Shown piece after piece: positions 1 through 47,063 of a stretch of 47,063 nucleotides of DNA. Position 1 is the stretch's first letter. Each line of letters opens with the position of its first letter. Location: NCBI GenBank assembly GCA_943359475.1, contig CALRHK010000004.1:1-47063 (forward strand). The letters run 5' to 3'. The DNA comes from Candidatus Nomurabacteria bacterium. Its GTDB lineage: Bacteria; Patescibacteriota; Minisyncoccia; Phycocordibacterales; UBA9973. Both the position numbers and the translations under genes were made by a program. A model generated the notes under the pieces. That model was given only the letters and a program-made list of their open reading frames with translations, did not search any database and was not told the DNA's origin.

Positions 1-104
1 GAAAGTGGGTCACGAATATTTATCTTTACAAAAGAAAGTGCAGTGTAAAGTAAGAAGACGACCACAACCGCGAGAACCACAACAAAGTGGGACTTTTTAT
101 CCAT
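1..104 (-). CDS. N-terminal fragment of a membrane-anchored protein (runs off the window)
   Basis: An ATG at 104 opens a frame that stays open to the window edge (34 codons). The visible part is a short charged start (MDKKSHF), then a Val/Leu-rich hydrophobic stretch of about 18 residues and a polar exit (KINIRDPL). This is a typical N-terminal signal anchor with the bulk of the protein outside the membrane. The start is supported by an extended -10 (TGaTATAAT) ending 6 nt before the ATG, so the mRNA would be leaderless. It follows the beta-propeller gene on the same strand with a 20-nt gap but has its own promoter. The function cannot be read from this fragment. Confidence 0.6.
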   Translation of the reverse strand, partial: MDKKSHFVVVLAVVVVFLLYTALSFVKINIRDPL

Positions 105-119
105 ACCAGGATTATATCA
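105..119 (-). promoter_or_regulatory. Extended -10 promoter, leaderless start of the gene at 104
   Basis: On the minus strand TGaTATAAT is followed by exactly 6 nt (CCTGGT) and then ATG. Transcription normally begins about 7 nt after the -10, that is at the start codon itself. No Shine-Dalgarno sequence is possible. Confidence 0.6.
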
Positions 120-124
120 TGCAC

Positions 125-1639
125 CTATTCATGGGCATCTGTGAATTTATAGAAGTAACCGTCTCGACTACCAACATAGATATTACCCTTCCAGACAGCA
201 GGAGTTGCTTCAATACAAGCGCCAGACGGCAAGAGCATGCGATGTAGCAATTCAGGCTTTGCAGGGTTTTTAAGGCTATATTGACGCAATGAGCCAACTT
301 CACATGTCGCCACGAGCAGTGCGTCATCTATGACCACTGGAGATGACCAGGCGTGGGTACCAATACTATCAAACCACGTCACTTCTCCACTGTCTTTATT
401 CACCGCGAGCAAGACGCCAGTATGCGTGGGCACATAAAGGTAATCACCAGAAAGTGCCGGAGTCGCCCAAATACCACCCTTTCCCGATGCATCAAGAGGC
501 ACATGAATCCCCCAAATATACGGATTAGTTTTATTATAAGGATTCAATTTAGTAAGTTGTCCAAGAAGTTGCGAAGTCTCATTCATTCGCTCTTCTTCAG
601 AACTTACATACAGCATGCCATCGCCATCAGCAACGATTGTTGCATCTGTGTCATCACCCACCCAATAATCAAATACGAGCGGAACCTCGCCTTCTCGTGC
701 CCTTGACACATCAAAGCCAACAATACGTCCTCCTGAGTTTGCGAAATAGACACGATCACCGTAGCGCACTACAGAGTTTTCGATACTCACTTCATTCCCA
801 ACACGCGCAATGAGTGCATCGTTATACGCAGGAGTTTCAAAAAGTAATTTTGGTGCAACCGCGACTTTGCCATCTACGTACGAACGATTGAGTTCATAAA
901 TAAAGAACCAACCATTCTCTCCACCTTCAAACAAAAGGCCATCCATTACTAGTGGGTTGCCGTCCCAATCATTGTTCCATTTCCCTTTCACTGCATCAGC
1001 ATCGAGTGACCAAAGTTCAGTTGGAATATCTTGGTCAAGTGCCACAATTCGTAACTTATTATCACGTGATCCAAAATATAAGAGTGGATAACCATCCGGA
1101 TCAAGTGTTACTGAACCCTTAATTAGGTCGCCGGTGAGAAATGACGGTCGCGTGTCTTTGCCTGTTTGCGAATCAACAAAATGCACCCTGCGGTCGTATG
1201 CACCAAAAATAATTTCTGTTACACCATCCGGGTGTTCCCAAACTACAGGTTGTCCTGTCCAGCCATTTCCACACCATTGTTTTGTTACACCAAATACCTC
1301 TGACAAACTACACATTGGTGAATCTGGGTACTTCCACGCAATTGTCGGTACTAGTGGTAGTGGGCCTTCTCCATACCACGTACGTGTTGGATTGCCTCGA
1401 AACATAGTGAGGCCTTGTACTTTAGCAAATGGTTTTGAGATTGTTGTCGCAGAAGTAATTTTCGCCTTTAGCGAATCAGGTGAAAGTGAGCGCTCTGACA
1501 CCTGCGCACCAACTGCATGTACGACTGGCGAAAAAACAGTTCGAACTGCAGAAAAATTTCTAACTATAAAAAAACCAAAAAGTGATACGACAATCAATAC
1601 CACGATAAGTACTACCTTTTTCATAAAGGAACTTCGCAT
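125..1639 (-). CDS. Membrane-anchored PQQ-like beta-propeller protein
   Basis: 504 aa. Residues about 7-27 form an N-terminal hydrophobic anchor after a basic start, so the rest is probably extracytoplasmic. The body has repeated beta-propeller blades of the PQQ/BamB type, with recurrent patterns such as 'VDSQTGK', 'VALDQD', 'VNKDSGEVTW' and 'IYVGSRDGYFYKF'. Family members are usually binding or scaffold proteins, or the propeller of PQQ dehydrogenases. No dehydrogenase catalytic segment or cofactor loop is apparent, so an enzyme role is unsupported. Two candidate starts lie 15 nt apart (MRSSF and MKKVV). The first is chosen because a TGaTAGAAT -10 ends 6 nt before it. It lies 12 nt after tatD. 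Ligand and exact role are unknown. Confidence 0.8.
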   Translation of the reverse strand: MRSSFMKKVVLIVVLIVVSLFGFFIVRNFSAVRTVFSPVVHAVGAQVSERSLSPDSLKAKITSATTISKPFAKVQGLTMFRGNPTRTWYGEGPLPLVPTIAWKYPDSPMCSLSEVFGVTKQWCGNGWTGQPVVWEHPDGVTEIIFGAYDRRVHFVDSQTGKDTRPSFLTGDLIKGSVTLDPDGYPLLYFGSRDNKLRIVALDQDIPTELWSLDADAVKGKWNNDWDGNPLVMDGLLFEGGENGWFFIYELNRSYVDGKVAVAPKLLFETPAYNDALIARVGNEVSIENSVVRYGDRVYFANSGGRIVGFDVSRAREGEVPLVFDYWVGDDTDATIVADGDGMLYVSSEEERMNETSQLLGQLTKLNPYNKTNPYIWGIHVPLDASGKGGIWATPALSGDYLYVPTHTGVLLAVNKDSGEVTWFDSIGTHAWSSPVVIDDALLVATCEVGSLRQYSLKNPAKPELLHRMLLPSGACIEATPAVWKGNIYVGSRDGYFYKFTDAHE

Positions 1640-1654
1640 AGTCTCATTCTATCA
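1640..1654 (-). promoter_or_regulatory. Extended -10 promoter overlapping the tatD stop codon
   Basis: TGaTAGAAT followed by GAGACT and the ATG at 1639. The TGA of this extended -10 is also the stop codon of tatD, so the promoter is embedded in the end of the preceding gene. It predicts a leaderless mRNA for the beta-propeller gene. Confidence 0.55.
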
Positions 1655-2446
1655 GTTTAAAGGAGTAAGCCCTGTGAATCTCATTGCATTTAGAAGTAAC
1701 TGCGCTCGTACTTTTTCAAAATCTTCATTGCGAATTTCAGCAATTTTTTTTACAACTTCTTCAACCATCCATGGTTCGCATGTTTTTCCACGATAGGGCA
1801 CTGGCGCAGCGAATGGCGCATCCGTTTCGGCCATAAGAGATTCAAGTGGCACCATTTGTATTACTTCGTCATAGTCTCTCGCAAACGTAATTGGACCATC
1901 AAATGATATCGTAAACCCCAACGCGAGTACTTGCATTGCAATTTCTTTATTGCCAATAAAAAAATGAAAATTTGCTCGAATGGTCTTTTGATATGGTTCA
2001 AGCATTGCAAGTACATCACTGTACGCATCCATACTTCCCTTTGATGGTCGCGCGTGAATCATAAGTGGCTTATTGAGCTCAAGCGCGAGCATGATGTGTT
2101 GTTTAAAAACTTCTTTCTGGCGATTTTTTGTTTCCTCGGTTTGATTACGAAAGTAATCAAGACCACACTCCCCAATCGCAACAACTCGTGGATGCGCTGC
2201 AATCTTTTTATATTCTTCAAAATCAAATGCTTCACTTGTATTGTCTGTGGGATGAAGTCCAACCGTCGCCCAAAAAAATGGATATTTTTCTGCAAGCAAA
2301 ACTGCGTCACGTGATGTTTGCGCATCAACACCAACAGTAATCGTTGCAGTTTCGTGTGCACGCATTCGAAACACTACAGCTTCTTCATCATTGCGAAGTG
2401 GTTGTAAATTGAGATGTGAATGGATGTCAAAATACTTGAAGTCCAT
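1652..2446 (-). CDS. tatD: TatD family metal-dependent hydrolase/DNase
   Basis: 264 aa, the usual family length. The TIM-barrel metal ligands are all visible: H9 and H11 (DIHSH), E93 (GECGLDY), H131, H161 and D209 (ETDAP). The family includes 3'-5' exonucleases and D-aminoacyl-tRNA or peptide deacylase-like enzymes; the exact substrate cannot be told here. An upstream in-frame start exists inside metG, but MDFKYF at 2446 is chosen because it lies one base after the metG stop (TAAtATG), a coupling pattern seen repeatedly in this window. Third gene of the operon 4967-1652. It ends in TGA, the only TGA stop found among the genes here. Confidence 0.92.
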   Translation of the reverse strand: MDFKYFDIHSHLNLQPLRNDEEAVVFRMRAHETATITVGVDAQTSRDAVLLAEKYPFFWATVGLHPTDNTSEAFDFEEYKKIAAHPRVVAIGECGLDYFRNQTEETKNRQKEVFKQHIMLALELNKPLMIHARPSKGSMDAYSDVLAMLEPYQKTIRANFHFFIGNKEIAMQVLALGFTISFDGPITFARDYDEVIQMVPLESLMAETDAPFAAPVPYRGKTCEPWMVEEVVKKIAEIRNEDFEKVRAQLLLNAMRFTGLTPLN

Positions 2447-2447
2447 A

Positions 2448-3893
2448 TTAATCCTTGCGCATAAAGAGTGGCTGTTCAGGTTTTTTATTTTCAATAATAA
2501 GTTTTTGTATCATTATTGCTGTTTCTGGCATAAATGGTTCGAGTCTAACGGCAACTCCATACAAATGAGCGAGCACTCGATGTAAATCTTTTTTGGCTTC
2601 TTCTGGACTAGTTTTAATTTTTTTAAACGGCTCATTTTTCTGGATATCTTGATCAATCATGGAAATCGCAAGCCATATTTTTTGGACTTCTTCTGTAATA
2701 GCGAAATGCTCAAGCGTATCAACCTTTTTATCATAATAAGTAACTGACTTATCTTCGTCAGTAAGTGATACTCCATACGAGGTCGCCATGGTCATAATTC
2801 GTGACACAAGATTTCCAAGACCATTTGCGAGTCCTGCATTGTAGGCATCTTTAAAACGCTCAATGGTAAATGGACTATCTTCAAAGGTATTTATTTCTTT
2901 TGCAAGGAAAAAACGTAGAGCATCAGTACCATACTCAGCGACAATATCTTTTGGATTAATCACATTACCGAGCGATTTTGACATTTTCACGCCACCTTCA
3001 GCGGTAATGTGTCCATTAACAATGATCTGGTGTGAATTTGGAAGTTCAGCAGCCATAAGCATTGCTTGCCACATTGCTGCCTGAAAGCGCGTATTATCTT
3101 TCCCGCAATACTGCGTTGGATTTCCATCTTTCCAATAGATTTTAAAATTACCACTCTCGTCTGGCCAGCCAAGTGTTGATATATAATTCGTCAATGCATC
3201 AAACCAAACATACATTACGTGTTCATCATCGCCAGGAACTGGAACGCCCCATGGCATTTTTGACTTCAGACGTGAAATAGGAAAATCGCGTAATCCTCCT
3301 TTTACAAATGATTTTACTTCATTAAAACGAAAATCAGGGATCACAAAATGAGGGTGCTCGTCGTAAAAAGCGATAAGTTTCTCACCAAATGCAGAGTATT
3401 TGAAAAAATAATTTTCCTCCTGTATGTGTTCAAGTGGCTTGCCAGGATGTAGTGGGCACTCCCCATTTACAAGTTCAGAATCAGTCTTTTCTTCTTCACA
3501 CCCTATACAATATTTTGCTTCGTAAAACTTTTTATAGATAAAACCATTTTTCGCAACACGCTCCCAAAATGCTTGCGCGGCTTTAATATGATGCGTGTCT
3601 GTTGTGCGTATAAAATGGAGTTGGTCTGAGATCCCGAAACTTTTTACACTTTCTTTAAATTTTTCTACATAACCGTCAACAAAAACCTGCGGCGAAAGTC
3701 CTGCTTCCTTTGCTTTTTCAAATATTTTGAGTCCATGCTCGTCAGTCCCTGTATTAAAAAACACATCAAAACCCGCAAGCATTTTGTAGCGAGCAATAAT
3801 ATCAGCACGCACAAATTCAAGCGCGTGACCCATATGGAGTTCCGCATTGACATACGGAAGTGTTGTGGTGAGGTAAAATGGTTGTTTGTTCAT
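2448..3893 (-). CDS. metG: Methionyl-tRNA synthetase
   Basis: 481 aa, class I synthetase that charges tRNA-Met in the cytosol. HIGH-type motif HMGH at residues 20-23, KMSKS at 303-307. The connective-peptide zinc knuckle has cysteines near 129 and 132 (CIGC) and a further C/H pair around 146-149. At 481 aa it lacks the C-terminal EMAP/dimerisation extension of longer MetRS, common in reduced genomes. The start abuts the previous stop (TAA followed directly by ATG), so it is translationally coupled to the permease gene upstream and to tatD downstream. Confidence 0.95.
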   Translation of the reverse strand: MNKQPFYLTTTLPYVNAELHMGHALEFVRADIIARYKMLAGFDVFFNTGTDEHGLKIFEKAKEAGLSPQVFVDGYVEKFKESVKSFGISDQLHFIRTTDTHHIKAAQAFWERVAKNGFIYKKFYEAKYCIGCEEEKTDSELVNGECPLHPGKPLEHIQEENYFFKYSAFGEKLIAFYDEHPHFVIPDFRFNEVKSFVKGGLRDFPISRLKSKMPWGVPVPGDDEHVMYVWFDALTNYISTLGWPDESGNFKIYWKDGNPTQYCGKDNTRFQAAMWQAMLMAAELPNSHQIIVNGHITAEGGVKMSKSLGNVINPKDIVAEYGTDALRFFLAKEINTFEDSPFTIERFKDAYNAGLANGLGNLVSRIMTMATSYGVSLTDEDKSVTYYDKKVDTLEHFAITEEVQKIWLAISMIDQDIQKNEPFKKIKTSPEEAKKDLHRVLAHLYGVAVRLEPFMPETAIMIQKLIIENKKPEQPLFMRKD

Positions 3894-4967
3894 TTAGTCA
3901 GTGAGCGGAACACCTGCTTTCTTCTTTTCGATATCGCCCATGTATTCGAGTATACTTACTGCCACGGGAATCGCAAGAATAAGCCCCCAGAAGCCCGCTA
4001 GAGACGCCCCCATCAATACTGAGAGTATGACCACTAGTGGTGAGATTCCAATCACCTTTTTTATCACAAGTGGTTGCAAGAAGTAATTCTCAAGTTGCTG
4101 AACCACTGTATAGAAACCTGCAACAATCACCGCGAGCGTAAAACCCCCTTGCATATACCCAAACATTATTGCTGGAATTGCCGCAAGCACTATACCAAAT
4201 GGTATAAGTTCGAAAATTCCAGCAAAGATTGCAAGTAGTAGTGCGTACGGTACATCTAGTAGTGTTAAACCAATAAAGGTTACGACACCGACGATAAGCC
4301 CGAGCAATAACTGTCCTTTGATCCAGAGCGCAATTTTCCGCTGTGAACGCTTCCAGAGTCCGACAATATAATCCTCATGTTTTTGAGGAACAACAATGCG
4401 CAAGAACTTTTCAATCCCGTTCTCTTGGATTGAAAGATAAAATGAAATGACTGTAACAAGTACGAGGTTGATGATGCCACCAAAAAGTGCTGCAAGGATG
4501 CCAAAAATGCCACCTGAAACTTTTGAGACAATCGCCTGAGCACCAGAAATTACATCGTTAAAATTACCACTTTGTGTGAGTGTTGAAATAATTTTTTCTG
4601 CCTGTGTAAGATTTTTCCCGGTAAGAAACGTTGGGATATCAGCTGAGGGGAAATATTTTTGAATTATTGGCGCCAAACTTGAGACTTCGGTAATAATAAT
4701 TGGCGCAAACATATAAAAGAGTCCTGCAAAGAGTACTATGATCAATATGTAAATGAGCACCACACTCAGCGTGCGGTTGAATCTATATCTTACAAGTCTG
4801 TTCGCTGTCGCTTCAACAAACGAAGCAATAACGATTGACGTAAGTAAAATAAGAAATATATCTTTGAGGTAATAGAGGAGGTATAAGAAAATACCCCAAA
4901 GCGCTACGCGCAAAATCGTGCCGTTTGAAATCGAAACATAGTTTGTACGGGGGTTATTTGCCATCAC
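3894..4967 (-). CDS. AI-2E family (PerM/YdiK-type) membrane transporter
   Basis: 357 aa with about 7-8 hydrophobic segments: an N-terminal pair near residues 14-48, one at about 57-80, and a C-terminal block ending 'GFWGLILAIPVAVSILEY', the typical family signature. The family includes AI-2 exporters and Na+/H+ antiporter-like proteins; substrate not predictable. GTG at 4967 is immediately followed by ATG at 4964; either can be the start. The GTG lies 7 nt after an extended -10. First gene of the operon with metG and tatD, an arrangement with no obvious functional logic. Confidence 0.85.
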   Translation of the reverse strand: MMANNPRTNYVSISNGTILRVALWGIFLYLLYYLKDIFLILLTSIVIASFVEATANRLVRYRFNRTLSVVLIYILIIVLFAGLFYMFAPIIITEVSSLAPIIQKYFPSADIPTFLTGKNLTQAEKIISTLTQSGNFNDVISGAQAIVSKVSGGIFGILAALFGGIINLVLVTVISFYLSIQENGIEKFLRIVVPQKHEDYIVGLWKRSQRKIALWIKGQLLLGLIVGVVTFIGLTLLDVPYALLLAIFAGIFELIPFGIVLAAIPAIMFGYMQGGFTLAVIVAGFYTVVQQLENYFLQPLVIKKVIGISPLVVILSVLMGASLAGFWGLILAIPVAVSILEYMGDIEKKKAGVPLTD

Positions 4968-4983
4968 TAGTTAAATAATACCA
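4968..4983 (-). promoter_or_regulatory. Extended -10 promoter of the permease-metG-tatD operon
   Basis: TGgTATTAT ends 7 nt before the GTG start and 10 nt before the alternative ATG. It predicts a leaderless or nearly leaderless transcript. Confidence 0.5.
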
Positions 4984-5003
4984 AAAATTCTTAATGCTAC
5001 CTA

Positions 5004-6167
5004 TTAACCTTCGTGGAAACAGGACTCCCACGTCGTATAGTATCGTCTCAGATACTCGTCTTTATCATAACCAAGAGCTTCTTTTGCGTAGTAAAGTGCG
5101 TTGAGCTTGAAATGTTCCCTGAGCCCTGGAGCATTAATAAACTCTCGTATTTTTTCAATAAAACATGTTTCGTCTCCCCTTTCACATACGAAATTCACCC
5201 CTCGAATATCATGCAAAATCGGTGCAGCAACACCAGCATTTGAAGTGATGACTGGGCACGAGCAAGCAAGTGCTTCAAGACTTGTCATACCGTTATCTTC
5301 ACTTTTAGAAGTAACGAGTACAAGGTTTGCTGTTTTGTAATAACTATAAATATCTACTGGCTCTGACTCAAAAACCACATTACCACTGATTCCTTTATGT
5401 ATCGCGTAATTTTGTAAGTGTTTCTTCTCGGGTCCAGCACCAACAATAACAAGACCAATTCTTGGGAAACTTTTTGTAAGCACTTTCATTACATCAATCG
5501 CAAGAGTGATATTTTTCGATCGAGTGAGCTCGCCATGCATGAGAATAATAAAAGTGAATGCTGGATATTTTGCGTGCAAATCAACCGTAACAGGAAGCTT
5601 GGCAATACGATCTACATCTAAAAACATCGGTAATACCGAAATTTTTGATGCGAGTATTTTATGACGTGCAACAATTCGATTTGCAATTTCATTTGAAACA
5701 ACACGCAGACCGGTCGCACGAAATACAACCGCTTTTGCAATTACTTTTTTGAGAAAAGTTGTCTTGGTAAAATCAGACTCGATCTGTACCTGTAATCGTT
5801 TTTTATAGTGATGTGCAGTAAACATAGCAAAAAGACCAAGCCAATATGGGTCCGCAACGGTTATTAAATCTGCATGTAGTCTTCCCTTCCATGTGAGTTG
5901 TGAGCGCACGACTCGCACGACATCAATTGGAAAAAAGAAACGGGAAAATGAATTTGTTGGATATACCCAAATATTCTCTCCTATTTTATGAGCAGTAGTG
6001 ATATGTGTGCGGGTATTTATTAAAAGAATATGAAGTTCTCCAGCAAGCGCAGCGTACTCAAGTATCCTGCCACGAAAAAGTGAGCCCTCGGTGAGAACGT
6101 CTAAGTTACTTGTAAACATGAGCACCTTAATTTTTATTGGAATTCGAGAACCTGATACAGGTGGCAT
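5004..6167 (-). CDS. Glycosyltransferase family 4-type (GT-B fold)
   Basis: 387 aa. The C-terminal Rossmann domain has the group-1 features: 'GAGPEKKHLQ' nucleotide-sugar strand/turn and an E-x7-E motif in 'SEDNGMTSLEA', followed by 'CPVITSNAG'. The N-terminal domain is the more variable acceptor-binding half. It probably transfers a sugar from a nucleotide donor to an envelope glycan or glycolipid; donor and acceptor are not predictable. Start: ATG 6167 lies 6 nt after a perfect TATAAT. It is a single gene; the promoter lies in the last codons of the upstream M16 peptidase gene. Confidence 0.88.
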   Translation of the reverse strand: MPPVSGSRIPIKIKVLMFTSNLDVLTEGSLFRGRILEYAALAGELHILLINTRTHITTAHKIGENIWVYPTNSFSRFFFPIDVVRVVRSQLTWKGRLHADLITVADPYWLGLFAMFTAHHYKKRLQVQIESDFTKTTFLKKVIAKAVVFRATGLRVVSNEIANRIVARHKILASKISVLPMFLDVDRIAKLPVTVDLHAKYPAFTFIILMHGELTRSKNITLAIDVMKVLTKSFPRIGLVIVGAGPEKKHLQNYAIHKGISGNVVFESEPVDIYSYYKTANLVLVTSKSEDNGMTSLEALACSCPVITSNAGVAAPILHDIRGVNFVCERGDETCFIEKIREFINAPGLREHFKLNALYYAKEALGYDKDEYLRRYYTTWESCFHEG

Positions 6168-6179
6168 ATCTCAATTATA
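6168..6179 (-). promoter_or_regulatory. TATAAT -10 promoter, leaderless glycosyltransferase mRNA
   Basis: TATAAT plus TGAGAT plus ATG. The -10 overlaps the stop codon region of the M16 peptidase gene (CTATAA). Spacing of 6 nt puts the transcription start on or next to the A of the ATG. Confidence 0.6.
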
Positions 6180-7446
6180 GTTTGAGAAGTGCAATAATGG
6201 AATCCTTGTCTGTGTATGGACCAATGAGCGCAAGGTTCGCATGTGATGATTGAAAAATTTCTCCGGCAATATCTTTGATTTGTTCTGCTGTGACTGCACG
6301 AATTTCTTCTTCGATTTGGGGAAGCGTCTTTATCTCTTTATGGAGAATATCCTGAGCGCCGTAAAATGATGCGAATTCATCACTCGATTCTAACCCGAGC
6401 TTCATATTGCCAATCAAAAATTGCTTTGCTTTTTGCAATTCAGTATCCAAGACACGTTCTTGTGTACATTGCTTACATTCAGCAATAATGGTACTGACCA
6501 CTTCTTCTACTCGTGAGGTATCGCACCCAACTGAAATCATAAATATGCCGTGATCGGTATAAGTATCGAGGCCAGTGCGCACATAGTAACAAACGCCCAT
6601 TTCCTCACGAAGTTTTTGGAAAAGACGCGAACTCATTCCTTGCCCTAAGATTGTAGCAAGTACACGCGCGGTTCGATTTTTAATGTTGTAGGTATCAAAC
6701 GCACGAAATCCCAAAACAAAGTGTGTTTGATCAGTCGCTTTGTGCGTTAATGATACTGCAGGTTCTTTTTGTAGTTCAAGTACTTTATCTTTCTTTTTTT
6801 TACTTGTACGTGGTTGCTCACCAAATACTTTTTCGATTTGGGTTCGCACTTCATCTTCATTAAAATTACCTGCGACAATTACGGTTGTTGCTTCTGGTAC
6901 ATACTGTTCACCATAATAACGGACAAGATCATCTCGTGTAAGACCTCGCACGCTTTCTACGGTGCCCGCAATATTCCAACCTGCAGGTGTATCACCATAC
7001 ATGAGCGCCATAAAGAGGTCTTGGACATGGTCTTGTGGTGAATCTTCATACATATGGATCTCTTCAATAACCACACCTTTTTCTTTTTCAATCTCCGATG
7101 CGGGAAAAGTGGAGTGAAGATAAATATCGGAAATAACATCAAATATTTTTGAAAAGTTTGAAGCATCACTCTTTGCATAGTATCCAGTATATTCTTGAGA
7201 AGTAAATGCATTTGATTGTGCGCCGATACTATCAAGCTCGTGCGCAATCGCAAGTGCACTTGGTCGATTGCTGGTACCCTTGAAACACATATGTTCAATA
7301 AAGTGCGAAATTCCTTGGTGTTGCTTCGTCTCATATTTTGAACCTGTCTCAACAAGCACAAGTACTGTCACTGTTTGATTCTCAGTTAGTGGCACCGTAA
7401 TGACACGCAAACCATTTGCGAGTTCTGTTTTGTGATAGTTACTCAT
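6175..7446 (-). CDS. M16 family zinc metallopeptidase
   Basis: 423 aa. HxxEH zinc site at residues 48-52 (HFIEH) and the distal ligand glutamate about 76 residues on (E128/E129 in 'VIEEIHMYEDSP'), so the active half is intact. Two tandem M16 domains as in the single-chain mitochondrial-processing-peptidase-like bacterial family. It likely degrades or processes peptides; no signal peptide is visible, so it is probably cytoplasmic. Last gene of the operon 10715-6175; its start lies 3 nt after the glyS stop. Confidence 0.92.
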   Translation of the reverse strand: MSNYHKTELANGLRVITVPLTENQTVTVLVLVETGSKYETKQHQGISHFIEHMCFKGTSNRPSALAIAHELDSIGAQSNAFTSQEYTGYYAKSDASNFSKIFDVISDIYLHSTFPASEIEKEKGVVIEEIHMYEDSPQDHVQDLFMALMYGDTPAGWNIAGTVESVRGLTRDDLVRYYGEQYVPEATTVIVAGNFNEDEVRTQIEKVFGEQPRTSKKKKDKVLELQKEPAVSLTHKATDQTHFVLGFRAFDTYNIKNRTARVLATILGQGMSSRLFQKLREEMGVCYYVRTGLDTYTDHGIFMISVGCDTSRVEEVVSTIIAECKQCTQERVLDTELQKAKQFLIGNMKLGLESSDEFASFYGAQDILHKEIKTLPQIEEEIRAVTAEQIKDIAGEIFQSSHANLALIGPYTDKDSIIALLKL

Positions 7447-7449
7447 GTA

Positions 7450-8790
7450 TTATTTTAGATGAGTGGCAATGGTGGTAAGTAATGCATCGATCGCTACGCG
7501 GGTTTGCTGACCTGAATCACGATCACGAACGGTAACTGTATCACGAAGTGCATCTCCACCTTCACCGAGGGTATCGAAGTCAACAACAATACACCATGGT
7601 GTCCCAATTTCATCTTGGCGACGATAACGCTTTCCGATATTGCCATTGTCGTCCCACATAACACGGCCAAATTTTTCTTTAAGGAGAGTGAATACTTCGC
7701 GCGCTTTTGCAACAAGCTCTGGTTTGTTTTTCAAAAGTGGCGAGACTGCACAAATGACGGGCGCAATCTGTGGTTTGAGCTTAAGGAAACTACGAACTTC
7801 CCCATCCTTTTCATCTTCATGGTACGCTGCTGTCAAAATCGCAAGCACAGTACGATCGAGTCCAAACGTTGGTTCAATCACGTGAGGAACTATTTTTTCT
7901 TTCGCCTCTTCATCTAAATAAGTAAGTTCAACCGTTGATGCTTGCGAGTGATTCTGTAAATCAAAGTCAGTACGGTATGCGAGACCATAGAGTTCTTTTC
8001 TACCAAATGGGAAATCAAATTCGAAATCAATGGTGCGTTTTGAATAATGAGCTAGATCATCTTTTGGTACTTCGAGCTCGTGAATATTTTTTTCCGGTAA
8101 ACCAATAGTACGCATCCACTCATGCATACCTTTTCGCCACTCTTCAAACGTAGCCTCCCATTGTGATTCGTGAATAAAGTACTCAATTTCCATTTGCTCA
8201 AATTCTCGCACTCGAAAAATAAAATCACGTGGGGTAATTTCATTACGAAAAGCTTTTCCTATTTGTGCCATGCCGAACGGAAGCTTTGGATGAAAAGAAT
8301 CAATAACATTTTTAAAGTTTACAAACATCCCCTGTGCAGTCTCTGGGCGAAAATACGCAATTGATGACGAGTCTTCCATTGCGCCGATTTGGGTTTTAAA
8401 CATCATATTGAATTGACGAGGTTCACCAAGTGCCCCATCACATTCTGGACATTTTGTAGGGTCCTCAAGCTGGTCAGCACGAAAACGTCTCTTACATTGT
8501 GTGCATTCTGTAAGCGGATCTGAAAAACCGGCAACGTGACCACTTGCTTCCCATACTTTTGGATTCATGAGAAGCGCCGCATCTACTTCATACATATCTT
8601 CACGATTATATACAAATTGTTTTCGCCAGAGTGCCTTGATATTTTCTTTAAGCGCGACACCGAGTGGTCCGTAGTCCCAAGTACCAGCGAGCCCACCATA
8701 AATTTCTGAACCTTGGTAGATAAAACCGCGTCGCTTACAAAGCGACGTGATTTTATCCATTAATTCTTGATTCTTTTTATTGTCATGCAT
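7450..8790 (-). CDS. glyS: Glycyl-tRNA synthetase, single-chain alpha2 type
   Basis: 446 aa, class II. The N-terminal 'GFIYQGSEIYGG' and 'TWDYGPLG' segments, a zinc ribbon (CTQC and, 15 residues on, CPEC), motif 2 around 'GKAFRNEITPRDFIFR' and 'RPETAQGMF' identify the homodimeric (eukaryote/Gram-positive-type) enzyme, not the glyQ/glyS tetramer. The C-terminal anticodon-binding domain is present ('GTPWCIVVDFDTL'). Located 2 nt after the upstream membrane-protein gene stop, in the same transcript. Confidence 0.95.
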   Translation of the reverse strand: MHDNKKNQELMDKITSLCKRRGFIYQGSEIYGGLAGTWDYGPLGVALKENIKALWRKQFVYNREDMYEVDAALLMNPKVWEASGHVAGFSDPLTECTQCKRRFRADQLEDPTKCPECDGALGEPRQFNMMFKTQIGAMEDSSSIAYFRPETAQGMFVNFKNVIDSFHPKLPFGMAQIGKAFRNEITPRDFIFRVREFEQMEIEYFIHESQWEATFEEWRKGMHEWMRTIGLPEKNIHELEVPKDDLAHYSKRTIDFEFDFPFGRKELYGLAYRTDFDLQNHSQASTVELTYLDEEAKEKIVPHVIEPTFGLDRTVLAILTAAYHEDEKDGEVRSFLKLKPQIAPVICAVSPLLKNKPELVAKAREVFTLLKEKFGRVMWDDNGNIGKRYRRQDEIGTPWCIVVDFDTLGEGGDALRDTVTVRDRDSGQQTRVAIDALLTTIATHLK

Positions 8791-8792
8791 GA

Positions 8793-10715
8793 TTATGGGG
8801 CAACCTTACCATTTGAACCATTGCTATACTGCGGATCATTCGAAATGATGGTTGAAAGATAATTTCGTACTGCTTTTAGTTGTACACCAGTGTATGAATC
8901 CTGTCCAGAGAACTTACTCTCAGTGATGAGTTGCGGCATGCTACCTATCTGGCTTGATGAAGGTGTGAAGGAAACTTGAAATGCTGCCTCTTTTGAAGTA
9001 CCACTTAAGCCTGCGCCACGATCTACTGCACCAATTTTCCATACAACCTCACGGCTTGAATCAATATAACTTACGTTCACACCTGCTGGTGCAACCGCAC
9101 CCTTCCAAGTAATCCATGCTGGAAGTGTTGTGCGAACCTCGGCACCAGTAACTCGATTCGAAGTATTCGTTACTCTCCAAATAATCGTATAGGTGGTAGT
9201 TTGTCCTGCGCGAGGAGGAATCGGTCCTGTGTTTGCAAACGGACCAATTGAATACACTGCAAGTGGTATTACAGTAAAATCAGTTACTACTTTTGCTATC
9301 TTTGTTTCAGAACCCTTTACTTCCTGTGTGATATTTCCAGCGTCAGTTTGTGTACCCTTGATCCCAACCTCAATCATTACTTGTGGGTCAACAAGAAATG
9401 AGTGGTTGCTGTTTTCAATAGCCGATGGTGTAAATGAAAATGTTACTTGTCCACTTTCTCCAGGCTCAATAGACGCAAGTGAAGAAGTAGTATTCTTATC
9501 CCACGTAATTATGCCGGTATTTGAATCAAAAAAACCGTCAGAGGAATGTACGTCGCTCGGCGAAAGTGCATTACCAGAAAGCTTTGCTGTAATTTGTGCG
9601 TCTAAAATACGCGTCGGTAAATTGTTTGACCATGGAATCTGTACCCGAACTGTCTCTCCAGGTTCAACCGCAATATTCTCACTTGTAGAATCATTGATAG
9701 TAATATGTGTTTCAAGGAATGGCTTTTTGATTGCAATTGTATGGAGGTATGAATTGTAGACTACTTGCAATTTTGAAAAGTCTCCAGGAGTGCCCACTCC
9801 GCCGTAAATATGGAAAGATTTGTCTTCCCCATCCTGCCCGATGAGCGTACCTGTTATTGAAATTGTTTTATCCGCACCAGCACCAAGGTCACCCAAGTCC
9901 CAAATATTATTTGAATATGCTGGTTTTGGATCACTCGAAGTAAAACGAAAGCCTGGTGGATATTGAAGCCGGACCAACATTCCTGAAACTGTTTTTGTTG
10001 CATTGAGTGATGCATGTACCTTGAGAGTAACCTCTTGGTTTGGATTTGTTTCAGTAGGACCATCGACAGTAAGTGAGATTGGTGCAGAATTTATTTGTAC
10101 TACGAACTCTTGCTCCTTGGTAAAGATTGCATTTGAGGCACGCAAACGGTACTCGAGAATAAAGTTGATTTTTTTTGTAGTACCCTGTTCACCATAGAGT
10201 GTAATTTTTGTGTTGTAAACTTTTGTTTCGTTTGCAGAAATAGTACCGAGCGAAGTGCGTGTGCGTACCATATCTGCACCTGCTGAATCATCAGAGCCTC
10301 GTGGATATTCAACAACAAGGTTTGCAAGTTCAAGTGGAATTGGATTTTGATTTTTTATTTCTACCTGTAGTGGCAATTCTTCTCCGCCTGCAGTATAGGC
10401 GTTACCAAGAACATCAATACCGATGCTTGCAGTTGATACTTCATTTTTTCCACCAAGAAAGTTGTACAGCACTACAATCAGCGTAAGAGAGAAGAAAATG
10501 AGGGCACCAATAAAAAGCTTCTTAAAAAGTGACGTCCGCCCTATCTGTGCCGAGGGTTTTTTTGTATTCATATCGTCATGCTTCCAGTCTGTCGAAGCGT
10601 CATTTGGTGTTTCGTGCAACAAACCAAAACGTCGTCGTGCCACCACCTTATCATCCTTTATATATAATCGTTTTCGAATATCATCGATACGACTTTTGTT
10701 CTCTGGAAACTCCAT
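8793..10715 (-). CDS. Large single-pass membrane protein with extracytoplasmic beta-sandwich domains
   Basis: 640 aa. A cytoplasmic, charged N-terminus of about 60 residues precedes one transmembrane segment (about 67-87). The rest is rich in Thr/Ser/Val beta-strand patterns with repeated 'LPLQVEIKNQNP', 'PGETVRVQIPWSNNLP' and 'TTYTIIWRVTNTS' turns, like DUF11/CARDB immunoglobulin-like domains that bind or space other envelope components. No catalytic motif seen. It heads an operon with glyS and the M16 peptidase. Start supported by TATAAT 7 nt upstream. The function is not known. Confidence 0.75.
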   Translation of the reverse strand: MEFPENKSRIDDIRKRLYIKDDKVVARRRFGLLHETPNDASTDWKHDDMNTKKPSAQIGRTSLFKKLFIGALIFFSLTLIVVLYNFLGGKNEVSTASIGIDVLGNAYTAGGEELPLQVEIKNQNPIPLELANLVVEYPRGSDDSAGADMVRTRTSLGTISANETKVYNTKITLYGEQGTTKKINFILEYRLRASNAIFTKEQEFVVQINSAPISLTVDGPTETNPNQEVTLKVHASLNATKTVSGMLVRLQYPPGFRFTSSDPKPAYSNNIWDLGDLGAGADKTISITGTLIGQDGEDKSFHIYGGVGTPGDFSKLQVVYNSYLHTIAIKKPFLETHITINDSTSENIAVEPGETVRVQIPWSNNLPTRILDAQITAKLSGNALSPSDVHSSDGFFDSNTGIITWDKNTTSSLASIEPGESGQVTFSFTPSAIENSNHSFLVDPQVMIEVGIKGTQTDAGNITQEVKGSETKIAKVVTDFTVIPLAVYSIGPFANTGPIPPRAGQTTTYTIIWRVTNTSNRVTGAEVRTTLPAWITWKGAVAPAGVNVSYIDSSREVVWKIGAVDRGAGLSGTSKEAAFQVSFTPSSSQIGSMPQLITESKFSGQDSYTGVQLKAVRNYLSTIISNDPQYSNGSNGKVAP

Positions 10716-10728
10716 GGCTTTTATTATA
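10716..10728 (-). promoter_or_regulatory. TATAAT -10 promoter, leaderless start
   Basis: TATAAT (with TG two bases upstream: TGgTATAAT) ends 7 nt before the ATG at 10715. No ribosome-binding sequence can fit. Confidence 0.6.
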
Positions 10729-10744
10729 CCATGCGCCCACAGTG

Positions 10745-11332
10745 CTAGAGCTGTGTTTCTTGTAGGGACTGGTTGATTTCCTGAACGAGGCGAGGACGAA
10801 TAGTACGCACGTGGGCAAAAAGTTCTGTCGTATAAGGCCCCTCGAGTAATGCATGGTCATTATCCTGTGACGCCAAATAACCGAGGTGGTGTAATATCCT
10901 CGTAATAATCACCACCTCTACGAGCGGTATTTCTACGTGAGGAAGTTGTGTTTCTTTCATAAAACGTAAGAATTTGATAATTTCATCAAAAAGAATTTCG
11001 TTTGGTATTTCACCTTGGTAGAGTCTTCCGAGCAAACGCATTACTTTTTCAAAGAGTGACTTAGTGCTTTTCTGTAGTAGCAATCCTGAGAAACTTTCTT
11101 GTGGCTGTCCGCTTGTAACCCTCCACACCTCACGACCGCGGACAAGATCAACTGATGCCAGAGAGAAATCTTGGAGTGCGAAGCGGAGCTTTGACTTGCC
11201 GTGACGAATACCCTGCACCATAGCGTGTACAAGTCCAAGTTCTCGTGTTAGTAGCGTAATACGTTTATTTGCCTCGCCACTTGTTCGAGAGCCGAGCACG
11301 AGCGCATTGGTATGAAAAATCTGGTGTGACAT
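10745..11332 (-). CDS. recO: DNA repair protein RecO
   Basis: 195 aa, shorter than the usual 230-250. The N-terminal OB-fold is clear ('ALVLGSRTSGEANKRITLLT', 'GIRHGKSKL', 'LVRGREVWRVT'), followed by the helical domain. The C-terminal zinc-finger cysteines of many RecO proteins are absent. RecO anneals ssDNA and helps RecR load RecA in gap repair. Last gene of the ileS operon; the ATG follows the upstream stop by 4 nt. Confidence 0.85.
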   Translation of the reverse strand: MSHQIFHTNALVLGSRTSGEANKRITLLTRELGLVHAMVQGIRHGKSKLRFALQDFSLASVDLVRGREVWRVTSGQPQESFSGLLLQKSTKSLFEKVMRLLGRLYQGEIPNEILFDEIIKFLRFMKETQLPHVEIPLVEVVIITRILHHLGYLASQDNDHALLEGPYTTELFAHVRTIRPRLVQEINQSLQETQL

Positions 11333-11336
11333 AATT

Positions 11337-12257
11337 TTAGAGCTCCTGTAATTTTTTTAAAATTTGTTTTCGTAATAGTAGTGACGTTGTCTGCGCACTA
11401 TTATCTCGAAACGTAATGCCGAGAATTTGCTCGAGATACTTTTGTATTTTTTCATCTTTAGTATAAATATAGTTCTTTCCTTCGCTAATACTTGGAATGC
11501 TCATCATTTGATACTGTGTGCCAAAAGACGAAAGTGCTTTTTCAATAGCCTCTAAATTGTTTTTCAAAAAACTGGAACCGTCCCACAACTCAAGTTGCCC
11601 AAACGTAAGTGGTGCATCTAAAAATGAGAACGTAAAAACTTTGGTATCATTTTTTATTGTTTCGACAACATTACTATAGAGCGTTTTTTCTTGTGCTTCA
11701 AAATACTCTTTTATCCAGTCTTTGGGCACGTTTGCAAATTGCAAAATTTCACGAAATGCAAAAATGTCACGATCGCTTGTAATATCGACAGAGAAATTGA
11801 GTGTATTTGAAACTATCGCATACGCAAGCAGTTTTGCTGATGTCGAAGAAATCATGTTTTCAAATTTTGACTTTTTCCACTCTTCCCAAATGAGCGTAGC
11901 GCACGCGCCAATCATTTCGATATGACTTTGTGATCCTATTTTCTCTTTCCAAAAATCTTCAAAACCACTATGGTGATCAAACACCTCACTCACCTTTTCA
12001 GCTGTAGCAAAATGGGCGATTTCGTTTGGATCTGATACATCGACAAGCACAATACTGTCACCTTCCCCAAGTGGTCGCAATCTAGTTATTTCTGGGAGCA
12101 ATATACGGACATGCTCAGTCACACTGTGGTTCAATACTCCAGGAAGCACAACTTCTGATGCTTCGCCTTTGAGTTTCAGAAGTTCATCGTATGCAAACGC
12201 ACACGCCAGCGCATCAATATCTGTATATTTTTCTCCTGCGGTAATAAGTTTTGTCAT
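11337..12257 (-). CDS. DHH superfamily phosphoesterase (family II pyrophosphatase-like)
   Basis: 306 aa. The DHH motif is at residues 94-96 and an Asp ligand at 73 (LVDVSDP); the N-terminal metal motif is altered (GEKYTDIDALA, D13 and D15 kept, the usual His of GHxxPDxD not seen). 'SNTLNFSVDITSDRD' matches the family II inorganic pyrophosphatase pattern 'SDT..F....T..D'. Mn-dependent hydrolysis of PPi or of a small phosphoester or nucleotide is plausible. A pyrophosphatase placed right behind an aminoacyl-tRNA synthetase would be logical, because IleRS releases PPi, but this is inference. Start abuts the previous stop (TAA followed by ATG). Confidence 0.8.
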   Translation of the reverse strand: MTKLITAGEKYTDIDALACAFAYDELLKLKGEASEVVLPGVLNHSVTEHVRILLPEITRLRPLGEGDSIVLVDVSDPNEIAHFATAEKVSEVFDHHSGFEDFWKEKIGSQSHIEMIGACATLIWEEWKKSKFENMISSTSAKLLAYAIVSNTLNFSVDITSDRDIFAFREILQFANVPKDWIKEYFEAQEKTLYSNVVETIKNDTKVFTFSFLDAPLTFGQLELWDGSSFLKNNLEAIEKALSSFGTQYQMMSIPSISEGKNYIYTKDEKIQKYLEQILGITFRDNSAQTTSLLLRKQILKKLQEL

Positions 12258-12830
12258 TTATAACAAGGCAAGCGCTTCTGGTAAACTCACAACTCCGTCT
12301 TCAGCAGTAAAATGACCCTTGTTTTCTATAAGGAAAACTTTTGCATTTAACTTTTCTTCAAACGTGTGCTTATTTTCCTCTACATATTCATATGGTTCAT
12401 TGGTTGATAAGAAGACAGTAATTGCTGGACATACTTTTTTAATTGCCTCAAAATCAATCGGATTTTCTATCCAGGGTCTGCCAATATCCTCGGCGCCCTG
12501 CCCATCATATTCTTCAAGGTGAGCTAGATTAAACCACCCTGCAATAAAGAGTGCTCCGCCTACTACTTTTATATCATCGGGAAGTGTTGAGAGGTAGCGC
12601 ATGATCGTCTGACATCCGATTGAGTGACCAACAAAGTATGTATTTTCATCTGGCACTCCAACAAGAGACGCGAGGTGTGCTACCCATACTTCAATTTTTG
12701 GTTCAAGTGGGTTTGGCATTGCAGGACGTACTACCTCGTAGCCTTTCTTTTGCAATTCAGAGTCAAGCCACACAAGCAACGGCTCGTCTGGATTTCCACC
12801 CCATCCGTGTATAATAAATATCTTTTTCAT
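12258..12830 (-). CDS. RBBP9/YdeN-type alpha/beta hydrolase
   Basis: 190 aa, full length for the family. Oxyanion-loop segment HGWGG (8-12), nucleophile Ser70 in GHSIG, and the late catalytic His in 'NKGHFTAEDG'. RBBP9-like serine hydrolases act on small esters or peptides; the physiological substrate is unknown. It starts one base after the ileS stop (TAAtATG), so its translation is coupled to IleRS. Confidence 0.88.
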   Translation of the reverse strand: MKKIFIIHGWGGNPDEPLLVWLDSELQKKGYEVVRPAMPNPLEPKIEVWVAHLASLVGVPDENTYFVGHSIGCQTIMRYLSTLPDDIKVVGGALFIAGWFNLAHLEEYDGQGAEDIGRPWIENPIDFEAIKKVCPAITVFLSTNEPYEYVEENKHTFEEKLNAKVFLIENKGHFTAEDGVVSLPEALALL

Positions 12831-12831
12831 A

Positions 12832-15800
12832 TTATTTCTCTATCTTAACAATAAACTTCACATCTTCGACAAGGATTTCATTGCCATCATTTTCAGTAAA
12901 TGAAATAGTTGAAACAAGAACTGTCTTTTTGATATCAGTTTCAAATTTTTCGACAAGCGCTTTTCCTGTCTCATTTGTGTCAACAAGAAGTGAGATGCTG
13001 TCTTTTGGAGTGAGTCCTGCCTCTTTGCGCATATCTTGCAGCGCGCGGATAAGTTCACGAACATTCCCCTCTTGCTTGAGTTCTGGTGTGATTTCTGTAT
13101 TGAGTTCAACTAATTCTGCAATCGTTTTATTTTCAACTACTTCTTTTACGTTCAGCTCATCTTTAATAAGATCGCCGTAATTTGTATCGAGGGAATATTC
13201 TTTAACGAAAATTTTGCTAAGTGGTTGCTTCACTGGAATATTTAATTTCTTTCTTTGCATATTCCCTGTAGTACAAATTTCTCGCACTATTCTCATATTC
13301 TCAAGAATGTGAGAATGTTCTTTTCCTGTTGTTTTTGGCCACTCTGAAAGATGTACTGATTCCTGATCAGTATCATTTTTTAGTTTCTGCCAAATATCTT
13401 CTCCCGCAAACGGCGCGAACGGTGCCATGATTTGTGCAACTGTTTTCATCACTGTATACAATGTCTTTTTTGCTTCTTCATCACCGTCTTTGATTCGGTC
13501 ACGAGAACGGCGAAGGTACCATGTCGAAAGGTCATCGATAAAGTCTCGAAGTGCTCGGACTGGTTCAAGAACCTTATACATATCCATTGAATTTGTAGTT
13601 TCAAGAACCAGTTCGTTCAATCGTGCAAGTATCCACTGATCAAGCACATTACTAGTTTCTAGCTTTTCACTATTTTTTTCCAATGATGTATCTCGATAGA
13701 GTTCATAGAATGAAAGTACGTTGTAAAACAAGTTGAAGATTTTGTTGTGAATTTCTGCGACAGTTTTCTCGTCGTAGTTTTTTGAATCGCCCGGCTGATT
13801 GACTGAGTACATCCAGAGACGAAGTGTGTCCACACCAAACTTATCCATTTGTTCCCATGGATTTACAATATTCCCGATAGACTTCGACATCTTCTTCCCT
13901 TCTTTATCAAGCAAGTGGCCAAGACAAATCACATTCTTATATGGTGTTCCCACTTCCATAAGGACACCGACAGCGAGAAGTGTATAGAACCATCCACGAG
14001 TTTGGTCAATTGCTTCTGAAATAAAATCAGCTGGGTATCCACGAGACGAGCTGAAGAGGCCATGCTTTGGATTAAAACCATTTTCTTTTTCAAATGGATA
14101 GTGGTCCTGCGCAAACGGCATTGCACCAGAATCAAACCACACATCCATCACTTCTTTCACACGACGAAATGCTTTGCCATCTTTCTCAAGAACTACGTCA
14201 TCAATATATGGTCGGTGTGGATCGAGCTCATAGTTTTCATTGTGAGGAAATGACACGAAAGCAACTTCTTTTACCTCTGCATTTTTAAAATAATGAAAAT
14301 CCTTTACATTTTTAATTGTTTCAAGCACGCCAGAGACAGAAAGGTGCCGGGCACCGGTTTCAATTAACCATGCTGGACCACCATGAGTTACGATTAGTAT
14401 TTTTTTATTTGCATATTTTTCTTCAACTTCAAACAGAAACTCCATCACACGACGACGTACATCGTTGTACGATTCGCCATCCTCGGGAGCTTTGTCAAAA
14501 TATTCTTTTGTTTTTGGGAAAACTGCATGATAGTCTTCCCATTTTTTGCCGTCATAAGTTGGACCAAGGTGCATCTCAGTCAAACGAATATCAGAGATCA
14601 CACTCTCCAAAGAGAGACCTAGTTCCTGCGCAATAATATTTGCGCTTTCTTTCGTACGTGAAAGTGGTGAATACAAGATGAGATCAATTTTCCCTTTCAG
14701 TGAACGCGCCGATGCCTTCAGCTCACTTACGCCTTTTTCGGTCAGTACACCATTCTCATTTGGATCATCAGCAATAATCCCCTCGAGATTCCCCTCAGTT
14801 TCTCCATGGCGCATCACAAAGTAAGTGTTCCCGGATTTCTTTGTGTATTTTTTGAGTGTCTCGTATGAATCAACAACTATTTTTTCTCCATCTTCTGCAA
14901 CCCAAATAGGAAGCGGTGTCCCCCAGTATCGCTCACGGGAGATAGCCCAGTCTTTTGCTTCTCGAATCCATTCGCCAAAACGCCCTTCTTTAATATGAGC
15001 TGGTTCCCAATTTATTTTTTCATTTTCTTTAATCAAATCCTTACGGAGTTTTGACATACCGATATACCACGAATCACGTGCGTAGTAGATAAGCGGAGTT
15101 TTACAACGCCAACAGTGTGGATAGGTATGTTCATACTTTTCTTTTTTAAACAAAAGCCCACGATGTGCTAGATCTTTGATAATATCTACTGCAACATCTT
15201 CACCTTTTACAAACTTCCCTTCAAGAAAATCTGTACCTGCTATAAAGTTTCCCGTCTCATCAACAAGATGAAACTTTGGTAACGTATTTTCTGTACCAAC
15301 AACAAAGTCATCTGCACCATACATTGGCGCAATATGTACCATACCCGTACCATCAGTCGTAGTAACAAAATCAGCTGAATATACTTTGTAGGCATTTTGT
15401 AATTTTGGTTTTTCTGTATCAGAGATAAGAGTACTCAAATATGGGTAGAGTGGTTCATACTGCATGCCAACCATTTCGCTCCCTTTGTGTGTTGCAATGA
15501 TTTCATACGGCTCAGTAACTACAGACAGTCTATCTTTTGCAAGGACGAGTATTTCTTCACCAATTTTTATTTCTACATATTCAACATCTTTCCCAACAGC
15601 AAGTGCAACATTTCCTGGAAGAGTCCATGGAGTCGTTGTCCAAGCTAAAAAGTAGGCTTTATCGAAACCTATGATTTTAAACTTTGCATACACTGACAAA
15701 TCTTTTACATCCTGATATCCTTGCGCAAGCTCGTGAGTAGCGAGACCCGTGCCACAACGAGCACAATATGGCACCACCTTGTAGTCTTTATAAAGTAAAT

Positions 15801-16314
15801 CTCTATCACTTACCCGCTTCACAATACTCCAAAGAGATTCAACGTAGTTTGCGTCAAATGTGTAGTAGGCATTTTCCTTGTCTACCCAGTAGCCAATACG
15901 ATCAGTAAATTTTTCCCATTCACCAATATACTCAAATACGCTGTCCTTACACTCCTTATTAAATTGAGCGACACCATATTGCTCAATTTCTTTTTTTGAC
16001 TGTAGTCCGAGCTTTTTTTCTATCTGAAGTTCTACAGGGAGACCGTGAGTATCCCACCCAGCACGACGACGTACATGAAACCCCTGCATTGTTTTGTACC
16101 GAGGAATAACATCTTTAAATGCACGTGCTTCGAGATGGTGTAATGCTGGTTTTGCATTTGCCGTTGGAGGTCCTTCATAAAAGACAAATTCCTTTTTGTC
16201 TTCATTTTTTGAAACTGATTTTTCAAAAATATTATTCTCTTTCCAAAATGCTAAAACACGCTCTTCACGAAGCGCTGCTGTACTTTTCCCCTTTTTTTGT
16301 TCTGTATTTTCCAT
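12832..16314 (-). CDS. ileS: Isoleucyl-tRNA synthetase with an inserted histidine-phosphatase domain
   Basis: 1160 aa. IleRS parts in order: HIGH-type motif HHLE at 59-62, CP1 editing domain with WTTTPWTLPGN (225-235) and GTGMVHIAP (322-330), CP2 zinc-type CWRC (401-404), 'WGTPLPIW' (464-471), 'HRPYID' (700-705), KMSKS at 808-812, and the helical anticodon-binding domain. Between about 495 and 690, where other IleRS have a short zinc-knuckle/CP3 loop, sits a phosphoglycerate-mutase-like histidine phosphatase: RHG with H503, R553 (SPLSR), E580 and H644 (VTHGG). The frame is uninterrupted and the flanking synthetase sequence is intact. Expression is probably under the T-box just upstream. First gene of the operon with the hydrolase, DHH protein and recO. 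Confidence 0.96.
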   Translation of the reverse strand: MENTEQKKGKSTAALREERVLAFWKENNIFEKSVSKNEDKKEFVFYEGPPTANAKPALHHLEARAFKDVIPRYKTMQGFHVRRRAGWDTHGLPVELQIEKKLGLQSKKEIEQYGVAQFNKECKDSVFEYIGEWEKFTDRIGYWVDKENAYYTFDANYVESLWSIVKRVSDRDLLYKDYKVVPYCARCGTGLATHELAQGYQDVKDLSVYAKFKIIGFDKAYFLAWTTTPWTLPGNVALAVGKDVEYVEIKIGEEILVLAKDRLSVVTEPYEIIATHKGSEMVGMQYEPLYPYLSTLISDTEKPKLQNAYKVYSADFVTTTDGTGMVHIAPMYGADDFVVGTENTLPKFHLVDETGNFIAGTDFLEGKFVKGEDVAVDIIKDLAHRGLLFKKEKYEHTYPHCWRCKTPLIYYARDSWYIGMSKLRKDLIKENEKINWEPAHIKEGRFGEWIREAKDWAISRERYWGTPLPIWVAEDGEKIVVDSYETLKKYTKKSGNTYFVMRHGETEGNLEGIIADDPNENGVLTEKGVSELKASARSLKGKIDLILYSPLSRTKESANIIAQELGLSLESVISDIRLTEMHLGPTYDGKKWEDYHAVFPKTKEYFDKAPEDGESYNDVRRRVMEFLFEVEEKYANKKILIVTHGGPAWLIETGARHLSVSGVLETIKNVKDFHYFKNAEVKEVAFVSFPHNENYELDPHRPYIDDVVLEKDGKAFRRVKEVMDVWFDSGAMPFAQDHYPFEKENGFNPKHGLFSSSRGYPADFISEAIDQTRGWFYTLLAVGVLMEVGTPYKNVICLGHLLDKEGKKMSKSIGNIVNPWEQMDKFGVDTLRLWMYSVNQPGDSKNYDEKTVAEIHNKIFNLFYNVLSFYELYRDTSLEKNSEKLETSNVLDQWILARLNELVLETTNSMDMYKVLEPVRALRDFIDDLSTWYLRRSRDRIKDGDEEAKKTLYTVMKTVAQIMAPFAPFAGEDIWQKLKNDTDQESVHLSEWPKTTGKEHSHILENMRIVREICTTGNMQRKKLNIPVKQPLSKIFVKEYSLDTNYGDLIKDELNVKEVVENKTIAELVELNTEITPELKQEGNVRELIRALQDMRKEAGLTPKDSISLLVDTNETGKALVEKFETDIKKTVLVSTISFTENDGNEILVEDVKFIVKIEK

Positions 16315-16326
16315 AGTGTATATAAA

Positions 16327-16380
16327 TTAAAAAGCTCGTCCTTGCACAACAATAACTTGTTGCAATGCAAGGACGAGCTT
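16327..16380 (-). terminator. T-box-controlled terminator before ileS
   Basis: Arms 16380-16366 and 16346-16332 are a perfect 15-bp inverted repeat, extended inside by CAACA/TGTTG and followed by a T run. It is mutually exclusive with the antiterminator that uses 16397-16370. Confidence 0.9.
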
Positions 16381-16530
16381 CCTCGTGGTACCACCTTGTT
16401 TCTCCGCCAGAGGCGAACTTATTACCGCTGTATCGGGCATACCCGCTAGAGTCTACTTACCTTTTAGGCTTTCTTTCTAGAGCTCTGAGGTGATTGTATC
16501 CGCCACTCGCGGAATCCTCATCAACGCTAC
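16327..16530 (-). promoter_or_regulatory. T-box leader of ileS with a very short Stem I and intrinsic terminator
   Basis: Read on the minus strand. Stem I has a kink-turn at its base (AGC-GUU-GA ... GA-GCU), a 5-bp helix (UGAGG 16520-16516 / CCUCA 16490-16486), a specifier loop with AUC (Ile) at 16494-16492 followed by A, and only a 5-bp apical helix (UCCGC/GCGGA) closed by GAGUG. A Stem II-like part with an AGUA turn and a CGGG/CCCG hairpin follow. The T-box motif AAGGUGGUACCACG lies at 16397-16384; its UGGU fits an A-CCA tRNA end. The terminator 16380-16332 has a 15-bp stem and a U run; the antiterminator pairs CAAGG with CCUUG. Uncharged tRNA-Ile should allow read-through into ileS. Confidence 0.9.
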
Positions 16531-16536
16531 AGTTTT

Positions 16537-16564
16537 ATACTACACCGCCAAAGAGATTTTGCAA
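16537..16564 (-). promoter_or_regulatory. Sigma70-type promoter of the T-box/ileS operon
   Basis: TTGCAA (16564-16559), 16-nt spacer, TAGTAT (16542-16537). Transcription would start near 16530, giving a leader of about 215 nt that holds the whole T-box. Confidence 0.6.
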
Positions 16565-16565
16565 G

Positions 16566-16596
16566 AAAACACCCCTACTTTTGTAGGGGTGTTTTT
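16566..16596 (-). terminator. Intrinsic terminator after the fibronectin-type gene
   Basis: AACACCCCTAC / GTAGGGGTGTT hairpin with an AAAA loop, T-rich on both sides. It separates the surface-protein gene from the ileS promoter. Confidence 0.75.
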
Positions 16597-16606
16597 GATT
16601 CAATCA

Positions 16607-18931
16607 TTATGGGCACAAAAGTGAGTATGCGTATGGTGTATTATTTGCTCGCTTATAATATTCAATACCAAACCCTTCAAATCCCGCACTCCTACTATTA
16701 GACACAATGCGACTATATGCATCAACAAGTTGATTCATCATATTTGTACATGTTGCACCGGCAACATCACTAAAGCTTGTCGTCGCACCATATCCAGGCG
16801 CAGTCTCTACTCCCAGACGCACTTTTTTACCGAGCGTAATACCATAATCAAGTTCATTTCTTCCATCGTTATAAATTGAAGAACCAGTAACTACATAATC
16901 CTGCACCGTCATCATGTCGAGCGAATCAAAGAGGTGCTTCATTACCGATTTACCAGAGATGCTTCCTGTTCCATTTGGTGTACGAATGAAAGTGCTATCT
17001 GTAAGACCAGTATCAGTATCAAGCCAACGTGGCGGAGCCATATCAAACAGTACATCAGATCCAGCAAGTGTCGCACGAATTGCTTCAGTCATATCGAGAT
17101 ATGCATTTGCAATTTTTTGATTACCAGCAGTCGTCTGTCCCCATTGTGGATCAAAAGACGGATATCCTTGTGCAGTATTGAGTAGGTAAGGCTCAACATC
17201 ATATTGCATACCAATAAGTTTTGCATTTCCGGCAGTAATACTATTGTTAAAACTTTTTATGGTATTTGCCCAATCAACTGCTGCAGTTGTTGTGCCTCCA
17301 GAAGTAAAGTACGTATTCCCTGGTAGTGCGACCCAGTCTGCTGCACCATCGAGCGCTTCTACTTCAAGACAATACTGATCGCGCGCTATATTGAGGAAAT
17401 CTTTCAAATTATCAACATCATTTGTATTACCGAAAAAGACAGTTGGTAAATTAAGGTAAACTGTCTGAATTTTGTGAGAATTAATGAAGTTAAAGAAATC
17501 GATCGAAGTCTGTGTCGAAGTATCTACAATATCACTGTTGTCTTTCCATACCCACATCTGCAGTGGAAATGGATATCCTGCTGCTGGAGCATTTGCGCAC
17601 GTAGGCGATGTGAATGAGTTTTCGCTCGAAAGGGTTGTTATTCCAGCAGCATTTGTTGATTTTACTTTGTAATAATATGTTTGACCGGAAGTAAGATTAT
17701 ACATAGAAACTCTATGTGCGGTCACCAATGTACTTACTGCGGTTGTTGCATACGGATAAGCACCTCCAGTTGCATGAGAAACGGTATCATAGAGCACTTG
17801 TGTAGTTGCTGGCACGTCGGTTGTCCAAGCAATTTTTCGCGTAACAGAAGTTGTTCCTGTTGTTGTAATGTTTGAAATAACTGGACCAGAGGTATTTGGA
17901 TTAGTTGTCACAGTAAGTGGTGGAGAAAAAGGCGAAGTGTTATATCCAGTATCAATTGAACGAATCCTGATGGTGTACTGTGTCCCAGGAATAAGGTTCG
18001 TAAGTGTATAGGAGGTTCCAGTAATTGAACCTCCAGTGTATGCACTTGCGCCTACATATATTTGATAGCCTGCCACACCCACATCATCCGTTGATGGGTC
18101 CCATTGTAAGGAAATAGTTGTCGTCGTTTTTGCTGGTGAAGAAAAATTCGTAGGAGTAGTTGGGTCCTGATTATCAGGTGACATCTGTACTTGGAGCTGG
18201 TTTGTTCTTTGTGAGTAATTTCCTGACGAGTCATGTGCCTGTATGCTAAAGGCAGCATTTGGACCCGATGGCGATCCATAGTAACCTCCTGGTGTAAGCC
18301 CTGTTATTGAAATTGAAAGAGTTCCAGTCTGGCTCGCACAAAGACCGGTAGTGCCACATACTCCCTCAGGGCCGTAGATATCATAGACAATATCTGCTTG
18401 CGGATCGGTATCGTCTGTTGAAGGCGACCATGTAAGCGTAAGGCTTGTTGTGCCTATACTGATTGCATCTAGGTTCTGAGGTATGCTTGGTGGTGTTACG
18501 TCTGTACTAAGAAGCGTATCTCCACCGAGGGAAAAGCCAGCTTGACGACTTATCCCACACACACCACTGACATCACACGACGAAACGTAATATTCATAAT
18601 TTTCTTTTGGATCAAGATTATCAATGATAACTCTGTGGCTCGTAGCTCCAAATTCTTTCTCTGTGGTTTCTTTTTGAATGTCTGTTTTAATAAAATCTTT
18701 TCCTCCCTTGCGCATATAAAGCACCTGAGATGTTGTTGGTTTATCTGTATTCCAATAAATTGCAACCGACGTATCGGAAACTTTTTTTACCTCGACCTTC
18801 GAGATCGTCGCGTCAGTAAAAACTTTTGCTAAAAGACCTTTTTGAATTCCGCTTGTTCCACTATTCCCTAAAATAACAATTACCGCGAGACAAGCAACTA
18901 CGACCGAGAGCGCAATGAGTTTGTTTTTCAT
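16607..18931 (-). CDS. Secreted or anchored multi-fibronectin-III protein with a TIM-barrel-like C-terminal domain
   Basis: 774 aa. A hydrophobic N-terminus (about 5-22) acts as signal or anchor. Then come about four Fn3-type beta-sandwiches (roughly 37-130, 148-250, 256-345, 350-440), the first and fourth resembling purple-acid-phosphatase N-domains ('TSQVLY', 'TTQVLYDTVSHATG'). The last 330 residues begin 'PLQMWVWKDNSDIVD' and alternate strands and helices with acidic barrel-mouth motifs 'QYDVEPY', 'LGVETAPGYG' and 'GFGIEYY', which suggests a glycoside-hydrolase-like (beta/alpha)8 domain. I do not recognise a named family. Probably a cell-surface glycan-binding or glycan-cleaving protein; inference. 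No neighbouring gene shares the transcript. Confidence 0.75.
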   Translation of the reverse strand: MKNKLIALSVVVACLAVIVILGNSGTSGIQKGLLAKVFTDATISKVEVKKVSDTSVAIYWNTDKPTTSQVLYMRKGGKDFIKTDIQKETTEKEFGATSHRVIIDNLDPKENYEYYVSSCDVSGVCGISRQAGFSLGGDTLLSTDVTPPSIPQNLDAISIGTTSLTLTWSPSTDDTDPQADIVYDIYGPEGVCGTTGLCASQTGTLSISITGLTPGGYYGSPSGPNAAFSIQAHDSSGNYSQRTNQLQVQMSPDNQDPTTPTNFSSPAKTTTTISLQWDPSTDDVGVAGYQIYVGASAYTGGSITGTSYTLTNLIPGTQYTIRIRSIDTGYNTSPFSPPLTVTTNPNTSGPVISNITTTGTTSVTRKIAWTTDVPATTQVLYDTVSHATGGAYPYATTAVSTLVTAHRVSMYNLTSGQTYYYKVKSTNAAGITTLSSENSFTSPTCANAPAAGYPFPLQMWVWKDNSDIVDTSTQTSIDFFNFINSHKIQTVYLNLPTVFFGNTNDVDNLKDFLNIARDQYCLEVEALDGAADWVALPGNTYFTSGGTTTAAVDWANTIKSFNNSITAGNAKLIGMQYDVEPYLLNTAQGYPSFDPQWGQTTAGNQKIANAYLDMTEAIRATLAGSDVLFDMAPPRWLDTDTGLTDSTFIRTPNGTGSISGKSVMKHLFDSLDMMTVQDYVVTGSSIYNDGRNELDYGITLGKKVRLGVETAPGYGATTSFSDVAGATCTNMMNQLVDAYSRIVSNSRSAGFEGFGIEYYKRANNTPYAYSLLCP

Positions 18932-18996
18932 AAATATATTTCTTATGCAATCACCATTATGTATATCTATGAAGTATAAAATAATCTACAGGAAAT

Positions 18997-19021
18997 AGAA
19001 AAGGCCCCTGTGGAGGGCCTT
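18997..19021 (-). terminator. Intrinsic terminator after the cysteine-cluster gene
   Basis: AAGGCCC / GGGGCCTT hairpin followed by TTC; lies directly after the stop at 19028. Confidence 0.7.
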
Positions 19022-19027
19022 GGACAT

Positions 19028-19486
19028 TTATGATTGAAAAGTAGGATACACTGCTTGAAAGTGATCCTTGAATCTTCGATCAAAGCAATCTTCGAAAACT
19101 GGACATCCTTTACATTTTCCACCATCAGGACAAATCTTCGTGAGTCGAAGGAGCGCGATACTTCGCAATTCCTCATAAAGTGCTTTTATCTTTTTGGTAC
19201 TATCGAGTGGTCCACAACAGAGGTTTCTTGATACTTCAACAATAGTATTTCTGAAAATTCGCTGATATTCTTCAAAGGTAACGACACCCTCCGTAATTCC
19301 CCTTTTAGTAAGGAAAGCGTGCGCCAAATCTTTTTTGCTTTCAAAAAGAGTTTGGTCATTCAAATACGGGTTTTTCTCTTCGAGAAGCCCCCAGAGTAGC
19401 CGGTAGTGTGCTGGTATTTCAAGCACGGTTGTAGCATTTGGGTTGTATGGAACTTTAACTCTCATGGTGATGAACTTTTTTCCCAT
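19028..19486 (-). CDS. Unknown protein with a C-terminal C-x5-C-x2-C-x5-C cluster
   Basis: 152 aa, not recognised. The N-terminal half is a mixed alpha/beta stretch without motifs. Six cysteines sit in the C-terminal half: a CC pair at 90-91 and C119, C125, C128, C134. The last four are spaced C-x5-C-x2-C-x5-C, close to the iron-sulfur cluster loop of endonuclease III/MutY (C-x6-C-x2-C-x5-C), though a zinc site is equally possible. No helix-hairpin-helix or catalytic Lys/Asp of that glycosylase family is visible, so function stays open. It sits between argS and the surface protein with its own terminator. The start is poorly supported: a G-rich AAGGTAGG abuts the ATG. Confidence 0.65.
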   Translation of the reverse strand: MGKKFITMRVKVPYNPNATTVLEIPAHYRLLWGLLEEKNPYLNDQTLFESKKDLAHAFLTKRGITEGVVTFEEYQRIFRNTIVEVSRNLCCGPLDSTKKIKALYEELRSIALLRLTKICPDGGKCKGCPVFEDCFDRRFKDHFQAVYPTFQS

Positions 19487-19525
19487 CCTACCTTACTTCA
19501 CCGCTAATGTAAAATGGAACAAAAA

Positions 19526-21229
19526 TTACATTTTTTCAGGTGTTTCAATACCAAGCAAAGAGAGACCATTTTTCATTACCGTAGCAAAAGCTTGGGTTAG
19601 GGCAACTTTATATCCAGACGTTAGGTCAGTCGCATCTACAATTTTATGTTCTGCGTAATAGGCATTGAAGGCTCGGGCAATCTCAATGAGATATGTTGCA
19701 ATATATTGTGGAGAATATTCTTTAAGTGCAGAAGTAACTACTTCGGGGAAACGATAGAGCAGTCTTTCTACTTCATTCACTTCTTCCGGTGCACTCATAA
19801 AAAGCAAGTCAATCGCCTCTGTGTGAGCTTTTGCTATAACAGAAAGTGCACGTGCGTATGAATACTGCAGGTACGGGCCAGAATCACCTTCAAAAGAAAG
19901 TGACTTCTCGAAATCAAAAATAATGTCTTTCCCGGTCCCCTGACGAAGGACTGAATACTTTAGCGCAGCGACAGAAACGTGGTTGATTATATTTTCTGAC
20001 AAAACACCGCGCGCGTCTGTGTTCACCTTTTCGATCACCTTTTCTGCAATATCGCCAAGGAGTCCTTCGCCAGTAATGACGTCACCGGTTCGCGATGACA
20101 TTTTTCCTGTCGGAAGTCGAAGCATGCCGTGAGAAATATGTACTGTTTTTTCTGCAAGCTCGGGGAATACGAGTTTCATCGCCCCCAACAATACACGGAA
20201 GTAATCATTGATTTCATTCCCAGTTACAACAATTGATTTTGTATATGGATAGAGTTCATATTTTTTCTTTGCTAGCCCAAGCTCTTTTGCTTCGTACGTT
20301 GGTAAACCCTGCGCATTTACAAATACACGCGTGTGGAGTGTGGGGTCATACTGTTCACCTCGAAAAACAATGGCGCCACCTTCGCCCTTTTCAAATACAC
20401 CTTTTCCGAGAAATTCTTCTACGATCTCTTTCCCAAAGCCACCTGTCTCACTTTCAAGGAAATAGAAATCAAATTGTGTACCAAGTTTTTTATATATCTG
20501 TTCAAAATACTCAAGTGATATCTTTCTACCATGCTCATAGAGTGCATTTATTTTTTTGTCCGATTTTTCGTAAAGCACTTTATTAAGTGCATCGATTTCT
20601 TTTTTCGTATCTAATTCATCATACGCCCTTGAGCCCTGTGTGTAAGCACGCGCGAGATCTTTCACGGTAAGCTCTGAAAGATTCTCCGCCACACCCTCTT
20701 TAAGCAGTGCCCACATTGTTTTTGCAACATGTACCCCAACATCTCCTTGATAGCATGCACGTCTTACTTCTGCACCAGAAAATGCCACAATACGCGAAAG
20801 TGACTCACCGATGGTGTTGGACATCAAGTGGCCAATATGAAATTCCTTAAACGGATTTGGGTCGGTATATTCAATTACCACTTTCTCGCCGTTGAGAATT
20901 TTGTTAGTGCCAAATGCCTCACCCGTTTCATCGATTACTTCTATTGCATTTGTGAAAAAATCGCGTGAAAGGTGAAAATTAATAAAGCCTGGACCTACAA
21001 TTTCAATTTTTGAAACTTCGTTAAGTTTTTTTTCTGAAAGTCTTTCAACAATCTTCTCCGCAAGCTGACGAGGGTTTTCACCACTTCTTTGAGCATAAAC
21101 CATTGCGCAATTGGTGGAATAATCGCCGTGTGAAAGTAGTGTTGGGTGCTCAAGAGCAATCTCATCCGTCTCAATTGCCAGCTCTTTGAGTGCTGCCTGT
21201 ATATAAGTAGTAAGCTTTTCTGCAATCAT
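19526..21229 (-). CDS. argS: Arginyl-tRNA synthetase
   Basis: 567 aa, normal length. N-terminal Add-1 domain, HIGH at residues 131-134 (EFHIGH), KMSSR at 376-380 in 'LPTGKMSSRTGDVI', and a C-terminal DALR anticodon-binding domain ('LLYRFPEVVTSALKEYSPQ'). Charges tRNA-Arg in the cytosol. Own promoter: TGcTAGACT ends 6 nt before the ATG. Monocistronic or loosely followed by the cysteine-cluster gene 39 nt on. Confidence 0.96.
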   Translation of the reverse strand: MIAEKLTTYIQAALKELAIETDEIALEHPTLLSHGDYSTNCAMVYAQRSGENPRQLAEKIVERLSEKKLNEVSKIEIVGPGFINFHLSRDFFTNAIEVIDETGEAFGTNKILNGEKVVIEYTDPNPFKEFHIGHLMSNTIGESLSRIVAFSGAEVRRACYQGDVGVHVAKTMWALLKEGVAENLSELTVKDLARAYTQGSRAYDELDTKKEIDALNKVLYEKSDKKINALYEHGRKISLEYFEQIYKKLGTQFDFYFLESETGGFGKEIVEEFLGKGVFEKGEGGAIVFRGEQYDPTLHTRVFVNAQGLPTYEAKELGLAKKKYELYPYTKSIVVTGNEINDYFRVLLGAMKLVFPELAEKTVHISHGMLRLPTGKMSSRTGDVITGEGLLGDIAEKVIEKVNTDARGVLSENIINHVSVAALKYSVLRQGTGKDIIFDFEKSLSFEGDSGPYLQYSYARALSVIAKAHTEAIDLLFMSAPEEVNEVERLLYRFPEVVTSALKEYSPQYIATYLIEIARAFNAYYAEHKIVDATDLTSGYKVALTQAFATVMKNGLSLLGIETPEKM

Positions 21230-21244
21230 ATTGCAAGTCTAGCA
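21230..21244 (-). promoter_or_regulatory. Extended -10 promoter of argS, leaderless
   Basis: TGcTAGACT plus TTGCAAT-type spacing of 6 nt to the ATG at 21229. No Shine-Dalgarno. Confidence 0.6.
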
Positions 21245-21256
21245 GAGACCCACCAA

Positions 21257-21288
21257 AACAAAAAGCCCCTCCTTCGAAGGGCTTTTCT
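21257..21288 (-). terminator. Intrinsic terminator after the DnaA-domain-IV gene
   Basis: AAAGCCC / GGGCTTT stem with the T run TTTTTGTTTT, between the stop at 21294 and the argS promoter. Confidence 0.8.
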
Positions 21289-21293
21289 TATCT

Positions 21294-22346
21294 TTAGCTA
21301 AGTAGATGTTTTGGTATTTTATAGCGATCAAAATACCGCATTAGTTCAGCTCGAGTGAAAGAGGCATCGGTTAATACTTTTTCTCTTAGTGCAACAAGAA
21401 ACTTATTGGTGCTTTCTGTTGAGTCCACTTTGGCTAAAAGCATTTCAATCTTTTTTAATGAAAAGGTAACGTGTTGTTGTACATAAGGTTTTGTTTTATC
21501 GATCAACAAGGTTACAACCGCAATATACTTCTCGCGATACTCAACTGATTTTTCAATTAAAGTATTGTGAGTACTCACTGCATGGAGTACAGTTGCATGA
21601 TCTCTTTTGAATGGTTCTCCCATTTTTTCTAAACTCATTGCTCCACGATGAAAATCATGGACTACAAACAAATATATTTTTCGTAAATCTGTAAGTATGC
21701 GCTTCCTTGAGGGTCGTTCAAGCATCTGGCGCGACACCCCATATAGTTCTTGGAAACATTCCATGAGCTTAGTTGCAAGTACTGCATACGGGAGATTCAC
21801 AAGGGTCTCGTACTCTTTTCTATTCGGCATACGTAATCGTCCGACCTGGTGAGGCATTTTGGGAAATACTCCCCCGGTTACTTGTGTATCAAGTTGACGC
21901 ACTTTTGTATTGCGTGGCAATTTGTGCGATGCATTTTCAAATAATATTCGGCATCGGGAACGGATTTTGTGCATCATGCTTTGATATTGCGCACTTCTAT
22001 CACCATACGTATTGAGGAAATTCTGGTGTTTACTAATCATTTCTCCTGGAGTTACACCATTGAGCATCAGCATTTGCGAAAGTTCCTTTACTTTAAATTC
22101 CGGGTATAAATCATAGAGAGAACCAAGAAATGCTACCCGTGGCATTTCAATCATTTTTTTGTCACCCTCGTTGGCGTAAATAGCTTCCGGGGTATTCCCG
22201 CTTACTTCCGCAACTACATTGAGCAAGGTGGCGATTTCATTGAGTACCCTACCTCCAATCGGCTTTTTTATATTTTCTTGTAAAAGAACAAATTTCTTTT
22301 CAATGGGATTCCATTCGTAGTTTCGTATATGTGCCTGTGGTTCCAT
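21294..22346 (-). CDS. DnaA domain IV-like DNA-binding protein without AAA+ ATPase (two copies of the fold)
   Basis: 350 aa from MEPQ; a longer frame from 22490 overlaps dut and its terminator and is rejected. Residues about 190-285 match DnaA domain IV: 'LYGVSRQML', basic helix, 'SLEKMGEPFKRDHATVLHA', with the DnaA-box-contacting signature RDHATVLHA at 248-256. Residues about 42-130 repeat the same helical pattern ('VAEVSGNTPEAIY', 'KVKELSQMLMLNGVTPGEMISKH') but lack RDHxTVLHA. There is no Walker A/B and no AAA+ module, so this is not DnaA itself. It could bind DnaA boxes as a replication or transcription regulator. It has no partner gene in its transcript; the neighbours dut and tmk are dNTP genes. 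Confidence 0.82.
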   Translation of the reverse strand: MEPQAHIRNYEWNPIEKKFVLLQENIKKPIGGRVLNEIATLLNVVAEVSGNTPEAIYANEGDKKMIEMPRVAFLGSLYDLYPEFKVKELSQMLMLNGVTPGEMISKHQNFLNTYGDRSAQYQSMMHKIRSRCRILFENASHKLPRNTKVRQLDTQVTGGVFPKMPHQVGRLRMPNRKEYETLVNLPYAVLATKLMECFQELYGVSRQMLERPSRKRILTDLRKIYLFVVHDFHRGAMSLEKMGEPFKRDHATVLHAVSTHNTLIEKSVEYREKYIAVVTLLIDKTKPYVQQHVTFSLKKIEMLLAKVDSTESTNKFLVALREKVLTDASFTRAELMRYFDRYKIPKHLLS

Positions 22347-22370
22347 GTGTTGTTTTTTCTCACCATACAA

Positions 22371-22400
22371 CAAAAAGATACCCCTGCGCAAGGAGTATCT
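22371..22400 (-). terminator. Intrinsic terminator after dut
   Basis: GATACTCC / GGGGTATC hairpin with a 7-nt loop followed by TTTTT. It lies inside the longer alternative frame of the DnaA-like gene and therefore argues for the start at 22346. Confidence 0.8.
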
Positions 22401-22410
22401 ACTTTTGAAC

Positions 22411-22833
22411 TTATTGCTTTCCAGTTGACCCAAATCTTCCATCGCCTCGACTTGAGTCTGAGAGCTCCGCCACCTCTTCGATGGTCGCAATCACTACTGG
22501 AAAAATAATGAGTTGGCTCGTCTTATCACCTTTTTCGAATGTGTATGGTTTAGCCGAAAGATTGATGAGGTGTGTATTATATTCACCACGATAACCCGCA
22601 TCGTAAACACCACCGAGTACTTTCATACCGGCTTTTGAAATGCCACTTTTATCATTAATAAGTGCAGCATATCCTTCTGGAAACTCAAGCGCAAAACCAT
22701 GAAAGATGATCTTACTTTCCCCAGGCGCAAGCGTGAAAGTCTCCAGGCAATATAAATCAAGCCCCACATCTCCCGGATGAGCATAGCTTGGAATTTTTGC
22801 CTCAGGATTTAGTTTTTTAAATTTGAGATGCAT
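22411..22833 (-). CDS. dut: dUTP diphosphatase (dUTPase)
   Basis: 140 aa, trimeric family length. The five motifs appear in order: PGDVGLDLY (I), DKSGISKAG (II), GGVYDAGYRGEY (III, with the catalytic Asp), GDKTSQLII (IV) and GRFGSTGKQ (V). It hydrolyses dUTP to dUMP and PPi, keeping uracil out of DNA and feeding thymidylate synthase. A TGtTACACT -10 ends 6 nt before the ATG. Own terminator, so monocistronic, but placed in the dTTP gene block. Confidence 0.95.
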   Translation of the reverse strand: MHLKFKKLNPEAKIPSYAHPGDVGLDLYCLETFTLAPGESKIIFHGFALEFPEGYAALINDKSGISKAGMKVLGGVYDAGYRGEYNTHLINLSAKPYTFEKGDKTSQLIIFPVVIATIEEVAELSDSSRGDGRFGSTGKQ

Positions 22834-22848
22834 AGCGAAAGTGTAACA
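22834..22848 (-). promoter_or_regulatory. Extended -10 promoter of dut, leaderless
   Basis: TGtTACACT followed by TTCGCT and the ATG at 22833; 6-nt spacing. Confidence 0.6.
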
Positions 22849-22862
22849 AAGTATTTGTAAAT

Positions 22863-22892
22863 AAAAAAAGGTCCCTTAAAGGACCTTTTTGA
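22863..22892 (-). terminator. Terminator overlapping the end of tmk
   Basis: AAAGGTCC / GGGACCTTT stem plus T7. The 5' arm encodes the last residues and the stop codon of tmk. Confidence 0.85.
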
Positions 22893-23562
22893 TAGTACGG
22901 TATATCTCTTCATGAATTACGTCACGAGGTAAAACTTCACCTTTTTCAGCACATTCAATTTTTACAAAATTATTGAGTTCGCCGACAAGCTTAAGTGCAC
23001 TCTTGCGTGAATTTTCGAGAAATTGGGGGCTCGCCTCGTGGACGTCCGTCTTTCTTTGCAGATACTTACGCTTTTTTGTAGCATCACGTTTTTTCAGCAA
23101 TTTTTGTACAAGCGCGATCGGAAGACTAAGGTACACGACGATATCGGGGCGAGGTATCCCAAAGACGTTATGTTCCATTTCGTCGAGCCATTTGAGAAAT
23201 GCTCTTCGTTTTTTGGCGTTAGTAATTTTACCCGCTTGATGGATTTGATTCGCACTCACATATCGGTTTGCAATGATTACATATCCTTTTTTGAGCCATT
23301 CTTCCATTTCTGCCTTTGACTCAAAACGGTCTGCCGCATAGAGCGCTGAGGCTATCTGTGGGTGAGTATTTAGAAAATTATATTCTTCATCTGAAAGACA
23401 CTTGCCGATAAAAGCTCCAAAAAAGTTTTTGTAATATTCAGGAAAATCAACAACCTTTACCGTATACCCTGCTTTTGTGAGTCGTTGTCGCAAAAGATCA
23501 ACTTGGGTTGCCTTGCCAGATCCATCAGTACCATCGATTACAATAAGTTTTCCTTTTTTCAT
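22876..23562 (-). CDS. tmk: Thymidylate kinase
   Basis: 228 aa from MKKGKL; the longer frame from 23721 lies inside glyA and is rejected. P-loop GTDGSGKA at 11-18, 'DRFESK' with the DR(Y/F/H) nucleotide-binding pair, and a basic LID region (KKRDATKKRKY). Phosphorylates dTMP to dTDP. It follows glyA by 28 nt in the same transcript, so folate supply and dTMP use are co-expressed. The stop codon lies in the terminator stem. Confidence 0.93.
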   Translation of the reverse strand: MKKGKLIVIDGTDGSGKATQVDLLRQRLTKAGYTVKVVDFPEYYKNFFGAFIGKCLSDEEYNFLNTHPQIASALYAADRFESKAEMEEWLKKGYVIIANRYVSANQIHQAGKITNAKKRRAFLKWLDEMEHNVFGIPRPDIVVYLSLPIALVQKLLKKRDATKKRKYLQRKTDVHEASPQFLENSRKSALKLVGELNNFVKIECAEKGEVLPRDVIHEEIYRTIKKVL

Positions 23563-23590
23563 AGTATGTAAACTAACAGTTTGAGTAAGG

Positions 23591-24766
23591 TTATTTCTTT
23601 TTAAGTATCCTGTCAATTTTCTGTGCAATTGCACGCATATCTTTCTCTGTCTTACCGCGAGTCGTTTCTGCGGGAGTACCGAGACGAATACCAGACGGAT
23701 CGACTGGGCTTCGTGTATCAAAAGGAATAGTATTTTTATTCACAATAATGCCATTTTTTTCTAAACGATCACTTGCCTCTTTACCACCAATGCCCTTTCC
23801 ATTCATCCATGTGTCGACTAAAAGTAGGTGCGAATCAGTTCCTCCTGAGACAATACGCCAGCCAAGCTTTTGTAATTCGTCTGCCAGAACCTCAGCATTT
23901 TTCACCACCTGCTTAGCATATTTCACATAAGTAGGAGTGAGCGCTTCTTTCAGCGCAACTGCAACCGCAGCAATCTGATTCATGTGTGGGCCACCCTGAA
24001 GTCCCGGGAAAACAGCCTTGTCTATTTTTTTATCAAGTTCACGCGAATCATGACATGAGAAAATAAGCGCACTTCGTGGACCACGAAGCACTTTGTGGGT
24101 TGTCGTAGTGACAACATCGGCATACCGAAAAGGTGATGGGTACACACCACCAGCAATAAGGCCAGAAATGTGGGACATATCTACCATCAAGAGTGCTCCA
24201 CATGCATCGGCAATTGCACGGAACCTTTCCCAATTCACAAAACGTGGATATGCGGTGTAGCCAGCAATAATGAGTTTTGGTTTTTCTCGAATCGCAAGTT
24301 CTTTCAATTTTTCATAATCAAGAACTTCTGTTTTTTGATCAACACCATACGGAACTTGTTTCCACCACTTACCAGTGACAGACACTTTATACCCATGCGT
24401 GAGATGCCCACCATGATCAAGTGACATACCCATTATTTTTTCTCCAGGTGGTACAAGTGCAACGAGCACTGCCAAGTTTGCAGGCGATCCTGAGAGGGCT
24501 TGAATATTTACAGACCACTTTTTCGGCGAAAGTTTAAAAAGTTTTAAGGCTCGAGCGCGTGTGAGATTGTCGAGTTTGTCGACATATTCGTTGCCGCCAT
24601 AATAGCGATGTTCAGAATACCCTTCTGCGTATTTATTGGTGAGCTCTGAACCAAGTGCCGTAAGGACATCGCTTGAAACATAGTTTTCAGAGGCAATAAG
24701 ATTAATGACACTTTTCTGACGTTTCTTTTCCAAATCTATGAGTTTTTTTACCTCTTTGTCTTTCAT
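23591..24766 (-). CDS. glyA: Serine hydroxymethyltransferase
   Basis: 391 aa, slightly short (about 415 typical). PLP lysine K225 in 'TTTTHKVLRGPR' (usual THKTLRGPR), 'NLIASENYVS' at the N-terminus and 'YSEHRYYGGNEYVD' substrate loop. Converts serine and THF to glycine and methylene-THF, the one-carbon donor for ThyA, which is encoded divergently next door. Leads the glyA-tmk transcript; TATAAT lies 11 nt before the ATG, so the leader is at most about 5 nt. Confidence 0.96.
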   Translation of the reverse strand: MKDKEVKKLIDLEKKRQKSVINLIASENYVSSDVLTALGSELTNKYAEGYSEHRYYGGNEYVDKLDNLTRARALKLFKLSPKKWSVNIQALSGSPANLAVLVALVPPGEKIMGMSLDHGGHLTHGYKVSVTGKWWKQVPYGVDQKTEVLDYEKLKELAIREKPKLIIAGYTAYPRFVNWERFRAIADACGALLMVDMSHISGLIAGGVYPSPFRYADVVTTTTHKVLRGPRSALIFSCHDSRELDKKIDKAVFPGLQGGPHMNQIAAVAVALKEALTPTYVKYAKQVVKNAEVLADELQKLGWRIVSGGTDSHLLLVDTWMNGKGIGGKEASDRLEKNGIIVNKNTIPFDTRSPVDPSGIRLGTPAETTRGKTEKDMRAIAQKIDRILKKK

Positions 24767-24777
24767 TGTTGTTACCC

Positions 24778-24792
24778 ATTATATGGTACAAT
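24778..24792. promoter_or_regulatory. Interlocked divergent promoters, glyA (-) and thyA (+)
   Basis: Minus strand TATAAT at 24783-24778 faces glyA. Plus strand extended -10 TGgTACAAT at 24784-24792 faces thyA. The two -10 elements touch, so polymerase can probably serve only one direction at a time. The thyA transcript would have a leader of about 90 nt; it contains an AGAGTT...AACTCT inverted repeat (about 24841-24872) but no clear regulatory RNA. A second start nearer thyA is possible. Confidence 0.5.
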
Positions 24793-24886
24793 CGGGTCGA
24801 TACAAAATCATGCACCTCGTTGACTATTTATAAATTTAGCGTAGAGTTTGAAGCAGAATATTCTTTAACTCTAAAAAATATCACTT

Positions 24887-25726
24887 ATGGAAAGTCACCC
24901 ATTTACCCCGAGCGCCACACACGTAGATGTGCAATATGCTGCATTGCTCGAACGAATTATGAATACCGGAAACGTAAAAACTGACCGCACCGGTACTGGT
25001 ACAAAAAGTATTTTTGGTCACCAAATGCGCTTTGATCTTTCTGAAGGATTCCCACTTTTAACAACCAAGAAGGTTCACTTGAAGTCTGTCATCTACGAAC
25101 TTTTGTGGTTTTTGATGGGCGAGACAAATATCAAATTCCTCACTGATCATGACGTCACTATTTGGAACGAATGGGCTGACGAAAACGGAAACCTTGGTCC
25201 CGTCTATGGGAGCCAGTGGCGAAAATGGGAAGGTGCTGATGGAAAAATCTACGACCAGATAGCGGACGTGATCGAGATGATCAAAAAAAGTCCCGACTCA
25301 CGACGACTTATTGTCAGTGCATGGAAAGTTGAAGATATCGATAAGATGAAACTTCCACCATGTCATTGCCTGTTCCAATTTTATGTTGCTGATGGCAAAC
25401 TTTCTTGCCAGCTCTATCAACGTAGTTGTGATCTATTTCTCGGTGTGCCATTCAATGTTGGATCATACGCACTCCTGACAATGATGGTCGCACAAGTTAC
25501 CGGTTACGAGCTAGGTGAATTTGTCTGGACTGGTGGTGATATCCACATTTACAACAACCATTTTGAACAAGTTGCCACCCAACTCTCTCGAATGAATGAC
25601 GTGCGCCCAATGCCAAAAATGCGTATTAATCCGGAAGTGAAAAACATTTTTGACTTTAAGTTCGAAGACTTTACACTCGAAGATTATAATCCTCATCCGG
25701 GCATAAAAGCACCTATTGCTGTCTAA
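24887..25726 (+). CDS. thyA: Thymidylate synthase (ThyA)
   Basis: 279 aa. Catalytic Cys159 in PPCH (157-160), folate/dUMP motif '[14 protein letters not shown]', 'GDIHIYNNH' and the N-terminal Arg loop 'KTDRTGTGT'. Uses methylene-THF to methylate dUMP to dTMP and releases dihydrofolate, which the next gene, folA, recycles. An in-frame continuation into the terminator is absent; the stop is TAA. No Shine-Dalgarno is visible before the ATG. Confidence 0.97.
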
Positions 25727-25732
25727 ACAGCG

Positions 25733-25766
25733 GGGCCTGCGGTATACTTACCGCAGGCCCTTTTAT
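25733..25766 (+). terminator. Intrinsic terminator after thyA
   Basis: Perfect 12-bp GGGCCTGCGGTA / TACCGCAGGCCC stem with a TACT loop and TTTT. Confidence 0.9.
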
Positions 25767-25791
25767 TTGTCTAACTTAATCCCTCAACCCT

Positions 25792-26289
25792 ATGAAATTC
25801 ATCATTGCTGCACTCGGAGACAATAATGTTCTTGGAAATAACAACAAGCTTCTTTGGAAGCAAAAAACTGACATGCGAAACTTTAGCAAGCTCACCACTG
25901 GTGGAACTGTTATTATGGGTCGCAAGACGTTTGACTCAATTGGCAAACCTCTGCCAAATAGAAACAATGTCGTGGTCACGCGCAATCTTGCATGGAGACA
26001 TCCAGGCGTAGTGACAACGTCATCAATAAAGCATGCCATTGAGGCTGCCGAGCAATTTAACACTGACATCTATATTATTGGTGGTGCTGAAATTTATTCC
26101 CAAGCACTACCATTTGTTGATGAGCTTCTTATTACTCGTGTACGATGCGATAGGCCTGGGGATACTTTTTTCCCTGAGATACGGGATAGTGACTGGCGCC
26201 TTGTTGATGAAGAGCCTCATTCTCCCGATGTGGAAAATGAATTTCCCTACATTTTCAGAAAATATGTGCGAAAATCTACCGGTCTTTAG
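25792..26289 (+). CDS. folA: Dihydrofolate reductase
   Basis: 165 aa. 'IIAALGDNNVLGNNNKLLW' N-terminal cofactor/substrate loop, 'VIMGRKTFDSIGKPLPNRNNVVVTR' NADPH-binding region, and 'IYIIGGAEIY' (GG-A NADPH motif). Reduces the dihydrofolate produced by ThyA. It has a separate transcript from thyA because of the terminator between them; a TAACTT-like -10 lies about 14 nt before the start (weak). Confidence 0.95.
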   Translation: MKFIIAALGDNNVLGNNNKLLWKQKTDMRNFSKLTTGGTVIMGRKTFDSIGKPLPNRNNVVVTRNLAWRHPGVVTTSSIKHAIEAAEQFNTDIYIIGGAEIYSQALPFVDELLITRVRCDRPGDTFFPEIRDSDWRLVDEEPHSPDVENEFPYIFRKYVRKSTGL

Positions 26290-26302
26290 GCCGGTTTTTT
26301 CT
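26278..26302 (+). terminator. Terminator overlapping the folA stop
   Basis: ACCGG / CCGGT stem plus T6. The loop contains the TAG stop codon of folA. Confidence 0.8.
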
Positions 26303-26335
26303 TTGCCTGTCAAAATAGTAAAAAAAGAAGAGACG

Positions 26336-26350
26336 TTGTATGCTTGAGAC
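26336..26350 (+). promoter_or_regulatory. -10 promoter of the dCMP deaminase operon, leaderless
   Basis: TATGCT ends 6 nt before the ATG at 26351 (TGAGAC between). Same spacing as the other leaderless starts in the window. Confidence 0.5.
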
Positions 26351-26845
26351 ATGGAAACAACTCCTCATGCACGACCTTCGTGGGATGACTATTTTATAGG
26401 AATTACTCGTGCTGTAGCAGAACGCGCAACCTGCGATCGTGGACGCTCTGGCTGTGTAATAGTGCGAGACAAACAAATACTCGTAACTGGCTACGTCGGT
26501 TCCCCAAAAGGCATGCCCCACTGTGATGAGGTTGGGCACCAAATGAAAACAATGCGCCACGAAGATGGTACTGAAACAAAGCATTGTGTTCGTACTACCC
26601 ACGCAGAGCAAAATGCAATTGTACAAGCTGCAAAACGTGGTGTTTCAATCGATGGAAGTACGGTGTACTGCAAAATGACTCCCTGCACAACATGTGCAAA
26701 AATGATTATTAACGCTGGAGTTGTGCGTATTGTGTGCGAGAAACGTTACCATGCAGGAAGCGAGAGTGAGGAAATGTTTCGACAAGTTGGTATTGAACTT
26801 GATTACATAGACGAAAGTATAGAAACGTATGAAAACCAGAAATAA
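26351..26845 (+). CDS. dCMP deaminase family protein
   Basis: 164 aa. Zinc site HAEQNA (H84, E86) and PCTTC (C112, C115), with the ComEB/dCMP-deaminase arrangement including the long insert before the HAE motif and an extra His/Cys region (about 57-79) that may bind a second zinc. Deaminates dCMP to dUMP, the substrate of ThyA. Two-gene operon with the P-loop kinase, whose start lies inside its last codons. Confidence 0.93.
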   Translation: METTPHARPSWDDYFIGITRAVAERATCDRGRSGCVIVRDKQILVTGYVGSPKGMPHCDEVGHQMKTMRHEDGTETKHCVRTTHAEQNAIVQAAKRGVSIDGSTVYCKMTPCTTCAKMIINAGVVRIVCEKRYHAGSESEEMFRQVGIELDYIDESIETYENQK

Positions 26846-27410
26846 AAAAGGTGGGAAAAAACTCGTTGTAGGATTCGTTGGTAACATTTGCTCGGGCAAG
26901 GGTGTGGCAACAACTTACCTCGCAAAAAAATATTCCGCTGACACCATACTCTTTTCACAATCAATGCGGGATTGTCTCGCTCGTATTTATCAGCCCGCAA
27001 CACGGGAGAACATGCAAAAAATTTCATTACTCCTTCGCCAAAACTTTGGTCAGGATATTTTTTCAAAAACAGTTTTTGCAGATGTACAATCCAGTAAGAA
27101 AAAAATTGTCGCTGTTGATGGTATTCGTCGTCTTGATGATATTAACGCACTTTCAAAACTTCCTCATTTTATTCTCATCAATTTAACAGCGACACCAGAA
27201 ATGCGTTTCGCTCGACTCAAAAAACGTAAACAAAACCCTGGTGATGCAAAAGTTACTTGGGCTCAATTTCAAATACAAGATAGTGCCGAAACTGAACAGA
27301 CCATTGCTGCAGTTGCACAAAAGGCGAACTATGTTATTGATAACAGTGGTTCACTTAAAGAGTTTCAAAAACAAATTGATACGATCGTTACAAAAGCTCA
27401 GAAAAAATAA
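26829..27410 (+). CDS. P-loop kinase, probable (deoxy)nucleotide or dephospho-CoA kinase-like
   Basis: 193 aa. Walker A GNICSGKG at about residues 18-25; 'VAVDGIRRLDDINAL' Walker B-like strand; 'NLTATPEMRFARLKKRKQ' LID with arginines. It resembles the AAA/NMP-kinase group that contains dephospho-CoA kinases and phage-type dNMP kinases. The start overlaps the dCMP deaminase gene by 17 nt, so a role in nucleotide metabolism is likely but unproven. Confidence 0.75.
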   Translation: MKTRNKKGGKKLVVGFVGNICSGKGVATTYLAKKYSADTILFSQSMRDCLARIYQPATRENMQKISLLLRQNFGQDIFSKTVFADVQSSKKKIVAVDGIRRLDDINALSKLPHFILINLTATPEMRFARLKKRKQNPGDAKVTWAQFQIQDSAETEQTIAAVAQKANYVIDNSGSLKEFQKQIDTIVTKAQKK

Positions 27411-27436
27411 AACCCGTATTTGTGTATACGGGTTTC
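27408..27436. terminator. Bidirectional terminator between convergent genes
   Basis: AAACCCGTAT / ATACGGGTTT 10-bp stem with a 6-nt loop. T-rich flank is better on the minus strand (TTTTATTTTTT), serving the gene at 27456. Confidence 0.8.
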
Positions 27437-27455
27437 TGATTACAAATTGGGAAAA

Positions 27456-28019
27456 TTACTTTCCGGTTGTTTCAAATAATGATTTTCTATTCAAAATCCA
27501 ATTGCTAAGCGGTAATATATTTTCTTCAATTATTTTAGACATAAGGAGATCTGCTTTAAAATATTTTTTTCCGATTTTGCCACTTAAACTTGGACCAAAA
27601 ATCTCAAAGACTGGAACACTTTTTTCCAATTGCGAATCTTTATACGCAAGTTGCTTACTCCCTGCTATCTCATAACCAGCAACTAAATACATTATTGCCT
27701 TATTATTACCCAATGGTTCAGACCGCCAAAAACTCAAGATATAGTGTAGGGATGAATTTTTTTCACACACACACCAACCAAACACGCCGTTAGTAACCTT
27801 ACTATTAAGGCGAAACACAAGGCAATTTATTCCTCGATAACTTTTTGCAAACGGTTTACCATCACCATACTGTATACAAAGTTTTTGAAAAATATACAAA
27901 ATACTACTTTGAAATGGTGTATCATTTTGTAATTCAATTGGTGGCTCAACGCCAAATACATTTTTGTATACAGATTTAACATCTGGTCCATACTCAACAA
28001 TATTGTTTGATTTTTCCAT
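27456..28019 (-). CDS. Hypothetical protein, orphan
   Basis: 187 aa, no family recognised. No transmembrane segment or signal peptide. Four cysteines (CIQ, INCL, WCVC) without a metal-site spacing I know. 'KYFKADLLMSKIIEENILP' near the C-terminus looks helical. It is more Asn/Ser/Ile-rich than its neighbours and uses more AT-rich codons by eye, and stands alone between two terminators with a good sigma70 promoter and a leader of about 25 nt, unlike most genes here. It may have been acquired. Confidence 0.6.
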   Translation of the reverse strand: MEKSNNIVEYGPDVKSVYKNVFGVEPPIELQNDTPFQSSILYIFQKLCIQYGDGKPFAKSYRGINCLVFRLNSKVTNGVFGWCVCEKNSSLHYILSFWRSEPLGNNKAIMYLVAGYEIAGSKQLAYKDSQLEKSVPVFEIFGPSLSGKIGKKYFKADLLMSKIIEENILPLSNWILNRKSLFETTGK

Positions 28020-28049
28020 TTTCTTAAATTTTGAAGTTCGTTTACGGCC

Positions 28050-28077
28050 ACTATATACTTCTCTATAAGTAAGTCAA
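28050..28077 (-). promoter_or_regulatory. Sigma70 promoter of the orphan gene
   Basis: TTGACT, 16-nt spacer, TATAGT. Transcription would start near 28043, giving a real 5' leader. Confidence 0.65.
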
Positions 28078-28082
28078 CCATT

Positions 28083-28111
28083 AAAAAAAACACCCCTCGG
28101 GGTGTTTTTTT
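28083..28111 (-). terminator. Intrinsic terminator after rplK
   Basis: AACACCCC / GGGGTGTT stem flanked by A and T runs, directly after the rplK stop. Confidence 0.9.
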
Positions 28112-28113
28112 AA

Positions 28114-28539
28114 TTAACCTTTGATTTCAATTCCAGCCTGACGCGCAGAACCTTCGACAATGCGCATAGCGCCTTCAAGATCCTTTGCGTTAAGATCTGG
28201 CATCTTAATCTTTGCAATTTCTTCGAGTTGTGCACGGGTAATCTTACCTACTTTTGAAGTATTTGGTTTACCTGACCCCTTCTCAACTCCTGCGGCTTTG
28301 AAAAGAAGGCTTGCAACTGGTGGTGACTTGAGTACAAAATCGTAGCTACGATCTTCGTATACTGTAAGCACTACCGAAACCGTTCCTGAAAGTTCTTTGG
28401 TTGCACCATTAAACTTGTTAACGAAATCACCAATGTTTACACCGGCCTGACCGAGTGCTGGGCCAAGTGGTGGTGCTGGTGTTGCTTTACCAGCCGGCAC
28501 CATCAATTTAAGGGTTTTAGTTATTTTTTTTGCTGCCAT
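28114..28539 (-). CDS. rplK: 50S ribosomal protein L11 (uL11)
   Basis: 141 aa, normal length. N-terminal '[34 protein letters not shown]' region with the conserved proline-rich hinge, and the C-terminal rRNA-binding '[22 protein letters not shown]'. Binds the GTPase-associated centre of 23S rRNA. It is followed by a terminator, not by rplA (L1), its usual partner. Confidence 0.97.
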
Positions 28540-28594
28540 AGATAATAGTATCGAAATAGGTTGTTAAACAGTTAGAAGCATGCGTAACGGGGTT

Positions 28595-28623
28595 ATAGTA
28601 CCGTAAAAAGATTACGGGGTCAA
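28595..28623 (-). promoter_or_regulatory. Sigma70 promoter of rplK
   Basis: TTGACC, 17-nt spacer, TACTAT; start near 28588 with a leader of about 50 nt. A second TACTAT just 5 nt before the rplK ATG could give a leaderless transcript. Confidence 0.7.
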
Positions 28624-28630
28624 CCCACTC

Positions 28631-28660
28631 TAAAAAACACCCTCTGGGGTGTTTTTTAGA
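28631..28660 (-). terminator. Terminator overlapping the nusG stop
   Basis: AAAAAACACCC / GGGGTGTTTTTT stem and T run; the 5' arm begins at the nusG stop codon. It separates secE-nusG from rplK. Confidence 0.85.
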
Positions 28661-29204
28661 GTTTCTTTATTTGGAGAAAGTCGAGCTCGACTGGTGTTTC
28701 GCGACCGAACATTGAAACAAGTACTTTAACCTTTCCTCGCTCCATATCAACTTCTGATACTTTACCTTCGAGTTCTTTGAAGGGACCATCGGCAATCATT
28801 ACTGTTTCGCCGAGTTCGATATCAATCGCATGCTTTGCAGTCTCACCACCTTCCATACGAGAAAAGAGGAAGTTAATTTCTTCTTGATTGAGCGGGACGG
28901 GATTAACACCAGCACCAACGAAACCTGTTACGCGTGGCGTGTTGCGTACTACATACCAAGAATCATCTGTCACGATCATATCGACGAGCACATATCCTGG
29001 GTAAACTTTTTCTTCAACCTCAGTACGCTTACCGCCTTTGATTTTAATTTTCTTTTCAGTTGGAACAATGACATTAAAAATCTTGTCTTGCATGCCAAGA
29101 GAATCAATACGCTGTTTTAAATTTCGCAACACAGCATTTTCATACCCTGCGTACGTATGAATTGCATACCAATTGCGATGACCTTGTGTTTCTTGTTTTG
29201 CCAT
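28656..29204 (-). CDS. nusG: Transcription termination/antitermination factor NusG
   Basis: 182 aa. NGN domain ('WYAIHTYAGYENAVLRNL', 'VYPGYVLVDM', 'VRNTPRVTGFVG') and C-terminal KOW domain ('GETVMIADGPFKELEGKVSEVD'). Binds RNA polymerase and couples to Rho or ribosomal S10. Starts 10 nt after secE in the classical secE-nusG pair. Confidence 0.97.
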   Translation of the reverse strand: MAKQETQGHRNWYAIHTYAGYENAVLRNLKQRIDSLGMQDKIFNVIVPTEKKIKIKGGKRTEVEEKVYPGYVLVDMIVTDDSWYVVRNTPRVTGFVGAGVNPVPLNQEEINFLFSRMEGGETAKHAIDIELGETVMIADGPFKELEGKVSEVDMERGKVKVLVSMFGRETPVELDFLQIKKL

Positions 29205-29214
29205 AGTTTAAAAA

Positions 29215-29400
29215 TTACTTAGCAATAATTTTGCCCAAAAGTTTTACGAAGAGGAAATCAAAGAATCCCAACATGTACGCCACCACTCCCGAAATCACTA
29301 CCACGAGGATCGTAAACGTAATTGTTTGTTGGCGAGTTGGCCAGTTTACATGGCGAAACTCCGCACGTGTTTCTTTTATATATTCAGATAGTTTTGACAT
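29215..29400 (-). CDS. secE: Preprotein translocase subunit SecE
   Basis: 61 aa. Amphipathic 'YIKETRAEFRHVNWPTRQQT' helix, then one transmembrane segment ending 'GVVAYMLGFFDFLFVKLL', the minimal single-TM bacterial SecE. Partner of SecY in the SecYEG channel. First gene of the secE-nusG transcript. Confidence 0.95.
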   Translation of the reverse strand: MSKLSEYIKETRAEFRHVNWPTRQQTITFTILVVVISGVVAYMLGFFDFLFVKLLGKIIAK

Positions 29401-29451
29401 AAATGCAGACTTTTTTAGGTATTTAAAAACGCCCCGGGGGGCATTACTCTT

Positions 29452-29480
29452 ATACTACAGTATCCCTGGGGTAAAGTCAA
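29452..29480 (-). promoter_or_regulatory. Sigma70 promoter of secE-nusG
   Basis: TTGACT, 17-nt spacer, TAGTAT; start near 29445, leader about 45 nt. The leader contains a short GCCC/GGGC hairpin followed by TTTTT (29443-29425) that could act as an attenuator. Confidence 0.65.
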
Positions 29481-29505
29481 CAAAACCCCGACAAGCGGGG
29501 TTTTG
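29481..29505 (-). terminator. Intrinsic terminator after the SIMPL-domain gene
   Basis: AAAACCCCG / CGGGGTTTT stem with CTTGT loop. The T run runs into the secE -35 element. Confidence 0.85.
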
Positions 29506-29518
29506 TACTTCATAATCT

Positions 29519-30316
29519 TTATTCAATTTCGTAGGTAATTGTTACGTTTGAGGTAATCTTACTCTCACCCTTTGGAAGTTCTGGTGCAGGCGCTGCTCCA
29601 GAGTCTGAGGCATTCATTACCTTTTCAGCATAGTACATTGGTGGAGTACCATTTGATTCTTGGAAACTTGTAATACGGACAATGTGGACACCGAGGTCTT
29701 TTGCGAGCGCTTCAGCCTTCGTGCGTGCATCATCGATTGCCTTTTTGCGTGCTTCAGCTTGGAGTGCATCTGGATCATCAATACCAAACTCTGGACCAGC
29801 AATATTGGTTACATTCCTATCACCCAAACCCTGCAAAAGTGTACCTGCCTTGTCTGTATCACGGACCTTGATACTTATTGATTGATTGACACGATAGCCA
29901 ACAATTTTTGGTGATTTCGATGGTGGACACGAATAGCTCGTGCAGATAGTGCGGTCATATTCATACTCTGGATATGAACTATAGTTATCGGTATGGATAT
30001 CTTTGTCATCGATTCCTTGCGTTTTTAGATACGCAAGCACATCATTCACTTTCTTTGTGACTTGTGTTTGTGCCTCTTTCACAGTAGCACCTTTAACCTC
30101 TACTGAAAATGAAATACGTGCAACATCAGGCACTGCAAACACTTCCCCATTTCCATTTATTGAAATAGTATTCGCTGCATTTGCAGGATGTCCAACATAG
30201 CGAAGCGACTTAAGTGCCACGAGACCTTTTGAAGCAAAAAAGACTGCGACCACAATCATAACTACTCGCACGAGAAACAGAAAACTTTTTCTTTCGGTTG
30301 GATTCATTTCAAACAT
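29519..30316 (-). CDS. SIMPL-domain (DUF541) membrane-anchored or exported protein
   Basis: 265 aa. Signal anchor at about 13-33, then the SIMPL fold: 'ISINGNGEVFAVPDVARISFSVEVKG', 'YPEYEYDRTICTSYSCPPSKSPKIVGYRVNQSISIKV' region and 'KAIDDARTKAEALAKDLGVHIVRI'. Homologues (YggE, BP26) are periplasmic or outer-envelope proteins linked to oxidative stress and can form rings. A CTSYSC pair could form a disulfide. Start: the first ATG (MFEMNP) follows AT-rich DNA with several possible -10 hexamers. Confidence 0.88.
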   Translation of the reverse strand: MFEMNPTERKSFLFLVRVVMIVVAVFFASKGLVALKSLRYVGHPANAANTISINGNGEVFAVPDVARISFSVEVKGATVKEAQTQVTKKVNDVLAYLKTQGIDDKDIHTDNYSSYPEYEYDRTICTSYSCPPSKSPKIVGYRVNQSISIKVRDTDKAGTLLQGLGDRNVTNIAGPEFGIDDPDALQAEARKKAIDDARTKAEALAKDLGVHIVRITSFQESNGTPPMYYAEKVMNASDSGAAPAPELPKGESKITSNVTITYEIE

Positions 30317-30379
30317 GGTAAATATAAATTATTTTATAATATGCTATCTATGACGACGATAGCGGGTGAACCTTACAAA

Positions 30380-31636
30380 TTAGGGCTCGTAGCGTAATGC
30401 CTCAATCGGAGAAAGTCGTGCTGCGTTACGTGCAGGAAATACCCCAAAAATTACTCCGATTGCAGTTGACACTCCAACTGAAATTACAATACCTATCAAT
30501 GGAACCGAAAATTTCCACGCAAACCCAAATGCATTGGCGACTTGTGCCACCACAAACGAAAGAAATGTTCCCAAAATGATTCCTAAAATTCCACCAAGGA
30601 GTGTGAGAATTATTGCCTCGTATAGGAATTCATAAAGTATGTCACGATTTTTTGCACCGAGCGCTTTTTTGAGTCCCACTTCTGAAATACGTTCTGTAAC
30701 TACTACATACATAATATTCATTACTCCAACACCGCCAACAATCAAAGAGATGGTTGCGATTGCGATAAGTAGAAAAGTAGTCGCGGAAAGGATTGTATTA
30801 AATGTACTTAAATTTTCGTCTTGGGTTTTAATAACAAAATCATCCTTCACAGGATCAACAACTTGGTGATTTTGGCGAAGCACATCTTCCATTGAAAGTT
30901 TGGTGACTTGTGAGCGAGTGTTGTCGACAAGTGACGCCACCAGATAGAAATAGTAGTCTGTTCCTAAAATTTTTCTCTGTAGTGTGCTTGCGGGAATAAA
31001 AATTTGTTCGTCATCATTTGAAAAGCCACCCGAACCACGGCGAGCATAGACCCCCACAACTTCAAAATTCAAAGCACCAATACGTATTGTTTTGCCAATC
31101 GGATCTTCTTCACCAAAAAAACTTTGTGCAATATCATTACCAAGTACTGCGACTTGAGCGAGTGCCCGATCTTCTTGTTCTGAATACGCCCGTCCTTTTG
31201 TAATTACCCCACGATCAATTGCAAAACGACTCGCATCAGCCCCAAAGAGAAAGGCGTTTTTACTCACATCCCTATAGACAGAGATAGCTTGACCGATCGA
31301 AGCTCCATATACCCCCGCAATATTTGGTAACCGTGCAATATCTACAACATCACGTTTCTTGAGTGTTGTAATGGGTACAGCAACCCCAGCCGTATCTCCC
31401 CCCTCTGCTCCTTGTGCTCGCTGTTTTGTTGATGCGGGAATACGTGTTTCTATAGTGACAGTATTTGATCCAAATTCTTCAATTTGCGCGTTGATGTAAC
31501 TTTTAAAACCTGCACCCGCAGATAAAACGAGAATAACCGTTGCAATACCAATCACGATTCCAAGCGTCGTAAGAAGTGTGCGTGATGGATTACGTCTTAG
31601 TCCCTTAATGGCTTGTAAGTAATAAAATTTATTCAT
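30380..31636 (-). CDS. MacB-type ABC transporter permease (second copy)
   Basis: 418 aa from MNKFYY. One N-terminal TM (about 20-42), an extracytoplasmic MacB-PCD domain, then three C-terminal TMs of the FtsX type ('ISLIVGGVGVMNIMYVVVTERISEVGLKKALGA'). Probably pairs with the other permease to export a lipid, peptide or drug. Its start overlaps the end of the upstream permease gene by 8 nt (ATGAATAA). A longer frame from 31705 is rejected because it lies inside that gene. Confidence 0.92.
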   Translation of the reverse strand: MNKFYYLQAIKGLRRNPSRTLLTTLGIVIGIATVILVLSAGAGFKSYINAQIEEFGSNTVTIETRIPASTKQRAQGAEGGDTAGVAVPITTLKKRDVVDIARLPNIAGVYGASIGQAISVYRDVSKNAFLFGADASRFAIDRGVITKGRAYSEQEDRALAQVAVLGNDIAQSFFGEEDPIGKTIRIGALNFEVVGVYARRGSGGFSNDDEQIFIPASTLQRKILGTDYYFYLVASLVDNTRSQVTKLSMEDVLRQNHQVVDPVKDDFVIKTQDENLSTFNTILSATTFLLIAIATISLIVGGVGVMNIMYVVVTERISEVGLKKALGAKNRDILYEFLYEAIILTLLGGILGIILGTFLSFVVAQVANAFGFAWKFSVPLIGIVISVGVSTAIGVIFGVFPARNAARLSPIEALRYEP

Positions 31637-32873
31637 AACGAAGTGCGACAATCGGATCAAGCCTTGATGCTTTTTGTGCAGGATAGATTCCGAACGTGAC
31701 GCCAATTATTACAGATACACCGACCGCTAAAAGGATTGCTAGAAATGATACCCCAAATTTCCAATCATACCCGAGTGCTTGTGCACCGATTGCAATTAAA
31801 AATGAAAGCGTTGTACCAACAACCACACCTGCGATTCCACCTCCAAGCGTCAGAATTACCGACTCAATCAAAAATTGATTACGAATATTGCGACTTGTTG
31901 CACCAAGTGCCTTACGGAGACCTATCTCTCGTGTACGTTCAGAAACGGTCACCAGCATAATATTCATAATACCAATACCTCCCACAATCAAAGAGATTCC
32001 CGCCATAAGTGCGAGAAACATGCGTAGTACATCAGTAATTGAGGTAAGAATTTTAATTGCATCCGCAAGATCACGTACTGAAAAATCATCTTCATCTGCA
32101 GAACGAATATTGTGCTCTTCTCGTAAAATAGTTTGGATATCTCCTATAGAAGTTTTTATATTCTCTGGTGCATCAATTTTTACTAATGCATTTTGTATGT
32201 ACGTAATACCAATAATTTGTCGCTGAGCAATGGAAAATGGTACTAGCACCTGGTCGTCGAGATCTTGAAAAAAGACACTTCCTAATTTTTGTTGAACGCC
32301 AATTACCCGAAATGGTACATTTTTTATTTTAACGACTTCACCGATCGCATCACTATCACCAAAAAGCTCTTCTTTTACCGTTGCTCCGAGTACGGCTACG
32401 TTGAGTCCCCCTTTTGATTCATCAAGAGAGAAGAATCTTCCTTGAGCCACGGGCGCGTTCTCAATATCTGGATAATTCCCCTCGACACCTGTCACGCTTG
32501 TATCAATACTTCGTTTCCCATACACCACAGTAACATTTCCTTGGACAACGGGAGTAATCTCCTTAACATGTGGCGCGCGTGATTTATTTTCAATTGCTTG
32601 CACATCACGGAGCGAGAGTGTTGTTACCTTAACACCAAAAACCGATGCCGGTGGTCCAGACTCATTACTTTTACCCGGAAGAATATTCACCAAATTCGTA
32701 CCAAGTTTTGTAACCTGACCAAGCACAAGAGCTTGAGCGCCAGTACCGAGCGAGATAATAATGATCACTCCTGCGACACCAATAATAATTCCAAGTATCG
32801 TGAGAAAACTTCTACCTTTACGTGCGAGGAGCCCGCGGATGATGTAACTAAATTGTCCAACAAATGATTGCAT
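31629..32873 (-). CDS. MacB-type ABC transporter permease (first copy)
   Basis: 414 aa from MQSFVG. Same plan as the next gene: TM near 17-40, PCD domain, and the '[35 protein letters not shown]' coupling region before three TMs. The two permeases are clearly paralogous, which suggests a heterodimer. The start is one base after the ATPase stop (TAGtATG). Confidence 0.93.
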
Positions 32874-32874
32874 A

Positions 32875-33591
32875 CTATTCGTCAATTTTTACTTCCTTGG
32901 CGATATGTTTGTTGTGTACTTTTTCATCTGTATTGATTTCACCATCACGAATTGTAATGATGCGATCTGCGTGTTCTGCAGTAGTACGATCGTGTGTCAC
33001 AAGAATAATCGTTTTACCTTCATTGTTGAGTCGTTGTAATATTCCCATAACTACTGTACCTGACTTTGAATCAAGGTTACCTGTTGGTTCGTCTGCAAAA
33101 ATAACAGCAGGGTTATTAACCAGAGCTCGCGCAATTGCAACACGCTGCTTTTGTCCTCCAGAAATTTGATTGGACATAAAATTGACACGATGCGCTAGTC
33201 CTACGGAAGCAAGTGCCTCCTTTGCTCGCTCTTCTTGGTTTTTTAAATTTTTACTATAGAGAAGTGGAAGGGCTACATTATCAAGTACTGAAGTTCGTGG
33301 CAAAAGATTAAACGATTGGAAAACGAAACCAATGCGACGATTACGAATATCAGCAAGTTTTTCATCATCAAATTTTTCTGTATTTTTCCCTTCAAACAAA
33401 TACTCGCCATTTGTCGGTCGATCAAGAAAACCTAGAATATGCATCAGTGTTGATTTTCCTGAACCAGAAGGTCCCATAATCGCAACAAATTCACCCTCAT
33501 TGATTGTGAGGTTAATATCGTGAAGCGCCGAAGTCGCGACACCTTCGTTATTGTAGATTTTGTCTACCTTCTTTATTTCAATGAGTGCCAT
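32875..33591 (-). CDS. MacB/LolD-type ABC transporter ATP-binding protein
   Basis: 238 aa from MALIEI. Walker [11 protein letters not shown]-loop '[11 protein letters not shown]', signature '[14 protein letters not shown]', Walker B '[13 protein letters not shown]' and H-loop 'LVTHD'. The LolD/MacB subfamily features are clear. Energises the two permeases downstream. The start is one base after the adaptor stop (TAAtATG); the longer frame from 33669 overlaps the adaptor and is rejected. Confidence 0.96.
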
Positions 33592-33592
33592 A

Positions 33593-35182
33593 TTATTTTG
33601 ATTGGATAAAAACAACAATTTCTTGTCCTTCTGTGAGACCGCTGGTGATTTCAATAAGCCCCGCATCACCTTCCATACCTGGTGCTACTTCTTTATTTTC
33701 GAAGGTTTTTTTCTTTGTATTAGTCACCACACGCACAAACTTCTTTCCAGGAAATGCATCGTCAGTCACGAGTGCGCGCGAAGGTATCACAAGAACAGAA
33801 TCTTTTTTTGCAATTTCAACGGTCATGTTTGCGGTCATGCCAGGTTTAACACCATCAATCGGATCAATCGTTGCAGTAATCTTATAGTTAACGACCCCAG
33901 AGACAAGCGTTGAACCTAAATCAATTTCAGAAATGTGCCCTGTAAAAATTTGGTTTGGGTCAAATGCATCAAGTGTAAACGTTACTGGCTGACCGATCGT
34001 CACACGCGCAATATTTGCTTCATTAATATTTGCCTCCAGATACAAATTACCAATATCTTGTAATACTATTACTTCCTTTTGCGCTGAAACAAGTTCTCCA
34101 ATTTTTACATCTACACGTGTAATCGTACCGTCTGCAGGTGCTCGGACGAGTGTATTTTCATACAAAGCTGTTGCACTCGATACCTGCCCATCTGCGGCAA
34201 GCACGTCCGCTTCAGCAAGTTCAATATCTGATGTTCGTGCTTTTGCCTTTTTTAAATCGAGAGCTGCTTGTGCGCTTGCGAGAGCTGCTTGTGCGCTTGC
34301 GAGAGCTGAGTCACGCGTCTGTTGTGAAGCTAAGTATGCATTGTAGTTTGCAACATACGTACTAGCTTGTGTGTTAGGAATTGTGACTGTCCAAGTAGAA
34401 GTAACGCTCGTACTAAAACTAGATCCGAATGTAATAAAAAGTCCGTCTACCCCGAGTTGTTGAGGAGTAGTCGTTGAAAGAGATCCGCTACTGCCAATAA
34501 CACCGCCAGTAGCCTGTGCGCTCCAGCTACCTCCATTTGCAGAGGGGTACACAGAAATGGTGTACGTGGTTTCCTTTGCTCCAGTATATGCACCAGAAAT
34601 AGTAGGTGGCTCTGTTGAACTTGATGGATTTGATGCAAGGCCTACTGCGATCAATGATGAGTTCATGTACGCACGACGGGCATTCTCAACTAATGTTGCC
34701 TGTTGGTTTTTTATATTTTGGAGATCAGACTGTGCACTTTCAACCACAAGTTCTGCTACACGAATTTCTTCATTTGTTGCACCTTCTTGAATTTTTCTGA
34801 GTCGCGCTTGAGCCGCCAAAAGACTTCCTCGTGCTTGTTGAAGCGTTGCGTATGCTGAAGCCTGATCAAGTGTTGCAAGCACTGTACCTGCTTTCACCTT
34901 GTCTCCGACTCTAACTCGCACTGAACGTACCGTCCCTGTACTGTTAAATGAAAGGTTAAGGTCAGTTGTACTTGTGATCTGTCCAGTTGCGAGTACTGTT
35001 TCAGCAAGATTTTGTTTCTTGACCGTATCGGTAACGACAAGCTTTGGGTCAATTCCCTTTGTTTTAAGGGCCATAAATAAAACGAGGACGACCAACAACA
35101 AAATCGCCCAAAAGCGTTTCTTGCGGAGGAGGTATTTCTTAGCCTTTAAATATGTCTTCAATTTTTGAAATAGGGTTCGCAT
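33593..35182 (-). CDS. MacA-like periplasmic adaptor (HlyD family)
   Basis: 529 aa. TM anchor at about 24-39, lipoyl half-motif, a long coiled coil, a 130-residue Ser/Thr-rich insert in its middle, the second lipoyl half ('APADGTITRVDVKIGELV') and beta-barrel plus membrane-proximal domains. It would connect the exporter with the outer surface. The insert (about residues 165-280) is unusual for the family. A perfect 21-bp tandem repeat (34259-34300) encodes ASAQAAL twice in the coiled coil. It leads the four-gene operon 35182-30380. Confidence 0.9.
   Translation of the reverse strand: MRTLFQKLKTYLKAKKYLLRKKRFWAILLLVVLVLFMALKTKGIDPKLVVTDTVKKQNLAETVLATGQITSTTDLNLSFNSTGTVRSVRVRVGDKVKAGTVLATLDQASAYATLQQARGSLLAAQARLRKIQEGATNEEIRVAELVVESAQSDLQNIKNQQATLVENARRAYMNSSLIAVGLASNPSSSTEPPTISGAYTGAKETTYTISVYPSANGGSWSAQATGGVIGSSGSLSTTTPQQLGVDGLFITFGSSFSTSVTSTWTVTIPNTQASTYVANYNAYLASQQTRDSALASAQAALASAQAALDLKKAKARTSDIELAEADVLAADGQVSSATALYENTLVRAPADGTITRVDVKIGELVSAQKEVIVLQDIGNLYLEANINEANIARVTIGQPVTFTLDAFDPNQIFTGHISEIDLGSTLVSGVVNYKITATIDPIDGVKPGMTANMTVEIAKKDSVLVIPSRALVTDDAFPGKKFVRVVTNTKKKTFENKEVAPGMEGDAGLIEITSGLTEGQEIVVFIQSK
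34259..34300. repeat. 21-bp perfect tandem repeat inside the adaptor gene
   Basis: Two identical 21-bp units (34259-34279, 34280-34300) and the first 8 bases of a third. In frame, adding one coiled-coil heptad (ASAQAAL) per unit. A likely site of replication-slippage length variation. Confidence 0.9.
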
Positions 35183-35250
35183 TTCTATATATAAAATAAG
35201 TGAATAACTAGTCTAGTATAACGTATTTGACCATTCTGCGCACGATAAAA

Positions 35251-35280
35251 TAAAAACCTCGGTTGGCCGAGGTTTTTATT
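35251..35280 (-). terminator. Intrinsic terminator after the FKBP gene
   Basis: AAACCTCGG / CCGAGGTTT stem with T-rich flank on the minus strand. Confidence 0.85.
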
Positions 35281-35286
35281 TTTTTG

Positions 35287-35736
35287 CTAATTTATTTTTG
35301 TAACTTCTACTTCAAAAATAAGATTCGCTTTTGGTGGAATTGGACCGTAGCCATTCTCACCATACCCGAGAGTATACGGGATGAAAATTTTTCTCTTCTC
35401 ACCAACTTTCATACCCAAGACTCCCTGATCCCATCCTTGGATTACCTGACCCGCGCCAAGCGTGAAGCTAAATGGTTGCACGTGGTTGAACGCTGGATCA
35501 ACATTTGAATCAAATTTTTTACCATCTTCAAAAGTGCCCGTGTAATTTACTGTAACTTTATCACCTGATTTTGTTGCCTCACCGGTACCCTCTTGTATGA
35601 CTGTCGTTTGTAATTGCATAGTAGTAGTGTTTGCAGGCTGTGGTGCACTACGGTGTGTTGCAACTGCATACACCACAAGACCAACGACCGCAATGATAAT
35701 AATAATTTGCACAACCGATACTTTTATTTGCTCCAT
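35287..35736 (-). CDS. FKBP-type peptidyl-prolyl isomerase, membrane-anchored
   Basis: 149 aa. N-terminal TM (about 9-26) then a full FKBP domain: '[16 protein letters not shown]', '[30 protein letters not shown]', 'GYG', '[10 protein letters not shown]'. Active-site aromatic and Asp positions of the FKBP12 class are present. Folds proline-containing exported proteins outside the membrane. Monocistronic; a TGgTATACT -10 lies about 43 nt upstream, so it seems to have a real leader. Confidence 0.93.
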
Positions 35737-35781
35737 AGATACTTAAATATTTATACTGACAATAGAATTAGTATACCATTT

Positions 35782-37026
35782 TTAAGAAAGTATAAAATTT
35801 TTAGGTGAACCACGTGGTACTGTACGTCGAAACTGAATTCCTGCCCACATTACGAGTACCCCCGCAACAAAAATTGGCACCCACGTTGCAAAAAGTGCGG
35901 CTATCGCTCCTGCTAGTAATGGTGGTACCGCCTGCGCAACAGAATTTACACTGGTCGCAATGCCAAGTATTTCCCCCCTCCGTTTTGGATCAATGTGTTT
36001 CGTAAGAAATGCATTAAAGTTTGCAGCTTGTAGTCCGTTTGGGATTGCAAAGAATGGCACAATAAGATAAAACTGCCACAATTTTGTAGGCAACAAGTAA
36101 CAAATAAGTGCAACGCCAGTCCACAAATAGGCAATGCGTAAGAGCTGACTATCGTGCCAACGTTTTGCCACAAGTCGTACCACAAAAAGTTGTGTTAGTA
36201 CAATACAAATTCCTATGTAACCAAAAAACGTGCCTATACCACCGGCATCAAGATGAAAACGGTGTGAAAGATAGACATTAAAGAACGAGGTAAAAAATGC
36301 AAAGCCTGCATTAAAGAGAAACGAAACAATCAATAATTTGCGTACACCACCCAAATGCGTTGCACGTGTTATATTTCTTACGCTACCAAAAAAATCAACT
36401 TTTCTTTCTGGATCAATATGTTCATTTGTTTCCTTTAAAAACAAATAGATGAGTACAACATTAATGAACGCAAGAATTCCAGAAAAGAAAAAAGGTGTCG
36501 ATGCATTGAACCACGACACCAAAGATGGGTCAGCAAGCTTACCACCAAGAAAAGGTCCAAAGATAAAACCCAAACCAAATGCAGCACCAATCATTCCAAA
36601 TACTTTTGGACGATTCTCTGGTGTAGTGACGTCAGTAATTGCAGCTTGCGCGACGGTAATATTTCCACCAGTTACTCCATCAATTATTCGTGAAATAAAA
36701 AGAAGTGGAATGTTTCGTATGATTACCGCATAGGCAAATACGATATACGAGAGTGCTGTGCCAAAAATAGATGCGAGTAATACAGGTCGTCGCCCACGCT
36801 TATCAGAGAGCGTACCGAGAATCGGTGATGCAAAAAATTGTGCGAGTGGATAACTTGCCGTGAGAAAACCAAGCAAAATAAGTCCAAATTTTTCATTTCC
36901 GCCTGTGAGCAAATAATACGGCGAACTAGCATTTCCGAGGAGTTGTGGGATCACTGGGATGAGTATTCCTACCCCGAGCATATCTATAAAAATTGTAAGA
37001 AAAAGAAACCAAATTCGCTTATTCAT
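35782..37026 (-). CDS. Major facilitator superfamily transporter (TetA-like, 12 TM)
   Basis: 414 aa, about 12 TM segments. Motif A 'GTLSDKRGRRPVLL' between TM2 and TM3 and 'DMLGVGILIPVIPQLL' in TM1 match the TetA/Bcr drug:H+ antiporter group. 'GAAFGLGFIFGPFLGG' is motif C of antiporters. It exports an unknown compound. A TGcTACAAT -10 ends 8 nt before the ATG. Confidence 0.92.
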   Translation of the reverse strand: MNKRIWFLFLTIFIDMLGVGILIPVIPQLLGNASSPYYLLTGGNEKFGLILLGFLTASYPLAQFFASPILGTLSDKRGRRPVLLASIFGTALSYIVFAYAVIIRNIPLLFISRIIDGVTGGNITVAQAAITDVTTPENRPKVFGMIGAAFGLGFIFGPFLGGKLADPSLVSWFNASTPFFFSGILAFINVVLIYLFLKETNEHIDPERKVDFFGSVRNITRATHLGGVRKLLIVSFLFNAGFAFFTSFFNVYLSHRFHLDAGGIGTFFGYIGICIVLTQLFVVRLVAKRWHDSQLLRIAYLWTGVALICYLLPTKLWQFYLIVPFFAIPNGLQAANFNAFLTKHIDPKRRGEILGIATSVNSVAQAVPPLLAGAIAALFATWVPIFVAGVLVMWAGIQFRRTVPRGSPKNFILS

Positions 37027-37043
37027 GTCGTGCTATTGTAGCA
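37027..37043 (-). promoter_or_regulatory. Extended -10 promoter of the MFS gene, nearly leaderless
   Basis: TGcTACAAT followed by 8 nt (AGCACGAC) and the ATG at 37026. Confidence 0.6.
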
Positions 37044-37059
37044 AATTTTTCTATAATGA

Positions 37060-38217
37060 CTAGACATTTTCTAGTACGGTTTCTGGTAGTAGCTTTTGCT
37101 CTTTTATTTCTTCTTGATCGTAAATAGATGTCGCAATGAGCTCTTTTATTTCTTCGTCGGAATACACACCTCGAAGCAATTCCGTGAGGAGTTTTATTTG
37201 TTCACTTTGTGCAAGTAATTTCTCTGGTCCCCCTGGGCGTTTTTCTTTTGACCACTTCGCATACAACTCTCTGGTGTAAGCCATCGGCATCTTAACGAGA
37301 ACTAAATCATCAAGGTGAAGTCCTGCTGTGCCCTCCTCCCCTCGTGCGAGTTTGACTCGTTCAATTTGTTTTTCTTTATGGGCAACTTTGTCGAGTGCAG
37401 TCGTAAACTGTATTCCAATTTCTCGTGCATCAGAAACAACCTCCTCGACACGTGCACCACGTGCATGACTTTTACGACGAATGATGAAATCAATTTTTTG
37501 TTCCACGTCTTGATATACATCTGCATCTCGAACTTCAAAATCTACACCGGGAATTTGTGCAATTTTTTTAATAAAGTTTTTCACCATTTTTTCGGCAATA
37601 ACACCACGTTGTTCAAGTGGTTTTTCTTTGGCGCCGGATAGTGCTTCGTATGCTTTTTTCTTCCATTCGTGTACTTTATCTGAAAATGTTTCTCGTTTAA
37701 TAATTTGCGCGTCAAGCTTCTCGCCGATTTCACGCTTGAGCTCGTTTACCAAATATTCCTTTTGAATGTTGTATGGCACCGAGACGTCGAGAGTATACTG
37801 TATCCCCCACTCTGCATCAGTAAACAGTTCCTCTTTTGAGAAAGTAACTTTTTCGCCTTTCTCGTTTTGATAGAATAACCGTCGATTGGTCTGATCGAAA
37901 GAGACTGTGCGCGCATCTCTGTGTTCTATTGTTCCCCCCTGCTCAATTGTCTTGGTGTGCTTGAAAAAACGCTCCATGAGATTTTGTTTTTCTCGTTGCA
38001 GTTTATAGATATCCATCTCAGCTTCCCGTGCACCCTCACCAATATCAGCCTTTGGCAAATCTCTGTGCTCAATTTTCCCTGAGAGCGTATCTGTAATTGC
38101 TGTATCAATCTTTTCATGCATTTTTGCTCGCCCCTCTTTTGTAAGAGCTTGTTCTTGTTTGGATTCTTTCACAAGTTCATTGTAAGTATGTAGTTCTTTC
38201 TCAAAAGACTCTCGCAT
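37060..38217 (-). CDS. Hypothetical coiled-coil protein with a PD-(D/E)XK nuclease-like C-terminal half
   Basis: 385 aa from MRESFE; the start is fixed by a TGcTACGAT -10 six nt upstream (a longer frame from 38235 would begin before it). Residues 1-200 are charged and mostly helical. Around 205-275 the order Glu209 (GVIAEKMVKNF), Asp243 (QKIDFII) and Q270-F-T (EIGIQFTT) mimics the E...D...(E/Q)xK layout of PD-(D/E)XK nucleases, but the usual last Lys is Thr. Family not recognised; nuclease activity is inference only. Divergent from the metallophosphoesterase, sharing a palindrome. Confidence 0.6.
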   Translation of the reverse strand: MRESFEKELHTYNELVKESKQEQALTKEGRAKMHEKIDTAITDTLSGKIEHRDLPKADIGEGAREAEMDIYKLQREKQNLMERFFKHTKTIEQGGTIEHRDARTVSFDQTNRRLFYQNEKGEKVTFSKEELFTDAEWGIQYTLDVSVPYNIQKEYLVNELKREIGEKLDAQIIKRETFSDKVHEWKKKAYEALSGAKEKPLEQRGVIAEKMVKNFIKKIAQIPGVDFEVRDADVYQDVEQKIDFIIRRKSHARGARVEEVVSDAREIGIQFTTALDKVAHKEKQIERVKLARGEEGTAGLHLDDLVLVKMPMAYTRELYAKWSKEKRPGGPEKLLAQSEQIKLLTELLRGVYSDEEIKELIATSIYDQEEIKEQKLLPETVLENV

Positions 38218-38232
38218 ACCTTTATCGTAGCA
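38218..38232 (-). promoter_or_regulatory. Extended -10 promoter of the nuclease-like gene, leaderless
   Basis: TGcTACGAT plus AAAGGT plus ATG at 38217. Confidence 0.6.
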
Positions 38233-38238
38233 CAAACA

Positions 38239-38255
38239 TTTCCCAATTTGGGAAA
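38239..38255. promoter_or_regulatory. 17-bp palindrome between divergent promoters, candidate operator
   Basis: TTTCCCAA-T-TTGGGAAA, 8-bp perfect arms around one base. It covers the -35 position of both divergent promoters (-10 elements at 38224-38229 and 38262-38267), where a dimeric repressor would block both. Confidence 0.5.
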
Positions 38256-38261
38256 TAAGAC

Positions 38262-38273
38262 TATACTCAAAGT
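38262..38273 (+). promoter_or_regulatory. -10 promoter of the metallophosphoesterase gene, leaderless
   Basis: TATACT plus CAAAGT plus ATG at 38274; 6-nt spacing. Confidence 0.6.
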
Positions 38274-39380
38274 ATGAAATTTGGCTTTTTACTTTTTGCG
38301 CTCCCTTTCCTACTCCTCATTGCGCTTGCTTCAATGGTAGTACTGAACTCGGGCGTTGCATTTGGAATCATCCGGACCGTGTCTGTAAAGAAAATCGTTA
38401 CTTGGGTATTGGTTTTAATGCCAATTGTCCTCGTCCTTACTATGATGATTGGTGCTCGCGTCTATAGTGGTATCAATACATTTTTTTATCTTATTACCGT
38501 AACATGGTTACCATTACTGCTTTATCTTTGTATGGGTGCACTTCTTCTGTATCTTATCCAGATTATTACAGTGGCAACTGGGCATCACCTTACAATGTAT
38601 CCTCTTGCACTCGGTGTTATTTTTATTTCCCTTGGAGCAGTTACCTTCGGTATCATTAATGCTACTATGCCACGGATTGTAAACTATACTATCTCGTCGC
38701 CCGCACTTGCTCCCGACTGGAGTGGCAAAAACATTATCCTGGTTTCCGATACACATCTCGGTATTGTGCGTAGTCGTTCCTTTATGGAAAAAGTTGTCGC
38801 CAAAATCAATAGCGTAAAACCTGACCTAGTACTTGTTGCGGGTGATATTATCGATGGTCCGGTATTTAATTATGCAGAAGGTCTTTCACCTTTAAAAAAG
38901 ATTCGCTCAACTTATGGTGTAATCTATACGCCAGGAAATCATGAGGGTTATAATTCTGAACCAGAAAAATTTTATCCAATTGTAAAATCGCTTACTACCA
39001 CCCTCATTGATGAACGTACTCGTATCGGCAACACAGATATTATTGGGCTTAATTATCAGATGCAAAATGCGAGTGCTACACAAACACAGCTTGCTGGGTC
39101 AGGGTTTACGCCAGGCACGCCGACCATTGCGCTTCTCCATGACCCAAAAAATGCTCGAACCTTACTCGATGCGGGAGTCTCTCTTGTGGTATCTGGTCAC
39201 ACACACTGCGGACAATTTTTTCCTCTCAATTTACTCGTTAAAAAAATCTACAAAGAATATACCTATGGTGTAACAACTATAAATGGTAATACTGCCATTA
39301 CCACCTGCGGCGTTGGTACTGCAATGTCACCGCTTCGCATTGGTACGAACCCTGAGATTGTAGTAATCCGTATTCAATAG
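38274..39380 (+). CDS. Membrane-bound calcineurin-like metallophosphoesterase (YkuE-type)
   Basis: 368 aa. Four to five N-terminal TM segments (about 1-140), then the phosphoesterase core: 'SDTHLG' (DxH), 'VAGDIIDG' (GDxxD), 'GNHEGY' (GNHE) and 'SGHTHCGQF' (GHTH). All metal ligands are present. Homologues act on lipid-linked phosphates; membrane anchoring fits that. Substrate unknown. Confidence 0.93.
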   Translation: MKFGFLLFALPFLLLIALASMVVLNSGVAFGIIRTVSVKKIVTWVLVLMPIVLVLTMMIGARVYSGINTFFYLITVTWLPLLLYLCMGALLLYLIQIITVATGHHLTMYPLALGVIFISLGAVTFGIINATMPRIVNYTISSPALAPDWSGKNIILVSDTHLGIVRSRSFMEKVVAKINSVKPDLVLVAGDIIDGPVFNYAEGLSPLKKIRSTYGVIYTPGNHEGYNSEPEKFYPIVKSLTTTLIDERTRIGNTDIIGLNYQMQNASATQTQLAGSGFTPGTPTIALLHDPKNARTLLDAGVSLVVSGHTHCGQFFPLNLLVKKIYKEYTYGVTTINGNTAITTCGVGTAMSPLRIGTNPEIVVIRIQ

Positions 39381-39386
39381 TGACGA

Positions 39387-40229
39387 CTAACCGTGAGCAC
39401 TCCAGCGCGCATAAATGCCACACGGAAGCGTGTGAGTTTTATTTTGTGCAGTGAGTACCAATTCACCTGACTCATACACACCTTTTTTATTTGAAAGCAT
39501 TTGGCGCAAGCTTTGTTCATACGCTCGAGGGGAATACCCCGCAGCGTAACCATTTATAACAATAAACACAGGGTTTTCAGAAAGCACACTCTTGCATAAA
39601 TCGAGTACCTTTAAAAAATCTTCTTCTATTTTCCAGAGTTCGTCTTTTGGTCCATGACCAAAAGCAGGTGGATCCATAATAATGGCATCATACTTTTGAC
39701 CACGCTTAGTCTCGCGCTTAAGAAACGCAATACAATCATCTACTATCCAACGAATTGGTGCGTCAGCGAGGCCAGAGAGCGCAGCATTTTTCCGTGCCCA
39801 GGCGACTGCGGTTTTTGATCCATCAACAAGACAAACTTCTGCACCACCAAGGGCGGAAGCAAGTGTCGCGCCACCAGTGTAACCGAAAAGATTAAGTACT
39901 TTTACTGGTCCCCGCGCCCGACGAATGACGTCTTCAGTAAACTGCCAATTTTCTACTTGTTCGGGAAAAAGCCCTGTGTGTTTGAATGAAGTTGGCTTAA
40001 TAATAAAACGTAATTCCGCAAAAGATAGTTCCCATTCTTGGGGTACTTCTTTGGAAAGTTTCCATGTACCCTTTTGCCCATGACGCGTATAAACTGCCTG
40101 TGCTTTTTTCCATTCGCCCTCTGGTAAGTATTTTTTCCATAATGCGCCCGGGTCAGGGCGACGCATGAGTACCTCACCATAACGCTCAAGTTTTTCCCCC
40201 TCCCCACTATCAATTAGTTCGTACTGCAT
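39387..40229 (-). CDS. Class I SAM-dependent methyltransferase, RlmI/RlmK-like
   Basis: 280 aa from MQYELI. SAM motif I 'NLFGYTGGATLASALGGAEVCLVDGS', motif IV 'AIIMDPPAFGHG' (DPPxF), and the N-terminal 'EGEKLERYGEVLMRRPDPGALW' typical of 23S rRNA m5C1962-type enzymes that lack the PUA domain. Likely methylates rRNA; the target is uncertain. Second gene after the hypothetical at 40752, 4-nt gap. Confidence 0.88.
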   Translation of the reverse strand: MQYELIDSGEGEKLERYGEVLMRRPDPGALWKKYLPEGEWKKAQAVYTRHGQKGTWKLSKEVPQEWELSFAELRFIIKPTSFKHTGLFPEQVENWQFTEDVIRRARGPVKVLNLFGYTGGATLASALGGAEVCLVDGSKTAVAWARKNAALSGLADAPIRWIVDDCIAFLKRETKRGQKYDAIIMDPPAFGHGPKDELWKIEEDFLKVLDLCKSVLSENPVFIVINGYAAGYSPRAYEQSLRQMLSNKKGVYESGELVLTAQNKTHTLPCGIYARWSAHG

Positions 40230-40233
40230 TGTA

Positions 40234-40752
40234 TTAGTGAATACCAAAATTACGTTTTAATTCATCGATCTCATGCATATTATTCTCTGATGCTTGCTTT
40301 TGCAATCGCTCAAGATCACGGATTGCACGATGGAGTTTTTTAAAATCATTTATCCAAGTTCCGCGCACAAACGCCTTCAGGTCAGCAATGTAGCGAAGGT
40401 GCCCCTCAACAAGAAATACTCTTGTTGAGTCTGACAAGAGTTCTAGTCGATAGGCGCCATCACCCAAGTTAAGATTTGGGCGGTCATATAAAAAAGTATA
40501 GTGATGACCATCCAAAGTAATCTCTGTTTTTTCTTTACCATTCTCAAGACTATAGTGCGCACTTTCAACAATTGATGGTACGTAGTTTTTTGAAGGTATC
40601 GTACGCCACGTAGGATAGTATCGTATATCAGAATGGTAAAGTCCGTTCACCAATTGCGGAATCCCGGAGCGCATCGCCTGTATTTTTTTGCGCTCAACAG
40701 TCGCGCGCACAGCATCAGTGCGTGTTTTAGAAAAAAAAGTAAGAAAACCCAT
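40234..40752 (-). CDS. Hypothetical protein, partner of the rRNA methyltransferase gene
   Basis: 172 aa from MGFLTF; start fixed by a TGgTATACT -10 seven nt upstream (the longer frame from 40785 would start before the promoter). No family recognised. A beta-rich middle ('EITLDGHHYTFLYDRPNLNLGDGAYRLELLSDSTRVFLVEGH') and a helical C-terminus. No TM. The shared transcript with a methyltransferase hints at an RNA-related role, no more. Confidence 0.6.
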   Translation of the reverse strand: MGFLTFFSKTRTDAVRATVERKKIQAMRSGIPQLVNGLYHSDIRYYPTWRTIPSKNYVPSIVESAHYSLENGKEKTEITLDGHHYTFLYDRPNLNLGDGAYRLELLSDSTRVFLVEGHLRYIADLKAFVRGTWINDFKKLHRAIRDLERLQKQASENNMHEIDELKRNFGIH

Positions 40753-40768
40753 GTGAATGAGTATACCA
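40753..40768 (-). promoter_or_regulatory. Extended -10 promoter, leaderless
   Basis: TGgTATACT plus 7 nt plus ATG at 40752. A divergent TGgTACTAT (40797-40805) on the plus strand faces the SDR gene, leaving it a leader of about 25 nt. Confidence 0.6.
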
Positions 40769-40836
40769 TGGGCTAGCGTGCTCAAAAATGCTGTCTATGG
40801 TACTATCGTGTAAGCTATTTCAAATCAAAGACACAT

Positions 40837-41757
40837 ATGAACATAATAATATCAGGAGCAACAAAAGGTCTCGGTGAAGCACTCGTAAGTGCATTTCTTG
40901 CGCGAGGCGACAAAGTGTTTGGTTTTTCAAGAAATCAAGCAAATATTGACGAAGCGCTTGACCGCCTTAGTAAAGAATTTCCCGAAGCTCTCCAAGAAAA
41001 GAAGCTTCGTTTAGTCACAGGCGATATTGCGAATCCCACAACGACTCGTGATATCGTAGAGAATGCCTACGAATGGCTCGGTGGGATAGACATGGTAATC
41101 AACAATGTCGGCATCTTCAAATTTGATCGACAAATGTCAGAACTTGCACCAGAGGATTGTAGTTTAAGTACGACACCCGACACACTACGCACTAAATTTG
41201 GTAATGCAGAGGATTTCGAAAAAAAGAGTCTGTATTGTTCGCTTATGCAAACAAACCTCTACGGCAATGCACGATTTATCGAGATGGTAATCTCACGAGC
41301 AACCAAAGACGGCCATCCACTTATTGTGGCAGATGTTGGTTCGATTGGTGCGATTGATCAACTCTCAGCAAAAAAGTTTGATGGTACTGTATTCTACAAT
41401 CGCTCAAAGGCACAGCTTGTTGCACACACAATAGAACTCGTGGATAAAAATCCCCTTCTCTTATTACGTGTTGTGCACCCTGGCCCATTTGGTGAATCCG
41501 CACAAGCAATCGCTGATGAATACGGCGATACCTGGGCAATTAAAAATGTTGCTGATGTAGCATCGCATGCCGTCAAATTATTTACCGAAGATACTCAAGA
41601 GAAAATTACCCACGGGATCATTGCCTCAGAGAAACATTTCTGTTGGCATACTGAATTCTTCGGTGACATCGAAGCACTTGGTATTCGTGGCCTCACGTGG
41701 AAACGAACACACAAAGTTCCAGAAGGAGAAAGTACACACCTTGTTTCAAAAAAGTAA
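40837..41757 (+). CDS. Short-chain dehydrogenase/reductase
   Basis: 306 aa. NAD(P) motif GATKGLG (7-13), 'NNVG' (89-92), catalytic S169, Y187 and K191 (YNRSK). 'RDIVENAYEWLGGIDMVINN' is standard SDR. The 40-residue segment after NNVG with 'SELAPEDCSLSTTPDTLRTKFGN' is longer than usual. Substrate unknown. Single gene with its own terminator. Confidence 0.9.
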   Translation: MNIIISGATKGLGEALVSAFLARGDKVFGFSRNQANIDEALDRLSKEFPEALQEKKLRLVTGDIANPTTTRDIVENAYEWLGGIDMVINNVGIFKFDRQMSELAPEDCSLSTTPDTLRTKFGNAEDFEKKSLYCSLMQTNLYGNARFIEMVISRATKDGHPLIVADVGSIGAIDQLSAKKFDGTVFYNRSKAQLVAHTIELVDKNPLLLLRVVHPGPFGESAQAIADEYGDTWAIKNVADVASHAVKLFTEDTQEKITHGIIASEKHFCWHTEFFGDIEALGIRGLTWKRTHKVPEGESTHLVSKK

Positions 41758-41760
41758 GTT

Positions 41761-41787
41761 AAAAGCCACCGTTCGGTGGCTTTTTTA
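41761..41787. terminator. Bidirectional terminator between convergent genes
   Basis: AAAGCCACCG / CGGTGGCTTT stem with TT loop and T6; on minus it overlaps the stop of the membrane-protein gene. Confidence 0.9.
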
Positions 41788-42252
41788 TTTCCTTCGTATT
41801 CGTGAATCTTGATGGACTTGATGTACTTTTCGAAATACTCCTGAGAGTCTCCCGACCATAATGCCAAAAATGAGAGAGAACGTTGCACCAGAGATAGTAA
41901 GAATGCTGTGGTAAAACGGACTCAGTAAATATTTTGCATCAACACGCACCACCCAATACGCAACAAGAATAGTAATGCCAACAACATCAATTCGCCCAAC
42001 AGTAACCATTCGTTTCTTTTTATCCCAATTTATACTATTAAGACGAGACAGTACGTAAAGACCAAAAATAAAACCAAGTACAAAAGGTACTATGAGTGAA
42101 TACCACGCGACTTTTTTCACAAAGATATCAAGAATAAGTTCCATACCAAAAATGATTGCCAAGGAAATAAAAAGGGCAAGGCGTATACGCAAACCTTTGT
42201 CGAGTTTACCCTCTTTGTTGAGCGTATGAACTGTCTGGACTTCTTCAAACAT
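41785..42252 (-). CDS. Small integral membrane protein, unknown
   Basis: 155 aa. Four hydrophobic segments (about 22-45, 49-67, 87-103, 112-135) with basic loops. Not a family I recognise. TGtTACACT ends 7 nt before the ATG. It lies directly after the terminator of tRNA-His. Confidence 0.7.
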   Translation of the reverse strand: MFEEVQTVHTLNKEGKLDKGLRIRLALFISLAIIFGMELILDIFVKKVAWYSLIVPFVLGFIFGLYVLSRLNSINWDKKKRMVTVGRIDVVGITILVAYWVVRVDAKYLLSPFYHSILTISGATFSLIFGIMVGRLSGVFRKVHQVHQDSRIRRK

Positions 42253-42268
42253 GTTTCCTAGTGTAACA
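42253..42268 (-). promoter_or_regulatory. Extended -10 promoter of the small membrane protein, leaderless
   Basis: TGtTACACT plus AGGAAAC plus ATG at 42252. The AGGA in the spacer is too close to the start to be a ribosome-binding site if transcription begins 7 nt after the -10. Confidence 0.6.
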
Positions 42269-42296
42269 AAAAACTGCCCACTTGGGCAGTTTTTTG
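42268..42296 (-). terminator. Terminator after tRNA-His
   Basis: AAACTGCCCA / TGGGCAGTTT stem plus T run, adjacent to the next promoter. Confidence 0.85.
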
Positions 42297-42301
42297 GAAG
42301 G

Positions 42302-42374
42302 GGGGACTATCGGGAATCGAACCCGAATCGAAGGTTCCACAAACCTCAGTGTTAACCGTTACACCATAGTCCCC
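42302..42374 (-). tRNA. tRNA-His (GUG)
   Basis: Full cloverleaf: acceptor GGGACUA/UAGUCCC, 4-bp D stem, anticodon stem GAGGU/ACCUU with loop UUGUGGA (anticodon GUG), T stem UCGGG/CCCGA. The histidine identity elements are encoded: an extra 5' G(-1) opposite discriminator C73. The CCA end is not encoded (CCT follows), so a CCA-adding enzyme is needed. Confidence 0.96.
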
Positions 42375-42392
42375 ACATAATTCCTGTTTGGA

Positions 42393-42418
42393 ACACAAAA
42401 TCGCGGAACCGCGATTCC
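42393..42418 (-). terminator. Hairpin after the VKOR-fusion gene
   Basis: AATCGCG / CGCGATT stem with a GTTC loop and a short T-rich tail, between the stop at 42449 and tRNA-His. A TGcTATAAC -10-like motif lies just upstream and could drive the tRNA; then the hairpin would be in its precursor. Confidence 0.55.
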
Positions 42419-42448
42419 CCTTGTTATAGCAGATTTTTCTAGGATTTG

Positions 42449-43477
42449 CTAGATGGTTGTCTTTTTGTCCGGGTACATATTTTTTGAGTTTCCGAGCATA
42501 CGCGGACCAAAAATTTGACTCCCTGCAACTGCGACAAGTATAAGTGACCCATACAGCGTGAGGAGTCCCATGAAATCAAATGTCATTCCACGAAGCGCAC
42601 CAAGAATAAAAATAAAATACCATGAGACAATCGAGATCGCACCAAGTGCAAATGAAAGTGAGCGTAGCTTTTTAAAACGTACGTCGCTCATTGGATCATC
42701 TTTAATAAACGAAATTTTGACAAGCGATGGTGCAATGAGCGAATTGAGTAAAAATCCATTTATAACAAGTACTCCAACTGCAATCATTTTTGTTAAAAAC
42801 TTTCCCGAATGTGCCAGCGTATCTGCATTGACCACATAAAGCGCAGTACCAGAAATAATAAGCAGTGCAATCGCAAACCACACCACCTGTGAAAGTGTTC
42901 CAAGGATCATATTTTCTTCCTCAGATATTCTGAAATCTTTTAAGAATCGGAAAAAGAGAATGTCAGAAAGTGTCGCAGTTCCAACGCCTAAAATAACCCC
43001 GATCAAGTGAAGTATCACTATGACATAACGATACTCAGTGAAAAGCTCTCGCGCACCATGAAACGGTGAGAGGAGGGTAAATACGAAAATAGCAATTGAA
43101 GTAAACGCGGAGAGCACACACCACGTACACCAACTACGGAGCACAAATGCTTGTACTGAAATTAAGTAGAGTGAAAAAAGGACTGCCCCTGAAGAAAAGA
43201 GTATCGCGAGAAAGGCAAATGTGTCTGGATAGAACGTCGGGTTAAGTAGCATAAGGGCGTGCAACAAGAGTATTACGCCGTAATACGCCATCCCCAATTT
43301 TTCTACCTCAACACCAAGAAACCGTGCGTGGGTACTATGAATCACCGTATCGCAACGTGCTCGCAAGGGGCAGATGAGCTTCTTTTTCTTTTGTTTCTTC
43401 TCGTAAATGTAGGTTGCGATTGCAAAACCGACACAACCGAGAAGTATGAAGATTGCTTCGTAAAGATGGATGTTCAT
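42449..43477 (-). CDS. Vitamin K epoxide reductase-type oxidase fused to a C-terminal membrane domain
   Basis: 342 aa. Residues 1-135 are a VKOR domain: TM1, loop cysteines C36 and C42 (C-x5-C), active-site CTWC (C117, C120) and the TM bundle between. This module makes disulfides for a periplasmic thioredoxin-like partner and passes electrons to quinone. Residues about 145-330 add roughly five TM segments ('VIVILHLIGVILGVGTATLSD', 'FAIALLIISGTALYVV') not found in minimal VKOR; family not recognised. No DsbA-like partner is encoded in the window. Third gene after the small protein and the dehydratase; start 9 nt after the previous stop. Confidence 0.85.
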   Translation of the reverse strand: MNIHLYEAIFILLGCVGFAIATYIYEKKQKKKKLICPLRARCDTVIHSTHARFLGVEVEKLGMAYYGVILLLHALMLLNPTFYPDTFAFLAILFSSGAVLFSLYLISVQAFVLRSWCTWCVLSAFTSIAIFVFTLLSPFHGARELFTEYRYVIVILHLIGVILGVGTATLSDILFFRFLKDFRISEEENMILGTLSQVVWFAIALLIISGTALYVVNADTLAHSGKFLTKMIAVGVLVINGFLLNSLIAPSLVKISFIKDDPMSDVRFKKLRSLSFALGAISIVSWYFIFILGALRGMTFDFMGLLTLYGSLILVAVAGSQIFGPRMLGNSKNMYPDKKTTI

Positions 43478-43486
43478 AGGTGCTCT

Positions 43487-43798
43487 TTATGCTACACGAG
43501 CAATACGCCCAGCAACAATAAAATCATTGTGTGTAAGTGCTCCTAACGAATGAGTGGTAAGCACTACTTCTACTGTACCATAGGAAATTCGTAAATCTGG
43601 GTGATGTCCCTCTTCTTCTGCAATATCAGTGATGCGATTTGCAAAGTCCATCGCGGAAACAAAATCTGGGAAAGAAAACTTTCTACTTAGTTTCTTGTTA
43701 GCAACGGTCCAGCCAGGAATTCTGGAAAGCTCGTGAATAATTTTCTCATTCGTAAGTGGTACGACACTTTTGTCTTCACACGGAATACATTTTTTCAT
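43487..43798 (-). CDS. Pterin-4a-carbinolamine dehydratase (DCoH/PhhB family)
   Basis: 103 aa from MKKCIP. Family motif 'EEEGHHPDL' with the catalytic His pair, 'RKFSFPDFVSAMDFANRI' and the 'VVLTTHSLGALTHNDFIVA' C-terminus. It dehydrates pterin carbinolamine; no aromatic amino-acid hydroxylase is in the window, so another role is possible. The start lies one base after the stop of the 51-aa protein (TAAtATG); a longer frame from 43816 overlaps it. Confidence 0.92.
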   Translation of the reverse strand: MKKCIPCEDKSVVPLTNEKIIHELSRIPGWTVANKKLSRKFSFPDFVSAMDFANRITDIAEEEGHHPDLRISYGTVEVVLTTHSLGALTHNDFIVAGRIARVA

Positions 43799-43799
43799 A

Positions 43800-43955
43800 T
43801 TAGTGAGTCGCATCAATCGACTGCGCTTTCAACATTGCTTGCTCATATGAAATATCTTGCGCAATGTGGTAAACACGGCGTACAAAAAATACTGAAAAGA
43901 TGATAAGAACCAGACCGACGCAAAGTACTATTTTGGTTGAGACTTTTGATTGCAT
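43800..43955 (-). CDS. 51-aa single-pass membrane protein
   Basis: ATG 43955 to TAA 43800. MQSKVSTK, then one hydrophobic segment (VLCVGLVLIIFSVFFV) and a polar tail (RRVYHIAQDISYEQ...). It sits 3 nt after the pilin-like gene and one base before the dehydratase start, so it is clearly part of this operon. Function unknown; too short for standard ORF cut-offs. Confidence 0.7.
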   Translation of the reverse strand: MQSKVSTKIVLCVGLVLIIFSVFFVRRVYHIAQDISYEQAMLKAQSIDATH

Positions 43956-43958
43956 ATT

Positions 43959-45572
43959 TTATTTACACGACATTTTAAGTGGCTTTGTATGGATTTCCTC
44001 ATTTACCCCACTTCCATCAAGACACCAGTAGGAATCTGTACTCCCGTAAGGAGCAAAAATAATCCACGTAGCTTTTGCAGAACGACACACTGGTGCAGGT
44101 AGTGTCGTATCGCCCTTAGCAATATCATTCGTAAGATCACGCAGTCCTTGTGGGCTTGTACAGAGCCCTGAAAATCCTGCATGGGCTCGTGCATATACTT
44201 CCGCAGTAAACGATGCAGCTGAGAGCAACTGTCGTGTACGTTCCTTGCCTTTTGACTTCTCAACTGAATTGAGAAGCTCTACAGCAGAAAGTGACGGTGA
44301 TGGTGGGTCAATACGAATATTTTTATTAAAATCACTAAGCGTAATTGCAAACTGTGAGACTGTTTTATTTTTTTCTACATCTTCTGCAACGGTCGTAAAT
44401 GCAACCTTATGAACAAAATGATCTTCTGCTCCAATCCATGCGGTACCTGTTGGTATCGAGATTCCTTCAAACATTTTCGCAATTGCTAAGATCCCCGATT
44501 GGTCTTGTCGTGTCATTGCTATTTGTGCGAGCATTTTCTCAAGAGCGAGGGTGTCAACAGAGAAATTAATTTTATAAGTACTTGTACCATCTATTACCTC
44601 TGTTCCCTTAAAGGAAAAATCTTTAACAACATTCCCCTTCCAGAGCTGCTCTTTTAAATCACCAAGAGAAGTAGTACCGAAAAGTTCTTTGGGTACAGTG
44701 CGTGAGACAGCGACAAGATCACCAAGTGCTGGTTTTTCTTTTTGAAGTGATCCCGCATCATTTTCTGAAAATGATATCCATGCATCCGTTTCCGGCTTTG
44801 CATCTTTGCTAATAAAAATATCCATGAGGTTTGTATCAGGTACACGCATATAAAAAATACCGTCAGTGTAACGCATTTCAAAAATGACAGGGACATCAAA
44901 GAGCGCAGGGGCAGAAACGCTCGCCGCAACAAGTGATGCAGGGTTTTCATTGTCGTGCGCATCAACCGCACCATCCACAGAGAGCCTAAAACTATCAACA
45001 TCTGCAAGTACTGCACTTGAGGCTAAAATACCCTTTTGAGAACCTTGCTGGATTTCTGCCTGCAGTTTAAATTGAAACGATTTAATTGAAGTAGAGGTAC
45101 TTGAACCACGTAGTAAATTTTCGGCGTAATTTGAATACCTTAAATATGCATATACCCCTCCTGCGACAAGTATCATAATACCCACAATAATTAAAATGAT
45201 TTTTACTACACCGGTTTTCTTTTTTGAAACAGGATCATTTTGTATCGTTTTTTGCTTATCTCCTTTTTTTGCTTCTATTGTTGGTTGCCATACATAGTCT
45301 TTGACAGTATTTTTTACAAGGAAAGGATTTTTTTCAAGATCATCTGCACTAAAAACTGGTGCTTCATTTTGTACTTTTTCGATTGGAACCCGATTTTCTT
45401 TTGGTTGCACAGGTTCAAGAGGTGCAAGCTTTGTTGGTTTGATTAATGTGAATGCCTCTTCGATATCTTTTTTGTTCCAACCATTAGAAATAAGCACACG
45501 CGAGAGAGTGTCTCGTGGAATACCTCGAGTGAGTTCACCTTTAATATACTCAACCAATTCTTTGGTGATCAT
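43959..45572 (-). CDS. Membrane protein with an N-terminal UBA-like motif and a pilin-like C-terminus
   Basis: 537 aa. Residues 1-45 ('RDTLSRVLISNGWNKKDIEEAF') form a small helical module that I read as UBA-like; a Pro-rich linker follows; one TM at about 122-144; then a large extracytoplasmic part. The last 75 residues ('GLCTSPQGLRDL', 'PVCRSAKATWIIFAPYGSTDSYWCLDGSG', final C) look like the disulfide-bonded C-terminal domain of type IV pilin-like proteins. No prepilin peptidase site is present because the TM is internal. The role may be in surface structure or adhesion. TGgTATACT ends 8 nt before the ATG. Operon leader with the VKOR fusion, which could make its disulfides. Confidence 0.7.
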   Translation of the reverse strand: MITKELVEYIKGELTRGIPRDTLSRVLISNGWNKKDIEEAFTLIKPTKLAPLEPVQPKENRVPIEKVQNEAPVFSADDLEKNPFLVKNTVKDYVWQPTIEAKKGDKQKTIQNDPVSKKKTGVVKIILIIVGIMILVAGGVYAYLRYSNYAENLLRGSSTSTSIKSFQFKLQAEIQQGSQKGILASSAVLADVDSFRLSVDGAVDAHDNENPASLVAASVSAPALFDVPVIFEMRYTDGIFYMRVPDTNLMDIFISKDAKPETDAWISFSENDAGSLQKEKPALGDLVAVSRTVPKELFGTTSLGDLKEQLWKGNVVKDFSFKGTEVIDGTSTYKINFSVDTLALEKMLAQIAMTRQDQSGILAIAKMFEGISIPTGTAWIGAEDHFVHKVAFTTVAEDVEKNKTVSQFAITLSDFNKNIRIDPPSPSLSAVELLNSVEKSKGKERTRQLLSAASFTAEVYARAHAGFSGLCTSPQGLRDLTNDIAKGDTTLPAPVCRSAKATWIIFAPYGSTDSYWCLDGSGVNEEIHTKPLKMSCK

Positions 45573-45589
45573 TATTTCAAAGTATACCA
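45573..45589 (-). promoter_or_regulatory. Extended -10 promoter of the pilin-like/VKOR operon
   Basis: TGgTATACT plus 8 nt (TTGAAATA) plus ATG at 45572. Confidence 0.6.
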
Positions 45590-45620
45590 GAGAATTTTAA
45601 AATTCGTCTGTGAAAAATAT

Positions 45621-45648
45621 AAAAACACGACCATTGAGTCGTGCTTTT
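45621..45648 (-). terminator. Terminator after the partial tRNA-Leu copy
   Basis: AAGCACGAC / GTCGTG(T) hairpin with a T run on the minus strand; follows the duplicated tRNA 3' end just as another terminator follows the real tRNA. Confidence 0.8.
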
Positions 45649-45673
45649 ATTGTTGGTGCGCGGGAGAAGATTT
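45645..45673 (-). repeat. Partial duplicate of the tRNA-Leu 3' end (pseudo-tRNA fragment)
   Basis: 29 bp identical to 45832-45860: the last part of the T arm, the 3' acceptor strand, the CCA end and 9 nt beyond. The 5' four-fifths of the tRNA is missing, so it cannot fold as a tRNA. The copy boundary is at the T-loop, typical of integrase crossover in tRNA genes. Confidence 0.85.
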
Positions 45674-45718
45674 GGTCACGAATAGTATACTCGCCGACGC
45701 TCGTATACTTTCTCGACC
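45674..45718. repeat. Imperfect 45-bp palindrome in the duplicated segment
   Basis: GGTC (45674) ... GACC (45718) with a perfect inner AGTATAC (45684-45690) / GTATACT (45703-45709) and a GC-rich 12-nt loop. More GC-rich than the surroundings. No ORF. Confidence 0.7.
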
Positions 45719-45771
45719 CCGACTCGCGGTCTCGCCTACTGGCTCGACATCGCTCCGCCTTTCAAATCATC

Positions 45772-45797
45772 ACACAAGCCAAATAATTGGCTTGTGT
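45772..45797. repeat. 11-bp perfect inverted repeat
   Basis: ACACAAGCCAA / TTGGCTTGTGT with an ATAA loop, no T run. It lies between the palindrome and the tRNA-Leu terminator. Confidence 0.85.
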
Positions 45798-45809
45798 CCG
45801 CTACTCAAA

Positions 45810-45836
45810 TAAAAAAACCGCTTTGCGGTTTTTTTA
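45810..45836 (-). terminator. Terminator after tRNA-Leu
   Basis: AAAAAACCGC / GCGGTTTTTT stem, AAAG-type loop, T run. Confidence 0.9.
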
Positions 45837-45840
45837 TTGT

Positions 45841-45927
45841 TGGTGCGCGGGAGAAGATTTGAACTTCCACGCCTCGAAAGGCGCTACCACCTCAAGGTAG
45901 TGCGTCTACCAATTTCGCCACCCGCGC
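45841..45927 (-). tRNA. tRNA-Leu (GAG)
   Basis: Acceptor GCGCGGG/CCCGCGC, discriminator A, CCA encoded. Anticodon stem CUACC/GGUAG with loop UUGAGGU gives anticodon GAG. The long variable arm (GCGCCUUUCGAGGCG-type) is typical of class II tRNA-Leu. Its 3' end is repeated at 45645-45673. Confidence 0.96.
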
Positions 45928-45987
45928 ATGCTTTGATTTTCAAAGTGATTTGATTCTACTCTATTTGCCCTTTTATTTCAAGAAGAG

Positions 45988-46012
45988 AAAAACCCGCCAA
46001 AGCGGGTCTTCT
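45988..46012 (-). terminator. Terminator after rplS
   Basis: GACCCGC / GCGGGTT stem, TTTG loop, T run; starts at the rplS stop codon. Confidence 0.85.
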
Positions 46013-46416
46013 TAGTTCTCAGCCTCAGGAGTTGTTTCTTCCTCAACCATTTCTGGGAAAATTTTTGCAGTTTTCATTTTGCGTGAGACTTCTTTGACTG
46101 CCTTTTCTCGAACATAGTAGAGTTTCGAACGACGAGCGCGAGCACGCTTCACAATTTCGATTTTATCAATCATTGGTGAGTAGAGTGGAAAAATACGCTC
46201 AACACCAACTGAGTGAGAGACTTTTCGAACGGTAAAGGTTGCATCAGTTGACTTGTTTCCATGCTTTCGTGAAAGGACAATACCCTCAAAAGCCTGAAGT
46301 CGAAACTTTCCTTTATCCTCAATCTTTGACCAGACACGTACGGTGTCGCCAGAAGAAAAACCGAGCTTTTCACGGTCCTCTATTGCGACTGGAGTGAGTT
46401 TTACTGCTGATTTCAT
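46012..46416 (-). CDS. rplS: 50S ribosomal protein L19 (bL19)
   Basis: 134 aa from MKSAVK. 'SGDTVRVWSKIEDKGKFRLQAFEGIVLSRKHG', 'FTVRKVSHSVGVERIFPLYSPMIDKIEIVKRARARRSKLYYVR' are family-defining. A Glu-rich C-terminal tail of about 20 residues is an extension over the usual 115 aa. The longer frame from 46473 covers the promoter and is rejected. Usually downstream of rpsP-rimM-trmD; here it stands alone. Confidence 0.96.
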   Translation of the reverse strand: MKSAVKLTPVAIEDREKLGFSSGDTVRVWSKIEDKGKFRLQAFEGIVLSRKHGNKSTDATFTVRKVSHSVGVERIFPLYSPMIDKIEIVKRARARRSKLYYVREKAVKEVSRKMKTAKIFPEMVEEETTPEAEN

Positions 46417-46426
46417 AAGTGGCACT

Positions 46427-46455
46427 ACTGTAGCATAGGTTTCTGACTTTTGCAA
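46427..46455 (-). promoter_or_regulatory. Sigma70 promoter of rplS
   Basis: TTGCAA, 17-nt spacer, TGcTACAGT; the -10 ends 10 nt before the ATG, leaving a leader of only 3-4 nt. Confidence 0.65.
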
Positions 46456-46456
46456 A

Positions 46457-46492
46457 TAAAAAACCCAATACACGCATAGTGTATTGGGTTAC
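46457..46492 (-). terminator. Terminator after the flotillin-like gene
   Basis: AACCCAATACAC / GTGTATTGGGTT 11-12-bp stem and T6. Confidence 0.9.
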
Positions 46493-46518
46493 CTTTTTAC
46501 AGGATTTATAAACGGAAA

Positions 46519-47063
46519 TTAATCTTTCTTATCACGAGTTGGGGTGTCTGTAGCCGGAGCACTAGAAGCATTTGTTGCAGGTTTCTCGGTAACAAGCGAC
46601 AAAAAGTCTTTACCAGTTACTTTTTCAAGTAATGATAGTTTGAGGAAATTTTCGATCCCCCCACCACCTTCTGTGCCACCCATAATGAGAACATCTGGCA
46701 CAAGTTTTAATTTCAGCTCTTTTATCTCTTTCAGAGAGTTGATTCTTCCGAAATTTTCTTCGCCCATCGCTTCAACCTGAAGTTTGTACGATTCTGCATT
46801 AGATTTTCCTGTTTCCAGAATAACCTTCGCATTTGCAAGACCGACAGATTCTGCTGCCTTACCATCAGCTTCACCAATAATCCTTTTGGCTTCAGCGTCG
46901 GCCGCGGCATTTAATTTGGTCTTTTCTGCATTCGCGCCAGCTTCAAGTTTAACAGCTTGAGCTTTACCTTCCGCCATGTTAATTGCAGATTGTTTTTCAC
47001 CTTCTGATTTCTTCACGGCAGATTTTGCAATGTTCTCAGCGATTTCAACACCTCGTTCAGATT
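46519..47063 (-). CDS. SPFH/flotillin-like protein, C-terminal part (runs off the window)
   Basis: The frame is open to the window end; about 180 residues are visible. Long Ala/Glu/Lys-rich coiled coil with repeated A-x-A-E and G-A-N-A-E patterns ('AEGKAQAVKLEAGANAEKTK', 'ADAEAKRIIGEADGKAAESVG'), then a C-terminal tail with 'VPDVLIMGGTEGGGGIENFLKLSLLEK'. This is the flotillin-type C-terminal half of SPFH membrane-scaffold proteins; the SPFH domain itself would lie beyond the window. The ATG-like start inside (47016 region, GTG) is not the real start. Confidence 0.82.
   Translation of the reverse strand, partial: SERGVEIAENIAKSAVKKSEGEKQSAINMAEGKAQAVKLEAGANAEKTKLNAAADAEAKRIIGEADGKAAESVGLANAKVILETGKSNAESYKLQVEAMGEENFGRINSLKEIKELKLKLVPDVLIMGGTEGGGGIENFLKLSLLEKVTGKDFLSLVTEKPATNASSAPATDTPTRDKKD

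Follow-up and report, generated by a model that had tools for sequence, protein, structure and literature searches.

DnaA domain IV is usually viewed as part of the replication initiator. Domains of this type also occur outside DnaA, and some of the described examples act on transcription. GafY of Caulobacter, a stand-alone DnaA-domain-IV protein first called HdaB, is a transcription activator (PMC9632790, PMC11150451); it was initially proposed as a replication factor, but subsequent work found that it drives the transcription of GTA (PMC9632790). GafA of Rhodobacter, with its DnaA-like N-terminal DNA-binding domain, likewise acts on transcription (PMC9638019), and the transposases of TnpREP subclass 2.1.2 carry Bac_DnaA_C and have targets unlike DnaA boxes (PMC6006769). 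The protein analyzed here, P0001 of Candidatus Nomurabacteria, shares with these systems a DnaA-type domain re-used outside DnaA. It lacks the HuH nuclease of the REP transposases, and it differs from the two alphaproteobacterial regulators, which have a single domain IV and are tied to GafZ/DUF6456 and GTA genes, in carrying the domain in tandem; its gene is flanked by dut and argS, with no GafZ/DUF6456-like partner adjacent. P0001 falls far below the cut-offs of the two PRK06030 models that we take to stand for HdaB/GafY (17.9 bits against 148 for NF004686, a weak match at 0.0021, and 16 against 181 for NF004687). DnaA domain IV is re-used alone, and in tandem, by a minimal-genome bacterium of a kind in which gene and replication regulation are little understood, and the P0001 family forms a link between the stand-alone DnaA-C proteins of cells and those of phages.

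The gene was found in a 47,063-nucleotide stretch of DNA (the window) from a host genome of 647,947 bases in 30 contigs, rated 100% complete. Its open reading frame (21294..22346, minus strand) runs from an ATG at 22346 to a stop codon at 21296-21294 and encodes 350 amino acids with a predicted pI of 9.6. The C-terminal domain IV (aa 187-290; 21477..21788, minus strand) is readily recognized: Bac_DnaA_C (PF08299) matches aa 195-258 with E = 2.8e-10 (40.5 bits against a gathering cut-off of 31.5), the signature RDHATVLHA occupies aa 248-256, and the best PDB match by sequence is the M. tuberculosis DnaA-DBD (5.9e-5). No AAA+ family (domain III, Walker A/B) was matched among Pfam and NCBIfam-type models, and the DnaA model TIGR00362 covers just positions 351-430 of its 437 and scores 32.6 bits where its cut-off is 343.9. 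The sequence-only reading of this gene, which had noticed the DnaA signature in a full domain IV-like region of a protein without AAA+, was therefore correct on this point. The base-specific residues of E. coli DnaA are R399, P423, D433, H434, T435 and H439 (PMC7561715), and R442/K443 contact the DNA backbone (PMC9638019). In the alignment, the C-terminal copy keeps four of the six base contacts (R214, D249, H250 and H255 for R399, D433, H434 and H439), together with the equivalents of R407 (R222) and T436 (T252), whereas A251 stands for T435, E240 for P423, and S258/T259 replace the backbone contacts. Unlike DnaA, the protein also has a histidine (H260) at the position of I444, followed by YREKY at aa 270-274; this residue is invariant among the relatives described below and is Ile or Val in all 58 DnaA sequences checked.

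That the N-terminal half holds a second, degenerate copy of the domain had also been proposed. Comparison of the two halves of P0001 with BLOSUM matrices stayed at chance level and a DnaA profile gave no signal in the N-terminal half, and the case for a tandem was therefore built on relatives and on fold. When the N-terminal copy was compared with about 1250 ORFs, the best match was the C-terminal domain of the protein encoded at the syntenic position in G012 (z 5.5). In G032, a stand-alone domain IV protein reached 4.4, and two unrelated ORFs scored 5.2 and 4.6. The domain IV-type sequences of 14 relatives were ranked high as a group (Mann-Whitney, P = 6e-4; 2e-5 for the N-terminal half of the G003 protein), and profiles of the N- and C-terminal domains aligned colinearly with E = 0.0044. 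These values are moderate, and the comparison that decides the matter, itself based on a predicted structure, is that of fold. The segment aa 27-149 (21900..22268, minus strand) was modeled with AlphaFold, without templates, from a two-sequence alignment (A5) with a single relative (L184, on the same contig as the G003 copy). The model is of medium confidence (pLDDT 65.6, pTM 0.58) and has six helices in the order of domain IV (approximately aa 30-49, 53-57, 67-80, 86-92, 100-114 and 119-138). In a Foldseek search of the PDB its first four matches were all DnaA domain IV (3pvp_B, 3pvp_A, 1j1v and 1l8q), each with probability 1.00, a TM-score of 0.57-0.62 by query length and modest E-values of 0.024-0.23, and the fifth match had a probability of 0.15. 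Among the best 50 matches in a viral structure library, every named one was a DnaA C-terminal or DnaA protein, the others being unnamed. Structural likeness of the N-terminal region to domain IV, on which the tandem claim had been made to depend, was thus found, and the helix-turn-helix fold of DnaA domain IV (PF08299; PDB 1j1v, 3pvp) is common to both halves of P0001.

In contrast to the C-terminal copy, with four of the six base contacts of DnaA, the N-terminal one keeps none: D62 replaces R399, a lysine replaces P423, and N96, G97, V98 and E102 stand at the positions of D433, H434, T435 and H439. It had been suggested that two folds in one chain could bridge two DnaA boxes; with all six base-contact residues missing from the N-terminal copy, this is unlikely. 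Beyond the two domains lies a basic and predicted helical tail (aa 291-350; 21297..21476, minus strand), the only part to exceed a pLDDT of 70 (58-75 from aa 301 on) in a full-length single-sequence AlphaFold model that was otherwise useless, at pLDDT 39. The G003 protein may end in a comparable tail.

Pfam confirmed the neighbours that had been read from the sequence. On the same strand as the P0001 gene, dut (dUTPase; 22411..22833, minus strand, 2.1e-24) lies upstream, as do tmk and glyA, and argS (19526..21229, minus strand, 3.9e-33) is immediately downstream; thyA is about 2.5 kb away on the opposite strand. Terminator-like hairpins separate the gene from argS (21260..21287, minus strand) and from dut (22376..22400, minus strand), suggesting that it may be a separate unit and not an ordinary operon member. 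Since the second hairpin lies 30 nt 5' of the ATG, little space is left for a dedicated promoter. A 6-bp inverted repeat, TGTTGT-N13-ACAACA (22348-22372), directly precedes the start codon, and apart from it and the hairpin no inverted repeat was seen upstream of the gene; the repeat is at chance level and is a possible candidate operator.

A scan of genome contigs and viral contigs detected no close relatives of P0001. Related genes were searched for across 147 genomes from 24 genera of a Candidatus Nomurabacteria family. In this family dut and argS are normally adjacent: among 80 ArgS-related loci, 13 had no dut just upstream, and in only five of the 67 others did the gap between the two genes exceed 250 bp. 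Six other genera have a related gene between dut and argS or directly ahead of argS, and nearly all of these genes encode two domains (G003, 359 aa; G012, 307; G016, 293; G021, 329), which gives a patchy distribution over seven of the 24 genera, the host genus included. Pfam finds no match in the G016, G021 and G004b proteins, and their assignment rests on position, on the A1 profile and on the similarity of their N-terminal halves; a search with that profile returned mostly DnaA, and also the G021 (1.1e-4), G004a (4.4e-4), G032 and G045 proteins. In G004 (L164:2279-4280) two paralogous tandem-type proteins of 356 and 283 aa are encoded in a row before argS and share a similar N-terminal start (KWD/KWN, then CIP/IIP). 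In G009 (L250:3984-4938, on the same contig as L044) the tandem is apparently split into a kept domain IV of 170 aa and a 125-aa ORF whose likeness to domain IV was judged by eye only. A 364-aa gene beside the G003 copy is similar by eye and its relatedness was not supported. In G014, G102 and G048 the space between dut and argS is taken up by unrelated genes, which points to a variable site. Further genes of this type, each for a stand-alone domain IV, lie beside priA (G036, G030) and elsewhere in G013, G032, G055 and G045. The tandem proteins are 18-32% identical, as against 50-64% for ArgS and 49-75% for Dut, a sign either that they diverge very fast or that related genes have replaced one another repeatedly. 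The recognition helices of the relatives have been rewritten (HTNICH, HCNYLH, or no match). Because the same locus recurs across genera, it provides a natural series of variants, some with the recognition helix kept and some with it rewritten, in which the way a DnaA-type reader shifts its target could be followed.

Phages commonly encode DnaA-C proteins of a single domain, with at least 408 confirmed among the 600 candidate stretches listed. Like P0001 they have no AAA+ domain and carry the DHAT signature (e.g., Flavobacterium phage tooticki6-1 gp026, 112 aa), and some share with it the histidine at DnaA position 444 (13 of 80 sampled, compared with none of the 58 DnaA sequences) and the Y..KY extension. 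The best annotated phage match of P0001, in Flavobacterium phages (E = 0.01), has all three features. The sampled phage proteins, of 87-248 aa, are single-domain with no recognizable second domain IV, and the tandem version was found neither among the 80 phage loci nor by tblastn in phage and plasmid collections. A tree was built from 59 domains over about 100 columns, with 22 DnaA rows that included E. coli and Patescibacteria; its phage sample had been chosen with a HAT-containing pattern, and its branches are long. The DnaA rows form one clade (99/86) that excludes both the C-terminal domain of P0001 and the phage proteins. That domain falls on the phage side of the branch, the CPR rows being long-branched and outside the supported phage forks. 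Forcing seven CPR stand-alone proteins together with DnaA was not rejected (p-AU 0.245), so the domain may also derive from a host DnaA. As far as the sequences go, P0001 is best described as phage-related, short of proof, and would belong with the phage stand-alone proteins rather than with the DnaA of its host. The gene was probably acquired and internally duplicated, and part of the Candidatus Nomurabacteria then probably retained it between dut and argS.

The interpretation that we prefer, and to which we would give an even chance, is that P0001 is an accessory, phage-related tandem DNA-binding protein that acts as a sequence-specific transcription regulator with its own sites, as GafY/HdaB does; a role as a transcription factor was among those that the sequence-only reading had put forward. 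Most likely, the C-terminal copy would use its preserved helix-turn-helix to read a DNA site that is either DnaA-box-like or diverged, while the N-terminal copy, with its base-reading residues lost and its fold and basic character kept, would add non-specific DNA affinity, dimerization or contact with a partner. P0001 would then most likely be a transcription regulator (or a DNA-architectural factor) with its own targets, like GafY/HdaB and GafA, and not a substitute for DnaA. We favour a regulator over a competitor for DnaA boxes or inert cargo because of the GafY, GafA and REP precedents, the changed recognition residues and the fast divergence.

Competition with DnaA is an unlikely but coherent alternative. 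The C-terminal copy, which keeps most of the DnaA-box contacts, could titrate boxes or block DnaA at oriC and at DnaA-controlled promoters, modulating initiation, while the N-terminal copy dimerizes or bridges. The host has a normal dnaA elsewhere in its genome (449 aa, with dnaN next to it), and two exact DnaA boxes stand at the two ends of the dnaN/dnaA intergenic region together with a cluster of near-boxes, as is normal for an origin. A third PF08299 match in the host genome, a 116-aa ORF read as ribosomal protein L20, is due to chance. However, the window has seven exact DnaA boxes (TTATCCACA; consensus TTWTNCACA), against 8.6 expected, and none directly upstream of the P0001 gene; nothing in these data points to oriC. 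The link to replication proposed for this gene is not supported. It is further weakened by the base contacts, which are partly changed in the C-terminal copy (T435A and P423E, in addition to Ser/Thr for R442/K443), wholly lost in the N-terminal one and rewritten again in the relatives, by the placement of the domain apart from cellular DnaA and on the side of the phage stand-alone proteins, and by the history of HdaB, which was first linked to replication and then re-assigned to the regulation of GTA (PMC9632790).

We consider it equally improbable that P0001 is cargo derived from a phage or mobile element, that is, the regulator or replication factor of such an element in transit at a variable site, with no role in the host. 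The presence in seven of 24 genera, the unrelated genes that occupy the junction elsewhere, the phage stand-alone relatives and the very fast divergence would all fit cargo. However, no integrase, phage or plasmid genes are adjacent to the gene, which is flanked by housekeeping genes, several genera share this architecture at this one junction, and the tandem version is missing from the phage and plasmid sequences searched. Somewhat less probable still is a host-domesticated, rapidly evolving mimic of DnaA that is bivalent, with one domain on a subset of DnaA sites and the degenerate one on a second DNA segment or on DnaA itself; if this were true, replication or transcription in Patescibacteria would be under a further level of control. 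A decayed or chance frame derived from dnaA, with no functional protein, is very improbable: the degenerate N-terminal copy and the lack of a close homologue in the genome-contig scan could be read in that way, but the frame has 350 open codons and two kept folds, recurs in seven genera and is framed by terminator-like hairpins, and the host dnaA groups elsewhere in the tree.

Other combinations of the domain were observed in the course of this survey. G155 (L042:1534-2580) encodes a protein that resembles REP-type transposases and has Bac_DnaA_C at its C-terminus, as in TnpREP subclass 2.1.2. In genome G043, the only one of six in its genus to have it, a gene at L268:586-2280 (minus strand) encodes a 564-aa protein in which sigma-70 regions 2, 3 and 4 are followed by an intact Bac_DnaA_C (3.4e-22, DHTTVRH); the genome has a normal dnaA and a further sigma-like gene as well. 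DnaA boxes could attract such a sigma factor. Finally, in two genomes, genes transcribed against their neighbours (L047:4773-5465 and L046:2854-3549) encode proteins of about 230 aa that join an uncharacterized N-terminal half to an intact DnaA-C domain (1.9e-19).
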